From assembly GCA_903874965.1 (NCBI GenBank), contig CAIQUD010000022.1, positions 1 through 61,614 on the forward strand: 61,614 nt of DNA, in the 5' to 3' direction. A model generated the notes under the pieces. It saw only the letters and a list, made by a program, of their open reading frames with translations. It was not told the DNA's origin and searched no databases. Positions 1 to 61,614 of the stretch are shown one piece after another. How positions within the stretch are numbered: the first letter of the stretch is position 1; each line of letters opens with the position of its first letter. Position numbers and translations under genes: made by a program. This stretch comes from an uncultured Actinomycetes bacterium (lineage in GTDB: Bacteria; Actinomycetota; Acidimicrobiia; Acidimicrobiales; RAAP-2).

Positions 1-1278
1 GGGCAGTTTGCCTCCGGCCTCGATCAAACCGGCCTGGCACAAAAGGGCGGTCCGGTGATTTCTGATGTGCGTATTGCGCGTCACGAATTGCACACGGCCC
101 CGAAGGCCTCTGAGCACACCATTGATCTCATCCTTGGCTTCGACCTCTTGGGCGTCCTTCACCCAACAGTGGCCGACAAGCTCTCAAGTGATCGAACCAT
201 TGCCATTTTGAATACCGCAACGTCGCCAACCCATGAGCAACTCATGCGGAAGGGTCCAAAGACCCCTGACAATGCGGAGGTTCATGCCCTCGTCGAACCA
301 CTCACACGGAGCGAACACAACGTCTACCTCGATGCGCTGGCAGTTGCTGAAGCAGTAGTTGGCGACCACTTGGCCGCCAACCTCGTACTCCTCGGTGCTG
401 CTTTCCAAGCGGGATGTCTTCCGCTCACTGCAGCGTCAATTGAAGAGGCCATTGCGATGAACGGCACCTCGGTTGCGCCAAACCTTGCGGCGTTCTCATG
501 GGGGCGTGCCGCAGTGCTCGACCCGGAAGCGGTTGCTGCCGTGATTGCACCAACCCCATCGAAGGTGGCGAAGAGCCTGAGCGATGAGCGGGTCGTGGCC
601 GCGTGCGCCGCGACAAAACTTTCAGGGGACCCACTGCTGCTGCTGCGAGGCCGAGCGGAGGACCTGGTTGCCTATCAATCACGTTCGGTGGCGCTTGACT
701 ACGTGAAGGCGGCATCGGCCGTAGCTGAGCAGCTTGAGGAGCTTGATCGAACGCACGGGCTCGTCATGGCATATCTCCGAAACGCCTACAAACTTCGTGC
801 GTATAAGGATGAATACGAAGTTGCCCGGCTTCATCTGTTGAACGAGCAACAGGACTGGATTGAGCAGTCATTCGGCAAGGGTGCGAAGGTTGCCGTGCTG
901 CTCCACCCCCCAATCTTGCGATCGCTTGGCATGAAGCGAAAGCTTGCGTTACGTCGAACGGCAAAGCCGACGTTTATGGTGCTTCGGTCCATGCGGAAGC
1001 TCCGTGGAACCTTCATTGACCCCTTTGGCCACACGGTCATCCGGCGGACTGAGCGACTCCTCATTGCCGAATACGACCAGATCGTTCGTGAAGCACTCAC
1101 GCTCGCGACTTCCGGCTCTGTTGATCTCCTCCTTGAGGTGTTGGAATTGCCTGACCTCATTCGTGGTTATGAGGGGATCAAGTTGGAGAATGTCGTTCGC
1201 TTCCATGAGCAAGCCGAGAAATTGCTTGAGGCACTTCGTCCAGATTCCCTCGTCGAGAGTTCGATGATGAACTCCTAG
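1..1278 (+). CDS. Indolepyruvate:ferredoxin oxidoreductase, C-terminal part (5' truncated by window)
   Basis: The reading frame is open from base 1, so the real start lies outside the window. The first residues contain D-Q-T-G-L-A-Q-K-G-G, the signature of the gamma domain of 2-oxoacid:ferredoxin oxidoreductases. The visible remainder (about 425 codons) carries the gamma domain and then the long C-terminal region of fused indolepyruvate ferredoxin oxidoreductases, including A-Y-K-D-E-Y-E-V-A-R, typical of the DUF6537 tail. The family decarboxylates aryl or branched-chain 2-oxoacids to acyl-CoA with ferredoxin as acceptor, using TPP and Fe-S clusters that would sit upstream. An internal GTG at 55 is only an apparent start. 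Substrate cannot be decided from this part. Confidence 0.85.
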   Translation, partial: GQFASGLDQTGLAQKGGPVISDVRIARHELHTAPKASEHTIDLILGFDLLGVLHPTVADKLSSDRTIAILNTATSPTHEQLMRKGPKTPDNAEVHALVEPLTRSEHNVYLDALAVAEAVVGDHLAANLVLLGAAFQAGCLPLTAASIEEAIAMNGTSVAPNLAAFSWGRAAVLDPEAVAAVIAPTPSKVAKSLSDERVVAACAATKLSGDPLLLLRGRAEDLVAYQSRSVALDYVKAASAVAEQLEELDRTHGLVMAYLRNAYKLRAYKDEYEVARLHLLNEQQDWIEQSFGKGAKVAVLLHPPILRSLGMKRKLALRRTAKPTFMVLRSMRKLRGTFIDPFGHTVIRRTERLLIAEYDQIVREALTLATSGSVDLLLEVLELPDLIRGYEGIKLENVVRFHEQAEKLLEALRPDSLVESSMMNS

Positions 1279-1336
1279 CGCTGCGCTACCGTCGCTTGCA
1301 CCACACCAGCACCTGAAGCTTGAGAAGGAGCATCAC

Positions 1337-1786
1337 ATGGAGCACCAAGCGGATCCCATTGTTGCGGTCGTTGAAAAGTGGCACGACCATGTGCGTGGCC
1401 GGCTCGAAGGTGGTCTCGACGTGCTCTTGGCAGATGACTGCGTCTTTCTCTCGCCAATCGTCTTCAGTCCTCAGGTTGGCAAGGAGATCACCAAGCTCTA
1501 TCTGACCGCGGCTTCGAAAACCTTTCCAGGTGATGGCTCGAGTGACGGTGAAGGAAGCGCACCATCATCGGGTGGCTCGTTCACCTATGTGAAGGAGATC
1601 CTTTCGGGCCATCATGCCGTGCTTGAGTTCGAAACGACCATTGGTGGGAAGTACGTCAATGGGATCGACATGATCACCTGCAACGATGCTGGACAAATCT
1701 CAGAGTTCAAGGTGATGATCCGTCCGCTTCAGGCGGTGAATCTCATTCACGAGCAGATGAAGGCAATGCTCGAACGCTTGGGATGA
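1337..1786 (+). CDS. NTF2-like / SnoaL-type protein (149 aa)
   Basis: A small single-domain protein whose spacing of aromatic and acidic residues fits the cone-shaped NTF2-like fold: an N-terminal helix, a central strand with F-L-S-P, and a C-terminal segment ending in M-I-R-P-L-Q-A. The ATG is preceded by GAAGGAG at good distance. It lies 58 bases after the oxidoreductase and ends 3 bases before the convergent CHAP gene. NTF2-like proteins range from isomerases and hydrolases to ligand-binding proteins, so no reaction can be assigned. The family call rests on overall pattern rather than a catalytic motif. Confidence 0.6.
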   Translation: MEHQADPIVAVVEKWHDHVRGRLEGGLDVLLADDCVFLSPIVFSPQVGKEITKLYLTAASKTFPGDGSSDGEGSAPSSGGSFTYVKEILSGHHAVLEFETTIGGKYVNGIDMITCNDAGQISEFKVMIRPLQAVNLIHEQMKAMLERLG

Positions 1787-1789
1787 ACG

Positions 1790-2410
1790 TCAGGCCTTCT
1801 TGGCGTGATGGCTGGTGATGGTGAAGACACTTGCGATTGGCGGCGCAGGCTTGGTCGTTTGCGAAGCGGGCTTTGGTGTCGGTTTGGCAGAGTTACCGAA
1901 GTGCAAGAAGTAACTCGGCCAATTCGTTGATTGCGTGAGCAACTGACGGGTGGTGTAACTGCCGCTGAAGTTGTCATCGGTGATGACGACGCCACGGGCT
2001 GATACCGATTCAACGTAGGCGACGTGCCCAGACATCCATTGGGCGACCGACCCTGGCGTTGGTGTGTGGTTGACGAGTGCGCCATGGGATCCTGCGAGCT
2101 GCGCCCACTCACTTCCATTGCCGTGCCACGACAAGGTGATGCCGGCGCGAGCGAGGCGGTAGGCGACGTACAGCGTGCAGTTGTGGGGGCCATAGGCGTT
2201 GTAACTCGGCCACGTTCCGCCGTAGAACCTCCACGCCCAGCCTGCGCGGGACGCAGAAGCAGCGCTGTAACCCCCAAGGGTGCAGGAGTAGGCAGCGCTC
2301 TTGCAGAGATACGTCGTCGTCGACGCACCTGCAGGAGGTGAGGGGACCGTCGCCGCCGCAAGAGGAACGGAGAGGGCGATCGAAGCTGCCACTGAGGCAA
2401 GAAATCGCAT
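1790..2410 (-). CDS. Secreted CHAP-domain amidase/endopeptidase (206 aa)
   Basis: Residues 1-29 form a Sec-type signal peptide (basic start, long Ala/Leu core, A-G-A-S at the likely cleavage site). The mature part is a single CHAP domain with candidate catalytic Cys78 in H-N-C-T-L-Y-V and His129 in S-G-H-V-A-Y-V; the motif D-D-N-F-S-G is also typical. CHAP enzymes cleave peptide or amide bonds in peptidoglycan. No wall-binding repeat is present, and the C-terminus is a short Pro/Lys/Thr tail. Likely role: cell-wall remodelling outside the membrane. It is monocistronic, convergent with the NTF2-like gene. Confidence 0.8.
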   Translation of the reverse strand: MRFLASVAASIALSVPLAAATVPSPPAGASTTTYLCKSAAYSCTLGGYSAASASRAGWAWRFYGGTWPSYNAYGPHNCTLYVAYRLARAGITLSWHGNGSEWAQLAGSHGALVNHTPTPGSVAQWMSGHVAYVESVSARGVVITDDNFSGSYTTRQLLTQSTNWPSYFLHFGNSAKPTPKPASQTTKPAPPIASVFTITSHHAKKA

Positions 2411-2466
2411 CTGTCAATGTTACTCGTTGGTAATGAAGAAATGGTGCCAGACGCAAGTATGACTTG

Positions 2467-2877
2467 CTAAGTCGAGGGATTTCGTCGTCGACCAGCTTCT
2501 TGAACAATGCGAACGACCTCGTCCGCCGAGGTTCCCGGTCCGAGAACGGCCGCGACGCCGGCCTTCTCCATTGCCGGAAGGTCTCGATCTGGAACAATGC
2601 CCCCAACAATCACCGGCGTGTCCAGCCCTTCTTGACGAAGCGCAGCCAGGACGTCAGGAGCAAGGGTCAAGTGCGCCCCATTGTGCATGGAGAGCCCGAC
2701 AACGTCGACGTCTTCCTGGATCACCGTCGCCGCAATCATCGCTGGGGTCTGTCGGAGTCCGGCATAGATCACCTCACAGCCGCCATCACGCAAGATCCGC
2801 GCAATGAGCCTGAGGCCTCGGTCATGACCGTCGAGACCAACCTTGGCCAACAGGACCCGAACTGGAACGTCGCTCAT
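2467..2877 (-). CDS. Acyl-CoA mutase small subunit, cobalamin-binding (IcmB-like, 136 aa)
   Basis: The whole protein is a B12-binding Rossmann domain. D-G-H-D-R-G at residues 16-21 supplies the base-off/His-on cobalt ligand, His18; G-L-S at 61-63 and G-G-I-V-P further on are the usual cofactor-contact loops. It overlaps the 3' end of the catalytic subunit gene by ATGA, so the two are translationally coupled. A separate 136-residue B12 subunit is the architecture of isobutyryl-CoA mutase and 2-hydroxyisobutyryl-CoA mutase and of split methylmalonyl-CoA mutases. The substrate choice is argued from the large subunit. Confidence 0.9.
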   Translation of the reverse strand: MSDVPVRVLLAKVGLDGHDRGLRLIARILRDGGCEVIYAGLRQTPAMIAATVIQEDVDVVGLSMHNGAHLTLAPDVLAALRQEGLDTPVIVGGIVPDRDLPAMEKAGVAAVLGPGTSADEVVRIVQEAGRRRNPST

Positions 2878-4502
2878 GACAGCGAAGGCTCAGTCCACGT
2901 CCCAAAGACCGACTCCATGGCATCCATTTGCTCGCCAACGGTGCAGCGCGCAGCGGCTGCGCTGAGCAACGCCGGCATGAGGTTGATCGTCGGATCGGCT
3001 GCGACGGTGGCGATTTCGCGCAGGGCTTGTTGGACGTCGCGGTCATTTCGGTTCCGCTTCACCTCTTGCAATCGAGCAAGTTGTTCGTCTTCGACGGCCT
3101 CGTCGATATAGAGAATGGGCGTCACACTGTCGTCACCGTCGACATAGGCATCGATACCAACGGTGACGAAGTCTCCGGAGGCAACCGACTTTTGGAACGC
3201 ATAGGCAGCATCGGCAATCTCGTTTTGGAACCAGCCATCTTCGATGGCGTCGAGGACGCCCTCAAGCATCGAGCCGGAACCTCGTTCGCTCAGCTGCGCG
3301 AAAATTCCTTCGGCTTCGTGTTCAAGCGCACTGGTGAGTGCTTCAACGAAGTAGCTCCCTCCGAGCGGATCCGCCACATGGGCGACACCGGTTTCTTCGG
3401 CGATCACCTGCTGGGTTCGAAGTGCAAGCCGCGCGGCCTTCTCCGTTGGCAGGGCCAATGCTTCGTCGAAGGAATCGGTGTGAAGTGACTGCGTGCCCCC
3501 AAGGACTCCAGCCAACGCCTCAATGGCGACTCGGGCGAGATTCACTTCAGGTTGTTGGGCAGTCAAAGAGACGCCTGCAGTTTGCGTGTGGAACTTCAGC
3601 GTGAGGGACTTCTCGGCCTTCGCGCCATAGCGATCTCGCATCCACGTTGCCCAGAGACGGCGAGCCGCCCGATACTTTGCGATCTCTTCAAAGAAATCAA
3701 TGTGGGCGTTGAAGAAGAACGACAGCCGTGGGGCAAAACTGTCAACCGGCAACCCTGCCGCGATCGCTGCCTCCACATAGGCAAAGCCATTCGCGAGGGT
3801 GAACGCGAGCTCTTGTGCTGCGGTCGATCCTGCTTCGCGAATGTGATAGCCCGAGACCGAAACCGCATGCCATTTAGGCATTTCCTGAGTGGTGAAGGCC
3901 ATGAGGTCGGTCACGAGACGGACGGACGGACGAGGAGGAAAGACGTATTCCTTCTGGGCTTGGTATTCCTTCAAGATGTCGTTTTGGAGTGTTCCACCAA
4001 GCATCGCTCGAGGAGTGCCGGAACTTTCTGCAACGTTGATGTACATGGCCATCACGACAGCAGCAGCCGAGTTGATCGTCATTGAGGTCGTGACGCTTCC
4101 AAGGTCAATACCTTGAAACAGCGTTGCCATGTCCTCAACCGTGTCAATGGCAACTCCAGCTCTTCCCACCTCTCCACGCGAGAGCGGATGATCGGAGTCC
4201 TTGCCGAGGAGCGTCGGCATGTCGAAGGCGGTTGACAACCCGGTGCCACCGGAACCAAGAAGTTGGTGGAATCGGGCGTTCGTGTCCGAGGCAGAACCAA
4301 ATCCAGCAAACTGCCGCATGGTCCAGAGCTTCGAGCGATACATCGAGGCGAATGGGCCTCTGGTGTAAGGAAATTGCCCAGGAAGTTCCGCATCGGGCGG
4401 TCCGTAGACCGGCTCGAGGGGTATCCCTGACATCGTGGTGAATCGTTCTCTCCGGAGCGACGCCGCTTCGTAGGCCGAGTCGAAGGTGGATTGATCTGCC
4501 AT
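2874..4502 (-). CDS. Isobutyryl-CoA mutase-like large (catalytic) subunit (542 aa)
   Basis: This is a TIM-barrel catalytic chain of the methylmalonyl-CoA mutase superfamily without a B12 domain, which is on the next gene. In methylmalonyl-CoA mutase two residues set specificity: Tyr89 (R-Q-Y-A-G-F) and Arg207. Here the first position is Phe65 (R-Q-F-A-G-F) and the second Gln183 (E-Y-Q-A-Q-K), separated by the same 118 residues; Phe/Gln is the isobutyryl-CoA mutase pair. The expected reaction is reversible isobutyryl-CoA/n-butyryl-CoA rearrangement, linking valine and fatty acid metabolism. The start is the second of two adjacent ATGs, 4 bases after AAGGGGG; an ATG at 4556 would add 18 unlikely residues. 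Methylmalonyl-CoA specificity is the alternative. Confidence 0.82.
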   Translation of the reverse strand: MADQSTFDSAYEAASLRRERFTTMSGIPLEPVYGPPDAELPGQFPYTRGPFASMYRSKLWTMRQFAGFGSASDTNARFHQLLGSGGTGLSTAFDMPTLLGKDSDHPLSRGEVGRAGVAIDTVEDMATLFQGIDLGSVTTSMTINSAAAVVMAMYINVAESSGTPRAMLGGTLQNDILKEYQAQKEYVFPPRPSVRLVTDLMAFTTQEMPKWHAVSVSGYHIREAGSTAAQELAFTLANGFAYVEAAIAAGLPVDSFAPRLSFFFNAHIDFFEEIAKYRAARRLWATWMRDRYGAKAEKSLTLKFHTQTAGVSLTAQQPEVNLARVAIEALAGVLGGTQSLHTDSFDEALALPTEKAARLALRTQQVIAEETGVAHVADPLGGSYFVEALTSALEHEAEGIFAQLSERGSGSMLEGVLDAIEDGWFQNEIADAAYAFQKSVASGDFVTVGIDAYVDGDDSVTPILYIDEAVEDEQLARLQEVKRNRNDRDVQQALREIATVAADPTINLMPALLSAAAARCTVGEQMDAMESVFGTWTEPSLS

Positions 4503-4566
4503 CATGCCCCCTTGGTCATCTCGGCCAAATGGTAGACCCATGAAGGCGGCCCTCAACCGTCTGCGT

Positions 4567-5637
4567 TCAGATCCTGTTTTGCGCGAGGGTCACGAGGAGT
4601 GACTGGAGCGCGAGCGTTTCATTGGGATTGTGCCGGAACGTTGCGATGCTTGCCGTGATGGCGTCGATGGAAGCACCTGCATGACGAGCTTCCGCCACTC
4701 GTTCTGGACCACCGGAAACGGCTTCGGCAAGAAGATCTGCATAAGTCCGCTGCAGCGCGCCAAGCCCGGCCCGAAGTTCCTCGGACCGGTAACGGCGCTC
4801 GAGGCGAGCCTGTTTATCAGTCAGTTCTTTCCGCCCCGGAAGAGATCGTTCCCCCATTGCTTCCGATTCAGCGATCCGAGCCGCAAGATCAGCTGCATGT
4901 CGTTCTTTGAGTGGCGCAAGGGCTGCCTCAGTGGCGTCAATGAGATCCTTGGCGAGGACTGCAATTTCGCCCCCGCCTGATCCAATGCGCTGTGGGGCCG
5001 ATGCCCACAGCGCGAGACGCACGCTGAAGGCACGGTCTTCGGCCAGCAGTCGGGCACGATCGAGGTTTCCTCCACTCGCGCGAGCAATGGTGCGGGCGGT
5101 TTCAGGGTCACAACCCGAACCAGCCAGTGCAGAGGCGATGGTTCGCATTGGCAGTGGAGGAAAGGCAACTTCCACACACCTCGACGCAATGGTGACGAGT
5201 TCAGGGGGGAGGTCATCCGCAAGGAGGATGAAAATTGTTGAAGGAGGTGGTTCTTCGAGGGTCTTGAGAAGCGCTGGGGCAGATTTCGTTGCCAGGTGGA
5301 CATCATCAACAATCAGGACTTGTCGGGCTGCTTCGAGCGGCCTTCGTTGCGCAAGTCCAGCAATCGAGCGAAGGTCCTCCACCGACACGGTGGCTCCTGT
5401 TCTCGAGGTCTCGATGATGTCAGGGTGGCGTCCGGCTGCTGCGAGTTGGCAGTTTCGACAGGTGCCGCAGCCCCGGTCTGGACAGACGAGTGCAGCGGCG
5501 AAAGCTTCAGCTGCGTGTTCTTTTCCCGAACCGGAAGGGCCGACGAGCAAGTAGGCGTGGACTGGACTCTTGAGCGCCTGGGTGAGCGTTGCGATGGCTG
5601 CCTCTTGGCCAACGACTTCATCGAACAAGTGGCTCAT
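4567..5637 (-). CDS. holB: DNA polymerase III subunit delta' (356 aa)
   Basis: This is an AAA+ clamp-loader subunit. The Walker A region is G-P-S-G-S-G-K at 33-39, followed by the four-cysteine zinc module (Cys52, 57, 60, 63) usual in clamp-loader ATPases. L-L-K-T-L-E-E-P-P and A-S-R-C (the SRC arginine-finger motif) are present. Delta' is normally the stator of the clamp loader that opens the sliding clamp, and it usually does not hydrolyse ATP. The gene overlaps tmk by ATGA; tmk-holB coupling is widespread in bacteria and supports the call over DnaX, which would be longer. Confidence 0.9.
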   Translation of the reverse strand: MSHLFDEVVGQEAAIATLTQALKSPVHAYLLVGPSGSGKEHAAEAFAAALVCPDRGCGTCRNCQLAAAGRHPDIIETSRTGATVSVEDLRSIAGLAQRRPLEAARQVLIVDDVHLATKSAPALLKTLEEPPPSTIFILLADDLPPELVTIASRCVEVAFPPLPMRTIASALAGSGCDPETARTIARASGGNLDRARLLAEDRAFSVRLALWASAPQRIGSGGGEIAVLAKDLIDATEAALAPLKERHAADLAARIAESEAMGERSLPGRKELTDKQARLERRYRSEELRAGLGALQRTYADLLAEAVSGGPERVAEARHAGASIDAITASIATFRHNPNETLALQSLLVTLAQNRI

Positions 5638-6251
5638 TCCTTCACCTCGAGACCGAGGTGGTGGGCAATTGCTGCATTGACGGCGGTCGCCACCTCATGA
5701 AGGCTCTGTTCTCCATTGATGACCACCCAGGAGCTATTGGCTTCGGCGAGGGTGAGAAATCCCGCTCGTACTCGTGCATGAAATGACGGGTCGAGTTGCT
5801 CCAACCGGTCAGCCTTCAAACCAGTTGACCGCTCCCGTGCCGTTTCAAGGTCGCAGTCGACCACGATCGTGAGATCAGGAGTGAGGCCTCCAGTTGCGAA
5901 TGAAAGCACCTGTTCGAGAACGTTGCGATCGAGCCCCCGTCCGAACCCTTGATATGCAAGCGTTGAGCCATTGAATCGGTCAGTCACGACGTGGCGTCCT
6001 GAAGCGAGTTCTGGGACGATCACCGTTTCAACGTGCTGCGCTCTGTCGGCAGCCATGAGGAGTGCTTCGGCGACCGAGGTCGGATCAGACGAGAAGTCAT
6101 GGAGCAAGAGTTCGCGAAGCGCTGCGCCAAGCACCGTGTCGCCGGGCTCGAAGGCCAGTCGCGCCTCGAGGCCCTTGGCAACTCGGCTCGCCTGTGTGGA
6201 CTTGCCCGAACCATCGATGCCTTCAAACGCGAGGAATCGACCGGTTGCCAT
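5634..6251 (-). CDS. tmk: Thymidylate kinase (205 aa)
   Basis: This enzyme phosphorylates dTMP to dTDP with ATP. The P-loop G-I-D-G-S-G-K-S-T lies at 11-19, the D-R-F nucleotide-binding motif follows at about residue 93, and a lid region with A-R-E-R-S and K-A-D-R-L-E is present. Length is normal for the family. The start codon overlaps the stop of topA by one base, and the 3' end overlaps holB by four, so the three genes form a tightly packed transcription unit reading leftwards. Confidence 0.93.
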   Translation of the reverse strand: MATGRFLAFEGIDGSGKSTQASRVAKGLEARLAFEPGDTVLGAALRELLLHDFSSDPTSVAEALLMAADRAQHVETVIVPELASGRHVVTDRFNGSTLAYQGFGRGLDRNVLEQVLSFATGGLTPDLTIVVDCDLETARERSTGLKADRLEQLDPSFHARVRAGFLTLAEANSSWVVINGEQSLHEVATAVNAAIAHHLGLEVKE

Positions 6252-9046
6252 CAGAAGGGTTGGTCGTCCGAGCGCGTGGGTTGCAGTGTTGCACCGATCG
6301 CTTTCGACGCGGTGGTCGTTCGCTTCGTAGCCGTCTTCTTGGTCGTTCCCGAAGCCTTCTTGGCCGTTGTCTTCTTCGTTGTTGACGTCTTCGTCGTTTT
6401 CTTTGCCGGTGCCTTCTTTGAAACCTTCTTCGCCGCAGCTTTCTTCCGCGTGGAAGGACCCGCTGCTCGACGATCCGCAAGGAGTTCTTGCGCGCGATCA
6501 ACGGTCAAGGTCTCGAGATCGTCACCTTTCCTCAAGCTTGCGTTGGTCGTTCCGTCAGTGACGTAGATCCCGAATCGACCGTCCTTGGCAACAATCGGAG
6601 CACCGCTGACGGGGTCTGGGCCAAATTCCTTTAGTGGAGCAGCAGCTACTCGACCACGACGCTGCTTTGGCTGGGCAAAAATCGCCGTTGCTTCGTCCAA
6701 GGTCAGCGTGAAGATTTGCCCTTCGGTCTCAAGACTCCGGGAGTCGGTCCCCTTCTTGACGTAAGGGCCATAGCGACCGTTGAACGTCTCAATGGGCGTC
6801 GAGGTCTCTGGATCGATGCCGACGAGGCGGGGAATGGTGAGGAGTTGCAAGGCCTCATCCAAGGAGAGCGTTGCAAGATCCATGTCTTTGAAGAGTGAAG
6901 CGGTCTTTGGTTTTTCCTTGCCGACCATCTCGCCGAGTTGCACATACGGACCGAACCGGCCGGCCTTGGCGAAGACAGGAAGATTGGTCGTTGGATCAGT
7001 CCCGAGTTCGCGATCATTCGAAGGCGCGAGCAGCAGTTCAATGGCGCGTTCAATCGTGAGCTCGTCGGGAAGCGTGTCGTCAGGGATTGACGCCCGCTCC
7101 TCACCCCGCATGAGATAGGGACCGTATTTTCCAGAGCGAACAACAACGAGTTCGCCGTTTTCGTCAGCGCCGAGTACCAACGTGTTGACAGCTCGTGGAT
7201 CGATCTCATCAATGTGACTCGTGACTGCGGCTTTCAGCCCAATGTTGGCGACGTGAGCCGTTGCCGAGTCGTCTCCGAAGTAGAAGCGACTGAGCCAAGG
7301 AAGCGATTCCTCTTGACCTCCGGCAATTCGGTCGAGGTCGTCTTCCATGGAGGCGGTGAAGTTGTAGTCAACGAGATCACTGAAATGTTGTTCCAACAGT
7401 CCAACGACCGAGAAGGCAATGAATGACGGGACAAGTGCCGGTCCCTTCTTCCACACATAGCCACGGTCCTCAATGGTTGAAATAACGCTGGCATAGGTCG
7501 ACGGGCGGCCAATGCCGAGTTCTTCCATCTTCTTGACGAGGCTCGCATCGGTATAGCGAGCCGGAGGCTGAGAGTGGTGGTCAACGGGCTCAAAGTTCTC
7601 GCCCGACAGAGGCTGGCCTTCAACGAGTGCGGGAAGGATTCGCTCTTGATCAGCGAGGTCACCCTCAGGATCGTCTGATCCTTCGACGTAGGCCCTGCGA
7701 TAGCCAGGGAAGGCAATGACACGCCCATTTGCTTGGAACTGGACGGTTTCGCCAGCGGCTGCTTGGGAATCTTCAGGGACGATGGCGGCTATTCGAACCT
7801 GAGCACTTGTTCCTCGTGCATCGGCCATTTGTGAGGCGACCGTCCTCATCCAAATGAGTTCGTAGAGTCGAAGTTCATCGCCAGAGAGTGACCGAGCAGC
7901 TTCATCTGGAGTTCGAAACGAATCGCCAGCAGGACGAATTGCTTCGTGGGCTTCTTGAGCGTTCTTCACTTTTCGCTCGTAGCGGCGAGGCTCATTCGGC
8001 ACGTACTCCGGGCCATAGAGCGATCTGGCCTGCGCACGAGCGGCCTCAATGGCCTGGCTCGACAACGTGGTCGAGTCGGTGCGCATGTAGGTGATCCACC
8101 CCTGTTCATATAGGCGTTGCGCAGCTTGCATGGCTCGCTTTGCCGTCATGCGGAGTTTCCGACCGGCCTCTTGCTGAAGCGTTGAGGTCATAAATGGTGC
8201 CTGGGGCTTGGACGTGAACGGCTTCTCGACAACCGATTCAACGCTGAAGGCCGCTGAGAGGAGCGATGTCGCCAAGGCGTTTGCGTCAGCTTCGCTCAGC
8301 GCCAATCGGTCCGACGTCATTTCACCAAGCGAGGAGAAGTCTTTCGAAGAGGCGAGCTCTCGGCCACCAACGCTGACGAGGGTGGCATTCACTGGGGCGC
8401 TGGCGCCGGTGAAGGTTGCCGTGACATCGAACCAAGTTGCCGAGTGAAAGGCCATTCGCTCTCGTTCGCGCTCGACAACGAGGCGAGTGGCGACTGACTG
8501 GACTCTTCCAGCGGAGAGACGAGGGAGAACCTTCTTCCACAAGACCGGTGAAACTTCGTAACCATAGAGACGATCGAGAATGCGTCGTGCCTCTTGAGCA
8601 TCAACCAGGCGTCGGTCGAGATCCCGTGATTCAACAACGGCTCGCTCGATGGCGGCCTTCGTGATTTCGTGGAAGACCATTCGCTTTACCTCAACCGACT
8701 TCCCTGGGTTGAGTACTTCTAAGAGGTGCCACGCAATGGACTCGCCCTCGCGGTCTTCATCGGTTGCAAGGAAGAGGGTGTCGACCTTCTTCAGTTGCGC
8801 CTTGAGATTCTTGACCACGTCCTTCTTGTTGCGCGAGACGACGTAGAGCGGCTTGAAGCCATCATCAACATTGACGCCAAGGCGCGACCATGGCTCTGCC
8901 TTGTAGGCAGCAGGGACTTCATCGGCCCCATTTGGCAAGTCTCGGATGTGACCAATCGATGACTCGACGATGTAGTCGCTTCCGAGCATGGCGCCAATGG
9001 TCTTGGCTTTCGCGGGTGATTCGACGATGACGAGAGCCTTAGCCAT
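6251..9046 (-). CDS. topA: DNA topoisomerase I (931 aa)
   Basis: This type IA topoisomerase relaxes negative supercoils. The Toprim domain carries Glu9 and D-E-D-R-E-G-E at 96-102; the active-site tyrosine is Tyr320 in W-I-T-Y-M-R-T-D-S-T. The C-terminal third holds several topo C-terminal repeats (each with G-R-F/Y-G-P/I-Y-V), lacks the four-cysteine zinc fingers of the E. coli enzyme, and ends in a Lys/Ala/Thr-rich basic tail from about residue 870. That architecture is typical of actinobacterial TopA. CTAGGA lies 7 bases before the ATG. It is the first gene of topA-tmk-holB. Confidence 0.96.
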   Translation of the reverse strand: MAKALVIVESPAKAKTIGAMLGSDYIVESSIGHIRDLPNGADEVPAAYKAEPWSRLGVNVDDGFKPLYVVSRNKKDVVKNLKAQLKKVDTLFLATDEDREGESIAWHLLEVLNPGKSVEVKRMVFHEITKAAIERAVVESRDLDRRLVDAQEARRILDRLYGYEVSPVLWKKVLPRLSAGRVQSVATRLVVERERERMAFHSATWFDVTATFTGASAPVNATLVSVGGRELASSKDFSSLGEMTSDRLALSEADANALATSLLSAAFSVESVVEKPFTSKPQAPFMTSTLQQEAGRKLRMTAKRAMQAAQRLYEQGWITYMRTDSTTLSSQAIEAARAQARSLYGPEYVPNEPRRYERKVKNAQEAHEAIRPAGDSFRTPDEAARSLSGDELRLYELIWMRTVASQMADARGTSAQVRIAAIVPEDSQAAAGETVQFQANGRVIAFPGYRRAYVEGSDDPEGDLADQERILPALVEGQPLSGENFEPVDHHSQPPARYTDASLVKKMEELGIGRPSTYASVISTIEDRGYVWKKGPALVPSFIAFSVVGLLEQHFSDLVDYNFTASMEDDLDRIAGGQEESLPWLSRFYFGDDSATAHVANIGLKAAVTSHIDEIDPRAVNTLVLGADENGELVVVRSGKYGPYLMRGEERASIPDDTLPDELTIERAIELLLAPSNDRELGTDPTTNLPVFAKAGRFGPYVQLGEMVGKEKPKTASLFKDMDLATLSLDEALQLLTIPRLVGIDPETSTPIETFNGRYGPYVKKGTDSRSLETEGQIFTLTLDEATAIFAQPKQRRGRVAAAPLKEFGPDPVSGAPIVAKDGRFGIYVTDGTTNASLRKGDDLETLTVDRAQELLADRRAAGPSTRKKAAAKKVSKKAPAKKTTKTSTTKKTTAKKASGTTKKTATKRTTTASKAIGATLQPTRSDDQPF

Positions 9047-9130
9047 GTCGTATTCCTAGCGGGTTGGAGATGAAAGATGGCATCGAGCGGATTACCTTAC
9101 GCGTCCGGGCGCAGAATTGAGCGATGGTCG

Positions 9131-11503
9131 TTAGGCGTCGTGGCCACCGACCAGCTCATAGTCAGGATTAGTCATGGTGAGCACTCCGCTCTTCTCGGCA
9201 ACCATTGACTCAGCGACGAGACGAGCACCATGCTCAATTCCCGGAATATTTGGACGACCCAAGAAGACAATGGTCATGTCGCCAGTGTCGTCGGTGAGGA
9301 CGATTTCGAGATTCGACGTATCGCGTGCCGGTTGGACTCTGATTGACCGAACGCGCCCCGCAACCTTTGCTCGCTTGCGACCAATGACCTCGCCAATCTG
9401 CACGGTTCCATCGGAACGGTGGGCGAGCGCCAAGTCGAGCTCCGTGGGCTTTGTCGGACGTTCCTTCCATGTCTCGACAACTTCTGCGTCGGCCTCGGGT
9501 TCAATGGCACCGAGATCCACTTGGGAACCTCTCCGGTTGAGATTGAACGGCACGATGGTGGCAGCAACGTGAGGAACCGTTGACAGCGCGTCGGCGATTT
9601 TGTCGGCAGTTCGGTCATGAAGGATTCGACTAATTCTTGAGTTGAAGACGCGCCGAGGCAGCAGCACGGTGCACTCGGTAGCGTCGTCGGCCACGATGTC
9701 AGCGACGAGTTCAATCGAGGCCCGGTCGAGTCGTCGGTCTCGGCACTCAATGACATCGAGCGGGAAACGATTGATCCCGAGCCTGCTCCAGTCTTCCGCC
9801 AGTTCACCCGTGACCATGGGGTCGAGGTTGAAGTGGACTGCTCGAAGATCATCTGGGTGCAGGGTCTTTGCGTACTGGATTGCTCGTGCGGTCGCCATAT
9901 CGAGGCGATCAACGAACACCACGACCATGTGGCGACGAAGCACTGGCGCCTCGATCGTTGCAACTGCTCCCTCAGAGAGCTGTGCTTCTTCCTTGTCGTG
10001 CTCTTTGCGGAGGTGGAGAAGCCCAAAGAACATTGGAGGTGCGACGGCAAAGACCAGCCAAGCGCCTTCTCCGAACTTGGTGATCATGAGGACGACCACG
10101 ACCACCAGGCTCAAGATCCCGGAGAAGCCATTGACGACCAAACCAAGCCGCCACTTGGGCTCGCGCTTCTTCCAGTGACGAGCGGTCATTCCGGCACCGG
10201 CAATGGTGAAGCCCGTGAACACGCCAATGGCGTAGAGCGAAACCAGTCCGTTCACGCTTGCATCAAAGGCAACGACCAAGAGAATTGCCACCGCGGTCAG
10301 GACAATGATGCCGTTCGAGAAGGCCAGACGGTGGCCACGCTTTCCGAGTTGCCGAGGGAGATAGTGGTCGCTTGACACGAAGGACGCGAGATAGGGGAAT
10401 CCGTTGAAACTTGTATTGGCACCCGTGTAGAGAATTGCAACGGTTGCGAATTGCACGACCAAGAACATGATGTGGCCAATGCCCGTCGATCCGAGAACAG
10501 CCTTCACTTCTTGAGAGACGACTGACGGCGAGCCCTTTTCGAATGGAATGGCGTGGGTCCAATGGGCGAGCAGGGACGTTCCGACCACGAGGAAGCCGAG
10601 AATGACGCACATGGTGACGAGCACCTGACGCCCGTTTCGAGAGCGTGGGTGTCGGAACATCCCAATGGAGTCAGAAACCGCCTCCAACCCCGTCAGTGAC
10701 GCTCCACCATTGGCGAAGGCCTTCAAGAGGTAGAAGATGCCAAGACCCATGAGGAAACTGTTCTGTTGACTTTGACCTGGGTGATAACCGAGGTCGTGGA
10801 AGCTTGGAATGGGAAGCATGGTCAATGTTCCGGTGAATTCCTTGATGAAACCAACCACGATGACCGAGCCAAGCGCCAAAATAAAGAAGTAAACAGGCAG
10901 TGCGAACCACGCGCCTGCTTCTTTGATTCCTCGCAAGTTTCCGAGGAGCAACAGCAAAATCACACCCAGCGTGATGGGAACGCGATAGGGAAGCAGCGCC
11001 GGAAAAGCCGAATCGAGCGCAACGGTTCCAGCCGAGGTTTGGACGGCGACGGTCACGGTGTAGTCAATGAGCAAGGCGACAGCGGCAACTTGGGCGAACT
11101 TTGTTCCGAAGTTGTCTCGAGCAACGACGTAGGTCCCGCCGACCGTCGTGTAGTGACCGAGGATCTCGAGATACGACAAGGTCACGAAGAACAACACCGC
11201 AATGATGGCCATGGTGATCGGGATCACCATGGTGAAGGCACCGAGTCCAATGATCGGCAACATGACGATCAACATCTCTTCGGTTCCGTAGGCTGACGAA
11301 GAGATCATGTCTGGCGCGAGGACGCCCAGGGCGACGGGATTGGCCAGATGCTCAGACTCAAGTTGCTCGGTGACGAGTGGTGGTCCGAGGATCCGGTTCT
11401 TCCAGCGGTAAGCCCGTGATTCTGGGTAGGCGGCAGCGATTCGTTGCTTTCGACGCGCAATGGGTTGGTGGTCGGGGGTTTCCGATCCGGTCTTCAGTGC
11501 CAT
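9131..11503 (-). CDS. APC-family permease fused to a C-terminal OB-fold domain (790 aa)
   Basis: The N-terminal 60-500 residues hold about twelve hydrophobic segments of an amino acid/polyamine/organocation permease (G-V-L-A-P-D-M-I-S-S-S-A-Y-G near TM1). A soluble cytoplasmic part follows: about 520-690 resembles a nucleotide-binding (USP-like) fold, and about 700-790 is an OB-fold (V-A-G-R-V-R-S-I, I-V-F-L-G-R, I-P-G-I-E-x-G, N-P-x-Y-E-L). That OB module matches what I recall of the separate OB-fold protein (Rv2694c) encoded near ceoBC in mycobacteria, whose permease neighbour is Rv2690c. The start at 11503 follows CGGAGG; an ATG at 11548 adds 15 residues with no clear ribosome site. It diverges from ceoB. 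Transported substrate is unknown. Confidence 0.85.
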   Translation of the reverse strand: MALKTGSETPDHQPIARRKQRIAAAYPESRAYRWKNRILGPPLVTEQLESEHLANPVALGVLAPDMISSSAYGTEEMLIVMLPIIGLGAFTMVIPITMAIIAVLFFVTLSYLEILGHYTTVGGTYVVARDNFGTKFAQVAAVALLIDYTVTVAVQTSAGTVALDSAFPALLPYRVPITLGVILLLLLGNLRGIKEAGAWFALPVYFFILALGSVIVVGFIKEFTGTLTMLPIPSFHDLGYHPGQSQQNSFLMGLGIFYLLKAFANGGASLTGLEAVSDSIGMFRHPRSRNGRQVLVTMCVILGFLVVGTSLLAHWTHAIPFEKGSPSVVSQEVKAVLGSTGIGHIMFLVVQFATVAILYTGANTSFNGFPYLASFVSSDHYLPRQLGKRGHRLAFSNGIIVLTAVAILLVVAFDASVNGLVSLYAIGVFTGFTIAGAGMTARHWKKREPKWRLGLVVNGFSGILSLVVVVVLMITKFGEGAWLVFAVAPPMFFGLLHLRKEHDKEEAQLSEGAVATIEAPVLRRHMVVVFVDRLDMATARAIQYAKTLHPDDLRAVHFNLDPMVTGELAEDWSRLGINRFPLDVIECRDRRLDRASIELVADIVADDATECTVLLPRRVFNSRISRILHDRTADKIADALSTVPHVAATIVPFNLNRRGSQVDLGAIEPEADAEVVETWKERPTKPTELDLALAHRSDGTVQIGEVIGRKRAKVAGRVRSIRVQPARDTSNLEIVLTDDTGDMTIVFLGRPNIPGIEHGARLVAESMVAEKSGVLTMTNPDYELVGGHDA

Positions 11504-11583
11504 GGTCCTCCGAGGATTGCCACTGCCACTGTAGGTCGCACGTCCCATGCAGCCCTACTCATTGCCATGAGTAGGCTTCGCTC

Positions 11584-12249
11584 ATGCATATCGTCATTGT
11601 GGGCTGTGGACGAGTTGGGTCGGGATTGGCCAAGGAACTCATCGCAGAGGGGCATTCCGTCGCCGTCGTTGACAAGAATCGAAAGCAGTTCCGCCGTCTT
11701 GGACCTGACTTTTCTGGAACAACCATCGAAGGCTCAGGATTCGACCGGGGAGCACTTGAGGAAGCAGGCGTTGCACGAGCCGACGCTCTCGCGGCCGTCA
11801 CGAGTGGTGACAACTCGAACATCTTGACCGCCCGTATTGCCAGAGAGCATTTCGGCGTTGAGGCAGTCGTCGCACGTATCTATGACCCACAACGCGCCGA
11901 GGTCTACCAACGCCTCGGCATCGCCACCGTTGCAACCGTCACCTGGACCATTGACCAAGTACGTCGCTGGCTGCTGCCAAGTGATCTGCACACCTCGTGG
12001 ACCGATGGCAGCGGCCTGCTTTCGTTGGTGGATCGACCGCTCCCTGCGCACTTTGCCGGAAAGCACTTGAGTGGAGTCGTCCCGAGTGATCTCGCAACCC
12101 TCGTTGCCGTAACCCGCGCTGGAAAGCCGCGGCTTGAGCCAGGAGAAATGGTCGGTCAAGACGGCGACCTCCTCCATATTGCGGTGTTGCTCGACCAACG
12201 AGAGGCTCTCGATCAACACCTCGCGCCGAAACAAGGAGACCCATCGTGA
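11584..12249 (+). CDS. ceoB: TrkA-type potassium uptake regulator (221 aa)
   Basis: A TrkA-N (RCK) Rossmann domain starts at residue 1 with the NAD-binding G-C-G-R-V-G-S and continues with D-K-N and G-S-G-F-D; a TrkA-C domain fills the last 80 residues. Such proteins form the cytoplasmic gating ring of Trk/Ktr-type potassium channels and bind NAD(H), ATP or c-di-AMP. It overlaps the next TrkA gene by ATGA-type coupling. The tandem pair and the divergent APC permease reproduce the mycobacterial ceoB-ceoC-Rv2690c order, which supports the symbol. No membrane TrkH subunit is encoded here. Confidence 0.88.
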   Translation: MHIVIVGCGRVGSGLAKELIAEGHSVAVVDKNRKQFRRLGPDFSGTTIEGSGFDRGALEEAGVARADALAAVTSGDNSNILTARIAREHFGVEAVVARIYDPQRAEVYQRLGIATVATVTWTIDQVRRWLLPSDLHTSWTDGSGLLSLVDRPLPAHFAGKHLSGVVPSDLATLVAVTRAGKPRLEPGEMVGQDGDLLHIAVLLDQREALDQHLAPKQGDPS

Positions 12250-12908
12250 AGATTGCCATCGCCGGAGCAGGCAGCGTCGGTGTTGCAATTGCGGAGGATC
12301 TGCGGCGCAATGGTCATGACGTGGTTGTGTTTGAGCAAGAACCCGAAGTTGCCCATCGACTCAATCAGGCGACCAGCCTCAATGTCATCGCAGGTGACGC
12401 TTGTGAGCTCGCCATGCTTCGGGCGAATCACTTGGAAGAGATCGACGTCATGGTTGCCGCCACTGGAGATGACGAGGACAATCTCGTGATTTCTCTATTG
12501 GCAAAGCAAGAGTTCGCCGTTCCTCGTGTCATTGCCCGAGTCAATAACTCCAAGAATCAGTGGCTGTTCAATGAGACGTGGGGCGTTGATGTCTCCGTCT
12601 CAACCCCACAGCTTTTGACGAGCCTTGTCGAAGAGGCATTTGCCGTTGGTTCGCTCGTTCGGCTGATGACCTTTGATGATGGCAACGCGAATCTGTTTGA
12701 AGTGACGCTGGCTGACTCGTCGCCCGCAGATGGTCGCCTCATTGAAGATCTTGATCTTGGGAGAGATACCGCCATTGTCGCGATCGTTCGAAATGGCCAC
12801 ATTGTGAAGCCAAGTGCTGACGTGCAGCTCAACCGTGGCGATGAGGTCGTGGTCTTGGCGCCGGCCGATCGGGCTGAGGCAATCTCCGAAATTCTCATTG
12901 GGAACTGA
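12246..12908 (+). CDS. ceoC: TrkA-type potassium uptake regulator, second copy (220 aa)
   Basis: This is a paralogue of the preceding gene with the same TrkA-N plus TrkA-C architecture: G-A-G-S-V-G at the N-terminus, G-D-A-C-E at about 57, and a C-terminal segment with L-N-R-G-D-E-V-V-V-L-A. The ATG overlaps the ceoB stop by four bases, so the two products are probably made in similar amounts and assemble together. In Mycobacterium the equivalent proteins are needed for potassium homeostasis. The partner here may be a Trk channel elsewhere or the adjacent permease (inference). Confidence 0.88.
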   Translation: MKIAIAGAGSVGVAIAEDLRRNGHDVVVFEQEPEVAHRLNQATSLNVIAGDACELAMLRANHLEEIDVMVAATGDDEDNLVISLLAKQEFAVPRVIARVNNSKNQWLFNETWGVDVSVSTPQLLTSLVEEAFAVGSLVRLMTFDDGNANLFEVTLADSSPADGRLIEDLDLGRDTAIVAIVRNGHIVKPSADVQLNRGDEVVVLAPADRAEAISEILIGN

Positions 12909-12949
12909 CCGTCCGGTCTCGCAACCGAGGCACGCCGTAGGCTAAGGAG

Positions 12950-13735
12950 GTGCAAGCTGCCTTCTTCGATCTCGACAAGACGGTCATTGCAAAGGCATCG
13001 ATTGCCGCTTTTGGTCGTCCATTTCGCCGCCAAGGGCTCATTTCACGGCGGATGGTTGCTCGCGCCATTGCCGGGCAGATCATGTTTATGTACTTCGGAG
13101 CCGACGAAGAACGACTCACCAAGATTCGTGAGTCAATGCTCACCCTCACCAAGGGTTGGGACAGAAACCAGATATCGGAGATCGTTCGCGAGACCCTGAT
13201 TGAGACCATCGAGCCACTGATCTACGCGGAAGCACTTGATCTCATGGAGTTTCACCGTGGGGAAGGTCACCGCATCTATCTCGTCTCGGCCAGTCCCGAA
13301 GAAATTGTGATGCCTCTTGCCGATCTTCTCGGTGTTGACGGAGCAATCGCCACGGTCGCCGAAGTTGACGGAGCAGGTTGCTACACCGGAGAGACGGCGT
13401 TCTACAACTACGGTCCGAACAAGGCGATTGCAATCGAAGAGCTGGCGACTCGAAATTCCATTGATCTCGCTGAGTCCTACGCGTATTCAGACTCGGTCAC
13501 CGACCAACCAATGCTCGAAATTGTCGGGCATCCCGTTGCCGTCAATCCAGATCGTCCATTGGCAAAAGTTGCGAAGGAGCGAGGCTGGGAGATCATGCAC
13601 TTCACGAAGCCCGTGAGGCTTCGCGACCGTGTGTCACGTCGAACGCCATTGTTCACCGGCATCGTTGCCATCGTTGGAGCGATTGGCCTGCTTGCGGTGA
13701 AGGGTGGAAAGCGCCATACACCGGTCAAGGTGTAA
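12950..13735 (+). CDS. HAD-superfamily IB hydrolase, phosphoserine-phosphatase-like (261 aa)
   Basis: HAD motif I is F-D-L-D-K-T at 6-11, motif II is in L-V-S-A-S-P, and motif III/IV are in A-Y-S-D-S-V-T-D, with a C-terminal hydrophobic segment near 235-250 that may anchor it to the membrane. This matches the HAD-IB class of actinobacterial phosphatases related to SerB, of uncertain substrate. The only in-frame start before motif I is GTG at 12950, which directly abuts and partly overlaps AAGGAGG, so normal Shine-Dalgarno spacing is impossible; leaderless initiation is an option. It ends 24 bases before the convergent sigma gene. Confidence 0.8.
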   Translation: MQAAFFDLDKTVIAKASIAAFGRPFRRQGLISRRMVARAIAGQIMFMYFGADEERLTKIRESMLTLTKGWDRNQISEIVRETLIETIEPLIYAEALDLMEFHRGEGHRIYLVSASPEEIVMPLADLLGVDGAIATVAEVDGAGCYTGETAFYNYGPNKAIAIEELATRNSIDLAESYAYSDSVTDQPMLEIVGHPVAVNPDRPLAKVAKERGWEIMHFTKPVRLRDRVSRRTPLFTGIVAIVGAIGLLAVKGGKRHTPVKV

Positions 13736-13758
13736 CTGGCTGCGTTGAGCGGTGGAGC

Positions 13759-14739
13759 TCAGACGGTCAGGAGGTCTCGTGCACCAGTGTCAGACGACGG
13801 GTGACGAAGCTTGCTCATTGCCCGAGCTTCGATCTGCCGAATTCGCTCACGGGTGAGGTTGAAGAGGTCGCCGACTTCTTCAAGCGTCCGAGGCTCGCCA
13901 CGGTCAAGACCAAAGCGGAGGCGCAGAATGTCACGCTCGCGTTGCTCGAGTGGTCCGAGCAGACGCTCGATCTCCTCAGGCAAGAGAGCGACTGCAGCGA
14001 CTTCGAATGGTGATTCAGCCGAACGGTCCTCGACGACGTCACCGAGTTCAGCATCGCCGTCCTCACGGAGTGGCTCAGACAGCGAAAGTGGCTCGGCGCG
14101 GAATCGCAGGGCTTCGATCAACTTGTCTTCTGGCATCTCAACTTCGGCGCCGAGTTCGGCGAGCGTCGCTGGGCGGCCGTACTTGAGTTCGAGGCGTGCC
14201 TGGGCTTTTTGGACGCGAGCCAGGGTGTCACCTGCGTGCACTGGGAGGCGAATGGTTCGTCCCGTGTTGGCAATACCGCGGGTGATTGCCTGTCGGATCC
14301 ACCACGTGGCATAGGTCGAGAACTTGAAACCCTTGCGCCAGTCGAACTTCTCAACGGCGTGCATCAGGCCGAGATTGCCTTCTTGAATGAGGTCCAGAAG
14401 TGGCAGACCTGAAGCCTGGTACTTCTTGGCGATCGAAACGACAAGACGAAGGTTCGATTGGACGAAGGTTTGTTGTGCGTCTTCGCCTCGTCGGGCGGTC
14501 TTCGTCAGCTCTCGCTTGACGGCAACGGTGAGGCCCTTGGCAGCAGCGAGCTGCTCTGCAGCCTCGCGACCCCCTTCAATGGTCTGCGCAAGGCGAACTT
14601 CGTCGTCCTTGGTCAACAGTGGGTATTGCCCGATGTCGGTCAGGTAGAGCCGGACGAGATCTTCATCATCGCGTTCGATGCGTTCTTTCGCCAAGGTGTG
14701 TAATGCCTCCAACTCGCGCGTCGAACAATGTCGACGCAA
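13759..14739 (-). CDS. RNA polymerase sigma factor, RpoD/SigB-type (about 310-326 aa)
   Basis: Region 1.2 (D-L-V-R-L-Y-L-x-D-I-G), region 2 (N-L-R-L-V-V-S-I-A-K-K-Y, D-L-I-Q-E-G-N-x-G-L, W-W-I-R-Q-A), region 3 and region 4 (L-E-E-V-G-x-x-F-x-L-T-R-E-R-I-R-Q-I-E) are complete. The long acidic region 1.1 of primary sigmas is absent or lies outside this frame, so it could be the primary sigma of a streamlined genome or a group 2 factor such as SigB. The upstream-most start is TTG at 14739; a TTG at residue 16, 11 bases after TTGGAGG, is a good alternative. The two cannot be separated by sequence alone. Confidence 0.9.
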   Translation of the reverse strand: MRRHCSTRELEALHTLAKERIERDDEDLVRLYLTDIGQYPLLTKDDEVRLAQTIEGGREAAEQLAAAKGLTVAVKRELTKTARRGEDAQQTFVQSNLRLVVSIAKKYQASGLPLLDLIQEGNLGLMHAVEKFDWRKGFKFSTYATWWIRQAITRGIANTGRTIRLPVHAGDTLARVQKAQARLELKYGRPATLAELGAEVEMPEDKLIEALRFRAEPLSLSEPLREDGDAELGDVVEDRSAESPFEVAAVALLPEEIERLLGPLEQRERDILRLRFGLDRGEPRTLEEVGDLFNLTRERIRQIEARAMSKLRHPSSDTGARDLLTV

Positions 14740-14855
14740 CTCGGATGTTCCCCACCCCGTTTCCCCCCGGGTTGGCTGGAGAGAGTGTACCGGGAGGTTC
14801 CGCCCCTTCAGGCGCGAGTACGAAATGCGCAGGAAACGTGCCGTCGCTGAGCGAG

Positions 14856-15332
14856 TTACGCCAACGCGTGAAGGGTGCCGAAGAGATCAATCTCTTCGTC
14901 GAGCACCGTGAGCGCCTCATCGAGAACTGCCCGAACCGGGCCGTCGGAAGTCGGGGAGGTCTTGAGCAGGAAATCCTCGTAGAACCGAGCAAGGTGCGGA
15001 AGAACTTCTGTTGACAGATAGAAAAATCTCGCCGCGTCATCGAGACCCTCAAGATGCTCATCGTGGAGGGAGGCCAAGATGGCCCTGCCTTCGGGCGTCG
15101 CAACGGTTCTGAAGGACTCTGTTGGGATCGAGGCAGAAACGGGAAGTCGGTCGTTGAACGACACTGCCAGGTTGCCATGTCGCCGCGACGAAACACTCAG
15201 CACGACGACGGTTTCAGCACTCACCGCAAGTAACGAGGAACGACCAAGGGCTTCGAAGAGTTTCGTTTCAAGGAGTTCAGCCTCTCCAATGAGGGCCGCT
15301 GCTTCAAAGAGATTGAGGAACGAGAGGGACAT
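14856..15332 (-). CDS. Hypothetical protein, translationally coupled to nadE (158 aa)
   Basis: I do not recognise this family. The product is predicted soluble and mostly helical, with an Ala/Leu-rich N-terminal segment and an acidic C-terminal half containing L-D-E-E-I-D-L-F. The ATG shares one base with the nadE stop (TGATG), so it is probably translated by re-initiation after NAD synthetase. No signal peptide, metal motif or nucleotide-binding loop is visible. It is separated by about 115 bases from the sigma gene downstream. A stable structural or regulatory partner of NadE is possible but only by location. Confidence 0.6.
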   Translation of the reverse strand: MSLSFLNLFEAAALIGEAELLETKLFEALGRSSLLAVSAETVVVLSVSSRRHGNLAVSFNDRLPVSASIPTESFRTVATPEGRAILASLHDEHLEGLDDAARFFYLSTEVLPHLARFYEDFLLKTSPTSDGPVRAVLDEALTVLDEEIDLFGTLHALA

Positions 15333-17080
15333 CAAAGCTCCTTGGCCACTGGGCGATACCTATTCGTGATTGGAATTCGACGATCTCTCCCGAATGCTTT
15401 GGAAGTCACTCGAGGGCCAAGAGGGCTCTGGCGTCGTTTGTATTCAGAGCGGTCGATGAGTTCGACCATCCGGTTCACTGTCGCTTCATCGAAGCCCAGT
15501 GCAGCAATTTCTGGTGCCGTGAGGTCATCTTCGACATAGGCCTCGATGATTCGGTCCAAGATTTCATACGGCGGAAGTGATTGGTCATCGCGCTGGTCTG
15601 GGCGAAGTTCTGCAGACGGTGGCTTTGACAGCACGGCTTCTGGAATCGGGGGAATCTCTGCGGACGACGCAGCGATGGCATTGCGGTATTGGCAAAGCTC
15701 GTAGACGAGTGTTTTCACGACGTCTTTAATGACGGCGAACGCGCCGGCAGTATCGCCATACAACGTTGAGTAACCAACTGCGGTTTCTGACTTGTTCCCA
15801 GTGGTGAGGACGAGGTCACCGGTTGCGTTCGACCACGCCATCATCGTGAGGCCTCGGATTCGCGACTGGAGGTTCTCGTCGGTGAGTCCTTCAGGTTCTC
15901 CTTGAAGGGCGGGACGAAGCATCTGAGCAAAGGCGGTGTGCGCAGGTTCAATGGGGATCGTCGAGCACGAGATGGCAAGTCGATTGGCAAGGTCGTAGGC
16001 ATCAACCGTCGATCCTTCGCTCGAATATCTCGACGGCAAGGCAATGCCATGGACCCGGGAGGCACCAAGGGCATCGACCGCAATGGCGGCAACGATTGAG
16101 GAGTCAATGCCTCCCGACAGCGCAATGGCTGCGCTCTTGAACCCATTCTTTTCGAAGTAGTCGCGAACGCCGAGTACCAGGGCATCCCAGACTTCGGCCA
16201 TTGGCGATCGAAGGTCGGCCAATCCGGGGTTGGGGCTGGCTTTGCGTTCCGGAAGTGCTGGAACGAGCAGTGGACCAACTGGCCGTGAAGGAAGATCGAG
16301 ATCAACCACGAGCACGTCTTCGACGAACTGACTCGACCTGGCGACGATCCCCGCCGGCGTCACGGCGAAGGATCCACCGTCGAAGATGAGTTCGTCCTGC
16401 CCTCCAACGAGATTGACGTAAACAATTGAACAGCCGGTCTCTCGAACTCGTTCGGCCACCATTGCTTCGCGTTCGTCGCGTCGGCCGCGAGCAAATGGCG
16501 AGGCGTTGATCGAGCAGATCACTGATGCGCCAGCGTTTGCCAAGGCTTGGGCCGGCCCGCCCGACGCCCAGAGGTCTTCGCACACGGCAATGCCAAGTCC
16601 AGTTCCACAGACCTCAACGACGAGAGGTTCGCTGTGGCCCGGACTGAACCAACGCTGTTCATCAAAGACGCCGTAGGTAGGGAGGAGTTGCTTGCGAACG
16701 ACGCCGCGAATTTCTCCGCCTTGCACCACGACCGCAACGTTGGCCAGCAATGATTCTCGGGCTCCTGCGCTCGCCCGGCTGTCTCGGGTGACGCCAACGA
16801 GGGTTGGATCGGCAACCGCCTCGACTGAGCCAACGACTGCAAGGCATCGACCGGATGCCGCAGCGATCCGCTGAAGGGCGCGTTCGGCATCCTGAATGAA
16901 GGTTGGCTTCAATAAGAGGTCTTCGGGTGGATAACCCGTGAGGGTGAGCTCAGGAAAGAGCAGAACGTCGTAATCCTCTTCCTCAGCTTGTTTGAGGAGG
17001 GCAAGTACCCGTTCTACGTTGCCGTCGAGATCGCCGACCACGGTGTTGATCTGTGCTGCAGCAAGGCGAACGGTCGACAC
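15332..17080 (-). CDS. nadE: Glutamine-dependent NAD+ synthetase (582 aa)
   Basis: The enzyme makes NAD from nicotinate adenine dinucleotide. The N-terminal nitrilase-type glutaminase domain has the full triad: Glu44 (F-P-E-L), Lys130 (R-K-Q-L-L-P) and Cys167 (V-C-E-D). The C-terminal ATP pyrophosphatase domain starts near 300 with the PP-loop S-G-G-I-D-S-S at 322-328 and T-T-G-N-K-S-E later. Glutamine is therefore the nitrogen donor, which fits its position next to the glutamine synthetase cluster reading the other way, although a shared control is not shown. Confidence 0.95.
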   Translation of the reverse strand: MSTVRLAAAQINTVVGDLDGNVERVLALLKQAEEEDYDVLLFPELTLTGYPPEDLLLKPTFIQDAERALQRIAAASGRCLAVVGSVEAVADPTLVGVTRDSRASAGARESLLANVAVVVQGGEIRGVVRKQLLPTYGVFDEQRWFSPGHSEPLVVEVCGTGLGIAVCEDLWASGGPAQALANAGASVICSINASPFARGRRDEREAMVAERVRETGCSIVYVNLVGGQDELIFDGGSFAVTPAGIVARSSQFVEDVLVVDLDLPSRPVGPLLVPALPERKASPNPGLADLRSPMAEVWDALVLGVRDYFEKNGFKSAAIALSGGIDSSIVAAIAVDALGASRVHGIALPSRYSSEGSTVDAYDLANRLAISCSTIPIEPAHTAFAQMLRPALQGEPEGLTDENLQSRIRGLTMMAWSNATGDLVLTTGNKSETAVGYSTLYGDTAGAFAVIKDVVKTLVYELCQYRNAIAASSAEIPPIPEAVLSKPPSAELRPDQRDDQSLPPYEILDRIIEAYVEDDLTAPEIAALGFDEATVNRMVELIDRSEYKRRQSPLGPRVTSKAFGRDRRIPITNRYRPVAKEL

Positions 17081-17145
17081 AACCTGAGCCTAACGGGGTA
17101 GCAAAGCCCTTGGGGAGGGGTCGGAAATGCTCTAGAAGAACATTT

Positions 17146-17161
17146 TTTACACGCCGTTCAC
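17146..17161 (+). promoter_or_regulatory. Weak GlnR-like half-site pair upstream of glnII
   Basis: TTTAC and TTCAC occur 11 bases apart, start to start (N6 between them), in the upstream region of the type II glutamine synthetase. Actinobacterial GlnR sites consist of 5-base half-sites of the kind GTnAC/GAAAC with the same 11-base period, and a GlnR-like gene is in the cluster. Only the TnAC part of the half-sites agrees, so this is a candidate. Confidence 0.25.
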
Positions 17162-17291
17162 ATTCACCAGAGTCGCCTTCTACGAGTGCTGTCAGAATGG
17201 ACACGTGGGTGGAGGTCACCCCGGGCACGGCAGGTGGGTCAACGGCGATTTCGCCCAAGCTGCTGCTTCGATGAACATACGAGGAGAACCC

Positions 17292-18296
17292 GTGGCCTAC
17301 CAGGCTGAGTACATCTGGATCGACGGAACTAAGCCGTCGCCGTTGTTGCGTAGCAAGACTCGAATTGTCGCCGATGGAAAGGCTCCAGACATCTGGGGCT
17401 TCGACGGATCGTCGACCAACCAGGCAACCGGAGACAACTCCGACTGCGTGCTCAATCCAGTTTTCACCTGTCCTGACCCGCTTCGCGGTCCGAACGACAT
17501 CTTGGTGATGTGCGAAGTGTTGCTCATTGACATGACGCCGCACCCAACCAACACCCGTGCCGCCTGTGCTGCGGTTGAAGCGAAGTACGCCTCCTTTGAG
17601 CCAATGTTCGGCATCGAGCAGGAGTACACCTTCATGCAAGACGACCGTCCGTATGGCTGGCCTGAAGTTGGCTACCCAGCTCCTCAAGGTCCTTACTACT
17701 GTGGCGTCGGCGGCTCGAAGATGCCTGGTCGTGACATCGTTGAGGCACACACGGCAGCCTGCTTGAAGGCCGGTCTTGGCATTGAAGGCACGAACGCCGA
17801 AGTGATGATGGCGCAGTGGGAATTCCAGATCGGCGTATTGCCCCCAGTCATGATCGGCGACCAAATTTGGGTCGCTCGCTGGCTGCTTAACCGGATTGCG
17901 GAGGACTATGGGGTGGAAGCCTCGTTTGACGCAAAGCCAATGAAGGGCGACTGGAACGGCGCTGGTGCACACACCAACTTCTCCACCAAGCAGATGCGTG
18001 AAGACGGTGGCTGGGACGCCATCATTGCCGGTTGCGAAGCCATTGGAACCCGAGTCATGGAGCACATCGAGAACTACGGCGTTGGCATTGCTGACCGCTT
18101 GACCGGTGCGCACGAGACCGCTCGGTTCGACAAGTTCTCCTATGGAACGTCAGACCGTGGTGCATCGATCCGTATTCCATGGAAGGTTGCCGTTGACAAG
18201 AAGGGTTGGCTCGAAGACCGCCGCCCGAACGCCAACATGGACCCGTACACCGTGACCCGTCTCCTCGTTGAGACCGTTTGCGGCGCAGCGAGTTAG
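17292..18296 (+). CDS. glnII: Type II (eukaryotic-like) glutamine synthetase (334 aa)
   Basis: This GSII forms glutamine from glutamate, ammonia and ATP. It has the GSII features D-G-S-S-T-N at about 40, F-G-I-E-Q-E-Y at about 115, N-x-E-V-M-M-A-Q-W-E-F-Q, A-G-A-H-T-N-F-S-T and R-G-A-S-I-R-I-P. GSII enzymes are decameric and lack the adenylylation site of GSI. The GTG at 17292 sits 5 bases after GAGGAG; the open frame extends further upstream (to 17205) but that extension has no family similarity. The length agrees with Streptomyces and Rhizobium GlnII. It is followed by a strong hairpin and a second GS-family gene. Confidence 0.93.
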   Translation: MAYQAEYIWIDGTKPSPLLRSKTRIVADGKAPDIWGFDGSSTNQATGDNSDCVLNPVFTCPDPLRGPNDILVMCEVLLIDMTPHPTNTRAACAAVEAKYASFEPMFGIEQEYTFMQDDRPYGWPEVGYPAPQGPYYCGVGGSKMPGRDIVEAHTAACLKAGLGIEGTNAEVMMAQWEFQIGVLPPVMIGDQIWVARWLLNRIAEDYGVEASFDAKPMKGDWNGAGAHTNFSTKQMREDGGWDAIIAGCEAIGTRVMEHIENYGVGIADRLTGAHETARFDKFSYGTSDRGASIRIPWKVAVDKKGWLEDRRPNANMDPYTVTRLLVETVCGAAS

Positions 18297-18347
18297 AACA
18301 CTCGAATAGCGTGGTCAATCCAGACCGCGTGGTTGAAAAGTGCTGTG

Positions 18348-18379
18348 CGATCGGGTCACCCTCCCGGGTGGCCCGATCG
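18348..18379. terminator. Perfect 14-bp hairpin between the two glutamine synthetase genes
   Basis: CGATCGGG-T-CACCC, loop TCCC, GGGTG-G-CCCGATCG: fourteen consecutive pairs including one G-T, closing a four-base loop. It begins 51 bases after the glnII stop and ends 19 bases before the TTG of the next gene. There is no uniform T-run, only TCGTTT, so it could be a terminator, an attenuator, or a processing/stability element lowering expression of the downstream genes relative to glnII. Confidence 0.7.
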
Positions 18380-18398
18380 TCGTTTCCGAGGAGGAACG

Positions 18399-19703
18399 TT
18401 GAGCCAGAATGACTATGTACTCCGCACGGTTGAAGAGCGAGGAATCGGTTTCATCCAGTTGTGGTTTACCGATGTGTTGGGAACGCCAAAGGCATTCCAC
18501 ATCACTCCCCAGGAATTGGAGAATGCCCTTGAAGAAGGGATGACCTTCGATGGTTCCGCCATTGACGGCTTCTCTCGAATGCAAGAAGCAGACGTGCTGG
18601 CACGTCCTGATCCCTCCACGTTCCAGGTCCTTCCCTACGAAGGGACTGGCAGCGAGATTGCTCGAGTGGTTTGCGATATTTCAAATCTCGATGGTTCACC
18701 GTTTGAGGGTTGCCCCCGCCACACCTTGCGTCGCGTTGCTGGACAAGCTCGATCCGAGGGCTACACCTTCTTCGTTGCGCCAGAGATTGAGTACTTCTAC
18801 TTCGCGTCTGCTGACCCTTCCATGACGCCGAAACCCCTCGATCGAGGTGGGTACTTCGACCTGTCCGTTGGAGATCCAGCGTCAGCATTGCGTCGTCGCT
18901 CCGTCAAGATGCTCGAGGAAATGGGAATTCCCGTTGAGCATGCACAACATGAAGACGCGCCGAGCCAGCATGAAGTTGACCTTCGCTATACCGACGTCCT
19001 CACCATGGCCGACACCGTCATGACGACGCGACTCGTCCTGAAGGCACTTGCCTCTGAACAAGGTCTTGTCGCGAGTTTCATGCCGAAGCCGCTTGCTGGG
19101 GTTCAGGGTTCAGGAATGCATACGCACTGTTCGCTGTGGAAAGACGAGTCGAACGCGTTTGCTGACCCAGAGGATGAAGCGGGACTCTCAAGCACTGCTC
19201 GAAGTTTCATGGCCGGTTTGCTGGTTCATGCTCCAGAAATCACGGCCATCACGAACCAATGGGTGAATTCGTATAAGCGACTCGTTCCTGGCCATGAAGC
19301 TCCAGTCAACATTGGTTGGGCGCGGTCAAACCGTTCGTCGCTCGTTCGAGTGCCTGTCGCAAAGCACGGTCGTCTCGAATCCACTCGTCTCGAGTATCGA
19401 GCACCTGACAGTGCTTGCAACCCATATCTCACCTTCGCGATGATGCTGGCCGCTGGGCTGAAGGGCATTGAAGGCAACTACGTGCTCGACGACGAACTCA
19501 CGTCCACGTCTGCCGTGCGTCAACGGCCACTGCCGAACAATCTCAACGATGCGGTCGACCTCCTCGAAAATTCGACGCTCGCCAGAGCAACGCTTGGAGA
19601 CCATGTGGTCGAGTGGTTTGTGAAAAATAAGCGTTCCGAGTGGGCGGCCTACAAGTCGGAAATCACGCAGTTTGAGCTCAATCGATACCTTCCGGTTCTC
19701 TAA
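18399..19703 (+). CDS. glnA2: GlnA2-like glutamine synthetase family protein (434 aa)
   Basis: This type I glutamine synthetase fold protein resembles the M. tuberculosis GlnA2 group: Y-V-L-R-T-V-E-E-R-G at the N-terminus, W-F-T-D-V-L-G, F-D-G-S-A-I-D-G-F, H-E-D-A-P-S-Q-H-E-V-D, F-M-P-K-P and N-R-S-S-L-V-R-V-P. The adenylylation tyrosine segment (N-L-Y-D-L-P in GSI-beta) is missing; a shortened N-N-L-N-D lies there. The TTG at 18399 follows GAGGAGG by four bases and aligns with the usual GlnA2 N-terminus. Streptomyces GlnA2 is a gamma-glutamylpolyamine synthetase, so glutamine synthesis should not be assumed. The glnR-like gene follows after 2 bases. Confidence 0.88.
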   Translation: MSQNDYVLRTVEERGIGFIQLWFTDVLGTPKAFHITPQELENALEEGMTFDGSAIDGFSRMQEADVLARPDPSTFQVLPYEGTGSEIARVVCDISNLDGSPFEGCPRHTLRRVAGQARSEGYTFFVAPEIEYFYFASADPSMTPKPLDRGGYFDLSVGDPASALRRRSVKMLEEMGIPVEHAQHEDAPSQHEVDLRYTDVLTMADTVMTTRLVLKALASEQGLVASFMPKPLAGVQGSGMHTHCSLWKDESNAFADPEDEAGLSSTARSFMAGLLVHAPEITAITNQWVNSYKRLVPGHEAPVNIGWARSNRSSLVRVPVAKHGRLESTRLEYRAPDSACNPYLTFAMMLAAGLKGIEGNYVLDDELTSTSAVRQRPLPNNLNDAVDLLENSTLARATLGDHVVEWFVKNKRSEWAAYKSEITQFELNRYLPVL

Positions 19704-19705
19704 CC

Positions 19706-20383
19706 ATGCCCGACGATCTCCTCCTCTGCCTTCCAGCGACGATTGATCCAAGTCTTCTGCTTGGGCTCTCACAAGCTGGCTACCGCCTCGAGCAAATTGA
19801 CGCGGAGCAACTGGACGCGGCGCCGAAGCAACTCCTTGCGGCGCTCGTGAGTGCCCGCGGTGGACTCTCAGCTGGACTCGAAACCTGTCGAAAGATTCGG
19901 GCAACGGCAGAAGGCACGGTGCCGATTCTGTTGTTGGTGAATCAAGTGGATGCTTCAAGTCTCGAGCACACCGGTGAAGTCTTTGACGACTTCGCCATTC
20001 TTCCAACGTCGGCCTCAGAACTTATTGTTCGACTCTCAAAGTTGACCTTTGGCCGAGGAGCATCGAGCAAGAGCACGCTCGTTACCTATGGGCCACTCAA
20101 GATCAATACCGAGACCTATCAAGCCGCCATTGATGGTCGAGTGTTGGACCTCACGTACATGGAATACGAGCTCTTGAGTTTTCTTGCATCAAATCCGACC
20201 AAGGTCTTTACGCGCGAAGCCCTGCTCTCTCGAGTTTGGGGCTACGAGTACTACGGCGGGGCGAGAACCGTCGACGTGCACATTCGTCGACTTCGAGCAA
20301 AGCTTGGCGAGGAACACGCATCGCTCATTGAGACGATTCGTTCCGTCGGGTATCGACTCGGGCAACCGAGCTGGGCGACCTGA
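19706..20383 (+). CDS. glnR: GlnR-like orphan OmpR-family regulator (225 aa)
   Basis: The C-terminal winged helix (about 125-222) is intact, with L-T-x-x-E-Y-E-L-L, F-T-R-E-A-L-L, V-W-G-Y-E-Y-Y-G-G-A-R-T-V-D-V-H-I-R-R-L-R-A-K and V-G-Y-R; this segment is close to Streptomyces GlnR. The N-terminal receiver-like domain is degenerate: the position of GlnR Asp50 is Ser49 (L-V-S-A-R), so phosphorylation is excluded. GlnR is known as the global nitrogen regulator that works without a cognate kinase. Its place 2 bases after a GS-family gene strengthens the assignment. It probably controls this cluster. Confidence 0.82.
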   Translation: MPDDLLLCLPATIDPSLLLGLSQAGYRLEQIDAEQLDAAPKQLLAALVSARGGLSAGLETCRKIRATAEGTVPILLLVNQVDASSLEHTGEVFDDFAILPTSASELIVRLSKLTFGRGASSKSTLVTYGPLKINTETYQAAIDGRVLDLTYMEYELLSFLASNPTKVFTREALLSRVWGYEYYGGARTVDVHIRRLRAKLGEEHASLIETIRSVGYRLGQPSWAT

Positions 20384-20397
20384 GTCGAGGCTTCGCC

Positions 20398-20922
20398 CTA
20401 GGAAATTGCTTTGAGGAGCGCAATGCCGACTGCGAGCAGGCCTCCAATGGCCGCTTGACTGACGAGCGCCCATCTTCTGAGTCCAATGGCAATGCCAGCG
20501 AGCAGTTCATAGGCGACGAGTGAAATGCACGTCACCCAAATTCCGACCGAGAGTGCGGTAACGGGGTTTCGACTGAAGACCCCAACAATCACCACGACCG
20601 CGAGTGGAATCGATGCACCCTCGACAATGCCGAACTCACGCTTGAAATCCTGAATGAGTCCCTTCCAAGAAAGGGCTTCGCGCTCCTTCACTCGTCGAGA
20701 CAATCCACGTGAGTAGGCATGGGCAAGCCAATAGAGCAGGACCACAAGTTCGACGCCGAGGCAAGAGAGCCAGAGACTCTCTGCACGGGTCGACTCTGCG
20801 GCGATAACCGCCCCGGCAGTGAAGGTTCCATAGATCGCAGGTCCCGGGTCACCATCGACCGTCAGAATCTTGAGGATGCGAATGAAGTGCCGGTTTGGTT
20901 TGTCCGGCGCCTCGGTGCTCAC
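20398..20922 (-). CDS. Conserved membrane protein, about 4 TM segments (174 aa)
   Basis: I do not recognise a named family. After a polar N-terminus with D-G-D-P-G-P, hydrophobic stretches lie near residues 30-45, 50-68, 103-118, 124-145 and 152-172, separated by a charged loop (R-R-V-K-E-R-E at about 75). It overlaps the RidA gene by ATGA, so both come from one transcript. No transport or enzymatic motif is visible. Confidence 0.65.
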   Translation of the reverse strand: MSTEAPDKPNRHFIRILKILTVDGDPGPAIYGTFTAGAVIAAESTRAESLWLSCLGVELVVLLYWLAHAYSRGLSRRVKEREALSWKGLIQDFKREFGIVEGASIPLAVVVIVGVFSRNPVTALSVGIWVTCISLVAYELLAGIAIGLRRWALVSQAAIGGLLAVGIALLKAIS

Positions 20923-21290
20923 GAATCGAGCGGTGCGTGCGCCCAGACCTCGACTTCAACGAGTCCGCCGAGGGGTAGGGCAGCGACGCCGATCGTCGAA
21001 CGAGTTGGCCGGTGATCGCCGAAGTGCTCTGCCCAAACAGGATTGACGAGCGGAAAGTCGGCCATATCGGCCAAGAACATGGTGGCCTTGACGACCTGGT
21101 CAAGGCGGGCGCCCTTGGTGGCGAGGACATCCGCCACATTGGTGAGCACCTGATCCAATTGCTCAGCGGTCCCGCCTTCAACGAGGGCACTTGAACCGTC
21201 CGCTTGAACCTTCAATCCCAATTGACCAGAAATCACGACCATGTCGCCGAAGCGAAGGGCGGGGACATAGGGGCCAATGGGAGCGCTCAT
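20919..21290 (-). CDS. RidA-family protein (reactive enamine/imine deaminase, 123 aa)
   Basis: This YjgF/YER057c/UK114 protein hydrolyses reactive imines made by PLP enzymes and thus protects metabolism. Family features visible are G-D-M-V-V-I-S-G-Q-L-G-L at 15-26, the central L-D-Q-V-L-x-N-V-A-D, V-V-K-A-T-M-F-L-A-D, and the R-S-T-I-G-V-A-A-L-P-L-G-G-L-V-E-V-E segment holding the conserved substrate-binding Arg (R104). Start ATG at 21290. It is coupled to the membrane-protein gene downstream. Confidence 0.88.
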   Translation of the reverse strand: MSAPIGPYVPALRFGDMVVISGQLGLKVQADGSSALVEGGTAEQLDQVLTNVADVLATKGARLDQVVKATMFLADMADFPLVNPVWAEHFGDHRPTRSTIGVAALPLGGLVEVEVWAHAPLDS

Positions 21291-21311
21291 GAGATCAGGG
21301 CTCGAGGTTGC

Positions 21312-21674
21312 TCAGCTGAATGAAGAGCCGCAGCCGCAAGTCTTCGACGCGTTGGGGTTCGAGATGTGGAACCCGGCGTCGTTGAGGCCATCGCTGTAGT
21401 CAAGACTTGATCCAATGAGCATTTCGGCGCTCTGTGGGTCAACGACCACCTTGACGTCACCAAAGGCACGTACGACGTCGTCAGCGGCAACTTCGGAGTC
21501 AAAGAACATTTCGTAGCTGAATCCGGAACATCCGCCAGGCTTCACGGCAACTCGCAGGGCCAGCTCTTCGCCGTTCTCCTGAGCAAGCAGCTCCTTCACC
21601 TTTGCAGCAGCCTTGTCCGTGAGGACAACAGGCTCTTGCTTCTTCCCGATCGAGACGGTGCTGGACATCGACAT
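21312..21674 (-). CDS. A-type iron-sulfur carrier, ErpA/IscA/SufA-like (120 aa)
   Basis: HesB-fold scaffold/carrier that accepts Fe-S clusters and passes them to target enzymes. The three conserved ligands are Cys49 (P-G-G-C-S-G) and Cys113/Cys115 (T-C-G-C-G) near the C-terminus. The ATG at 21674 follows AGAGGAGG by four bases; the longer frame to 21725 lacks homology. It diverges from the Mrp ATPase gene across about 100 bases, so both may share control, and Mrp proteins are themselves Fe-S carriers. Confidence 0.9.
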   Translation of the reverse strand: MSMSSTVSIGKKQEPVVLTDKAAAKVKELLAQENGEELALRVAVKPGGCSGFSYEMFFDSEVAADDVVRAFGDVKVVVDPQSAEMLIGSSLDYSDGLNDAGFHISNPNASKTCGCGSSFS

Positions 21675-21778
21675 GGTGCCTCCTCTGAGGAACTCGGGCG
21701 TTCGTCCGGAACGCAGTGCGCCCATCGTATCGGTTCGGCTCCGACGTCAGGCCGCGAACGCGCCGTTACGCTGCGGGT

Positions 21779-22918
21779 ATGGCTGTTCCAACCACTCAAG
21801 AGGTCCGCGACGTACTCCGCGCGGTCATTGATCCTGAGCTTGGCGACAACATCGTTGACCTCGGAATGGTGGGCGACATTGCGATTCGTGACGGCAAGGT
21901 CTCGGTTGGCGTGGCATTGACGATTGCTGGCTGTCCGCTCCGTGCACAGATTGAACGTGACGTCACGTCGAGCATTGAAGCACTTGACGGAGTGAGTTCT
22001 GTTGAGGTCGTGATCTCGATGATGGATGCCGACCAAAAGGCGCTGGTGATGCAGCGAGCACGATCGGTTGCCCGAGATCGAGCAACCGACACGATTTCTT
22101 CTACGACGAGCATCCTCGCCATCGCCTCGGGCAAAGGTGGGGTTGGCAAATCATCCATCACGACGAACCTGGCAGTGGCGCTTGCTCAGCGTGGTCTCAC
22201 GGTCGGCATCCTGGATGCAGATATCTGGGGCTTTTCGATCCCTCGTCTCGTCGGGCTTTCGGGTCCAGTTGAGGCGAAGAAGGGGAAGATGCAGCCGGTT
22301 GAAGTTGCCTGTGGAAGTGGACGCTTGAAAGTCCTTTCCATGGGATTCTTGGCCGACGAGGACCGAGCCATCATGTGGCGAGGACTCGTCCTCAATCGAG
22401 CAGTTCAGCAATTTGTTGAGGACGCAGATTGGGGCCAACTTGACTACTTGTTGGTCGATCTTCCACCTGGAACTGGCGATGTTGCGATGGGACTCGTGAA
22501 GGTTCTTCCGCGTGCGCAACTTCTTGTCGTGACCACGCCTCCCGTTGCGGCACAGAAAGTGGCCCATCGAGCGGCGGATATGGCACGCCGCGGGTATCTA
22601 CCTGTTGCCGGCGTCATTGAAAATATGTCGGCGTTCGTCTGTGACCACGGAACGTCGTATGCCTTGTTTGGCAGTGGAGGTGGACAGCGACTTGCGGATC
22701 AGTTGAAGGTTCCGCTCCTCGCGTCAATTCCTATCCACCCAGATATGGCAGCCGGAGGCGACGCGGGAACCCCTTCAGCTGGAGGCAGTGGCCCCTTGGC
22801 TGCGGTCTTCGCTCAATTGGCCGAGCGTGTCGTCACCGACATTGCTCCGCCAATTTCAATGACGGGATGTTCTGCCCGCCTCCTCGATGCAATGGAAGAA
22901 GCGGTCGCTCAGGCTTGA
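21779..22918 (+). CDS. Mrp/ApbC-family Fe-S carrier ATPase (379 aa)
   Basis: An N-terminal MIP18/DUF59 domain (1-85, D-P-E-L-G and the conserved Cys52 in A-G-C-P-L) is followed by a P-loop NTPase with the deviant Walker A S-G-K-G-G-V-G-K-S at 117-125, D-A-D-I-W-G and D-L-P-P-G-T-G-D. The C-terminal segment shows C-D-H-G where many Mrp proteins carry a C-x-x-C, so cluster binding at the dimer interface may differ. It works in Fe-S delivery, consistent with the divergent A-type carrier. The 3' end overlaps the convergent Nudix gene by 10 bases. Confidence 0.9.
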   Translation: MAVPTTQEVRDVLRAVIDPELGDNIVDLGMVGDIAIRDGKVSVGVALTIAGCPLRAQIERDVTSSIEALDGVSSVEVVISMMDADQKALVMQRARSVARDRATDTISSTTSILAIASGKGGVGKSSITTNLAVALAQRGLTVGILDADIWGFSIPRLVGLSGPVEAKKGKMQPVEVACGSGRLKVLSMGFLADEDRAIMWRGLVLNRAVQQFVEDADWGQLDYLLVDLPPGTGDVAMGLVKVLPRAQLLVVTTPPVAAQKVAHRAADMARRGYLPVAGVIENMSAFVCDHGTSYALFGSGGGQRLADQLKVPLLASIPIHPDMAAGGDAGTPSAGGSGPLAAVFAQLAERVVTDIAPPISMTGCSARLLDAMEEAVAQA

Positions 22919-23835
22919 GGAACTGCGCCGTCTCCAGGATTTGCCTGATGGGAAATCTTCCGGATCGTGGCATTGAAATCACCTGAGGGTGTGGCATGGG
23001 TTGGCGTGACTACTTGGTCGTAACCCTCGTCGCCCGGCAAGAGAATTCGGACACCTTCGCCAGTGACGGTGATCCTCGGCATGATGGCTGGAATTGATTC
23101 AGCCGTTGCCGCAGCTTCCAACAGGGCATCAACGGTCGAGAATCGGCTAATTGCTTGCAGATTCTTGATGGTCGGAAAGATCAGTTCGATTTCTTCGCGC
23201 TGGTGTGCGGCGAGTGCTTCCTCAGGAGAAATCCAAAGATCGGCGATGACTTCGCCAGCGTCGTGTGCGGGAACTTGGGCTTCGGGTGCGCGTGCGACAA
23301 AGAATCGCGTGTCGTAACGGCGCGGTGCGCCTTCGGGGGTGATCCAGTGGGCAAAGTATGCGACGTCTTGCACGGCCAAATGGAGATCTTCAGCCAAAGC
23401 AATCTCGACGAAGGAACACTCACGTGCATTGAGTTTCCTTCGGTGTTCCGCAAATCGACTTGCCGTCTCGGCTTCATCCAGCCGCAGCATCGTCCCGTGT
23501 GGATCGGTGGCAAGGAGCACGCCAGCCTCTTCAAAACACTCTCGAAGCACTGCGACCCAGTAGGCAAGCCCACCGCGCTCTATGCCCAAAATTTCCGAGG
23601 CTTCGGCGTCAGTTCGACCTTGGCTTCTGCGCTCAACGTCGCTTGCTGAATCGGCTGGGTCAACCGCACCTCCTGGAAAGACGTAAGCGCCACCAACGAA
23701 GTCGGAATTGAGATTTCGACGAACCATCAGCACTTCAATGCCCGTGCCTCGTTCGTGGTCGCGAACAAGCATGACCGTCGCCGCAGGCCGGAGTGCAACC
23801 TGATCAGCAGGAACAGAAGGTTGTTGGTCGGCCAT
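22909..23835 (-). CDS. Nudix hydrolase, NUDT19-like (308 aa)
   Basis: A Nudix domain begins near residue 16; the Nudix box is split by an insertion, with G-G-A-V-D-P at about 54 and R-E-C-F-E-E-A-G-V at about 97-105, the arrangement seen in NUDT19-type CoA diphosphatases. Family members cleave nucleoside diphosphates linked to other groups, often CoA derivatives. The C-terminal 60 residues are less typical. Substrate is inference only. Confidence 0.82.
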   Translation of the reverse strand: MADQQPSVPADQVALRPAATVMLVRDHERGTGIEVLMVRRNLNSDFVGGAYVFPGGAVDPADSASDVERRSQGRTDAEASEILGIERGGLAYWVAVLRECFEEAGVLLATDPHGTMLRLDEAETASRFAEHRRKLNARECSFVEIALAEDLHLAVQDVAYFAHWITPEGAPRRYDTRFFVARAPEAQVPAHDAGEVIADLWISPEEALAAHQREEIELIFPTIKNLQAISRFSTVDALLEAAATAESIPAIMPRITVTGEGVRILLPGDEGYDQVVTPTHATPSGDFNATIRKISHQANPGDGAVPQA

Positions 23836-23911
23836 GGCTCCACGCTACCGGGCTGTTCAGCGACTGCGCTTCCCGTACGATGAGGTTCAGGCAGGCTCCT
23901 TGCCGAGAACT

Positions 23912-24811
23912 ATGACCTCCGCCACTCCGCACCCAGAACTTCCCGTGCTTGGGACGCATCGTCGCCCATGGCCGACCTTGCTCTCTTGGGTGGTAATCGT
24001 TGTCGTAAGCGCACTGATTCTTGTGCTGATCGGGGTCAAGATCATTCGATCGGAAACCGAGCCGGGCATTGATCCCGTTGCCTTGGCGAGCCCAGCCGTT
24101 GTTGCAACACTCGGCAAGGTTCCAGCAAGCGCTCACAAAGCCGCCTTGGCAAACCCTTCGCCACTGATTGCTCATTTGCACCGGCAAGGCGGTTCACTCA
24201 TGACCGCAACCACGGTGAGCGGTATGACCCTTCCATTGGTCGTCTTCGTTGGCACCGAGTCTTGTATGGCCTGTGCGGCAGAACGTTGGCCGTTGATCGT
24301 CGCGCTCAGTCGGTTCGGGACGTTTTCGAATCTTGGCGCGGTGACGTCGTCAGACCTCGTTGCAAGCCCAAGTCTTCAATCCTTTACCTTCAGAGGGTCG
24401 AAGTATCGATCGAACTACTTCATCCTCCATGCATTTGAGTTGACGGGCGAGCGTCCCGATGAACTTGGGAACTACCCCGTTACCGCATCGCTCGATCCAC
24501 AAGCAGCAGCAGCGATCCACGATGACGACGTTGTTGCCGCATCGGGGCTTGTTGCCCAACCAGGTGGGTTCAAGCCGGAACAGATGTATCCCTTCCTCGA
24601 TCTCGCCCATCGAGCGGTGCTTGTTGGCACGCAACTCCCACCGGCAGTCCTCATTGGAAGGGCACGCGCGGATGTTGCAGATGCACTCGCCGATCCAACG
24701 ACGCAAGTTTCTGGACCGATTTTGACGGCAGCAAATGCGTTAACGGTTGAGCTATGTGCCATTACCCACGGGCTTCCTGCCAAGGTTTGCCGAGCATATG
24801 GAGGTTCCTGA
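23912..24811 (+). CDS. DUF929-type membrane-anchored thioredoxin-like protein (299 aa)
   Basis: A cytoplasmic stub of about 22 residues precedes one TM helix (about 24-45), and the rest is extracytoplasmic. F-V-G-T-E-S-C-M-A-C-A-A-E-R-W-P at about 112-127 contains a C-x-x-C redox pair (Cys118, Cys121), and S-R-F-G-T-F follows; both are typical of DUF929. The next gene, overlapping by TGATG, encodes a VKOR, the quinone-linked oxidase for Trx-like partners, so the two probably form an oxidative folding system. The ATG at 23912 places the TM helix near the N-terminus; the frame runs 26 codons further upstream. Confidence 0.82.
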   Translation: MTSATPHPELPVLGTHRRPWPTLLSWVVIVVVSALILVLIGVKIIRSETEPGIDPVALASPAVVATLGKVPASAHKAALANPSPLIAHLHRQGGSLMTATTVSGMTLPLVVFVGTESCMACAAERWPLIVALSRFGTFSNLGAVTSSDLVASPSLQSFTFRGSKYRSNYFILHAFELTGERPDELGNYPVTASLDPQAAAAIHDDDVVAASGLVAQPGGFKPEQMYPFLDLAHRAVLVGTQLPPAVLIGRARADVADALADPTTQVSGPILTAANALTVELCAITHGLPAKVCRAYGGS

Positions 24812-25308
24812 TGGAAGAGCGATTGCGTCGTAGCGAGCTGTATCCGGTCGCCCCTTGGGTCGTCGCGGCGACGTTTCTCTTGTCGCTCATTGGACTCGGG
24901 ATCTCGATTTACCTGACGATCGTCCACTTCGACAGTGGGATTCCTCTTGCCTGTCCGAACACTGGAGCCATCAATTGCAGTCTCGTGATCAATGGCCCGT
25001 ACAGTTCAGCGTTCGGCATTCCCTTTGCGGTGCTTGGGCTGCTGTTCTTCATTGCCATGGCGGCCATGTGCACGCCTTGGGTGTGGTCAATGCCGCAACT
25101 CATCGTCCATCAGCTGCGACTCTGGTTCTCCATCACTGGAGTGGTGACGATCTTCTATCTCGTCTACATCGAGGTTGCGATTAAGCACCACATTTGCCTG
25201 TGGTGCACCGGAGTGCACCTGACCACGTTCGCAATCTTCTCAATTCTGGTGACGAATCGAGTGGCGGTCGCCGAAGACGTCAGCGACCCCTCCTCCGACG
25301 CTCAGTAA
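24811..25308 (+). CDS. Vitamin K epoxide reductase (VKOR) family protein (165 aa)
   Basis: Four to five TM segments hold the VKOR active site C-L-W-C (Cys129, Cys132) and the loop pair Cys48/Cys56 that shuttles electrons from the periplasmic partner; Y-S-S-A-F-G-I-P-F near 64-72 is also characteristic. VKOR homologues replace DsbB in actinobacteria, re-oxidising a thioredoxin-like disulfide donor with quinone. GGAGG lies 6 bases before the ATG, and the ATG overlaps the DUF929 stop. The 3' end runs 29 bases into the convergent whiB gene. Confidence 0.92.
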   Translation: MEERLRRSELYPVAPWVVAATFLLSLIGLGISIYLTIVHFDSGIPLACPNTGAINCSLVINGPYSSAFGIPFAVLGLLFFIAMAAMCTPWVWSMPQLIVHQLRLWFSITGVVTIFYLVYIEVAIKHHICLWCTGVHLTTFAIFSILVTNRVAVAEDVSDPSSDAQ

Positions 25309-25543
25309 AGACCTTCCGCTCAAGTTCATTGAGCCCACCCCAAATGCCGTAGGTCTCGTTAATTTCGATCGCGTATTCAAGGCACTCGGACTTGACGGTG
25401 CACTCTGCGCAAATGGACTTCGCGTCCGATTCGCGATTGGACTTCTCTTCTCGGCGTTCGGTGGTGTTCGGTGGATAGAAAAGTTCGGCGTACGGTCCCT
25501 TGCACGCTGCGAACCGTTGCCACGATTCTTCAATGCTCTGCAT
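25280..25543 (-). CDS. WhiB-family Fe-S regulator, WhiB4/WblA-like by context (87 aa)
   Basis: The four Fe-S ligands are Cys14 (A-A-C-K), Cys45, Cys48 and Cys54 (C-A-E-C-x5-C); the G-I-W-G-G turn is at 66-70 and a basic DNA-contact tail (E-R-R-R-R-G-R) ends the protein. WhiB proteins bind sigma region 4 and respond to NO or oxygen. The ATG at 25543 follows a G-rich ribosome site. It is divergent from two ArsA/Get3-like ATPases, as whiB4 is from Rv3679-Rv3680 in M. tuberculosis, which is the reason for the subgroup suggestion. Confidence 0.9.
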   Translation of the reverse strand: MQSIEESWQRFAACKGPYAELFYPPNTTERREEKSNRESDAKSICAECTVKSECLEYAIEINETYGIWGGLNELERKVFTERRRRGR

Positions 25544-25586
25544 GCCACCCCCCAGTGGTTGTCTCTTCGTGCAACCTATGTCATGC

Positions 25587-25618
25587 GAGTGACACTCACA
25601 AGTGACGTTTTTGTCACT
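25587..25618. promoter_or_regulatory. Paired palindromes in the whiB/ATPase divergent region
   Basis: GAGTG-A-CACTC (25587-25597) and AGTGAC-GTTTTT-GTCACT (25601-25618) are both perfect inverted repeats that share the word AGTGAC/GTCACT. They lie 44-75 bases upstream of the whiB start and about 75 bases upstream of the first ATPase start. Operator function is inferred from symmetry and position. Confidence 0.45.
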
Positions 25619-25692
25619 GATTTCGAGGCAGTTTCTGGCCAATTTCTTGTTCCTGTAGGCCAGACCAAGCAGGCCGGTAGGCTGATCCTGTC

Positions 25693-26670
25693 ATGGACGT
25701 CGCTGCCTTCTGCGCACAGAGCAAGGTAGTAATCGTCGTTGGAAAGGGTGGCGTCGGGAAAACGACGGTTGCCGCAACCTTCGCCTATACGGCTGCTTCG
25801 GAGGGGATGAAGGTCCTCCTCGTCGAGCTCGACGGGAAGCCCAACCTTGCCGAACGACTTGGTGGGTCAGGTGTCCTGACCTATGAACCAACACAACTCG
25901 CAACAGGTCGATCGGGAAATGGTTCGATTTGGGGCCGACGCCTCACCGCTCACGATGCGTTGAGTGAATACCTCGCTGATCGAGGTTTGGGTCGAATCTT
26001 GAAACGACTTCGGTCCTCAGGCCTACTCGATATGGTCGCCACCGCAATCCCAGGTCTTGGCGAGGTCCTCATCATGGGAAAGGTCAAGAGCCTCGAATCC
26101 TCAGGTGACTTTGACCTGATTGTTGTTGATGCTCCGGCAACGGGACATGCGCGAACGCTCTTGACGTCGGCCAAAGGGGTCATTGAGGCAGCTCGATCGG
26201 GACCAGTCCGAGCGCAAGCAGAAGAGGTCGTCTCGCTCATCACTGATTCGGCGCGATGCCGAGTGATGCTTGTCTGCCTTCCAGAAGAACTTCCCGTCAC
26301 GGAATTAATCGGCGCAGCCTTCACCCTTGAAGACGAGGCGTCGGTGACCCTTGCGCCACTTGTCGTCAATGCCATGGCAGTGACCCCACCAGGGCTTGAG
26401 ATCTCAGCGGCAACGACGCTCGAAGCTGCTCAGGTGGACCTCGATCGTGCAACGGTGCAGCGACTTGAAGAGGGTCGAACCTTCGCACTTGCCCGAGCAA
26501 GGCTTGCCGAAGGTCAACGTCGCCGGCTCGCTGATGAACTGCCCCTGCCGCAACTTTGTCTTCCCGTCTTGAGTGCCGAAGAGGTTGACCTTCAAGCCCT
26601 GGAACATCTGTCGGACGCATTTGCCGCAGAAATTCGCCGATTGGGAGATGACCTTGACCACCTGTCTTGA
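25693..26670 (+). CDS. ArsA/Get3-like ATPase, first of pair (Rv3679-like, 325 aa)
   Basis: The P-loop is G-K-G-G-V-G-K-T at 17-24, including the signature lysine Lys18 of the ArsA/MinD deviant Walker A. V-V-D-A-P-A-T-G-H at about 139-147 is the switch region. The protein lacks the duplicated ATPase half of ArsA and arsenic-binding cysteines. The pair with the next gene and the divergent whiB matches mycobacterial Rv3679-Rv3680, reported to form a heteromeric ATPase linked to envelope or carbon metabolism. A membrane-protein-targeting role is a family guess. Confidence 0.87.
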   Translation: MDVAAFCAQSKVVIVVGKGGVGKTTVAATFAYTAASEGMKVLLVELDGKPNLAERLGGSGVLTYEPTQLATGRSGNGSIWGRRLTAHDALSEYLADRGLGRILKRLRSSGLLDMVATAIPGLGEVLIMGKVKSLESSGDFDLIVVDAPATGHARTLLTSAKGVIEAARSGPVRAQAEEVVSLITDSARCRVMLVCLPEELPVTELIGAAFTLEDEASVTLAPLVVNAMAVTPPGLEISAATTLEAAQVDLDRATVQRLEEGRTFALARARLAEGQRRRLADELPLPQLCLPVLSAEEVDLQALEHLSDAFAAEIRRLGDDLDHLS

Positions 26671-27739
26671 GGCAATCGCTGGCGCGAATGTCGTCGTCTG
26701 CTGCGGCCCTGGAGGGGTTGGCAAGACCACGGTTTCCGCGTCACTTGCGATTGCGCTTGCCGAACAGGGCCTCAACGTCTGCGTGATGACCGTCGACCCT
26801 GCACGCCGCCTTGCCGACGTCCTCGGGTTGCAACACATTGGTGATGAGCCATCAGTGGTTGAGGCAGTTGGTCCGGGGGTTCTCTCGGCGATGATGCTCG
26901 ACACTGCGGGAACTTTCGATCAGTTGATTGATCGCTACGCGGCGAATGCCGAGCAAGCGAACTCAATTAGAAAGACTCGGATCTACGAAGCCATGGTCTC
27001 CTCGCTTGGTGGCACCCAGGAGTACATGGCGATGGAGAAGTTGTACGAGCTTTCGACGAGCGGGAAGTATGACCTCATCGTGGTCGACACGCCACCAACA
27101 CGAAATGCCCTTGAACTCCTCGACGCACCTCGACGGATTACGGCACTGTTTGAGAATCGCCTGTTCCGAGCGCTCCTCATGCCGACGAAGGCCTATTTGA
27201 AAGCGTTCTCCTTCGCAACTCAAGCCATGTTGAAGGCGGTGTCCTCTGCTGCAGGCGCAGAACTCGTCGCTGATGCGGTTGCCTTCTTGCAGGCATTCAC
27301 CGGCATGGAGGAAGGCTTCGTCGAACGGTCAACCGCAATGCGGACGCTCCTGTTCGCACCGACAACCAAGTACGTGGTGGTGACCTCTCCGCGCAGAGAT
27401 GCGATCGCCGAAGCGGCCTTTTTTGCCGAACAACTCCTTGAGAACGGTCCTGAAGTTTCCTGTGTGGTCGTCAACCGACTCCACCCAGATTTCGGTCCAC
27501 CACCCGAGGTTGCAACCAACGACGCTTCGGTGCTCGATCTCGTCGACAATCTTCGTCTGCTGCATGTCTCGGTCATTGCCGAAGAGCAACTCGTTGCCGA
27601 CCTTCGAGCGCGTGCCGGTGATCCAGTCGTAGTTGGTCTGCCACTCGTTCCTGATGACAGCCATGATCTGAATGGACTTCGGTCAATGGCCGCCGGGCTC
27701 GGCGGTCCACAGCCGAACCGTCGCAGGCGAGCCGAGTAA
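26648..27739 (+). CDS. ArsA/Get3-like ATPase, second of pair (Rv3680-like, about 363 aa)
   Basis: The P-loop here is G-P-G-G-V-G-K-T at 20-27: the signature lysine found in the partner is replaced by Pro21, while the phosphate-binding Lys26 is kept. V-V-D-T-P-P-T-R-N marks the switch. Without the intermonomer lysine, a homodimer could not complete two normal sites, so an asymmetric heterodimer with the upstream protein is likely. The start is ATG 26648 or TTG 26654 (the latter 6 bases after GGAG); either overlaps the upstream gene. Confidence 0.86.
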   Translation: MTLTTCLEAIAGANVVVCCGPGGVGKTTVSASLAIALAEQGLNVCVMTVDPARRLADVLGLQHIGDEPSVVEAVGPGVLSAMMLDTAGTFDQLIDRYAANAEQANSIRKTRIYEAMVSSLGGTQEYMAMEKLYELSTSGKYDLIVVDTPPTRNALELLDAPRRITALFENRLFRALLMPTKAYLKAFSFATQAMLKAVSSAAGAELVADAVAFLQAFTGMEEGFVERSTAMRTLLFAPTTKYVVVTSPRRDAIAEAAFFAEQLLENGPEVSCVVVNRLHPDFGPPPEVATNDASVLDLVDNLRLLHVSVIAEEQLVADLRARAGDPVVVGLPLVPDDSHDLNGLRSMAAGLGGPQPNRRRRAE

Positions 27740-27748
27740 GGTTGTCCT

Positions 27749-28183
27749 GTGCCAGTCATCGTCATCGCCAGCGATAGCGCAGCTCTGCGCAAAGAACTCG
27801 TTGCCACCATTGATCGACCTGAATTTGAGTTGATCGAAGTTTCGAGCGGACCTGATGCCATTGCCGTTGCAAAGGCAAAGGAAGCAGACCTCGTGATTTC
27901 CGATCTTCAGATGTCGAACATGGGTGGAATGGCCGTGACGCTTGAACTTCGCCTTGAGGCGTCGTATGACGAAATGCTTCCAACGCCAGTGCTGCTCCTT
28001 CTTGATCGACGCGCCGATGTTCTGCTCGCTCGCAGGTCTGGTGCAGAAGGGTTTGTCATCAAGCCGCTCGATCCTCTTCGTTTGCGGAGGGCGGTTGACG
28101 CGCTGCTCGATGGCGGTTCGTATGAGGACACGTCCTTTGCGCCGTCTCCGATTCTTGTCCCCGAGATCCTGAAGGGCGCGTGA
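27749..28183 (+). CDS. Single-domain response regulator (144 aa)
   Basis: This is a CheY-type receiver with no output domain. Acidic residue Asp9, phosphoacceptor Asp52 (I-S-D-L-Q-M) and Lys105 (V-I-K-P-L-D) are in place; the usual Thr/Ser before the lysine is Leu, which may weaken the phosphorylation switch. A 20-residue tail ends the protein. The GTG start lies 9 bases after the ATPase stop, and its stop overlaps the CorC start by GTGA, so it is inside an operon with no histidine kinase. The partner kinase is unknown. Confidence 0.82.
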   Translation: MPVIVIASDSAALRKELVATIDRPEFELIEVSSGPDAIAVAKAKEADLVISDLQMSNMGGMAVTLELRLEASYDEMLPTPVLLLLDRRADVLLARRSGAEGFVIKPLDPLRLRRAVDALLDGGSYEDTSFAPSPILVPEILKGA

Positions 28184-29040
28184 GCGACTCCAGTCCGAGT
28201 AGTTCCGGTTCCGGGTCCCAAGGCTCTCGTTTTGGGTGGTTGCGGCGACGTTCGGACGAAGGACCGGTTGCCGTTGATACTTCGCCAGCTGGTGAACAAG
28301 AGCGACTGATCATTGGCCAACTGGCCGAACTTCGGACGACCGAGGTTCGTGAAGTTATGACCCCCCGTCTCGATGTTGTCGCGTTAGAAGTTCCGGTTGA
28401 AGCCGACGCGGTTGCTCGTGCAGTCCGTGAGACTGGGCACAGCTGCTTTCCAGTGGTCATTGATGAACTTGATGACCTCGTTGGCGTGCTCTACGTCACC
28501 GACCTGTTTCGTTCGTCTCGCGGCGCGAGCACAGAACAGCCAACGAGCCTTGAAATCTCGAAGCGAATTCGTGATCCCCACCTCATTCCGGAGTCCCTCA
28601 CCGTTCTCGAGGCCCTTGCCGATCTTCGTAGGGCTCAGCGTGGCTTTGCTGTTGTCGTTGATGAATTCGGTGGGGTTGCTGGTGTGCTCACGATTAAGGA
28701 CCTCCTAGAGCCGCTCGTTGGTGATCTCACTGATGAGTTCGACGCTGAAGAAGAACCTGAGGTCGTTCGAGTTGACCGAACCAGATGGTTGGTTGATGGA
28801 AGGGCGAGTCTCGATGCCGTCCGGGGCATTGGTCTGGAGGTCCCTGATGGAGAGTACGTGACCTTTGGCGGCTACTTGTTGGAACAGTTCGACGCCATCC
28901 CCGAAGAACAAGCAACCCTGGCGCTTGAAGGGTTCGCCTTGAAGATTGCGGAGATGGATCGTCGAAGGATTGCAAAGGTCCTCGTTCGCTCGCTTGAGGT
29001 CGAACAACCGCTTCTTGATTCGGCAGTCCCAGAGCCCTAG
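28180..29040 (+). CDS. CorC/HlyC-type CBS-domain protein without DUF21 (286 aa)
   Basis: Two CBS domains (about 60-190, starting with V-M-T-P-R-L-D-V) are followed by a CorC_HlyC domain (about 205-275, R-W-L-V-D-G-R-A and Y-V-T-F-G-G-Y). The DUF21 membrane domain of most Gram-positive homologues is absent, so the layout is like the soluble proteobacterial CorC (YbeX) linked to magnesium/cobalt efflux and ribosome metabolism. The N-terminus is Ser/Gly-rich. GTG start coupled to the upstream receiver gene. Confidence 0.85.
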   Translation: MSDSSPSSSGSGSQGSRFGWLRRRSDEGPVAVDTSPAGEQERLIIGQLAELRTTEVREVMTPRLDVVALEVPVEADAVARAVRETGHSCFPVVIDELDDLVGVLYVTDLFRSSRGASTEQPTSLEISKRIRDPHLIPESLTVLEALADLRRAQRGFAVVVDEFGGVAGVLTIKDLLEPLVGDLTDEFDAEEEPEVVRVDRTRWLVDGRASLDAVRGIGLEVPDGEYVTFGGYLLEQFDAIPEEQATLALEGFALKIAEMDRRRIAKVLVRSLEVEQPLLDSAVPEP

Positions 29041-29111
29041 AAGGCCTTCGCCCATGAGGGGATCTCAAACCCTTGGACTAGGCTCAGACGGCTGTCGGGT
29101 CCGCTCGGCAT

Positions 29112-29188
29112 CGGGCTGTAGCGCAGCTTGGTAGCGCGCCTCGTTCGGGACGAGGAGGTCCCGGGTTCAAATCCCGGCAGCCCGACCA
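29112..29188 (+). tRNA. tRNA-Pro, anticodon CGG
   Basis: A complete 77-nt cloverleaf: acceptor CGGGCTG pairs with CAGCCCG, D-arm GCGC...GCGC, anticodon stem CCTCG/CGAGG enclosing the loop TTCGGGA (anticodon CGG at 34-36), T-arm CCGGG-TTCAAAT-CCCGG, discriminator A and an encoded CCA end. It reads CCG proline codons. It lies alone between the CorC-like gene and a hypothetical gene. Confidence 0.97.
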
Positions 29189-29241
29189 TCTGGCGACTTC
29201 GATGACGTTGACGCTCGAGACATCCATCCAAGGGGGACATC

Positions 29242-29871
29242 ATGGCAACTGACACCGGCACTGGGTTGATTGACACACGTGGTGATCGCTATGGAGAAAT
29301 GCTCCTCGTCAACCTCGAAGATGGCAAGTTGACCGCCGAGGTCTTCAACACCTATCAATTGAACGATTGTCCACAAGATCTCTGGGATGCCCTCGACCCT
29401 GTGGCGATCGCAGCCGAGCACGGCGTTGCCATGGCGCAGTTGAATGGTCCGCGGTACTGGCTCATGGACCGAATCGAAAAGCAGCAGGTAGGCATTCCCC
29501 GCCTCGAGACCTTCGGTGGGATCACCATGTTCTTGGCTGCAGTCCTGACACTCGATGCCTCAACGGTCGGCCAGTACTACGTCCCACGAACCGTTGACCG
29601 CAAGGCGGTATGGGGCTTTGAAGCCGGGCGATCGGTGTATGAACTCCATGACACGAATGGTCACAGTTACGTGATGCAGGCACTCTGCACGGGCGTCGAC
29701 CCGAGTTTGAGTGAAGACACACTCGGATCACTTGGTGAGCGTCTGAATCTCCCAGAGGGTTGGACCTACACCGAGCGAGTGCTCGACGAGCCGCTCACCA
29801 TCGACACGACCTATGTCGATGCGACCGTCATCCAAGACGAACTGCAGAACACGTACTCACGCTGGCGCTAA
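29242..29871 (+). CDS. Conserved hypothetical soluble protein (209 aa)
   Basis: I cannot name the family. The ATG follows AAGGGGGACATC. The product is acidic, without signal peptide or TM segment; the motif N-G-P-R-Y-W-L-M-D near 68-76 and repeated short aromatic strands suggest a beta-rich fold. It begins 54 bases after the tRNA and ends in a 4-base overlap with the convergent FAD enzyme gene. No catalytic motif is evident. Confidence 0.65.
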   Translation: MATDTGTGLIDTRGDRYGEMLLVNLEDGKLTAEVFNTYQLNDCPQDLWDALDPVAIAAEHGVAMAQLNGPRYWLMDRIEKQQVGIPRLETFGGITMFLAAVLTLDASTVGQYYVPRTVDRKAVWGFEAGRSVYELHDTNGHSYVMQALCTGVDPSLSEDTLGSLGERLNLPEGWTYTERVLDEPLTIDTTYVDATVIQDELQNTYSRWR

Positions 29872-31097
29872 GCCTTCTTCGCCCTTCCAAGCTTCTTGAG
29901 GACACCTTTGGCAGCGCGTTCGCCTGAGGCCAAGGCTCCTTGGATGCTTGCCGTTGCTCGGTGATCACCGGCAACAACGATTCCGGCGACCTCAAGTGGT
30001 GGGGTGAGGTTCAGTGGCACCGACATTCGCGGTAATGCGTGAGGAATAATCGAAGTTGCAATGAGCTCAACCTCTCGTTCCTCAACGTCCCAGCATCGTG
30101 CGACTGCCTCTCTGACAGCGCCATCAGTGGCGGAGTCGGCTCGAGTGCCTGGCGCCGATGAGGCGATGAGACCTTTGCCGTTCGGTGCATAGGGAGCGGC
30201 GGCAGACATCGCAACGGTATTGGTGATTGGCGAAGGTTCGAGATCGAGGCAGACCACTTTCGATTGAGGGCTCTCGGGAAGCGCATGCCACCAAGTCGTG
30301 ACTGCATTCATCTCGGAGGAGCCAAGCTGAGGGAGTAGCTCCTGCGCCATTGGCCAGTCGGTCGCGAGCACCACCACTGCCGCACTGATTTCTCCGTGAC
30401 TGGTCGAAAGGCCAGTCGGCGTTATCGCAGCAACTCGGCATTGGGTGAGCACCGTGCCAGGTGAAAGATCCATGGCCATGCGTCCTGGAAGTGCGCCCAT
30501 GCCTCGTGCAGGGACCGCTGCTCGGCCACGGAGCAGTGATCGAAGGATCAGCGCGGTCACGGTTGATGAACCAGAGAGCGACGGGTCGAGGGTCACCCCT
30601 GCCAGGAACGGCTGAAGTACTTCGTCAACGAGTGGACCAGAAAATCGGGAATTGGCAAACCATTGTGCCGTTGGTAACTCGGGTTCTGGAAGATGTGGCG
30701 AAGCTCCAAATGCGAGCTTGGCGAGGGTTCGACCAAGCTGCAACTGCTCTTGAAAGGTTCCAGGGAGATTTCGAAGTGTCCTCGGTCCAGAAAAGAGATT
30801 CTGCCTTGGGTCGAGCAGAAGGCGACGGTTGTTCACTTGCTCCAGTCGGACCCCTCTGTCAAAGGCACGGAGATCGAGCCCGCTCAGATCAACGGATCTC
30901 CGCAGTGCCGGATAGGCAGTGTTGAGGAGCTGAAAACCTCGATCAATGGTGAAGCCATCGATGACGTCGCTTGCCACGCGGCCACCAACACGGTCAGAAG
31001 CCTCGTAAATCCGAACGGCAACTCCCCTCGAGGAGAGCACTTGCGCGCATCGAAGTCCGGCCAAGCCGGCTCCGATGATTGCTACCTCAGTGTCCAT
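29868..31097 (-). CDS. FAD-dependent amine-oxidase/phytoene-desaturase-like oxidoreductase (409 aa)
   Basis: The N-terminal FAD motif is I-G-A-G-L-A-G-L-x-C-A at 8-18 with E-A-S-D-R-V-G-G-R-V at 35-44 (the GG-R-x motif of the GR2 family). The C-terminal FAD contact is V-A-G-D-H-R-A-T-A-S-I-Q-G-A-L-A-S-G. This class includes carotenoid desaturases, protoporphyrinogen oxidase and amine oxidases; the substrate-binding middle region does not decide between them. It ends in A-K-K-L-G-R-A-K-K-type basic residues. A short gap separates it from the CADD-like gene upstream on the same strand. Confidence 0.83.
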   Translation of the reverse strand: MDTEVAIIGAGLAGLRCAQVLSSRGVAVRIYEASDRVGGRVASDVIDGFTIDRGFQLLNTAYPALRRSVDLSGLDLRAFDRGVRLEQVNNRRLLLDPRQNLFSGPRTLRNLPGTFQEQLQLGRTLAKLAFGASPHLPEPELPTAQWFANSRFSGPLVDEVLQPFLAGVTLDPSLSGSSTVTALILRSLLRGRAAVPARGMGALPGRMAMDLSPGTVLTQCRVAAITPTGLSTSHGEISAAVVVLATDWPMAQELLPQLGSSEMNAVTTWWHALPESPQSKVVCLDLEPSPITNTVAMSAAAPYAPNGKGLIASSAPGTRADSATDGAVREAVARCWDVEEREVELIATSIIPHALPRMSVPLNLTPPLEVAGIVVAGDHRATASIQGALASGERAAKGVLKKLGRAKKA

Positions 31098-31135
31098 GTT
31101 GTTCGCTGCCCCTCAGGGGGCGGTGATCGGAGAAA

Positions 31136-31798
31136 CTAGGAAGCCGAGGTCGCAGCGTGGGCAGCCTCGCGCTCATCGAGGAAGCTCCACCACGCCGATG
31201 CCGAGAGCTCAGCGCCAGCGAAGGCCAACTCGAGGTCGTCGTCGCTCAGGAGCGAGAGGGCTTCAATGGTCCACTCTGCGTGTGAGGACTCAAGGTCGAC
31301 GTGCGCGTCCCAAAATGCGGTGTCGTTGGCATTGAGGCCATACCAAGCACGGAGTCCTTGACCCTTGGTGTCCGCAATGGCGGAACCTTGGACTTCGTAG
31401 GCACCAAGGACGCCAAGGGCAAATGCAGGACTTACGTCGGCCGCGTGCGCATAGGTTGCGACAAGTGCAGCCATTGCGGGCTCTGGCGACGTTGCCGGTG
31501 CATCGAGTGCGGCAGCAAAGCGATCAAAGAGCTCCAAGTGGGCAACTGGGTTACCAAGTTCGTCCGCGAGGTTTTGCGCAACGAGATCTTGAGCGCTGCC
31601 GGCAGGGAGTTGCTCCACCAACGAGGACAAGGTGAGGGGAAGTTGCGCCTCGATCGCACGGTACTGACCGGCGTAAGCAACCAGCTCGTCACGGCCCAAT
31701 TCGCCTGCACTCCAGCGTTGGTAGAAGGGGTGCTCGAGAAGTCGGCGCTCGGAGAGCACAGCGTTGAGACGGGCAGTGATGGTGTCAGTGGTAGCCAT
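31136..31798 (-). CDS. CADD-like / PqqC-TenA-fold diiron protein, candidate self-sacrificing pABA synthase (220 aa)
   Basis: This all-helical heme-oxygenase-like protein aligns with Chlamydia CADD at all functional positions I can compare: metal ligands Glu80, His87, Glu135, His166, Glu170 and His173 (CADD E81, H88, E142, H174, D178, H181), sacrificial tyrosine Tyr26 in H-P-F-Y (CADD Y27) and lysine Lys145 (CADD K152). CADD makes p-aminobenzoate from its own tyrosine, with amine from a lysine, using a dimetal site and oxygen. The ATG at 31798 follows TAGGG; a GTG three codons earlier is possible. Alternatives are other CADD-like oxidases. Function is inferred. Confidence 0.75.
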   Translation of the reverse strand: MATTDTITARLNAVLSERRLLEHPFYQRWSAGELGRDELVAYAGQYRAIEAQLPLTLSSLVEQLPAGSAQDLVAQNLADELGNPVAHLELFDRFAAALDAPATSPEPAMAALVATYAHAADVSPAFALGVLGAYEVQGSAIADTKGQGLRAWYGLNANDTAFWDAHVDLESSHAEWTIEALSLLSDDDLELAFAGAELSASAWWSFLDEREAAHAATSAS

Positions 31799-31856
31799 AG
31801 CAATCACCCTACAGAATCCTTCGGCAAGGCGTGCGGAACTTGATGGCGAAGGGTCG

Positions 31857-32666
31857 TTAGACCATCAACTCCCCGCCATTGGTGTCAATGGCTTGACCGG
31901 TAACTGCAGAAGAGAGGCTCGACGCCAAGAACACAATCGCGCCGGCAACATCTCGGTCTGAAGGAATGCGTCCGAGTGGAACTGGAAGCGCTAATTCGGC
32001 CAGCACCTCATCTTCGGTAATGCCGCGCGCCTGGGCCGTCATTTGCAGGTACATGTCGACCGATGGTCCAGCCATCCAACCTGGAACGACGGCGTTCACG
32101 CGAATTTGCTTCGGTCCAAGTTCGCCAGCGAGCACCTTCGTCGCCGTTAACAGACCACCTTTGGAGGTTGCATAGCCACCCTGAAGAATCGGTGGCTTTC
32201 TGGCGGCCATTGATGCCACGTTGATGATTGATCCACCACCGGCAGCGGTCAAGTATGGAACGACGGCCTTGCACATCTTGAGAGTGCCGAAGACATTGGT
32301 GGCGGTGATCTTCTCCCACTGGTCAATGTCGACATTGTCGAAGGACTGGAAGACGTCGAAGCGAAACGCGTTATTAACGAGGACGTCCACGCGACCGAAT
32401 GAGGAGGACGCGGTCGCTGCGAGCGCGTCACACTGTTCTTGGCTCGTGATGTCGGTGGCACAGGTTGCGACCTGTCCACCCATTGCCGACACTTCTTCTG
32501 CAACGGCGTCGAGGCTCTTTTGCTTTCGTGCACCGAGCACCAAGGTCGCTCCGTGACTTGCAAGCGCAAGTGCTGCCTGGCGACCCAGTCCGGGTCCGAT
32601 ACCGGAAACAATGGCTACTTTGCCTTCGAGCAAGCTTGAAACGCGTGTTGTTGGTGCATCAGTCAT
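31857..32666 (-). CDS. Short-chain dehydrogenase/reductase (269 aa)
   Basis: Classical SDR: cofactor motif S-G-I-G-P-G-L-G-R at about 21-29, N-N-A at about 98-100, and the catalytic Ser (N-V-A-S-M-A), Tyr and Lys (G-Y-A-T-S-K-G-G). The residue after the second strand (A-R-K) favours NADP(H). V-V-P-G-W and the C-terminal D-T-N-G-G-E are typical. It diverges from a Gfo/Idh/MocA gene; together with the luciferase-like enzyme and the CrtC-like gene they may handle one set of substrates, which cannot be named. Confidence 0.9.
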   Translation of the reverse strand: MTDAPTTRVSSLLEGKVAIVSGIGPGLGRQAALALASHGATLVLGARKQKSLDAVAEEVSAMGGQVATCATDITSQEQCDALAATASSSFGRVDVLVNNAFRFDVFQSFDNVDIDQWEKITATNVFGTLKMCKAVVPYLTAAGGGSIINVASMAARKPPILQGGYATSKGGLLTATKVLAGELGPKQIRVNAVVPGWMAGPSVDMYLQMTAQARGITEDEVLAELALPVPLGRIPSDRDVAGAIVFLASSLSSAVTGQAIDTNGGELMV

Positions 32667-32732
32667 GGTTCCCCCTCAGGTCCGTCCGGAACTGTAGCCA
32701 GAATTGGACAACGGTCTCGATAGCCTCATGCA

Positions 32733-33821
32733 ATGGCTTTAGAGAATCTTCGTTACGGAATCATTGGCACCGGGATGATGGGGATTGAGCACCAACGAAA
32801 CTTGGCTGCGTTGCGTGGTGCAACGGTGACCGCTTTGGCTGATCCACATCAACCCTCACTCGATCGAGCAGTCGCCGAGGTAGGTGGAAGTGAGGCCCAA
32901 ACGTTCCTTGATTACCGAGAGCTCCTTGCCTCGGATCATGTTGACGCGGTGATCATCGCGTCACCAAACATGACCCATATCGACGTCGCTGCCGATGCCA
33001 TTCGCTCCGGGCTGCACGTGATGATTGAGAAGCCGCTCGCCACGACCGTTGACGACTGTTTGACCCTCATGGAACTTCCTCAACGAGCCAACCAAGTGGT
33101 CGCAGTTGGGCTCGAGTACCGCTACATGCCACCTGTTGCCGCCCTCATTGATGTGGTGCGATCTGGACAACTTGGAGAGCCAAAGATGGTGGCGATCACT
33201 GAGCATCGCTTCCCATTTCTCGTCAAAGTCAATGACTGGAACCGGTTCAACGAGAACACCGGTGGAACCCTTGTTGAGAAGTGCTGCCACTTCTTTGACC
33301 TGATGTCGGTCTTGACGAAGTCAGAGCCGGTGACCGTCATGGCATCAGGAGCAATGGATGTCAACCACATCGACGAGCGATATGACGGACGCACTCCAGA
33401 CATCTTGGACAATGCCTTCGTGATTGTTGAGTTCGCGAATGGGATGCGAGCTTCGCTCGATCTCTGCATGTTCGCCGAAGGCTCCGTTGATCAAGAGGCG
33501 ATATCCGTCGTCGGGACACTCGGGAAGGCTGAGGCATTTCTCCCGAGTTCAAAACTTCGCATTGGTGCTCGAACAGGCTGGCATCAAGGCGTCACCGAAC
33601 AGGTCGTTGAGGACCCAAGCATTGGGCACGAGGGCTTCCATCACGGTGCGAGCTACGTCGAGCATGTCCATTTTGCCGAGGCAATTCGGACCGGAGGCGA
33701 ACCGGCGATTGGCCTCGCCGACGGTCTTCGCTCGGTCGCAGTTGGTGTTGCGGCTCATCGATCAATTGATGAAGGACGAGTCGTGCACTTAGGGGAAGTC
33801 CTTGGAGGGAACCTCAGCTGA
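32733..33821 (+). CDS. Gfo/Idh/MocA-family oxidoreductase (362 aa)
   Basis: The N-terminal Rossmann domain has I-G-T-G-M-M-G at about 10-16 and the E-K-P-L-A motif at about 97-101, where the lysine is catalytic; G-G-T-L-V-E-K-C-C-H-F-F-D at 174-186 contains the catalytic His of the C-terminal alpha/beta domain. Family members oxidise sugars, inositols or related polyols with NAD(P). No ribosome site is visible before the ATG at 32733, so the mRNA may be leaderless. The 3' end overlaps the convergent luciferase-like gene by 8 bases. Confidence 0.9.
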   Translation: MALENLRYGIIGTGMMGIEHQRNLAALRGATVTALADPHQPSLDRAVAEVGGSEAQTFLDYRELLASDHVDAVIIASPNMTHIDVAADAIRSGLHVMIEKPLATTVDDCLTLMELPQRANQVVAVGLEYRYMPPVAALIDVVRSGQLGEPKMVAITEHRFPFLVKVNDWNRFNENTGGTLVEKCCHFFDLMSVLTKSEPVTVMASGAMDVNHIDERYDGRTPDILDNAFVIVEFANGMRASLDLCMFAEGSVDQEAISVVGTLGKAEAFLPSSKLRIGARTGWHQGVTEQVVEDPSIGHEGFHHGASYVEHVHFAEAIRTGGEPAIGLADGLRSVAVGVAAHRSIDEGRVVHLGEVLGGNLS

Positions 33822-34884
33822 GCGAAAGCTTTGCGTGAGCAAAGCGCGGCAAGACCAGTTGGCCGAAGTGTCGGGCTTCTTGCTCGTGGGGGTAGCCCGA
33901 AAGGATGAAGGCGGAGATGCCGAGGTCGAGGTAGCTGCGTAGCTTGGCTTCGACCTGATCGGGATCGCCAACGACCGCCGCACCGCATCCAGATCGGGCT
34001 CGTCCAATGCCAGTCCAGAGATTCGGTTCAATGAACCCATCGTCATTGGCAGCTTCTCGAAGTTCGCTTTGACGTGCCACACCAACGGAGGTTGCATCGA
34101 GCGACTTCGAGCGAATCGCCTCACCCGTCGCGGCGTCGAGGTCGGCGACAAGGGCGAAGGCGGCAGCCCGTGCTTCAGCCTCAGTCGGTCGGACGACCAC
34201 ATGGACGCGGTAGCCAAACTTGAGCGTTCTGCCAAAGGCCGCTGCTCGTTCGGTGAGATCTTGGATGATCGCCGCTACCCCTTCTTCGGTGTCAGGCCAC
34301 ATGAGATAGACGTCTGCATGTTCAGCAGCCACTTGCCTCGCTGCGGGGGAGAGTCCACCAAAGTAGAGCGGTGGTCTGCGGGCGACCGTGGTCGAAATCC
34401 TTGGTGGCTGAAGGTCGAAGCCATCAAGCTGCAAAAGGTGGCCTTGCAGGCCAGCGGTGAGCGCTTCCATGGTCCTTGCGGTGCGTTCGTAACGGAGTTC
34501 GCCCGGTTCTGTTTGGCCAGGGAGGTCGCTCGAGATGATGTTGATCCGGAGTCGACCATTGCTCAATTGATCAATCGTTGAGAGCTGCCTGACTAACTGA
34601 GGCGTCCAGAGTTCGCCACACCTGATGGCAAGCAAAAGATCAATACCAGCGACATCTCGTGCAATTGCAGCAGCAAACGCGGTCGAATCAATACCGAGTG
34701 CGTAGCCACTTGGGAGCAAGACCGCGTCGAAACCTTGCGCTGCTGCCTCCGCCACGATTGACGCGCAGTGGTCATAGCTCGACAGCAATTGAGCATCTGG
34801 TTGGCCGAGATTGGACGTGTCGTCATCGCAGAGCGCGGCGAACCACGAAAACTCTGGCAGGACGGGGTTTGAGGGCATCGTCAC
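33814..34884 (-). CDS. Luciferase-like FMN-dependent monooxygenase, SsuD-like (356 aa)
   Basis: This LLM-class flavoprotein resembles alkanesulfonate monooxygenase: F-S-W-F-A at about 12-16, L-L-L-A-I-R at about 83-88, Q-L-S-N-G-R-L-R-I-N-I-I-S at about 106-118, Y-F-G-G-L-S-P-A-A at about 174-182, and G-D-P-D-Q-V near the C-terminus. SsuD uses FMNH2 and oxygen to release sulfite from alkanesulfonates; no ABC sulfonate transporter or flavin reductase is nearby, so a different substrate is plausible. ATG start at 34884; MTMPS gives a second ATG two codons later. Confidence 0.87.
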   Translation of the reverse strand: MTMPSNPVLPEFSWFAALCDDDTSNLGQPDAQLLSSYDHCASIVAEAAAQGFDAVLLPSGYALGIDSTAFAAAIARDVAGIDLLLAIRCGELWTPQLVRQLSTIDQLSNGRLRINIISSDLPGQTEPGELRYERTARTMEALTAGLQGHLLQLDGFDLQPPRISTTVARRPPLYFGGLSPAARQVAAEHADVYLMWPDTEEGVAAIIQDLTERAAAFGRTLKFGYRVHVVVRPTEAEARAAAFALVADLDAATGEAIRSKSLDATSVGVARQSELREAANDDGFIEPNLWTGIGRARSGCGAAVVGDPDQVEAKLRSYLDLGISAFILSGYPHEQEARHFGQLVLPRFAHAKLSLS

Positions 34885-34989
34885 CTTTCCACTGAATCAC
34901 ATTTTCGTTCCGCCACGTCCCCATTACACGCACTCGGCGTTACGAGTCGCCCTTCACTACGCTGCCATCGACGGACAAAGGAGCAAGCA

Positions 34990-35907
34990 ATGGACGAGGC
35001 GAACCGCGTGGATGGACTCGATGAGCAGCGCCATCAACCAGGAGCAGACGCTCTCTGGAATGAATCGGTCTACCTCGACCTCGTTGATGCCTCTGGAGCA
35101 ATTGGTGGGTACGTCCGGCTCGGTTTGTATCCGAATGAGGGAGTGATCTGGTGGACCGCAGCCGTTACATGGCCGGATCGTGGCCCGGTCATTGCTGCCC
35201 ACTATGACCTCCCTGTTCCTGTGGCGTCGTTCGACATTGACCACGAAGGTGAGCAGGTTCGCTATGAGGTGGAGACACCGCTTGACGTCGTTCGAGTGAC
35301 CGCCTCAACTGCCGCCAAGTCCTATGACAGCGCAGCCGCTACGTACGACCTGACGGCAGGAACTCCCGTTCCACTCGAACTTGACCTCACCTGGTCGACC
35401 AATGGTGTGCCCTATCACTACGGCATGACGACTCGCTATGAGATTCCCTGCACCGTTGCTGGAACCATCACTGTTGATGGTGAGGTGTTCAACGTTTCAG
35501 GGCCAGGACAGCGGGACCACTCTTGGGGTGTTCGAGATTGGTGGGCATTTGGCTGGTGTTGGGCGGCATTGCACTTTGATGATGGTCAGCTCGTTCACTT
35601 GGCCGACATTCGCTTGGATGGCGTTCCACCGCTCGGTTATGTCCAACGGACCGGGGAAGTTGCCTCACTGACTGAACTCGCGACGAGCGAGGTGGTTGAT
35701 GGCGAGGGACTAGCAAGGAGTTCACAAGTGCATGTTGGGCCTGGGTCGATCGACATCACGGTCACGCCAACTGGCTTTGGGCCACTACTTCTCGTTGCTG
35801 AAGATGGACGAATGAGTCGGTTCCCAAGGGCAATGGTCGAAGCCGAACGTTCCGATGGCGTTCGGGGTCGAGGCTGGATGGAGTGGAACCAACCCCAACC
35901 TGGGTGA
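34990..35907 (+). CDS. CrtC/AttH-like lipocalin-fold protein (305 aa)
   Basis: A beta-rich protein with the motif G-P-G-Q-R-D-H-S-W-G-V-R-D-W-W at about 171-185, a hallmark of the CrtC/AttH (hydroxyneurosporene synthase-like, DUF7064/7065) superfamily in which the R-D-H-S-W segment lines the ligand pocket. Members hydrate or isomerise hydrophobic substrates such as carotenoids or terpenes. AAAGGAG precedes the ATG. No signal peptide. It closes the cluster with the luciferase-like, Gfo/Idh and SDR genes and is followed by a strong terminator. Exact reaction unknown. Confidence 0.72.
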   Translation: MDEANRVDGLDEQRHQPGADALWNESVYLDLVDASGAIGGYVRLGLYPNEGVIWWTAAVTWPDRGPVIAAHYDLPVPVASFDIDHEGEQVRYEVETPLDVVRVTASTAAKSYDSAAATYDLTAGTPVPLELDLTWSTNGVPYHYGMTTRYEIPCTVAGTITVDGEVFNVSGPGQRDHSWGVRDWWAFGWCWAALHFDDGQLVHLADIRLDGVPPLGYVQRTGEVASLTELATSEVVDGEGLARSSQVHVGPGSIDITVTPTGFGPLLLVAEDGRMSRFPRAMVEAERSDGVRGRGWMEWNQPQPG

Positions 35908-35914
35908 GAACGCA

Positions 35915-35946
35915 CCAGTGCCCCGCTCAAAGAAGCGGGGCACTGG
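35915..35946. terminator. Bidirectional terminator hairpin
   Basis: CCAGTGCCCCGCT, loop CAAAGA, AGCGGGGCACTGG: a perfect 13-bp, GC-rich stem placed between the convergent stops of the CrtC-like gene (35907) and sod (35975). No T-run is present on either side, as is common for actinobacterial terminators. Confidence 0.85.
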
Positions 35947-35974
35947 ATGGAAGGCTGGTTTTGGAGCTCTGGAA

Positions 35975-36586
35975 CTAGACGAGCGTCGTGCCCTTTGCCG
36001 CTCCGAAGCGACGAGCAACGTCGTCCCAGTTCACGATGTTCCACAGTGCGGTGACGTAGTCCGCCTTCACGTTCTTGTACTGCAAGTACCAGGCGTGCTC
36101 CCAGGCATCAATGACGAACAGCGGGATTGAGCCATTGGTGAGGTTGCTCTGGTGGTCATAGATCTGCTCGATGAGAAGACGACCCGAGAGTGGCTCGAAG
36201 GCCAATGCTCCCCATCCAGAACCCTGGACCGTCGTTGAGGCCTGGGTCATGTGAGCTTGGAATGCCTCAAAGGAACCAAAGGATTCGTCAATTGCGGAAG
36301 CAAGTTCCCCAGTTGGGCGGTCGCCACCTTCAGGCGAGAGGTTGGTCCAGAAGATTGAGTGGAGCACGTGGCCCGAGACGTTGAAGGCGAGGGTCTTTTC
36401 GAGTCCAACGATCGAGGCGTAGTCGCCCTTTGCCCGAGCTTCTTCGAGCTTTTCGAGCGTGGTGTTAGCTCCGGCGACGTAGGCAGCGTGGTGCTTGCCG
36501 TGGTGGAGTTCCACAATCTGACCCGAGTAATGAGGTTCGAGAGCAGCAGGATCGTAGGGCAGGTCGGGCAGGTTGTAAACGGCCAT
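35975..36586 (-). CDS. sodA: Superoxide dismutase, Fe/Mn type (203 aa)
   Basis: This cytoplasmic enzyme dismutates superoxide to peroxide and oxygen. Metal ligands are His28 (L-H-H-G-K-H-H), His76 (G-H-V-L-H), Asp160 and His164 (D-A-W-E-H-A-W-Y). The fold and C-terminus ([16 protein letters not shown]) resemble M. tuberculosis Fe-SOD. Fe versus Mn cannot be read reliably. AAGGAG precedes the ATG at 36586; the frame continues 12 codons upstream without homology. A perfect palindrome lies just upstream. Confidence 0.95.
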
Positions 36587-36602
36587 GAGGGCTCCTTGAT
36601 GA

Positions 36603-36617
36603 GACGAATGATTCGTC
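36603..36617. promoter_or_regulatory. Perfect 15-bp palindrome upstream of sod
   Basis: GACGAAT-G-ATTCGTC, centred 24 bases before the sod start codon and just ahead of its ribosome site. Its core GAATnATTC is also the core of the palindrome at the fur-family start (43606-43620), so a common Fur-type repressor is a reasonable candidate. Confidence 0.55.
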
Positions 36618-36685
36618 CTCAACCTAGTTGCAGAGTTGTTCTCCGGTGACAGCCTTCACGTTCTTCGGGCAACTTTTCCCAGTTC

Positions 36686-37753
36686 ATGGAAGACTCCAAA
36701 TCGGCCACATTCATTGAGGAGCTCTCGCTAATGACTTCGGATTCACCGCTTGTTGCCCCTCCATTGACCCACGTTGCTCCGGTGCCTCCGAGCAAAGGGG
36801 CGGCGGTCGTTCGTCGCATCTTCGCTGTGCTTTTTCTTGGCTTTGCGAGCGTCTTGCTCATTGGCGCCGGAACGATGCAGGCCCTGAATGCACTGGCCAG
36901 CAGTCCTGGAACCGCAATTGACACCGTTCTTGCTGTTGCACAGTCACCAAAGGGCTCCCATGCCCTCGCGACAAAATTGGTCGATCAATTGGGAAAGGAT
37001 GCTGGAGACGCTGAGCGACCAGCATTTCTCGCCCATCGCGACGCACTGGTCACTGCAGTTCAGGGGGTAATGGAAGATCCCGCGACGAAGGCGCTCGTGA
37101 AGGCTGACCTTCTCACCGCGTACAACGCCGTGAACACTGGTCAAAAGATTGTCATTGATCTTCGTCCGGTTGTCTTCAAATTCACCCAAGCAATGCATAA
37201 CATCGATGCCCGAATCCCGGCCATGCCGAAGGACTTGAAGCATCCAACCGTGAAGATTGACAGCCACAACTCCGCGGTGAAGTTCGCCGATCAGCTGACG
37301 CTGACTGCCTGGGGACTCACGCTCGTTGGCATGGTCTTGGCGACGCTCATTGCATGGTTCATGGTCAAGAACCAGATCAGAAAAGTCATCGCACTTGCTC
37401 TCGCTATCGGTGTCCCGTCGCTCTTGCTCCTCGGTGTTGGCATCTCGGCATCGTCGATTCCGAACCAGATCAAGTTTGACGATCCCAACGTCAAAATCTT
37501 TGCCACGCAACTTGCCCATCGAATTGGGAATGCCATCACGATGACGGCGCTGGTCTTTCTCGCCGTCACGCTGGTGCTCATTGGGCTCTTCTTGTTGCTG
37601 AACCAACGAGGAACGTCTCGCTCAATCATCACGCCGAATGGAGTGAACGAGCCTCTGCCAACTCCACCAATGGCTCCTCAAGCACCAACGCCGCCTGCAC
37701 CTTCCGAAGTGCTCACGGCAGACTCGCAGGAGTTGCCACCACCACGGGCGTAA
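36686..37753 (+). CDS. Conserved membrane protein with Pro-rich C-terminus (355 aa)
   Basis: I do not recognise the family beyond an actinobacterial integral membrane protein. One TM helix lies at about 44-66, followed by a large extracytoplasmic domain (about 70-205), then three TM helices at about 207-229, 237-258 and 285-309, and a Pro/Ala-rich cytoplasmic tail from about 325. An ATG at residue 16 is an alternative start. It is divergent from sod across 100 bases. No enzymatic motif seen. Confidence 0.65.
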   Translation: MEDSKSATFIEELSLMTSDSPLVAPPLTHVAPVPPSKGAAVVRRIFAVLFLGFASVLLIGAGTMQALNALASSPGTAIDTVLAVAQSPKGSHALATKLVDQLGKDAGDAERPAFLAHRDALVTAVQGVMEDPATKALVKADLLTAYNAVNTGQKIVIDLRPVVFKFTQAMHNIDARIPAMPKDLKHPTVKIDSHNSAVKFADQLTLTAWGLTLVGMVLATLIAWFMVKNQIRKVIALALAIGVPSLLLLGVGISASSIPNQIKFDDPNVKIFATQLAHRIGNAITMTALVFLAVTLVLIGLFLLLNQRGTSRSIITPNGVNEPLPTPPMAPQAPTPPAPSEVLTADSQELPPPRA

Positions 37754-37862
37754 CTGGGGGGTCTGCTCTCCACCTGCAGGAAGTACCAGGCTCATTGAGC
37801 ACGCTGACTGCAATGTCCGAAATCCGCTAGCCGAAGCCTGGTGAGTCGGTCAGAATGCGTCC

Positions 37863-39329
37863 ATGGAGCTCGACCGGCAAACTTGTGAACGAGCACTGCT
37901 TGCGCGAGATTCGCGGTTCGATGGATGGTTCTTCACCGGAGTGCATTCAACCAAGATCTACTGCCGACCAAGTTGCCCAGCCCGGACGCCTTCACTTCCT
38001 GGGGTCACCTTTTACGCCTCAGCCGCAACGGCTCAAGCGGGTGGCTTTCGAGCCTGTAAGCGTTGCCGACCCGATGCTGTCCCGGGTTCGCCCGAGTGGT
38101 CGCCCAGATCTGATGTCATTGCCCGAGCAGTGCGGCTCATTCATGACGGAGTTGTTGAGCGCGAGGGCGTGAGCGGACTTGCGCAGCAACTCCACTACTC
38201 CACGCGGCATCTCCATCGGCTTCTTCGAAGCGAACTCGGCGTTGGTCCATTGGAACTTGCACGTGCCGAGCGAGCGCGTGTTGCGAGAGTCCTGCTTGAG
38301 ACAACCGATCTTCTGGTGGGCGACGTCGCGTATGCATCTGGGTTCGGTTCGCTACGTCAATTCAACGACACGATCCGGGAGGTCTTCGCGGTGACGCCGA
38401 GTGCATTGCGGACTCGCAGGCGACCGCTCGTTGCGGAAGAAGGTTCACTCTCGCTTCGTCTTGCCTACCGACCTCCATTGAATGTCGCTTCACTCTTTGG
38501 TCATCTCATCGCAACGGGAGTTCCGGGTGTTGAACGATGGGACGGGACAACTTTTCATCGTGTGGTCACCCTTCATCACGGAATGGGAGTCATTGGACTC
38601 ACTCCCGAGGATGGATTCATTCGGCTTGATGCACAGCTGGAAGATCTTCGAGATCTCATGAGCCTCGTCACCCGGTGCCGACAACTTCTCGATCTTGATG
38701 CCGATCCAACGCAGATTGGGCAAGACCTTTCTCGAGATGAGCTCCTTCGCCCCCTCATTGAACGTGCTCCGGGTCGTCGACTCCCCGGTGCGCTCAATGG
38801 AGAAGAGATGGTGTTGAGGGCAGTGCTTGGGCAACAGGTCTCAACGAAGTCGGCAGCAACGATGGCGGGAAAGCTCGCAGCAGCTCTTGGCGCGTCAACG
38901 TCGAGGAGTGACCTTCCATCCGCTTTTCCAACTGCAGAAGCAATTGCCTCAGCTCCGGATGCTCTATTGGCAATGCCAGTGACTCGGAGAAACACTCTTC
39001 GGACCGTTGCAACCATGCTCGCTTCTCGAGAGTTGGATGTTTCGCCGGGAGCTGATCGAAGCGAAGTGCGTCGAGTACTTGGGCAAGTCCGAGGAATTGG
39101 ACCGTGGACCGTCGGCGTCGTCGCGATGCGTGGACTTGCCGAACCTGACGAACCACTCCTCAGCGATCTTGGCGTGGTCAACGCCGCGAAACATCTTGGG
39201 ATCATGAACCCACGAGAACTCGCGACACGGAGCGAGGCATGGCGACCATGGCGGAGCTACGCAGTGCAGTACCTCTGGGCGACGTCTGATCACCCAGTGA
39301 ATTCCCTCCCGAAAGGAACGAACCCATGA
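37863..39329 (+). CDS. alkA: Ada-AlkA fusion: methyl-phosphotriester sensor/activator and 3-methyladenine DNA glycosylase (488 aa)
   Basis: Domain order: Ada zinc domain (Cys34, Cys38, Cys65, Cys68; C-R-P-S-C and C-K-R-C), an AraC-type HTH pair (about 85-185), an AlkA N-terminal domain, then an HhH-GPD glycosylase domain (V-L-G-Q-Q-V-S at about 322, G-I-G-P-W-T at about 416, catalytic Asp in L-S-D-L). Methylation of the Ada cysteine by phosphotriesters activates DNA binding in known AdaA proteins, so one polypeptide senses damage, activates transcription and excises alkylated bases. The same fusion occurs in M. tuberculosis AlkA. The ogt stop/start overlap (ATGA) makes them one operon. Confidence 0.93.
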   Translation: MELDRQTCERALLARDSRFDGWFFTGVHSTKIYCRPSCPARTPSLPGVTFYASAATAQAGGFRACKRCRPDAVPGSPEWSPRSDVIARAVRLIHDGVVEREGVSGLAQQLHYSTRHLHRLLRSELGVGPLELARAERARVARVLLETTDLLVGDVAYASGFGSLRQFNDTIREVFAVTPSALRTRRRPLVAEEGSLSLRLAYRPPLNVASLFGHLIATGVPGVERWDGTTFHRVVTLHHGMGVIGLTPEDGFIRLDAQLEDLRDLMSLVTRCRQLLDLDADPTQIGQDLSRDELLRPLIERAPGRRLPGALNGEEMVLRAVLGQQVSTKSAATMAGKLAAALGASTSRSDLPSAFPTAEAIASAPDALLAMPVTRRNTLRTVATMLASRELDVSPGADRSEVRRVLGQVRGIGPWTVGVVAMRGLAEPDEPLLSDLGVVNAAKHLGIMNPRELATRSEAWRPWRSYAVQYLWATSDHPVNSLPKGTNP

Positions 39330-39817
39330 GAACGTGGACCGAAGTCTCGAGCCCTCTTGGACCCCTCACGTGCGTGGTTGACGATGGGTTCCTCATTCGA
39401 GTTGCCATGAAGGATCAAGCGCATCTCCCCGAACTTTCGACGTTCGGTGTTCAAGGGGAACTTGATCCGCAGATAGAACAGCAACTTGCCCAATACTTCG
39501 CACGAGATCGACGGGTTTTTGCGCTACCGATCGCTCCGTTGGGAACAGACTTCCAACGCGAGGTGTGGTCATCGCTCGAAGAGATTCCTTATGGCGAGAC
39601 CACGACCTACGGAGCGATTGCGGAGAAGATTGGACGACCTCGAGCGGTGAGGGCAGTTGGGCTTGCCGTTGGGAGAAACCCCCTCTCGGTCATCGTCCCC
39701 TGCCACCGAGTCCTCGGAGCAAATGGCTCACTCACGGGGTATTCCGGAGGCCTCGATCGCAAGCGATGGCTCCTCGACTTCGAACAGCCCGGGTCTTTGG
39801 AATTGAGCTTGGTCTGA
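39326..39817 (+). CDS. ogt: Methylated-DNA--protein-cysteine methyltransferase (163 aa)
   Basis: This suicide enzyme transfers O6-methyl from guanine to its own Cys126 in P-C-H-R-V. The helix-turn-helix Y-G-E-T-T-T-Y-G-A-I-A (89-99) and the Arg finger G-R-P-R-A-V-R-A-V-G follow the family pattern. It lacks an Ada domain, which is on the upstream gene. ATG overlaps the Ada-AlkA stop by four bases, giving coordinated production of base excision and direct-reversal repair. Confidence 0.95.
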   Translation: MRTWTEVSSPLGPLTCVVDDGFLIRVAMKDQAHLPELSTFGVQGELDPQIEQQLAQYFARDRRVFALPIAPLGTDFQREVWSSLEEIPYGETTTYGAIAEKIGRPRAVRAVGLAVGRNPLSVIVPCHRVLGANGSLTGYSGGLDRKRWLLDFEQPGSLELSLV

Positions 39818-39942
39818 CGCTCTTAGCGTTCAGTCCAACTTCCAGTTTCGCTTCACGGCCCCACAGCCTCTTGTCGACGATGTCAACTACAGTCAGCCGA
39901 TGGCTGACATCGCGTCGGACTTGACAGGAAAGTAGTGATCCC

Positions 39943-40395
39943 TTGGCTGAACTGAGCATTCAGGAATCCTTATATCCCGGGCTGACCTGCTTTGGCTGTG
40001 GCCATGCCAATCCGGATGGCTTCCACCTTCGCAGCTATAGAAGCGACGGCGTCACGGTGGCTACGTTCACGCCTCGTCCTGAACACGACAACGGATTCGG
40101 CTTTCTCAACGGGGGGATCATCTCGACGGCCCTTGATTGCCATACGGCGGCCGTCGTGATGTGGGAAGCCGACCGCAACGGTTGGGAGGCCGACGAGGGA
40201 GCACCTGTGCCATTCATCACTGCCGGCTTCGATGTGCGGTTCTTGCGACCTACGCCGTTAGGGCCGCCCTTGTCACTTCGTGCGGAGCCCGTGGAGGTAT
40301 CCGAATCGGCCATCGTCGTGCGCGCCGAACTTTCCTACGAGGACAAGGTACGGGCGACGATGGTGGCGAACTGGCTGCGATTCCATCCTCGGTAG
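39943..40395 (+). CDS. Hotdog-fold thioesterase, PaaI/4HBT-like (150 aa)
   Basis: C-F-G-C-G-H-A-N-P-D-G-F/H-L at about 16-28 and the central helix segment F-L-N-G-G-I-I-S-T-A-L-D-C-H (with the Asn/Gly-Gly and Asp expected at the active site) identify an acyl-CoA thioesterase-like hotdog protein. No ATG exists upstream in frame after the last stop, so TTG at 39943 is the start; AGGAAAG is 12 or more bases away, a poor site. The acyl substrate is unknown. Confidence 0.8.
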   Translation: MAELSIQESLYPGLTCFGCGHANPDGFHLRSYRSDGVTVATFTPRPEHDNGFGFLNGGIISTALDCHTAAVVMWEADRNGWEADEGAPVPFITAGFDVRFLRPTPLGPPLSLRAEPVEVSESAIVVRAELSYEDKVRATMVANWLRFHPR

Positions 40396-40664
40396 TTCCA
40401 GAACTCCACGGTTTTCGTCTGCGAGCCCGTTCACTTCGTGACAACGAGTAGGCCGCCCGCCGAAGATGGACATCAAATACCGTGTGGGTTCGTCGCTTGA
40501 GTAGTCCAGGCAGGGGTCTCTTCACTCTGTTGGCGTTAGATACCTTCAGATTGGTGAGTCCCGGCTCAATTCTCAGGGACCCCCGTCCCCGCAACATTCC
40601 TAAAAGCCGTATAGGTGCCCAAATGTGGATTTCCCAATGTTCGACCGCTAGTTTTTCGAGTGAA
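40396..40664. other. Gap of 269 bases without a supported gene
   Basis: Small frames exist but show no family feature or good ribosome site. The right half (from about 40550) becomes AT-richer and contains GGGAC-CCCC-GTCCC. This is the left edge of the lower-GC segment that carries the SGNH gene. Confidence 0.5.
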
Positions 40665-41789
40665 CTAACTGACAGGTGCCGTTAGCGCCGTTCTGCATGA
40701 ACCTCTGGTTTTTGCCTGAAGAAGTGTTGGGAGCATCGCTAAATAGATTGGTTGTTTACGCAACTCCGCTGCCGTGAGGTCAGAGCCACTACATCCAATT
40801 AACTCCGCCATCGCAGGAGCGAGATGTGCAGCATAGAGTTGATTCACATGCCAATTATCGGAATGCACAAGGAAGTCTCCAGATGTCACAGGACATACTG
40901 AAGCGCAGAAGAACATCGATAAATTCATATAGGTAAAATGCGCAGCAGTGAGTGATGAAATTATTGAAGGGTAGTAATAGTTTGAAAATGCAACCGATTG
41001 GCTAACCGCACAGTTTCTAATCTTTTCCATGTTGGTGGCCAAACAAGTTCCAGGTGATCCGGTGTTGCCAGCATTTGGTTCACCCAGCAGGACTCGGATC
41101 GAGTTTCTGTCAAGTTTCAGCTGTTTCAGTGTCTTTACATTCCCGCGAGTGAAATCAGAAACGTCAATGTTCACTGATGGGTTCTTCGGCGATCTAAGTT
41201 CCGTCTCTTCCGACAGCAGCACCAAGATAGGCTTCGGAGAAAGTTGGTTAATACTTCTGACCACATTTCGTCTAAATGGCAAGCACCCAGGATCGACTTT
41301 CCCGAGCCAATCCGCAATCTTAACGTCAGCGAATGGGCAACCTAAGCGCGAATAGACTATCAACTTAAAGTGAAACTTTGATCCAAGTAATGTCAGTGCT
41401 GGAATCCACTCCAATGCGAAAGAGTCGCCATATAGAATAACATTTCTATTTGATTTCAAGTCACCAAAACTGCATGGGATAGAAATTGGGGCTGAATTTG
41501 GTTGTTCCAGACAAGAGTCGCCGTTAAACGTCGACGCTAATGCGGTGGACAACTGACTCTTCAAAGCTTTAGGTAGTTTCCCCTGGACCGAACTGGCAAC
41601 AATTGAGTTTTGAACTTGCTGCAATGCCGAGAGGGCACTGACTGATCCAAATCGGCTGCTTTGCGCGCCAGCGCTTGAGGCATTCATGGTCGGGAATGAA
41701 CTGAGCGTCAGAAATGCCGTGATGCATAGCAATGACGTCGCTATTCCGAATAATCGGGGACTGACCCGAACGGGATCAGGCGTCGTCAT
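40665..41789 (-). CDS. Secreted SGNH-domain protein (about 374 aa)
   Basis: An N-terminal hydrophobic segment (about 14-32) acts as signal peptide or anchor. The body carries the SGNH nucleophile motif Y-G-D-S-F-A-L-E-W at about 120 and a distal D-N-W-H-V (Asp/His dyad) at about 317, like the periplasmic SGNH domain that follows acyltransferase-3 membrane domains in OatA-type O-acetyltransferases; here it stands alone. Base composition is visibly more AT-rich than the neighbours, with atypical codons. The ATG at 41789 follows AGGGA; an ATG at 41819 would add 10 residues. It could O-acylate or deacylate cell-surface glycans. Confidence 0.72.
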   Translation of the reverse strand: MTTPDPVRVSPRLFGIATSLLCITAFLTLSSFPTMNASSAGAQSSRFGSVSALSALQQVQNSIVASSVQGKLPKALKSQLSTALASTFNGDSCLEQPNSAPISIPCSFGDLKSNRNVILYGDSFALEWIPALTLLGSKFHFKLIVYSRLGCPFADVKIADWLGKVDPGCLPFRRNVVRSINQLSPKPILVLLSEETELRSPKNPSVNIDVSDFTRGNVKTLKQLKLDRNSIRVLLGEPNAGNTGSPGTCLATNMEKIRNCAVSQSVAFSNYYYPSIISSLTAAHFTYMNLSMFFCASVCPVTSGDFLVHSDNWHVNQLYAAHLAPAMAELIGCSGSDLTAAELRKQPIYLAMLPTLLQAKTRGSCRTALTAPVS

Positions 41790-41891
41790 GACATCCCTAG
41801 TCGTCTTGGAACGTCTCATTCTTTATTACCCATGATTCTTCCAAGGTTACGCCCCCCTCGGTTACTCCGGGCTTCGCGGTCACCGGGAGCA

Positions 41892-41929
41892 CCCCCCCCG
41901 CCGAAGCCTTCGGCTGTTGAAGGTGGCGG
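41892..41929. other. GC-rich nested hairpin with C8 run upstream of the SGNH gene
   Basis: After a run of eight C residues, CCGCC (41898-41902) pairs with GGCGG (41925-41929); alternatively the inner GCCGAA-GCC-TTCGGC (41900-41914) folds alone. It lies in the divergent region between the SGNH gene and arsR, an odd place for a terminator, and contrasts with the AT-rich gene next to it. Confidence 0.4.
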
Positions 41930-42104
41930 ATTGCTGGCTCGGATCGCCGGTGTTCCAAGAGGATCAGGAGCCGGAGATAGTGCGAATCTGGGACAGGTGA
42001 ACTTCCGTTGCTGTGCCAAAGAGGGACGATCCACAGGAACTGCAAGATTCTTCTCGATCTCGTTGTAGAGGCTTCTAACGTAAGAGTGTGCTAACATAGA
42101 GACC

Positions 42105-42422
42105 GTGGAAACGCTCATAAAAACCCTTGGTGAGCCGAAGAGGACGGAGATCCTTCGTCTCGTATGGGCAGAGGAATTGCCAGCAACGGAGATTGCGGAC
42201 CACTTCCCCTCGGTAACTCGATCGGCAATTTCGCAACATTTGGCCGTGCTTCGATCAGTAGGCCTCGTCAATGAGCGTCGCGAAGGAACCCGTCGCCTCT
42301 ACACCGCCAACCATGCAGAGCTGGCACGACTTCGGAGCTATCTGGACTCTTTTTGGACATCCAGCCTCGACCGGCTTCGTGACCTCGCTGAAGCGGACCA
42401 ACGAAGTCAGGAGCGCTCGTGA
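42105..42422 (+). CDS. ArsR-family winged-helix regulator (105 aa)
   Basis: A compact ArsR-type HTH: L-G-E-P-K-R-T-E-I-L at 8-17, recognition helix V-T-R-S-A-I-S-Q-H-L-A-V-L-R-S-V-G-L-V at 37-55 and the wing R-R-E-G-T-R-R-L-Y. There are no cysteine metal ligands. The GTG start has no clear ribosome site; TAACAT eight bases upstream could be a -10 for a leaderless mRNA. It is coupled (GTGA) to an SRPBCC gene, a common ArsR-AHSA1 pair in actinobacteria, and probably represses its own operon. Confidence 0.85.
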   Translation: METLIKTLGEPKRTEILRLVWAEELPATEIADHFPSVTRSAISQHLAVLRSVGLVNERREGTRRLYTANHAELARLRSYLDSFWTSSLDRLRDLAEADQRSQERS

Positions 42423-42856
42423 CTACCGAAGCCGTGAAGGAAGTACTGATCCAAGCGTCGCCGTTGACAATTTTCCCGTATCTCGTTGATGAGACGAAGT
42501 TGGTGCAATGGATGGGTACCGAAGCCAAACTCGATGCTCAATCCGGAGGAATCTTCAGTTCACTCTGCGGAGGGGTGAATCCTGCGGCAGGACGTTTCGT
42601 CGAAGTGGTGCCCAATGAGCGAGTGGTCTTCACCTTCGGATGGGACATTCCCGGCCATCCAATTCCCGCCGGTTCAAGCGAGGTCGAAATCACCTTGACC
42701 CAACAAGGGCAAGGCACCATGGTCCGACTCGTGCACCGTGGCTTGCCTGAAGACGCGACGTCTGACCACCTACGCGGTTGGACCTACTACCTCGACCGGC
42801 TGACGAAGGTCGTTGCTGGTCAAGATCCAGGACCGGACCGCCCGGACCTCATGTAG
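42419..42856 (+). CDS. SRPBCC/AHSA1-like ligand-binding protein (145 aa)
   Basis: A helix-grip (START-like) fold of the AHSA1 type: I-F-P-Y-L-V-D-E-T-K-L-V-Q-W-M-G at about 18-33, V-V-P-N-E-R-V-V-F-T-F-G-W at about 63-75, and the C-terminal helix with G-W-T-Y-Y-L-D-R-L. Such proteins bind hydrophobic ligands; catalytic function is unproven. GTG start overlaps the arsR stop. Confidence 0.82.
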   Translation: MTTEAVKEVLIQASPLTIFPYLVDETKLVQWMGTEAKLDAQSGGIFSSLCGGVNPAAGRFVEVVPNERVVFTFGWDIPGHPIPAGSSEVEITLTQQGQGTMVRLVHRGLPEDATSDHLRGWTYYLDRLTKVVAGQDPGPDRPDLM

Positions 42857-42881
42857 CACTGAACCAAAGGAGCACTTCTCG

Positions 42882-43508
42882 ATGCAATCAACGGAGATCT
42901 GGCGGTATATCCACGCAGAACGCGCGGCACTCGTGACGACCTTGCGAGGACTCGAGCCCGAGCAGTGGAAGCAAACTTCTTGGTGCGAGGGATGGTCAGT
43001 GAAGCAAGTGGCAGGTCACATCACCGCCGCTGCCGAGCAGACGTTCCCGAACTTTTACCTCGCACTCGCGAGCGCAGGTTTTCGCTTTGACGTCTTTGCG
43101 CGACGTGGCGCCGACAAGGTTGCAATGGTCGACGAGAGTGTCCTGGTTGATCGACTTGCCGCACGCACGACCACGACGAATCACCCTCCGGCTCCGGTGC
43201 TCGCCATGCTCGGAGAGATCGTTGTGCATGGCCAAGACATTCGCCGGCCTCTTGGGCTCACCCACCAGTCACCGGAGGCAGCGCTGATTGCGGTTGCTGA
43301 AGGTTGGAAGAAGTCCAATTTGCTGATCGGTTCGAAGCGACGCATCACTGGCCTGTCGTTGCATGCCACTGACGCTTCGTGGTCGCACGGCACCGGGCCG
43401 AGCGTCGAAGGTCCACTTCAGGAACTTGTTCTCGCCATGACCGGCCGCAAGGGAGCACTTGCCGGGCTCACTGGTCCTGGCGTCGACATCCTCAAGTCCC
43501 GGCCGTAG
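42882..43508 (+). CDS. Maleylpyruvate isomerase-like mycothiol-dependent (DinB-fold) protein (208 aa)
   Basis: The MDMPI/DinB four-helix bundle N-terminal domain has W-C-E-G-W-S-V-K-Q-V-A-G-H-I-T at about 34-48, supplying one His of the metal triad; E-I-V-V-H-G-Q-D-I-R at about 110-119 supplies the others. Such enzymes use mycothiol in isomerisation or conjugation. AAAGGAG precedes the ATG at 42882. It is the third gene of the arsR operon, so its substrate may be the ligand sensed there. Confidence 0.82.
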   Translation: MQSTEIWRYIHAERAALVTTLRGLEPEQWKQTSWCEGWSVKQVAGHITAAAEQTFPNFYLALASAGFRFDVFARRGADKVAMVDESVLVDRLAARTTTTNHPPAPVLAMLGEIVVHGQDIRRPLGLTHQSPEAALIAVAEGWKKSNLLIGSKRRITGLSLHATDASWSHGTGPSVEGPLQELVLAMTGRKGALAGLTGPGVDILKSRP

Positions 43509-43605
43509 TTGGTTGGGCAGGACTGCTTCGTCTTGCCAACGAATGCCCTTCAGCGAGTCGGTTGGTTCGCGCTACCACCCCTCTTGATTTGGAGAAATTC
43601 GTAGA

Positions 43606-43620
43606 TTAGAATCATTCCAA
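43606..43620. promoter_or_regulatory. Fur-type palindrome abutting the fur start codon
   Basis: TTAGAAT-C-ATTCCAA is a 7-1-7 inverted repeat with one mismatch, and its last A is the first base of the ATG. Fur-family repressors commonly bind such sites; a location at the start codon implies autorepression and a very short or leaderless transcript. Confidence 0.6.
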
Positions 43621-44069
43621 TGAACGAATTCACGACGGTCAACCCGGGCGTACTTCACGAAGTTGGCCTTCGCGTGACCCCGCAACGTTTGGCAGTTCTT
43701 GGCGTTCTTCGTCAGGGTCGCGTCCACTTGACCGCCGATGAGGTGTTCCACGCTGCAAAGGGGCAACTCGGTTCGGTGTCAGTTCAGGCGGTCTACGACG
43801 CACTTGGAACGCTCTGTGATCATGGTCTGGCTCGGCGAATTGAGCCAGCGAAGAAGACCGCGCTCTATGAGGCCCGAGTGGCCGACAACCATCACCATCT
43901 CGTCTGCAGGACATGCGGGACGGTTGTAGATGTTGATTGCGCCGTCGGACTCGCTCCATGTCTTGAGGCATCGGCAACCCATGGGTTCACCATTGACGAA
44001 GCTGAAGTCACTTTCTGGGGTGAATGTCCGACGTGTCAGTCAGACACCGCCAACGCCACAAATGGCTGA
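43620..44069 (+). CDS. Fur-family metal- or peroxide-responsive repressor (149 aa)
   Basis: Winged helix 1-85 (R-V-T-P-Q-R-L-A-V-L and S-V-Q-A-V-Y-D-A-L) and a dimerisation domain with H-H-H-L-V-C-R-T-C-G at 91-100 and C-P-T-C at 136-139, i.e. both structural-zinc CxxC pairs. His36, His91 and nearby acids could form the regulatory metal site. FurA/PerR, Nur and Zur types cannot be separated safely. The start overlaps a palindrome whose core also occurs before sod. The next gene encodes a heme-barrel-like protein instead of katG, the usual FurA neighbour. Confidence 0.9.
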   Translation: MNEFTTVNPGVLHEVGLRVTPQRLAVLGVLRQGRVHLTADEVFHAAKGQLGSVSVQAVYDALGTLCDHGLARRIEPAKKTALYEARVADNHHHLVCRTCGTVVDVDCAVGLAPCLEASATHGFTIDEAEVTFWGECPTCQSDTANATNG

Positions 44070-44128
44070 GCTCGAGAAGCTCGATCACCGCACGCAGTAC
44101 GTACACCACAACGATAAAGGAGCAACAA

Positions 44129-44683
44129 ATGGCCAGTGAATGGGGACCCCTTGAGGGACTGATTGGTGAGTGGGAAAGTGACAAGGGCGGCCTTGATACT
44201 TCGTTCTCCCATGCAGAAGGCAAGGTGCTTGGCACGCCATACAAAGAGAAGGTGACCTTTAAGCCCTTTGGTCCGGTCGACAATGGTGACCAACACCTCT
44301 ATGGCCTTGACTACAAGACCGCAATGTGGCGACACGACGAAGAGAACCCATTTCACACCGAGGTTGGTTACTGGCTCTACGACGGCGCAACCGGAGAAGT
44401 GCTTCGTGGATTCGTTGTTCCTCGAGGCATCACGGTCCTGGCCGGTGGCACGGTGTCCGCAGACGCTACGGAGTTCACCCTTCGTGCAGAGAAGGGTGCG
44501 CCGCTCTACACGATTGGCGAGAACTCCTACCTCGAAAAGAACGCCAGCACGCTCTCCTACGAGGTGACGATCACCATTGGTGATGGAACGTGGTCGTACA
44601 AGGAAGACTCGGTGCTCAAGATGAAGGAATTCAACGAGCCCTTCCACCACACTGATGGCAACACCCTCAGCAGAGCGAAGTAG
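44129..44683 (+). CDS. Nitrobindin/FABP-like heme-binding beta-barrel protein (184 aa)
   Basis: The N-terminal G-x-W (L-I-G-E-W-E-S) and a run of alternating strands to the C-terminus fit the ten-stranded lipocalin-like barrel of nitrobindin/THAP4-type proteins (DUF1794/FABP), with E-V-L-R-G-F-V-V-P-R near the middle. Nitrobindins bind ferric heme and isomerise peroxynitrite; the proximal His cannot be fixed from the sequence. AAAGGAG is 6 bases before the ATG. It lies 59 bases after the Fur-type gene and is followed by a terminator, so co-regulation is likely. Confidence 0.62.
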   Translation: MASEWGPLEGLIGEWESDKGGLDTSFSHAEGKVLGTPYKEKVTFKPFGPVDNGDQHLYGLDYKTAMWRHDEENPFHTEVGYWLYDGATGEVLRGFVVPRGITVLAGGTVSADATEFTLRAEKGAPLYTIGENSYLEKNASTLSYEVTITIGDGTWSYKEDSVLKMKEFNEPFHHTDGNTLSRAK

Positions 44684-44697
44684 TTCGACCTTGCGGT

Positions 44698-44741
44698 GAA
44701 GCCCTCGGTTCGCGCGGCATGCCTCGCGGATCGAGGGCTTC
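44698..44741 (+). terminator. Rho-independent-like terminator after the heme-barrel gene
   Basis: GAAGCCCTCG pairs with CGAGGGCTTC around a 24-base interior that can itself pair (CGCG...CGCG). It starts 15 bases after the stop codon. TTCTTCG follows; there is no clean T-run. Confidence 0.7.
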
Positions 44742-44817
44742 TTCGCGAGTGGACGGCCTTCGAGTAGCGAACAACGCCGATCAACAGACAGGCACAGGCG
44801 CTCTCACCCGTCGAGCG

Positions 44818-45105
44818 TTAGAGCGAGATCCTTAGGGCTATAGCCACCACTTCGTCGAGGGCGATGTTTTCGGCTTCGCGAATAGAGGTCTTGAGTGGCA
44901 AGAGATAGGCGCCATTCTTTGGAAACAACGAGGTGGTCCACGTGGTGGAGCCCACGGTTGCGGTGACGGGAATCATTCCCCAGCCATAGGTCACCGAGCG
45001 AGCAATTTCGTGAATGGTCTCACTCTCACCTTCCGGGACGGTCACAAAATGAAAGGGCGCGGGGCCGCGCCAATACCAAACAGTTCCGGTGAAGAACAGC
45101 TCCAT
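44818..45105 (-). CDS. DUF1905 domain protein (95 aa)
   Basis: Small beta-rich protein with the DUF1905 pattern: an opening strand F-T-G-T-V-W, F-V-T-V-P in the middle, G-W-G-M-I-P-V-T-A-T-V-G, W-T-T-S-L-F-P-K-N-G-A-Y-L-L-P-L-K and a C-terminal V-V-A-I-A-L strand. Function of the family is unknown; it often occurs with OmdA/YdeI-type proteins, but none is next to it. Confidence 0.85.
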   Translation of the reverse strand: MELFFTGTVWYWRGPAPFHFVTVPEGESETIHEIARSVTYGWGMIPVTATVGSTTWTTSLFPKNGAYLLPLKTSIREAENIALDEVVAIALRISL

Positions 45106-45296
45106 TCACGCAGCGTATCGAGTGGTGCTTGACGCAACGTCGAACGGAAATGCTCGCACTTGAAGGCGAAGTTCCGCTGTTGCTTCGTTACGCAACGTCT
45201 CCAGCGCGAGAACTCGAAGGTGTCCTACGATCGCAACGAACGGGGGAACCATGCATGGTCGTCGACTGCTTTTCGCCTTGACGGACCAAGGCAGCA

Positions 45297-46199
45297 GTGA
45301 ATCTCGCATGGATGCAATTGAGTTCACCAAGAGACCAACAGCGCACCATGCAATCTGACACGTTGGCGCCCATTTCCTTTACCCAGCGAGTCGTCGGCTT
45401 CGCACGAGCGACGCACTTTGGGCCAACCCTTGTCGTTACCTGTGCGACGACAGCTCTTGCAGTAGCGGCTGGAAGGGGAGGCGGATCAGCCTGGGTCTTC
45501 GCGGCGGTTCTGGCTGGTCAGTGTGCCGTTGGCTGGTCGAACGATGCAATTGACGCCGATCGAGACCAGAAGGTCCGGCGAAGGAGCAAGCCCGTCGTTG
45601 CTGGTCTCGTGACGCAACGTGAACTGAGCATCGCTGCGCTCTCCGCGTTTGTGGTTGCCATTCCGCTGTCGTTTGCCTCGGGTTGGCGCGCTGCACTTGT
45701 TCACCTCGTTGCCATTGTTTCCGCTGTTTGTTACAACCTTTGGTTGAAGTCGACCTGGGTGAGTTGGTTCCCGTATGCGCTCTCCTTTGGACTGCTGCCG
45801 GCATTTGTCGCCCTTGGGCTCCCCTCACGACAGTGGCCGCAACCCCTCGTCATGGTCGCCACCGCCCTGCTTGGCGTTGGCGCTCATATGGTCAATGCGG
45901 CCGCTGATCTTGACGACGATGCAGCAACAGGTGTCAAGGGATTGCCGCAACGACTCGGCGCTCGGCGAGCGCTTGAACTCGGATCGTTGTTGCTCCTCGC
46001 TGCCGCAGTGCTTGTCGGTCTCCACTCGACGCGTCATGGCATTGCCTTCGGACTCGTTGGAGTGGTTGCGTTGGTCGATGTTGGTGTCGTCGTTGCCGGC
46101 GCGATGAAGCGACCACGGCTCGCCTGGAATCTCGCAATGGCTGGCGCCGCTGGCTGCCTCGCGGTGTTCGTGGCGGGTGGCGGAGGCTTGGTCAAGTGA
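45297..46199 (+). CDS. UbiA-family prenyltransferase (about 283-300 aa)
   Basis: A multi-pass membrane prenyltransferase with both Asp-rich motifs: N-D-A-I-D-A-D-R-D at about 82-90 and N-A-A-A-D-L-D-D-D at about 200-208, which bind Mg-prenyl diphosphate. About eight TM helices. Members attach isoprenoid chains to aromatic acceptors (menaquinone, heme O, decaprenyl-phosphoribose). The acceptor here is not evident. The GTG at 45297 has AAGG 5 bases upstream; ATG at 45348 is an alternative that still keeps the first helix. Confidence 0.87.
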   Translation: MNLAWMQLSSPRDQQRTMQSDTLAPISFTQRVVGFARATHFGPTLVVTCATTALAVAAGRGGGSAWVFAAVLAGQCAVGWSNDAIDADRDQKVRRRSKPVVAGLVTQRELSIAALSAFVVAIPLSFASGWRAALVHLVAIVSAVCYNLWLKSTWVSWFPYALSFGLLPAFVALGLPSRQWPQPLVMVATALLGVGAHMVNAAADLDDDAATGVKGLPQRLGARRALELGSLLLLAAAVLVGLHSTRHGIAFGLVGVVALVDVGVVVAGAMKRPRLAWNLAMAGAAGCLAVFVAGGGGLVK

Positions 46200-46263
46200 G
46201 TGAAGTCTTCTTTGCCACGCTCGACCATCTGGCTGGGTTTCTGCAAGCTGCGAACAGTACGAT

Positions 46264-46752
46264 TTGGTGATGGACCTCAAAGCCTTGAAGCCATCGACCT
46301 TTGCATCGGCGACCACCGAGTTGCCATTGGAAAGGGTTTGGCTCGTCGCTTCGAATCCACTCCTGCTCCCAAGTCTTTCGCCCGAGTTACAGGCCGTTCG
46401 ACTTCTTGGTGGTGATCACCTTCAACTCGGCAGCCAGTTTGAAGGGGACCAGTTACGAGGAGAGCGCACTTGGACGACCACGTCGACCGTCACCAAGTTT
46501 GAGGAAGGTCGCGTCTTTGAGTGGACGGTCGGTGAGCTTGAGGAGCCAGTGTCTCGTTGGAGTTTTCTCCTTGATGCCCACCCAGGTGGATGCACGTTGA
46601 CCGAGAAGGTTGTGTTGCTGGGAGGACCGTCACCGCTCACCACGTTTGTTGAAGCGCACCCGGAAGAGGCCGAGGACGTCATTCGCGAACGATTGGAGCT
46701 TCTGCGAGAGCGAATGGCGGTGACCGTTCACGGGTTGCTGCAACTGGCATAA
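46264..46752 (+). CDS. SRPBCC-family ligand-binding protein (160-162 aa)
   Basis: Polyketide cyclase/START-like fold: L-E-R-V-W-L-V-A-S-N-P near 22-32, L-G-S-Q-F-E-G-D-Q-L, F-E-E-G-R-V-F-E-W-T-V-G and a long C-terminal helix (E-E-A-E-D-V-I-R-E-R-L-E-L-L). Starts are GTG 46264 or ATG 46270. It follows the UbiA gene after 64 bases on the same strand and may be co-transcribed, but there is no shared pathway evidence. Confidence 0.75.
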   Translation: MVMDLKALKPSTFASATTELPLERVWLVASNPLLLPSLSPELQAVRLLGGDHLQLGSQFEGDQLRGERTWTTTSTVTKFEEGRVFEWTVGELEEPVSRWSFLLDAHPGGCTLTEKVVLLGGPSPLTTFVEAHPEEAEDVIRERLELLRERMAVTVHGLLQLA

Positions 46753-46802
46753 CGCTCGCTAGGTCATCGAGGAGTCGTTCGGCTCACTGGAGTTCTAAGA
46801 AC

Positions 46803-47720
46803 TCAGTGATGGTGTCCCATCGGAGGCTCAATTGACCCCCAAAGTTGGGCATCAATCGTCGCCGCATCGTTCGTGCATGGTTCACACTCGAGTTCAAGGG
46901 TTGCGTGAGCAATCCGAAACTGGACGGCTATTGCTCGGCGTACGTGTTCGGCGGTGACTTGTGCCGCTTCCAAAGTCGGATGTCCAGTAAGCACGAGGTG
47001 AGCAGAGAGTGCCCGAACTTCTGACGAGAGACTCCATACATGAAGGTCATGCATGGAGTCGACGCCTTCAACGGCCTCGACGGTCTCGCTCAGGTGAGGA
47101 AGGTCGAGATCTCGAGGCGTTGACTCGAGCAATACCTCAATGCTGTGGCCGACGAGCTTTGCCGCCTGAAACGCAATCAGGAGCGCAATGGCGAGCGCAG
47201 CTGCTGGATCGAGCCACATCCAGCCACCGGTCAGCAACACCACAAGCCCAGCGAGCGCGACGCCGAGCGAAGCCGCCGCATCGCCTGCCATATGCAAGAA
47301 CGCGGCTCGCAGATTGAGGTCGTGCCCTCGTTCTTTGAGAAGGAGTGCAGCAAAGCCATTTCCGAGAAAGGCGACTACAGCGACCACGATCACGGTGCTC
47401 GCGTGGAGGTGGCCTGGGTGGAGGAGATGGCGAATGGCTTCGAAGACAATCACCACCGTTGCCAGAAGAATCGCCGCCGCATTCGCCAGCGCCGCAAGAA
47501 TAGTTGCCCGGTGATAGCCGAAGGATCGACTCTCGGTCGGCGGTTTGGCCGACCAAGCAGCGGCAATCATCGCAAGGATGAGGGCGGCAACATCAACAAG
47601 GTTGTGTCCTGCGTCAGCCAGAAGGCCAACCGAACCGGCGAGGAGTCCGGCGACCAACTGGCCGACCATGATGACGACATTGAGCCCGAGTGCAACAGCG
47701 AGCCGACGCGACTTTGTCAC
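46803..47720 (-). CDS. Cation diffusion facilitator (CzcD/ZitB-like metal exporter, 305 aa)
   Basis: Six TM helices with the zinc-site motifs D-A-G-H-N-L-V-D at about 36-43 (TM2) and H-M-A-G-D-A-A at about 142-148 (TM5), and a C-terminal cytoplasmic ferredoxin-like domain (about 205-290) with D-L-H-V-W-S-L. It ends in M-G-H-H-H, and E-C-E-P-C near the end adds possible metal-sensing ligands. The H-x3-D pairs match Zn/Cd-type CDF exporters that work by proton antiport. The nearest regulator is the Fur-type gene 3 kb away. Confidence 0.92.
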   Translation of the reverse strand: MTKSRRLAVALGLNVVIMVGQLVAGLLAGSVGLLADAGHNLVDVAALILAMIAAAWSAKPPTESRSFGYHRATILAALANAAAILLATVVIVFEAIRHLLHPGHLHASTVIVVAVVAFLGNGFAALLLKERGHDLNLRAAFLHMAGDAAASLGVALAGLVVLLTGGWMWLDPAAALAIALLIAFQAAKLVGHSIEVLLESTPRDLDLPHLSETVEAVEGVDSMHDLHVWSLSSEVRALSAHLVLTGHPTLEAAQVTAEHVRRAIAVQFRIAHATLELECEPCTNDAATIDAQLWGSIEPPMGHHH

Positions 47721-47958
47721 CTGACTCCTTGTTGCCCGGCGTGACGACTGCCTCGCATCACCTCATCCTCGCACGGCACCGAGTCGCATTCTCGGAGGAA
47801 GTACTGAAGTGGTCTTGATGGGGCGCTCGTGCGAAGGCGAAACGTGCCCATGATTTTGAAGGGTGCACACCGTAAGGGATGCATTGCTCCCGCTTTGGCT
47901 GCGAGCACGAACCCTGTCATCCCCTAAGTTTGAGGTGTTCGACAACCCTGGAGGTCCC

Positions 47959-49023
47959 GTGCGCTCCCCGAAAGACTTCTTCCGCCCACTTGCCGTTGGT
48001 GCACCGCTTCCCCAGCGTGAGGCACCGTTTCGACCTTCCCGGATGATCCATTTCTTTCCGGCGTCCAACCCGAAGATGGTTGCGAAGTTGCCGGACTTGG
48101 CAACCAAGGTCGATGTGCTTCTGGCGAATCTTGAAGATGGGGTGCCTGCTTCAGAGAAAGAGGCTGCTCGCCAGGGACTCGTCAACGTTGGAAAGACCGT
48201 TGACTTTGGGACGGCGCAGTTTTGGACCCGCGTGAACTCCCTTGACTCACCATGGGGTCTCGACGATCTCGTCACCGCCGTCACCGAAGTCGGTCACGTG
48301 CTCGACGTCATCATGATTCCGAAGGTTGAGGGAGCAGAAGACATCCACTACGTGGATCGCCTGCTCGCCCAACTCGAGGCGAAGGCTGGCCTCACCCGTC
48401 CTATTGGGGTCCACGCAATCTTGGAGACCGCACGAGGCGTGGTCAATGTTGAGGAGATCTGTGGAGCTTCGCCCCGTATGCAAGGGCTCTCGCTTGGACC
48501 TGCGGACTTGGCGGCGAATCGACGGATGAAGACCACGCGAGTGGGTGGTGGACACCCTGACTATCTCGTTCGGCAAGATCCCATCGATGGCGACATCAAC
48601 GGACCTCGAGCGATTTTCCAACAAGACCTCTGGCACTACACGATCGCTCGAATGGTGGATGCATGCCAAGCAAATGGCATTTCGGCCTACTACGGGCCAT
48701 TTGGTGACATTGCTGATGTGGTTGCGTGCGAAGACCAGTTCCGCAACGCGTACTTGCTTGGTTGCGTTGGTGCGTGGTCGCTCCACCCGGCGCAGATTGA
48801 CATTGCCCGCAAGGTGTTCTCTCCAAGCGCGGCTGACGTCCGCCATGCGCGACGCGTCATCGCGGCCATGGGAGACGGAACTGGCGCCGTCATGCTCGAC
48901 GGCAAAATGGAAGACGATGCCTCGGTGAAACAATGTCGAGTCATGGTCGAACTGGCCGAGGATCTTGCCGCTCGAGATCCAGAACTCGCCGCCCTTTACG
49001 CAACCATCAACTTGGAGAACTGA
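47959..49023 (+). CDS. mcl: L-malyl-CoA / beta-methylmalyl-CoA lyase, Chloroflexus type (354 aa)
   Basis: HpcH/HpaI-family lyase matching, from memory, the Chloroflexus MCL over its whole length: F-x-x-P-L-A-V-G-A-P near the start, [52 protein letters not shown] and G-K-M-x-D-D-A. MCL cleaves malyl-, beta-methylmalyl- and citramalyl-CoA in the 3-hydroxypropionate bicycle and in glyoxylate/propionyl-CoA metabolism. GTG at 47959 is 4 bases after GGAGG; the frame upstream has no homology. The next CitE-like gene starts one base after the stop. Confidence 0.85.
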
Positions 49024-49024
49024 G

Positions 49025-49903
49025 ATGACCTCATTTGCTTTGCGTCCTCGACGCAGTGTCCTCTACATGCCTGCCGCCAATGAACGGGCGCTCGAGAAGG
49101 CCAAGGCGATCCCAGCCGATGCCCTGATTTTTGACCTCGAAGACGCAGTCGCTCCCGATGCAAAAGTTGAGGCACGCGAGCGCGCCTGCGCAATGTTTGT
49201 CGGAGGTGGCTACGGCTCTCGTGAGATCACGATCCGGGCAAATGGCATCGGCACGATGTGGCATGACGATGACGTGGCGGCGATTGCACAAGCTGGTCCC
49301 GACGGCATTGTCGTTCCGAAGGTCAATTCCGCTGCAGATGTGCACGCGATCGAGGCTGCCTTGGAGCGCCATGGTGCACCTGATCGGACTCGAATTTGGG
49401 CGATGCTCGAGACACCGATCGCGATGCTGCATGCAGAGGAAATCTGCATGGCCTCAGAGCGGCTCGGCGTCTTGGTGCTTGGGACGAACGATCTCGCAAA
49501 GGAACTCCATGCAAAGAGGGTTGCGTCGCGAGCACCGTTGCTTGGTGGGTTGTATTTGAGTCTTCTGGCGGCACGAGCGGCCGACAAGATCATTCTCGAT
49601 GGCGTGTTCAACGACATTAAGGATGAGGCTGGCTTCTTGGCGGAGTGCAAGCAGGGCCGTGAACTCGGTTTTGATGGCAAGACGCTGATCCATCCGAGCC
49701 AGGTTGAAGGTTGCAATGACGTCTTCTCACCTGAACCAGAAGAGGTCGACTTGGCGGTTCGGATCATTGCGGCCTTCGAGGAGGCCGAGCGAGAGGGACG
49801 TGGCGTCGTGACCGTCGATGGCCGGATGATTGAGAATCTTCACGTTGAAGAGGCTCGTCGTGTGTTGGCTATTGATGAGGCCATCGTTACCGCTCGTTCG
49901 TAG
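49025..49903 (+). CDS. HpcH/HpaI (CitE-like) CoA-ester lyase or thioesterase (292 aa)
   Basis: A second, shorter member of the same superfamily: R-R-S-V-L-Y-M-P-A at about 7-15, F-D-L-E-D-A-V at about 35-41, V-P-K-V-N-S, M-L-E-T-P-I-A, L-G-T-N-D-L-A-K and H-P-S-Q-V. The C-terminal R-M-I-E-N-L-H-x-x-E-A-R-R motif is typical of stand-alone CitE-like proteins (citramalyl-CoA lyase, malyl-CoA thioesterase). Start ATG after GGAGAACTGAG, 1 base after mcl. In Rhodobacter a pair Mcl1/Mcl2 acts as lyase plus malyl-CoA thioesterase; the same division is possible here. Confidence 0.87.
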   Translation: MTSFALRPRRSVLYMPAANERALEKAKAIPADALIFDLEDAVAPDAKVEARERACAMFVGGGYGSREITIRANGIGTMWHDDDVAAIAQAGPDGIVVPKVNSAADVHAIEAALERHGAPDRTRIWAMLETPIAMLHAEEICMASERLGVLVLGTNDLAKELHAKRVASRAPLLGGLYLSLLAARAADKIILDGVFNDIKDEAGFLAECKQGRELGFDGKTLIHPSQVEGCNDVFSPEPEEVDLAVRIIAAFEEAEREGRGVVTVDGRMIENLHVEEARRVLAIDEAIVTARS

Positions 49904-50001
49904 GTCGAGCTCCTGAGCATCGCGCCTGCAACTGGGTGAGTCTCCCGCGTTCTTGTGACGAGCCCTCGGGAGGTTCAGCAGCCTGCAACTACGCTTCGTC
50001 T

Positions 50002-50850
50002 GTGCAACTGATTCCTCGATATTCCGATCAACCAGTGATCGAGATTGATGGTGATCCTTCAGACCAACTGGTGCCATTTCTTCGTCAGCGGCGCCGTCTT
50101 GAACAATCACTCTGTTCGTTGAGCCCAAGTGACTGGGCCACGGAAAGTCGATGCGCCGGTTGGAGTGTCAAAGATGTGGTCGCCCACCTGGCATCGGTCA
50201 ACGAGTTTTGGATGCTCTCGATCAGTAGTGGCGTGAGCGGCGAGCCCACTCGGTGGCTCTCGTCGTTTGATCCTGTAGCAACCCCGGAACAAATGGTCGA
50301 ACGAACGAGAGCGACTGAGGCACGTGAGGTGCTGGAACAGTTCTCCGACACCAATGCTCGACTCGTAGCGTTGCTTGAGGGACTCGACGAGTCACAGTGG
50401 TCACTGCTTGCTGAAGCACCTCCAGGCCACCTTCCCATTCGTCTCGTAGTGAGTCACGGCCTTTGGGACTCGTGGATTCATGAACGTGACGTGCTGCTTC
50501 CTCTTGGCAGAGAGCCTGAAGTGGTCGCCGATGAGGTTGCGGCGAGTCTTCGGTATGTCGTTGCGCTCATCGGTGGATTTTCAGTCCTGGCCGGCGCTGT
50601 TCAATCCCGATCGTATGAAGTTGCTGCGATGCATCCAGAGCTTCGGTTTGGGTTGGCATTGAGCGAGAACGCACAGGTGCGTTCACTCGTCGCTGCTTCT
50701 GGTGCACCGAGGCTCGAGGGCGACGCCGTCACCCTGCTCGAAACCCTGAGCTTTCGCGCGCCATTTCCTCGAGGCGTCCCTGCCGCGTGGATCGACCTCT
50801 GCAAGAGCTTTGCGGACGTCTTTGACACCACACTTCACTCCGAGGAGTAG
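50002..50850 (+). CDS. Mycothiol-dependent maleylpyruvate isomerase-like (DinB-fold) protein (282 aa)
   Basis: Second MDMPI-like protein of the window. W-S-V-K-D-V-V-A-H-L-A-S-V-N at about 55-68 supplies the first metal His; S-H-G-L-W-D-S-W-I-H-E-R-D at about 151-163 supplies the others. The C-terminal 100 residues form the extra alpha/beta domain of longer family members. The GTG at 50002 is the first sensible start; no good ribosome site is seen. Substrate unknown. Confidence 0.78.
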   Translation: MQLIPRYSDQPVIEIDGDPSDQLVPFLRQRRRLEQSLCSLSPSDWATESRCAGWSVKDVVAHLASVNEFWMLSISSGVSGEPTRWLSSFDPVATPEQMVERTRATEAREVLEQFSDTNARLVALLEGLDESQWSLLAEAPPGHLPIRLVVSHGLWDSWIHERDVLLPLGREPEVVADEVAASLRYVVALIGGFSVLAGAVQSRSYEVAAMHPELRFGLALSENAQVRSLVAASGAPRLEGDAVTLLETLSFRAPFPRGVPAAWIDLCKSFADVFDTTLHSEE

Positions 50851-51003
50851 GCGCAAACCAACGAGTTGAGGCAACGTGACTTCTCAGTCTTCACCCGCTG
50901 TGACCGCCGGAGGCTTCCCGTCCCTCTAGAATGTGGTTGTTGCTCCAGTTCCGGGGCAACCCCGTTGTGATCCTTCAGACCCAATTCCTTTTAAATGGCG
51001 TCG

Positions 51004-51027
51004 TTGGTTCCTGCTCAGCGGAACCAA
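51004..51027 (+). promoter_or_regulatory. Hairpin in the 5' leader of the DEAD-box gene, adjacent to its ribosome site
   Basis: TTGGTTCC, loop TGCTCAGC, GGAACCAA: a perfect 8-bp stem ending two bases before AAGGAG (51030-51035). A smaller GGGG-CAA-CCCC hairpin lies at 50954-50964 and a TAGAAT -10-like box at about 50925. The leader is about 110 nt, long for this region. Confidence 0.5.
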
Positions 51028-51044
51028 TGAAGGAGTCCAACTAC

Positions 51045-52493
51045 ATGTCCTCACCACTCGATTCGGCCATGCCGTCACCAAATCCCGGTCCATCGTTTGA
51101 AGAACTCGGTGTTCCGAAGGCCCTTTGCGGCGTGCTTGCTCGACAAGGTATTGCCACGCCCTTTCCGATTCAGACCGCAACGCTTCCTGATTCGCTGAGG
51201 GGCAAAGATGTCCTCGGTCGAGGCAGAACTGGTTCTGGAAAGACGCTGGCGTTTGTCCTTCCCCTTCTTGCGAGGCTGTCGCAGTCAAAGAAGGACCGGG
51301 CACCTCGTGCGCCTCGTGCCCTCATTTTGGCACCGACCCGTGAACTTGCTCTTCAAATTCAGGCAACGCTTGATCCGCTGGCGACGGCATTGTCGCTCCG
51401 AACGGTCGCAATCTTCGGCGGGGTCAATCAGAACCCTCAAGTGGCAAAACTTCGTCAAGGCGTTGACATTGTCGTGGCATGCCCAGGTCGGTTGGAAGAC
51501 CTGCTGCAACAGCGTGCATTGGTGCTTGACGCCATTGAAGTCACGGTGCTTGATGAAGCAGACCACATGGCTGATCTTGGATTCCTGCCACCAGTGAAGC
51601 GTCTGATGGATATGACACCGCGAAATGGGCAGCGGATGCTCTTCTCCGCGACGCTCGACAATGGTGTCGAAGTTCTCGTGAAGCGGTATCTCAACAATCC
51701 CATTACCCACAGCGTCGATTCAGAGCAGTCTCCCGTCGCAACCATGGATCACCACGTGCTCCACATCAAGACCGAAGATCGGCTGCCGATCATCGTCGAT
51801 CTCACGTCGGCTCCAGGTCAAACCATGATCTTCACTCGGACGAAGAGTCGAGCAAAGCAACTGACAAAACAACTCAATGCTGCAGGGGTGCCGGCAGTTG
51901 AAATGCACGGCAATCTCTCTCAACCAGCAAGAGTGAAAAATCTCGCAGCCTTCTCTGAAGGACGCGCCGTTGCGATGGTCGCAACCGACATTGCCGCCCG
52001 AGGTATTCATGTTGATGACGTGACGTTGGTGATTCACGCAGATCCCCCGACGGAGCACAAGGCGTATCTCCATCGCTCGGGAAGAACAGCTCGTGCCGGC
52101 AATGAAGGTGCGGTGGCCACGCTCGTCACCGAGTCAGAACGCCGCGAAGTGGCTGCAATGACTCGAAAGGCCGGCATCAAGCCGAAGGTCACCGCCACGA
52201 CGGTTCATCACGAAATCTTGAAGGAATTGGCGCCCGGTGCCCGGATGCTCAGGACTCGCGAGGAAATTGAGATCCTGCTTCCACCAGTGGTCGCTGCAAC
52301 CTCAACGCGAGTTGGGGGCATTGGACCAAATCACGGCCGTCGACGCTCCTCATCGTCAGGTACAGCATCAACATCCAACGCGAACTCGTCACGAGGACGG
52401 GGAACTGGGGGAGCTCGTCGAGGCGGCTCGAAGCCAGCGGCGACGAAGTCGGGATCGTCGCAATCTCGGAGGCCTTCGGGGAACAATCGGTAG
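51045..52493 (+). CDS. DEAD-box ATP-dependent RNA helicase (482 aa)
   Basis: All helicase motifs are present: Q-motif (F18, Gln43), motif I G-R-T-G-S-G-K-T at 60-67, P-T-R-E-L, G-G, D-E-A-D at about 170, S-A-T, and the C-terminal H-R-S-G-R-T-A-R. A basic Ser/Gly/Arg-rich tail of about 60 residues likely binds RNA. The family remodels rRNA and mRNA structure, and actinobacterial members are often cold-inducible. The ATG at 51045 is 9 bases after AAGGAG; an in-frame ATG at 51027 would place the ribosome site inside the gene. Confidence 0.93.
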   Translation: MSSPLDSAMPSPNPGPSFEELGVPKALCGVLARQGIATPFPIQTATLPDSLRGKDVLGRGRTGSGKTLAFVLPLLARLSQSKKDRAPRAPRALILAPTRELALQIQATLDPLATALSLRTVAIFGGVNQNPQVAKLRQGVDIVVACPGRLEDLLQQRALVLDAIEVTVLDEADHMADLGFLPPVKRLMDMTPRNGQRMLFSATLDNGVEVLVKRYLNNPITHSVDSEQSPVATMDHHVLHIKTEDRLPIIVDLTSAPGQTMIFTRTKSRAKQLTKQLNAAGVPAVEMHGNLSQPARVKNLAAFSEGRAVAMVATDIAARGIHVDDVTLVIHADPPTEHKAYLHRSGRTARAGNEGAVATLVTESERREVAAMTRKAGIKPKVTATTVHHEILKELAPGARMLRTREEIEILLPPVVAATSTRVGGIGPNHGRRRSSSSGTASTSNANSSRGRGTGGARRGGSKPAATKSGSSQSRRPSGNNR

Positions 52494-52524
52494 TCACCGT
52501 TGTTCGTTGTGGTACGAAACATCC

Positions 52525-52914
52525 ATGAATAAGTCCCCTACACCAGGCGAAACGCCGAGCGAACTCATTGACGCAAGGATTCTTGAGCTCGACGACTGGC
52601 GTGGCGAGGTGCTCGCGAAACTTCGAGCAGTGATCAAGAAGGCCGTCCCTGACATCCAAGAAGAGTGGAAGTGGAACGTTCCTGTTTGGTCACATCATGG
52701 ACTCATCTGCACCGGTGAGAGTTACAAGAAAGTCGTGAAGTTGACGTTTGCCAAGGGAGCGTCGTTGGAAGATCCTTCCGGCCTGTTCAATTCCAGCTTG
52801 GAAGGAAAAGTCCGACGCGCCATCGACTTTCCTGAAGGCTGCACAATTGACGAGCGTGCGCTTCAGGAGCTCATTCGAGCAGGGGCGAAACTGAACGCTG
52901 CAAACAGCAAGTAA
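52525..52914 (+). CDS. DUF1801 (YdhG-like) protein (129 aa)
   Basis: DUF1801-type alpha/beta protein with the repeated pattern L-A-K-L-R-A-V-I-K-K-A-V-P-D at about 28-41, E-E-W-K-W-N-V-P-V-W at about 45-54 and K-L-T-F-A-K-G near 72-78. No known reaction. ATG at 52525; the frame runs much further upstream inside the helicase gene but only this part has family character. A small UUCG-loop hairpin (AACGGCGC-TTCG-GTGCACCGTT, 52913-52934) sits at the stop and may terminate transcription. Confidence 0.82.
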   Translation: MNKSPTPGETPSELIDARILELDDWRGEVLAKLRAVIKKAVPDIQEEWKWNVPVWSHHGLICTGESYKKVVKLTFAKGASLEDPSGLFNSSLEGKVRRAIDFPEGCTIDERALQELIRAGAKLNAANSK

Positions 52915-53010
52915 CGGCGCTTCGGTGCACCGTTCCTCGCAGAGGTGGAGCTCAGATCCCCTCGCCGCGGTCGAGGAGGCCTGAGTTTCGCCAATGCGAC
53001 GCTTGAAAGT

Positions 53011-53283
53011 TCAGTCCCCGGTCGAGGGATCAATCATTGAACTAATGCGAGTCACCTTGTTGGCTGGGAATCCACCACATCGGGCGTGTTCAAACACGAT
53101 GTCTTCGTCCGGTGCCACGTAGACGCAGTAGAGCTTGTCTTCCGTCACGTAGCTGTGGAGCCAGTGAATCTCAGGGCCAAGGTTGCAGATGACCTGGTTG
53201 GACTTCTCGCTAATTGCTTGAAGTTCCTCCGGTGTCAGGTTTCCAGCCCCAGGGACTTCACGCTCAATCAAAAATTTCGGCAT
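53011..53283 (-). CDS. DUF4242 protein, SCO4226-like (possible nickel-binding ferredoxin-like fold, 90 aa)
   Basis: M-P-K-F-L-I-E-R-E-V-P-G-A-G at the start, L-x-P-E-E-L, W-x-H-S-Y-V-T at about 41-47, and D-K-L-Y-C-V-Y-V-A-P-D-E at about 49-60 are the DUF4242 signature. The Streptomyces homologue SCO4226 is a nickel-binding ferredoxin-like protein. GAGAGGAAG precedes the ATG. It diverges from a TetR gene, and a perfect inverted repeat lies between them. Confidence 0.85.
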   Translation of the reverse strand: MPKFLIEREVPGAGNLTPEELQAISEKSNQVICNLGPEIHWLHSYVTEDKLYCVYVAPDEDIVFEHARCGGFPANKVTRISSMIDPSTGD

Positions 53284-53312
53284 AGCTTCCTCTCTGTCCA
53301 GTGGTACCGTAC

Positions 53313-53329
53313 TAAGAGTACTTCTCTTA
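53313..53329. promoter_or_regulatory. TetR-type operator candidate between DUF4242 and tetR
   Basis: TAAGAG-TACTT-CTCTTA is a perfect 6-5-6 inverted repeat, extended imperfectly to GTAC...GTAC on the flanks. It sits 30 bases from the DUF4242 start and 21 bases from the TetR start, ideal for repression of both. Confidence 0.65.
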
Positions 53330-53349
53330 CATACGGCTGGTACGCAATT

Positions 53350-53976
53350 ATGGATACTTTTGGTATGAATGTCAAGCGCAAACTCGACAAGCGCCTCGCG
53401 CAGGGCGAAGTAACGCGTGCTGCCTTGGTCGCTTCCGCCCGTGAATTGTTCGGTGAATATGGCTTTGCGGAGACCTCAATGGACGAGATTGTCCTGCAGG
53501 CTGGAGTGACCAAGGGCGCGCTCTACCACCACTTTCAAGGAAAAGAAGACTTGTTTCGGGAAGTCTTCGAGCAGGTGCAGCATGAAGTTTCCGACAAAGC
53601 GGTAGCGGAGTTTCTTGGACCTGATTCATGGGTAGCGCTCGTAAATGGGTGTGACCTTTGGCTTCGTGCCCACCTCGACGATTCCGTTCGTCGGATCTTG
53701 CTCCAGGATGCTCGAGCAGTACTTGGAGCTGATGAAGTTCGAATCGTTGAGAACAAATATGGAGCGGTTGCGCTCCGTGGTGCACTTCGCAAAGCCATCC
53801 ATGCTGGTGTTCTTGAGCGACAACCACTTCGGCCCTTGGCGCTCCTGCTCATGGGTGCGCTCAGCGAAGGTTGTTATTACATCGCGGACGCGCCTGATGT
53901 TGAAGTGGCACGCCGGGAAGTTGTGGAGCTGATTACGAAGATGCTGTCAGCATTTCGACCGATTGGGTCCGCTTGA
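53350..53976 (+). CDS. TetR/AcrR-family regulator (208 aa)
   Basis: The N-terminal HTH (about 18-65) has A-R-E-L-F-G-E-Y-G-F-A-E-T-S-M-D-E-I, A-G-V-T-K-G-A-L-Y-H-H-F and K-E-D-L-F; the C-terminal ligand-binding bundle is specific to this protein. The start is ATG 53350 or ATG 53365, neither with a good ribosome site. It is expected to repress itself and the divergent DUF4242 gene through the palindrome between them. Confidence 0.92.
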   Translation: MDTFGMNVKRKLDKRLAQGEVTRAALVASARELFGEYGFAETSMDEIVLQAGVTKGALYHHFQGKEDLFREVFEQVQHEVSDKAVAEFLGPDSWVALVNGCDLWLRAHLDDSVRRILLQDARAVLGADEVRIVENKYGAVALRGALRKAIHAGVLERQPLRPLALLLMGALSEGCYYIADAPDVEVARREVVELITKMLSAFRPIGSA

Positions 53977-54063
53977 GGATTCACGACGCTTCTCGGCCTC
54001 GTGGGTAAACCTGAAGAGCTGCTGTCATACTCTTCAGCAACCGACAACTCCGGAGGTTCGACC

Positions 54064-55020
54064 ATGGCCAGAAGTATTCACCGAAGGTTTCCGTCGAGCG
54101 CAGTGGTTGCACTGTTGGCGGTCGTTGGGACAATGACTTGTTGGTCCGCCGCATGGTCCTCAGCGGCCACCAATACCTCGAGAGCTGTCGCATCGGTCAA
54201 TTGGACGGCGTCAATCTCGAAGCCCGTTGACCCAACGGCGATTCCGCTTGGTGATGGCCATGTCTCGTCAAAACCAAAGATCAATTACGTCGACTCCTGT
54301 GTTACAAAATTCTCTAATCAGGCTGGCGGAGCTTTTCGCGTGGGTCCATGGATCAACCTCACGAAGAAGACCTGGAACTCCGTGACGAAGGTGGCCGTTG
54401 TCGGATCCGTTCGTTGGTCAAGTGCCAGCTTTACTGTCGCGACCAACGGGACTCGACGATTGGTCACGACCAACGATCTGCCAACTGATCACACGACCGG
54501 GATCTTTCCTGTTGGTTCGACCGACCCGGCATTCAATTACGACCGAAACCCAAACTCCATTAAGGCGCAATCCTTTTCGTGGTCACTTCCATTGAGCCCC
54601 GTCGCAGCGAAGACGCCACGATGCCTTGGCCTTGGTCTAATTGGGGTACTCAACGACGGTGTGGTGCTGTTCGATGCGCTCGACGGAGAAGGTCGCGATG
54701 CGGGTGCCCATGAGACCCTCGATTCCTACGGTGGACACCCCCAACAGAGCGAGATCTACCATCACCACGCGGTTCCGAACCAGGTGATTGCCGGAGCCAC
54801 TGCCAGTTCAACACTGGTTGGTTACGCAACCGATGGCTATGGGATCTTTGTCGAGCGGTCGGCTAATGGTGCACTTCTCACCAATGCCCAGCTTGATGTG
54901 TGCCATGGCCGGACCTCAAAGGTGCTGTGGAATGGAACGGTGCAGTCCGTTTACCACTACGACGCAACCATGGAATATCCCTACACGCTTGGCTGCTTTC
55001 ACGGGTCGAACAACGCTTAG
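54064..55020 (+). CDS. Secreted YHYH-domain protein (318 aa)
   Basis: A signal peptide covers about residues 1-35 (M-A-R-S-I-H-R-R, hydrophobic core, A-W-S-S-A-A). The mature part has E-I-Y-H-H-H-A-V-P near 236-244 and Y-H-Y-D-A-T-M-E-Y-P-Y-T-L-G-C near 298-312, the defining motif of YHYH proteins, an uncharacterised extracellular family. Cysteines 78, 196, 281 and 312 may form disulfides, consistent with the VKOR system elsewhere in the window. GGAGG lies 6 bases before the ATG. Confidence 0.83.
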   Translation: MARSIHRRFPSSAVVALLAVVGTMTCWSAAWSSAATNTSRAVASVNWTASISKPVDPTAIPLGDGHVSSKPKINYVDSCVTKFSNQAGGAFRVGPWINLTKKTWNSVTKVAVVGSVRWSSASFTVATNGTRRLVTTNDLPTDHTTGIFPVGSTDPAFNYDRNPNSIKAQSFSWSLPLSPVAAKTPRCLGLGLIGVLNDGVVLFDALDGEGRDAGAHETLDSYGGHPQQSEIYHHHAVPNQVIAGATASSTLVGYATDGYGIFVERSANGALLTNAQLDVCHGRTSKVLWNGTVQSVYHYDATMEYPYTLGCFHGSNNA

Positions 55021-55179
55021 GAACTTGCAACACCAAACCTGAAAGCCCTGTGCGTTCCCCGATCTCTTCACGAACGAAAAGATCTCCCATGGGAGCAGTG
55101 GCATCACTCGACAAGTCGGATCTTCGCTCGTAAGTTGTACTTGCGTGGCGGACTGGCCACCGAGAGAGGGAGGGTGGTC

Positions 55180-55665
55180 ATGGGTATCCGAATCATCAGC
55201 GGGGGGCTCCTCATTGCGGGAACCATCGCACCGATTTCCTTCATCGCCGCACCTGCGGCAAGTGCTTCACCGAGTTGTGGAGCTATTTCATCCTCAGTTG
55301 TGCAATCAACGCTTGGGTTGAAGGTCAAGAGTCCAACCAGCAAGAGTGGGTCAAACTCGTACTACGGCTTCAATGAAAAGACCTTGACGTGCAAGTACGT
55401 CGGCTCCAAAGCAACGGTGTACCTGGCGTTTGGAACGCCTGCGACGAGTGCGAATTTCTCGAAGTTCAAAGCGTCACTTGGCGGCTTGGCGGTTCCAGGA
55501 CTTGGAAGTGCCGCATTCAAGACGGTTTCCTATGACAGCCAACACAAGGAATACTTCGAACTCGCTGCTCTCGTTACCGGGAAGGCAATCATCACGGTGA
55601 ATGCACCGAACGTGACGTCGGCTGGGGAAGTGGCACTCATGAAGAAGGCCATCGCTGCCGCATAG
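55180..55665 (+). CDS. Secreted hypothetical protein (161 aa)
   Basis: A signal peptide (about 1-29, ending A-P-A-A-S-A-S) is followed by a small domain with two cysteines (near residues 33 and 71), Ser/Thr/Gly-rich strands and a C-terminal helix. The pattern resembles actinobacterial secreted DUF3558-like or sensor-domain proteins, but I cannot assign it. GAGGGAGGG precedes the ATG. It follows the YHYH gene by 159 bases on the same strand. Confidence 0.68.
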   Translation: MGIRIISGGLLIAGTIAPISFIAAPAASASPSCGAISSSVVQSTLGLKVKSPTSKSGSNSYYGFNEKTLTCKYVGSKATVYLAFGTPATSANFSKFKASLGGLAVPGLGSAAFKTVSYDSQHKEYFELAALVTGKAIITVNAPNVTSAGEVALMKKAIAAA

Positions 55666-55784
55666 CGATGGGTTGAGCACCTCGACATTGTCGCGGGCTT
55701 CTTGCAACGAGCGCAGTGACGAAGGTCCTCGCCTCCTCGACACGACGTTGCGTTCACGAGTGACAGCACCGACGGCGTGCCTGG

Positions 55785-56546
55785 TTACTGCATGAGGGCG
55801 AAGATCGCTCCACCTGGATCGGCAATGACGGCGAGTCGTCCATACGGCGTGTCGTCTGGCCCCGACATCACCGTTCCGCCATACGCCTTCACTGCTTCGA
55901 CGGCGTCATCGCAACTCGTGACGCCGAAGTAGATCAGCCAATGTGGAAAGGAACCCTCACTCTGATTCACGGTGTCATTGAGGCCAGCAAATTGCGCCTC
56001 GCCCTCATTCGCTGTTGCGTAACGGAATTCATCGGAGTCGCTCATCATCGAGGTGGTCCAACCGAAGGCAACTTCGTAGAAGGTCTTCGCGTTGGCGAAG
56101 CCAGGAGTGTGCAGTTCAAACCACCGAGCTGCTCCAGGCTCATCAATTGCTCCAAATCCGGAGAAGTCTTTGGGTTGCCAAACGCCGGCAAGTGCACCGC
56201 TCGTATCAACGAAAACTCCCATGGCGCCTAGCGTTCCAACATCTATGGCCCCACTCACCATCGTTCCGCCAGTAGCGGTGACCTTCTCGAGACTCGCCGC
56301 AGCGTCTTCAACCGCGAGGTAGGGCTTCCACGCTGACGGCATTTGCCCGGCAGACATGTCAGACATTCCGCCGGCGACCGGTACGTCGTCATTGAAGAAC
56401 ATGAAGTAGCCGTGGAATTCAGGGTCGCCTTCTCTTGCCTCCCAACCAAGGACAGCCGCGTAAAACGAGCTGGCAACTGCGACATCTGGGGTCGTGAGGT
56501 CGACCCAGCAAAATTGTGAGAAAGGAGTTGAGGAAATCTTTGTCAT
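55785..56546 (-). CDS. Two-domain VOC (glyoxalase-like) protein (253 aa)
   Basis: Two tandem vicinal-oxygen-chelate modules: the first starts with F-C-W-V-D-L-T-T-P-D and F-Y-A-A-V-L-G-W, the second near 139 with A-A-R-W-F-E-L-H-T-P and F-Y-E-V-A-F-G-W, ending in V-I-A-D-P-G-G-A-I-F-A-L. This is the layout of the 27 kDa antigen CFP30B-type VOC proteins of actinobacteria. Activity (isomerase, dioxygenase or binding) unknown. Start ATG 56546; the longer frame to 56690 lacks homology. Confidence 0.87.
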   Translation of the reverse strand: MTKISSTPFSQFCWVDLTTPDVAVASSFYAAVLGWEAREGDPEFHGYFMFFNDDVPVAGGMSDMSAGQMPSAWKPYLAVEDAAASLEKVTATGGTMVSGAIDVGTLGAMGVFVDTSGALAGVWQPKDFSGFGAIDEPGAARWFELHTPGFANAKTFYEVAFGWTTSMMSDSDEFRYATANEGEAQFAGLNDTVNQSEGSFPHWLIYFGVTSCDDAVEAVKAYGGTVMSGPDDTPYGRLAVIADPGGAIFALMQ

Positions 56547-56738
56547 AGCCCGTCCCTGGTCGTCTTGCGGCTGAATGTAGTGGATCGTACTGAAACGTTC
56601 TTGTGACAGTTGGGCTCGGTCGGCGAAATAGGTACGTTGAAATTTGTTGCAGAACCCCCTCTTGTCGGTGGCTCTCGATAACTGAAGCAACTCCGGGTGA
56701 ATGAGTATCTGACCCCTTGGTCATGTATTATTGCTCAC

Positions 56739-57530
56739 ATGTGGGACCAAACCTTCGACGTCGAAGGCGTTTCCGTCCATCAAGCAGGTGAAGGCCCTTC
56801 GCTCGTCCTTCTCCACGCAAATGGAGGTGATGCCAACGATTTCGCTTCGATCGTTGAACACTTGGCTCGGACCCACAGGGTCTTCGGTATTGATTGGCCA
56901 GGCTGGGGTCAAAGTCAGGCCAATGAGGACCTGACTGCTCTTGGGTATGCAGCCCTACTTCCTCAAATCTTGGACCAGCTTCCAGGTGGACCCTTCACGC
57001 TGTTGGGTAATTCCGTTGGAGGGTTCGCCGCGATCAGAACTGCTGCAGATCGTCCTGATCTCGTTCGTTCACTGGTGCTCGTTGATCCGGGGGGCTTCAC
57101 GCCGAACTGGTTTGGTACACGGATGGCATGTCGGCTCATTGGCTCAACGTTCTTTGCACCGTGGATGATGCGCGTGTTGCCTCATCTCTATCTTCACCGG
57201 AGAACCCAAGCGGTGAAGGCAATCCTCGCCCATGCGAAGCAACTGTCGTACAACGAAGCGAGTGTTCAGAGCTTCAGTTCAATTTGGAGATCCTTTGCTG
57301 TAAGAGACCACGACGCTCGTGTTGCCGCAGCAATGATCACGGTTCCGACCCTCCTCATCTGGGGACGAAGTGACCCGGTTCTGCCGTGGGTTGTTGATGG
57401 GCGTCGAGCGCGGCGAGCACTGCCGCACGCAGAGGTTGTTCGATTTGCCTGCGGGCACCAAGCCTTTGCGGAGATGCCCGAAGCGTTCCTCATCGAGCTC
57501 GGGGCGTTTCTTTCGAGGTCGGCGCGGTGA
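56739..57530 (+). CDS. Alpha/beta hydrolase (263 aa)
   Basis: Alpha/beta-hydrolase fold with oxyanion loop L-L-H-A-N-G-G-D at about 24-31, nucleophile Ser in G-N-S-V-G-G at about 93-98, acid in W-G-R-S-D-P-V and catalytic His in C-G-H-Q-A-F near the C-terminus. Closest in layout to meta-cleavage hydrolases/haloperoxidase-like esterases. TATTAT ends 7 bases before the ATG and no ribosome site is seen, suggesting a leaderless mRNA. Divergent from the VOC gene. Confidence 0.88.
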   Translation: MWDQTFDVEGVSVHQAGEGPSLVLLHANGGDANDFASIVEHLARTHRVFGIDWPGWGQSQANEDLTALGYAALLPQILDQLPGGPFTLLGNSVGGFAAIRTAADRPDLVRSLVLVDPGGFTPNWFGTRMACRLIGSTFFAPWMMRVLPHLYLHRRTQAVKAILAHAKQLSYNEASVQSFSSIWRSFAVRDHDARVAAAMITVPTLLIWGRSDPVLPWVVDGRRARRALPHAEVVRFACGHQAFAEMPEAFLIELGAFLSRSAR

Positions 57531-57593
57531 CTTCGCAAGAGGGAAGTTGGAATGAACGACCAATGAGCGGTCAATCATGAGACCGATTCACCG

Positions 57594-58178
57594 ATGACAA
57601 TTCCTGTCCAGCGACGCGGTCCAGGAAGCCAGGCGGGCGAGCTCCATCCAACGCATCGAGAACTGCTCAATGCAGCAATGCGCGTTGCCGCGCGAGAGGG
57701 TCTTGGTGGGCTGAGTGTGAGCGGAGTCACCCGAGAAGCTGGTGTTGCCAAGGGCACGTTCTATTTGCACTTTGCCGACCGAGATGCCTTGCTTGTTCGA
57801 CTGCATCAGCAGTTCCACGACGAGCTCTTTAGGGACATCGTCGCAAGAACCGCGTCATGTGAGCCTGGATATGAACGGACGACAGCTCGAATCTCCGAGT
57901 TCCTCGATGGCTGCCGGCGACAAGAAGCGGTGCGAGCGATCTTGCTGCAAGCGAGGAGTCATCCAGCGATCTCGAGCGAAGTTGCGAGGAGAAACAATGA
58001 AGCAGCCACACTCCTTCAGGGTGACCTCGTTGGCATTACTGAGCACCCAGTAGAGACGGCGATCCTTCTCGTCGCGGCAACTGCTGAGGTTGCGCTCAAC
58101 GAATTGGAAGCCAAAAGAGAGCTTCCGTCCCTTCGGGCCGCGTTGTTCGCAATGATTCCCCAACGGCCCATTTCGTGA
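57594..58178 (+). CDS. TetR/AcrR-family regulator (194 aa)
   Basis: HTH at about 22-67: L-L-N-A-A-M-R-V-A-A-R-E-G, L-S-V-S-G-V-T-R-E-A-G-V-A-K-G-T-F-Y-L-H-F-A-D-R-D-A-L. The effector domain is unassigned. It follows the alpha/beta hydrolase on the same strand after 63 bases and may regulate it. No clear palindrome was found immediately upstream. Confidence 0.9.
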   Translation: MTIPVQRRGPGSQAGELHPTHRELLNAAMRVAAREGLGGLSVSGVTREAGVAKGTFYLHFADRDALLVRLHQQFHDELFRDIVARTASCEPGYERTTARISEFLDGCRRQEAVRAILLQARSHPAISSEVARRNNEAATLLQGDLVGITEHPVETAILLVAATAEVALNELEAKRELPSLRAALFAMIPQRPIS

Positions 58179-58275
58179 GTGGCCTCGACTCGTAGCAGCA
58201 GTCGGTCAAAAGGATTAAGCGTCAGGCGAAGATTCAGCGAGACGGCGCTGACCGAGGTAAGGGGAAGAGAGGGCG

Positions 58276-58590
58276 TTAACGCTCTGGCGGCGAGTGCACG
58301 ATGACAATGGAGTGTGTCGTTGTTGCAGCGTGGCGGAACTTCGCGAGTTCTCTGTACTCAGGTGAGTTCCACCAACTGAGACACTGCTCTTCAGAATCAA
58401 ATTTGATGATGACCGTTCTTCCCATTGAGCGTTCGCCCTCAAGGACCGTTGGAGCATCGTCATAGGTGATGAATTGGCCACCGAAATTCCGAAGGATGGG
58501 GAAGAACCCCTTCTCGTAGATCCGATATCCATCAGGGTCATTGACCGTGAAGTGAGCGACGAAGTGAACTGGTGAAAGTTTGTCAGCCAT
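58276..58590 (-). CDS. DUF1330 protein (104 aa)
   Basis: Ferredoxin-like alpha/beta (dimeric barrel) protein with the DUF1330 pattern: F-T-V-N-D-P-D-G-Y near the start, G-G-Q-F-I-T-Y-D-D, V-L-E-G-E-R, V-I-I-K-F-D-S-E-E-Q-C-L-S-W-W-N-S-P-E-Y. Function unknown. AAAGG is 5 bases before the ATG at 58590; another ATG at 58611 is possible. Confidence 0.88.
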   Translation of the reverse strand: MADKLSPVHFVAHFTVNDPDGYRIYEKGFFPILRNFGGQFITYDDAPTVLEGERSMGRTVIIKFDSEEQCLSWWNSPEYRELAKFRHAATTTHSIVIVHSPPER

Positions 58591-58697
58591 GTTGACCTTT
58601 GCGTCGTTCATTAGAACCGGGCGGTAAACGATCCACTGTCGGTAAGCCGGTTGTCGATATCAACCAGGTGCTTCGACGGAAACCTCGAGGTTGGTGT

Positions 58698-58734
58698 CAA
58701 CCACTCCAGAGACCTAGAGCCTCTGGAGTGGTTG
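58698..58734 (-). terminator. Strong hairpin downstream of the SHOCT-domain gene
   Basis: CAACCACTCCAGAG pairs perfectly with CTCTGGAGTGGTTG (14 bp) around a 9-base loop, 13 bases beyond the stop codon of the gene at 58748-59143 reading leftwards. No T-run. Confidence 0.8.
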
Positions 58735-58747
58735 CAGCAACGAACTA

Positions 58748-59143
58748 CTAGCCGAGAAGCTTCGCCTTCTGCGTCTCGAATTCAGCGTCGGTGAGGATGC
58801 CGTCCTTCTTGAGTTCAGCCAACTTGGCAAGGTCGTCAGCGACGCCCTGACCGGATCCAGCTGCCTTCTTGACGTACTCGTCGAAGGCCTTTTGCTGCTG
58901 GTCGGCCTGACGCTCCGCACGCTCGTGCATGCTGCTTCCACGTGCAAGCAGGTAGGTGAAGATTCCCAAGAACGGGAGGATGATGACGAAGATCGACCAA
59001 AGTGCCTTCGCACCGCCGCTCAAGTCAGGGCTGCGGAAGATGTCACCGAAAATGACGATGAGAAGCCAGAACCAAATCATGAAGATGAAAACGCCCAGCA
59101 TGGTGCCAAAAAGGTTGGCAAGTGGGTAGTCGTATGCGGTCAT
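58748..59143 (-). CDS. PLDc_N/SHOCT-domain small membrane protein (131 aa)
   Basis: Two TM helices at about 12-33 and 48-66 with the PLDc_N-like loop (S-P-D-L-S-G-G-A-K-A-L-W) between them, a charged linker (66-98), and a C-terminal SHOCT motif L-A-E-L-K-K-D-G-I-L-T-D-A-E-F-E-x-x-K-A-K-L-L. SHOCT modules are short oligomerisation elements. AAGGAG precedes the ATG; the perfect palindrome AAGAGCTCTT (59158-59167) lies next to it and may be an operator. Function unknown. Confidence 0.85.
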   Translation of the reverse strand: MTAYDYPLANLFGTMLGVFIFMIWFWLLIVIFGDIFRSPDLSGGAKALWSIFVIILPFLGIFTYLLARGSSMHERAERQADQQQKAFDEYVKKAAGSGQGVADDLAKLAELKKDGILTDAEFETQKAKLLG

Positions 59144-59316
59144 TCGTGTCTCTCCTTAAGAGCTCTTTTGTTAGCGAGATGAGATCTCGACGAGAACGAG
59201 CCTACAGGTTTCACCCTGAACTTTGCGTGTTCGATTTGCCTGCTCCAGGCCGTCTGATGTTGTCGTAAAGCCTTGAAGCAAGTAGACAACAGACCAAGAC
59301 AAGCGTTGGAAGGAAC

Positions 59317-60033
59317 ATGCACGTGGCGAATCCACTCGAGTATTCATTCGGAACCGTGAACACTGATACCGCCGGGCGATGGTTGCACCTTTCGCAAGAC
59401 GAGGACAAGCAAGTTTGGATGCTCAACCTGATGAAGTACAAAGAAGTCGCTGATTACGGAGATGAGTCCCGTCCCAAGATTTCAGGTCGTGAAGCGGACG
59501 ACATCTACGCGCCTACGGAGGTTCTGGCAGACCTCGGAGCCACGGTTCCTCTCTTTGGTGATGTAGCGCACCAAGTTTCTGACGATATTGCTTGGGAGCG
59601 AATTGGCATTGTCCGGTATCCAAGCCGGAGATCGTTCTTCGAAATGCAAAATCGGAAGGACTTTCAAAAGCAGTACGTGCACAAAGAAGCTGGCATGGAG
59701 ACGACAATCATCATGGGGTGCACGCCTCTCTCAACCGGCGTTGCCCCGACTTCGAAAAGAACCCCCGTCGTGATGCGAGTTCGGCGATTCCACGAAGGTG
59801 AAGTCGCTGCGGCTGAGCCAGAGGGTGTCAGTCTCGTTGCGCACTTCAGCGTTGACGGTGTGATTGTTGGCGACGGTAGGAGTTGGGATGACGTCCGGTT
59901 CGATGTCGTTGACGAAGCTCTCCTTCCTTCACTTGCCAGCACCGAAGGCGTCGCAGAGCAGATCATCGTCGTGGTGAACCCCTTCATTGAAGATCTCATT
60001 GGATCGGTTACGACGGCAGGGAACCCAAACTGA
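59317..60033 (+). CDS. DUF1330-like two-module protein (238 aa)
   Basis: The N-terminal half has M-L-N-L-M-K-Y-K-E-V-A-D-Y at about 35-47, S-G-R-E-A-D-D-x-Y-A-P at about 56-66, G-A-T-V-P-L-F-G-D-V and I-V-R-Y-P-S-R-R-S-F-F-E-M near 98-110, i.e. a DUF1330 domain of the larger type. The second half (150-238) looks like a second, divergent ferredoxin-like module. GGAAGG precedes the ATG. Function unknown; a related single-domain gene lies about 0.7 kb upstream. Confidence 0.75.
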   Translation: MHVANPLEYSFGTVNTDTAGRWLHLSQDEDKQVWMLNLMKYKEVADYGDESRPKISGREADDIYAPTEVLADLGATVPLFGDVAHQVSDDIAWERIGIVRYPSRRSFFEMQNRKDFQKQYVHKEAGMETTIIMGCTPLSTGVAPTSKRTPVVMRVRRFHEGEVAAAEPEGVSLVAHFSVDGVIVGDGRSWDDVRFDVVDEALLPSLASTEGVAEQIIVVVNPFIEDLIGSVTTAGNPN

Positions 60034-60220
60034 CCTGAAGCAATCGACATCACAGATCTCGATCTGGTTTCAGTGCGTTGCCATCAGCGGGGTTGACCGA
60101 GTTTCGCAATGCACTCGCAGTCGAGACGTCGATTGAGCAACTCTCAACAGGAGTGAGTCGGCAGGGCTGGTCGCTGGCATCCCGTTGGGAGTTGATGTCC
60201 GATTTACGCGACCGCGAGGA

Positions 60221-60571
60221 TCAGCGGGCAACCTCAAAGATGAGGGTTGTGATAGCGACCAAAGAGAGCACGAGGGCTGGAACGAGGTCTTTACCTTGAT
60301 CTTTCGCTCGCACATGTGAGGCCACTGCTCCAAGGAAGTACAAGGTGAGTCCTGCGGCGGCGGCAACACCAATGGGCTTACTCCAGATTCCGACGATCAG
60401 CCCAAGGGCTCCAAGAAGTTCGAGACCCGCGAGCGCAGGGATCAAGTGCTCTGGTACGCCAACATTCGTCATGGTCTCAATCACGTCCGGACGCTTGGTG
60501 AGTTTGCCCACTGCAGACACTGATGCAATGAGGCCGAGAATTGTTGCGATCACGATGAGGGCGATGGTCAT
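60221..60571 (-). CDS. DoxX-family membrane protein (116 aa)
   Basis: Four TM helices with G-K-L-T-K-R in the first loop, M-T-N-V-G-V-P-E-H-L-I-P-A-L-A-G-L-E-L-L-G-A-L-G-L-I in helix 2, and G-I-W-S-K-P-I-G-V-A-A-A-A-G-L-T-L-Y-F-L-G-A-V in helix 3, typical of DoxX-like proteins. In mycobacteria a DoxX protein forms a complex with SodA and the thiol oxidoreductase SseA; here no such neighbour is adjacent. Exact role unknown. Confidence 0.85.
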   Translation of the reverse strand: MTIALIVIATILGLIASVSAVGKLTKRPDVIETMTNVGVPEHLIPALAGLELLGALGLIVGIWSKPIGVAAAAGLTLYFLGAVASHVRAKDQGKDLVPALVLSLVAITTLIFEVAR

Positions 60572-60623
60572 AGAGGATGCCTTTAAATCTGAGTTGGAGT
60601 TTCACCTTAAGAGGGGAGAACGA

Positions 60624-60989
60624 TCAACGAGCCGATTCGGCTGGTTGCCATAACTCGACGCGATTGCCTTCCGGATCGGTGACCCAGCCGAATCGGCCAA
60701 TACCCTCTACGTCGTGCGCTTGTGCATCAACATTCGCACCCATGTCTCGCAGTTGTTGGAGCATGGCGTCTAGATCACGAACTCGAAAATTGATCATCGA
60801 CTGTTGAGTCGTTGAACCGAAGTACTTAGTCTCAGACTCAAACGTGGCGACGACCGTCAAACCCTCGTCTTGACGCCACCATCCAGCCTCATCAATGTCC
60901 AAGCCCAACTTCTCTTGATACCAAGTGCTCAAAGAGGCTGGGTCGGCTGCACGAATGAAATAGCCCCCGATTCCGAGAATCCGTTCCAT
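60624..60989 (-). CDS. VOC-family glyoxalase-like protein (121 aa)
   Basis: Single VOC unit: I-R-A-A-D-P-A-S-L-S-T-W-Y-Q-E-K-L-G-L at about 12-30, I-N-F-R-V-R-D-L-D at about 66-74, and the C-terminal V-T-D-P-E-G-N-R-V-E-L-W with the metal-ligand Glu. Functions as a homodimer. It may be a lyase or dioxygenase; substrate unknown. Confidence 0.88.
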   Translation of the reverse strand: MERILGIGGYFIRAADPASLSTWYQEKLGLDIDEAGWWRQDEGLTVVATFESETKYFGSTTQQSMINFRVRDLDAMLQQLRDMGANVDAQAHDVEGIGRFGWVTDPEGNRVELWQPAESAR

Positions 60990-61106
60990 TGGGCAATTGT
61001 ACGACTGGCCCTCTGAGAAAACGGTTCCCTAGGAATGCGCCGACGTTCGCGACTCAATTTGATGAATGCTCGATCTTGCCCACCGTCGAGAGGTGTTCCG
61101 CTTTTT

Positions 61107-61406
61107 CTAGGCCTCTTCTTCGACGATGAGGACGTCGAGCTTGGCTCCATAGGTTTCGCCAAGTCGGTCACCATCGGCTGCAAGTGCTTGTCCCTGTTCG
61201 GAACCAAGTGCTGCGCCGAAGCCTTCCATGTCGTTGAAGGCCAACTCGGCCATACGAAAGTACGGTCCGTCGATGGCTTTCGAAAACGTTGATTTCTTGA
61301 GTCCTGGAAGGTTTCCCACGAGCGGAACATGCGTTGCGGCATAGTCACGTTCAAAGCCTTCTGGATCTGTTGGTGTTCCCCACAATGCAACGAGCTTCAC
61401 GGTCAT
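61107..61406 (-). CDS. EthD-family protein (99 aa)
   Basis: Dimeric alpha-beta barrel with the EthD features: V-A-L-W-G-T-P-T-D-P-E-G-F-E-R-D-Y at about 6-22, T-H-V-P-L-V at 25-30 with the key His26, L-P-G-L-K-K, and a C-terminal G-A-K-L-D-V-L. EthD proteins assist oxidation or degrade aromatic/ether products. It is the last complete gene of the small-enzyme patch. Confidence 0.87.
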   Translation of the reverse strand: MTVKLVALWGTPTDPEGFERDYAATHVPLVGNLPGLKKSTFSKAIDGPYFRMAELAFNDMEGFGAALGSEQGQALAADGDRLGETYGAKLDVLIVEEEA

Positions 61407-61508
61407 GACTACTCCCCGGGTTTAAATGTTGATTCTGCTGCGACAGCCTATGGCTCAGGGTTCTCCCGTGCTTGGGAGCTACTTCTGGCTGGCCTTAGCT
61501 TCGGTTGG

Positions 61509-61614
61509 TCAGCCCGTTTGACGAGTAGGTCGTGCAACGAGTTCACCGCCACAATTTGGGCAGACATGCTGCAAGGTGTCCGCACATGTCCGACACCACG
61601 TGCACTCGAAGCTA
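61509..61614 (-). CDS. DUF1272 zinc-ribbon protein, C-terminal part (truncated by window end)
   Basis: The reverse strand from the window edge reads S-F-E-C-T-W-C-R-T-C, then V-C-P-N-C-G-G-E-L-V, and stops at TGA (61511-61509). The C-x2-C-x2-C...C-x2-C pattern, S-F-E-C and P-N-C-G-G are the signature of DUF1272, a small Zn-binding family of about 60-80 residues. The start is outside the window. Function unknown. Confidence 0.82.
   Translation of the reverse strand, partial: SFECTWCRTCADTLQHVCPNCGGELVARPTRQTG

What the first reader, a model, noticed from the sequence alone, without database searches (positions are those of the whole stretch)
31136..31798. Candidate self-sacrificing p-aminobenzoate synthase (CADD-like) in an actinobacterium
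All six metal-ligand positions of Chlamydia CADD are occupied by ligating residues (Glu80, His87, Glu135, His166, Glu170 for Asp, His173), and both consumed residues, tyrosine (Tyr26) and lysine (Lys145), are conserved with exact ligand-to-lysine spacing (10 residues after Glu135). CADD-type pABA synthesis is known mainly from Chlamydia and a few other bacteria. If real, this organism could make folate without PabABC.
Basis: partly seen in the sequence, partly recalled or inferred. Interest (0 to 1): 0.72.

Follow-up and report, generated by a model that had tools for sequence, protein, structure and literature searches.

The report
Self-consuming vitamin-precursor enzyme in Acidimicrobiaceae
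A member of a free-living actinobacterial family that appears to lack the usual genes for making the folate building block p-aminobenzoate carries an enzyme with every residue needed to make it by destroying its own tyrosine and lysine, as in Chlamydia, but from an unannotated branch of that family whose aromatic residues near the metal site are rearranged.

Summary
In detail: window 31798-31136, minus strand, encodes a 220-aa protein. Its closest solved sequences are the self-sacrificing p-aminobenzoate (pABA) synthases (CT610/CADD; 9pj4). Both consumed residues (Tyr26, Lys145), the second essential Tyr (Tyr42), Tyr46 and the metal-ligand positions are conserved in every intact actinobacterial homologue examined. 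An AlphaFold2 model (pLDDT 97) matches CtCADD best (Z 29, 1.6 A). In an 85%-complete MAG the only chorismate-binding enzymes are TrpE and isochorismate synthase and the only class-IV aminotransferase is IlvE; folE and a contig-truncated folP are present. Of 61 relatives, 20 have this protein, 19 a pabB-pabC pair, none both; all have DHPS. Distant HDOs in pabBC-bearing relatives lack Tyr26/Lys145. The clade is new in detail: monophyletic, 92-128 bits against NCBI's CADD model (cut-off 200), with a Trp/Phe swap near the metal site (W92 to F/L, F171 to W) and often Glu for the Asp ligand. Its Tyr134/Phe162 pair matches a cambialistic NePabS variant. Caveats: no enzyme test, no folate-gene neighbours, two genomes with both systems, about half the family with neither. 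New variant of a known kind; function inferred.

The parts
31136..31798 (-). CADD-like self-sacrificing p-aminobenzoate synthase candidate, 220 aa (P0001), stop codon included
   Evidence: model pLDDT 96.9, best fold match CtCADD Z 28.7-29.3
31721..31723 (-). codon TAC, Tyr26 = CADD Tyr27 / NePabS Tyr25, inferred sacrificial aromatic donor
   Evidence: alignment; invariant; role from PMC11965152
31364..31366 (-). codon AAG, Lys145 = CADD Lys152 / NePabS Lys159, inferred sacrificial amine donor
   Evidence: invariant
31526..31528 (-). codon TTT, Phe91, where CADD and NePabS-type enzymes have Trp (CADD W92, NePabS W99)
31310..31312 (-). codon TGG, Trp163, where other CADD proteins have Phe (CADD F171)
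31857..32666 (-). SDR oxidoreductase upstream on the same strand, its stop 58 bp before the CADD-like ATG; possible operon partner, relation to pABA not shown
   Evidence: PRK07890 306 bits over cut-off 258; adjacent in L006, L007, L008 and in the vicinity in L013, L016, L018
29868..31097 (-). FAD-dependent amine-oxidase-family protein 38 bp downstream on the same strand; possible operon partner, relation to pABA not shown
   Evidence: Amino_oxidase 131 bits; homologue beside or near the gene in L006-L009, L013 and L157, not in the wider clade

Best explanation
The gene encodes a heme-oxygenase-like dimetal oxidase that makes p-aminobenzoate by consuming itself once. Inferred steps, by homology to CADD and NePabS: the reduced dimetal site (E80, H87, E135, H166, E170, H173) reacts with O2; an oxidising hole passes through aromatic residues to Tyr26; the Tyr26 side chain is cut from the backbone (leaving Gly) and becomes the pABA ring and carboxyl; the Lys145 side chain gives the amine. 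The pABA feeds dihydropteroate synthase, so the protein replaces PabABC. Shown here: gene, residues, conservation, predicted fold, no pabB/pabC found, folE and folP present. Inferred: chemistry, metal, physiological role. Further inference: this acidimicrobial branch uses a rearranged aromatic relay (Trp163 in place of the canonical Trp at position 91), and its Tyr134/Phe162 pair, the same as in the NePabS F148Y variant, predicts that it accepts both Fe/Fe and Mn/Fe.
For: Residue identity and spacing with CADD. TIGR04305 fol_rel_CADD is the top NCBIfam hit, 104.5 bits, E 5.5e-30. A1 profile: CADD and 9pj4 at 1e-51 to 1e-52, next BesC at 7.5e-14. Model fold: CtCADD TM 0.88-0.90, Z 29.3, above HrmI 26.4, PqqC 23.9, UndA 23.0, TenA 22.1. 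Y26, Y42, Y46, E80, H87, Y134, E135, K145, F162, W163, H166, H173 all invariant in 38 family and order members. No PabB or PabC found in the genome; FolE and the FolP start are present. 20 CADD+ and 19 pabBC+ of 61 genomes, none with both; DHPS in 61/61. Second Chorismate_bind proteins of CADD+ relatives are isochorismate synthases. HDOs picked up by the CADD model in pabBC+ relatives (G042, G020, G044, G060) have kept metal ligands but lack Tyr26/Lys145. Residue roles and metal switch: PMC11965152.
Against: No biochemical or genetic test. Score is under the curated TIGR04305 cut-off (104 of 200). The Trp that NePabS needs for full activity (W99) is Phe here. No folate gene is beside it in the window or was seen as a conserved neighbour in relatives. 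About 95 of 172 family genomes show neither CADD nor an extra Aminotran_4, so lack of pabBC alone does not imply use of CADD; within the 37-genome family sample the exclusion is not significant (p 0.23). Two CADD+ genomes (L017/G082, L052/G080) also carry a fused PabBC-type gene. The MAG is 85% complete.
Confidence: 0.77

Rival explanations
1. It is a CADD-fold dimetal oxidase that acts on an outside small molecule (as BesC, UndA or HrmI do), and Tyr26/Lys145 are kept for structure or substrate binding; pABA is salvaged.
For: Many family members lack both systems, so salvage may be common in this lineage; score below the CADD cut-off; SDR and FAD oxidoreductase neighbours in this genus could be a small pathway.
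Against: All three residues essential in NePabS (Tyr25, Tyr41, Lys159) are invariant at matching positions; more distant HDOs in the same order that keep only the metal ligands lack them; the neighbours are not conserved much beyond the genus.
Confidence: 0.15
2. It is an ordinary TenA, PqqC or other heme-oxygenase-like protein misread as CADD.
For: Pfam TENA_THI-4 match at 27.5 bits; same overall fold.
Against: Profile and fold searches put CADD ahead; no PqqC or TenA NCBIfam match at E up to 1; dimetal ligand set complete.
Confidence: 0.03
3. It is a pABA synthase, but only a supplementary one: an unseen pabBC lies in the missing 15% of the genome.
For: 85% completeness; L017 and L052 genomes carry both types.
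Against: No pabBC pair in any of the four congeners, one 97% complete, nor in any of the 20 CADD+ genomes of the relatives sample.
Confidence: 0.05

Closest known systems
CADD / CT610, self-sacrificing pABA synthase of Chlamydia trachomatis (PDB 1rcw, 8va9)
   Same: Fold, six ligand positions, both consumed residues and their spacing, Tyr at 134 (CADD Y141)
   Different: 29% identity; Glu for the Asp178 ligand, Phe for Trp92, Trp for Phe171, Phe for Tyr170; not clustered with folate genes; host is not an intracellular pathogen lineage
NePabS (NE1434) of Nitrosomonas europaea; similar solved protein 9pj4
   Same: Tyr25/Tyr41/Tyr45/Lys159 equivalents present, Phe at 162 (NePabS F177), not in a folate synthesis cluster
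   Different: Tyr134 instead of F148, Phe91 instead of W99, Trp163 instead of Phe, lacks the extra loop residues seen in 9pj4
Solirubrobacterales/Thermoleophilia CADD-like proteins (found here, L026-L055)
   Same: Sister clade in the tree (95/95), same consumed residues, no PabB-type second chorismate enzyme in the genomes checked apart from L052's
   Different: 26-36% identity; keep W91, F163, D170; have Ile/Val at 134 and Tyr at 162
BesC, UndA, HrmI, PqqC, TenA (heme-oxygenase-like superfamily)
   Same: Fold; the HDOs share the dimetal ligand pattern
   Different: Act on external substrates; score lower

Membership tests
Self-sacrificing pABA synthase (CADD/NePabS) | Six dimetal ligands, 3 His + 3 carboxylates, at the CADD positions | tested here: met
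   alignment; conserved as E/H/E/H/(D or E)/H
Self-sacrificing pABA synthase (CADD/NePabS) | Sacrificial Tyr (Y27/Y25) and Lys (K152/K159), plus essential Tyr41 of NePabS | tested here: met
   Y26, K145, Y42 invariant
Self-sacrificing pABA synthase (CADD/NePabS) | CADD fold | tested here: met
   AF2 model, Z 29.3, rmsd 1.6 A over 207 residues to 1rcw
NCBIfam TIGR04305 (fol_rel_CADD) as an annotation family | Curated score of 200 bits | tested here: not met
   104.5 bits; clade members 92-128, Solirubrobacterales 106-109, while Bacteroidetes and cyanobacterial homologues score 272 and 294. It marks a divergent branch, not a missing functional residue
Self-sacrificing pABA synthase (CADD/NePabS) | Radical-relay aromatics as in CADD/NePabS (Tyr45, Trp99) | tested here: inconclusive
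   Tyr46 kept; Trp99 equivalent is Phe91, with a new Trp163. Path not measurable without coordinates
Self-sacrificing pABA synthase (CADD/NePabS) | Genome lacks PabABC but has DHPS | tested here: met
   MAG 85% complete, folP cut by the contig end. PabA was not searched (it is shared with TrpG)
Self-sacrificing pABA synthase (CADD/NePabS) | pABA formed from the protein itself with O2 and metal; Tyr-to-Gly and Lys-to-aminoadipate conversion | not testable with these tools
   needs protein chemistry
TenA / PqqC | Family-specific NCBIfam profile match | tested here: not met
   no TIGR04306 or TIGR02111 hit at E up to 1
BesC | Equivalog score of NF042919 (500 bits) | tested here: not met
   23.3 bits

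The most novel reading that the evidence does not exclude
The acidimicrobial clade is a naturally rewired self-sacrificing pABA synthase: the Trp thought to carry the hole in CADD/NePabS has moved from one metal-facing helix to another (F or L at 91 and W at 163 instead of W and F, in all clade members seen), giving a different radical route to the same sacrificial Tyr, with a cambialistic Fe/Fe or Mn/Fe site, and it is the sole pABA source in about a third of a free-living actinobacterial family.
Probability: 0.35. Interest if true: 0.66.

Novelty: new variant of a known kind. Interest (0 to 1): 0.52.

Why it matters
The papers held describe two characterised self-sacrificing pABA synthases, CADD and NePabS (PMC11965152, PMC13108848), and the carriers that PMC11965152 names are Chlamydia, Wolbachia, Rickettsia, Chloroflexi, Sphingomonas and Nitrosomonas, not Actinomycetota. 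Here the enzyme type appears as the probable pABA source in Acidimicrobiaceae and, in a sister branch, in Thermoleophilia, both left unnamed by NCBI's own CADD model. The clade offers natural variants at the positions (CADD Y141, Y170, W92, F171, D178) thought to bear on metal choice and the radical path, so the open mechanistic question can be tested with enzymes that evolution has already made. It also means that a standard pathway check would call these organisms pABA auxotrophs.

Tried and rejected
Plus-strand reading of the stretch: has a stop, rejected. Folate-gene neighbourhood as support: none among the annotated neighbours in the window and no conserved neighbour across 26 related regions. 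Operon with SDR and FAD oxidoreductase as a pathway clue: conserved mainly within the genus, so not used. Conservation of Y26 from the search for related loci alone may be biased, because one search peptide (EHPFYQRW) contains it; re-checked with genome-search hits. pabBC by adjacency alone could miss separate genes; second Chorismate_bind proteins were therefore fetched and compared, and are isochorismate synthases. The Fisher p of 9e-5 for 61 genomes is confounded by kinship: within the family it is 0.23, and with 172 genomes 0.006 using a second or low-scoring Aminotran_4 as a rough proxy for pabBC. Plasmid collection: no match. Primary papers on CADD (PMC9522330, PMC12186997) and a review (PMC12335807) are not held.

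Full report
WHAT IS THERE. The stretch 31136-31798 is a 220-codon ORF on the minus strand (ATG at 31798). Pfam gives Haem_oxygenas_2 (66 bits) and NCBIfam gives TIGR04305 fol_rel_CADD (104.5 bits, E 5.5e-30, below that model's cut-off of 200). The closest solved sequences are CT610/CADD of Chlamydia trachomatis (E 6e-20) and a second protein deposited as 4-aminobenzoate synthase, 9pj4 (E 3e-18); the next, BesC, is at 3e-4. According to PMC11965152, Tyr25, Tyr41 and Lys159 of NePabS are essential, Tyr25 and Lys159 are consumed, and Tyr45 and Trp99 help.

CONSERVATION. Fifty relatives were found in genome contigs, nearly all from Acidimicrobiaceae-type MAGs (45-93% identity) or from Solirubrobacterales and other Thermoleophilia (about 30%), with single Bacteroidetes and cyanobacterial loci. 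Y26, Y42, Y46, E80, H87, E135, K145, H166 and H173 are invariant in the 48-sequence alignment. Since one search peptide contained Y26, this was repeated on 20 proteins found by the genome search and on 18 further family members: again invariant. One Acidimicrobiaceae locus, L028, is interrupted by a stop and was left out. More remote HDOs that the CADD model picks up in relatives (G042, G020, G044, G060, G054, and a second protein in G005) mostly keep the metal ligands but lack the Tyr26/Lys145 pair; four of these genomes (G042, G020, G044, G060) carry a pabB-pabC pair. So within this order the consumed residues go with the absence of pabBC, and metal ligands alone do not.

FOLD AND TREE. An AlphaFold2 model from alignment A1 has mean pLDDT 96.9 and pTM 0.92. 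Best PDB matches are CtCADD structures (TM 0.88-0.90; Z 28.7-29.3, 1.6 A over 205-207 residues), then HrmI 26.4, PqqC 23.9, UndA 23.0, TenA 22.1. The A1 profile finds CADD and 9pj4 at 1e-51 to 1e-52 and BesC at 7.5e-14. In an IQ-TREE tree of 90 rows the acidimicrobial proteins are one group (100/98), sister to the Thermoleophilia group (95/95), next to Nitrosomonas-, Bacteroidetes- and cyanobacterial-type CADD; most HDOs without Tyr/Lys lie outside, and the place of the long G042 branch is unsure.

GENOME. The window lies in a 2.03-Mb, 145-contig MAG, 85% complete. Its two Chorismate_bind proteins are TrpE (TIGR00564 over cut-off) and isochorismate synthase (TIGR00543 over cut-off). Its one Aminotran_4 sits between genes that look like leuB and a citramalate/isopropylmalate synthase and is read as IlvE (these names from the sequence). 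FolE follows an hpt-like gene on contig C47, and a FolP start runs off the end of that contig. In 61 genomes (own plus 60 relatives) DHPS is found in all, CADD in 20, an adjacent or fused pabB-pabC pair in 19, both in none. The second Chorismate_bind protein of the CADD+ relatives fetched is closest to the own isochorismate synthase, with TrpE fragments in G022, and those sent to NCBIfam score as isochorismate synthase. The same is true of the Thermoleophilia CADD+ genomes fetched for this (L179, L181, L183, L185, L196, L197).

LIMITS. Across 172 family genomes, 61 carry CADD, and 60 of these show no extra Aminotran_4 (G221 does, unresolved); 16 without CADD do; about 95 have neither. So absence of pabBC is frequent without CADD, and the mutual exclusion is suggestive, not decisive: p 0.23 inside the 37-genome sample, p 0.006 over 172, both without correction for kinship. 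Two CADD+ genomes also hold a fused PabBC-type gene: L017's (G082, pabB over cut-off) and L052's (G080). No folate gene lies beside the gene; SDR and FAD-oxidoreductase neighbours are conserved mainly in the genus.

WHAT IS NEW. Every acidimicrobial member has Phe or Leu at position 91 and Trp at 163, where all other Tyr/Lys-bearing CADD-type sequences here have Trp and Phe. In the model, 91 lies one helical turn after ligand H87 (helix 87-97) and 163 one turn before ligand H166 (helix 161-182), so both should face the metal side; this is inference, as distances could not be measured. Changing NePabS Trp99 (position 91) to Phe significantly lowers pABA production, so the swap looks compensatory. 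Position 170 is Glu in most members, where CADD has Asp. Positions 134/162 are Tyr/Phe in all members: the NePabS F148Y single variant, which has the same pair, worked with Fe/Fe and Mn/Fe alike. Thermoleophilia have Ile or Val with Tyr. These actinobacterial branches score 92-128 bits against TIGR04305, while Bacteroidetes and cyanobacterial CADD score 272-294, so that model would not name them.

VERDICT. Best read as a self-sacrificing pABA synthase of a divergent actinobacterial branch, replacing PabABC in this genus. The chemistry and physiology are inferred by homology. It is a new variant of a known, recently described kind of enzyme.

Noticed in passing
family f1 genomes, e.g. G013 (97% complete, 7 contigs): About half of the family's genomes show neither a CADD-like protein nor pabBC, though DHPS was found in all sampled; their Chorismate_bind proteins are TrpE and isochorismate synthase where checked. 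pABA salvage or a further unknown route.
   Followed up: partly
L187 (G082:C46) and L188 (G080:C1): Fused PabBC-type genes in two genomes that also carry an intact CADD-like gene.
   Followed up: partly
L144 (G042:C1:487170-487760): A CADD-related HDO that has kept the metal ligands but lost Tyr26, Tyr42, Tyr46 and Lys145, in a genome with pabBC; function unknown.
   Followed up: partly
L026-L055: A separate Thermoleophilia clade of CADD-like proteins with W/F at 91/163 but Ile or Val at 134; a second natural variant set.
   Followed up: partly
window 29242-29871 (+): 209-aa ORF without any confident Pfam or NCBIfam match.
   Followed up: no
L028: Acidimicrobiaceae CADD-like locus interrupted by a stop; possible pseudogene or assembly error.
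   Followed up: no
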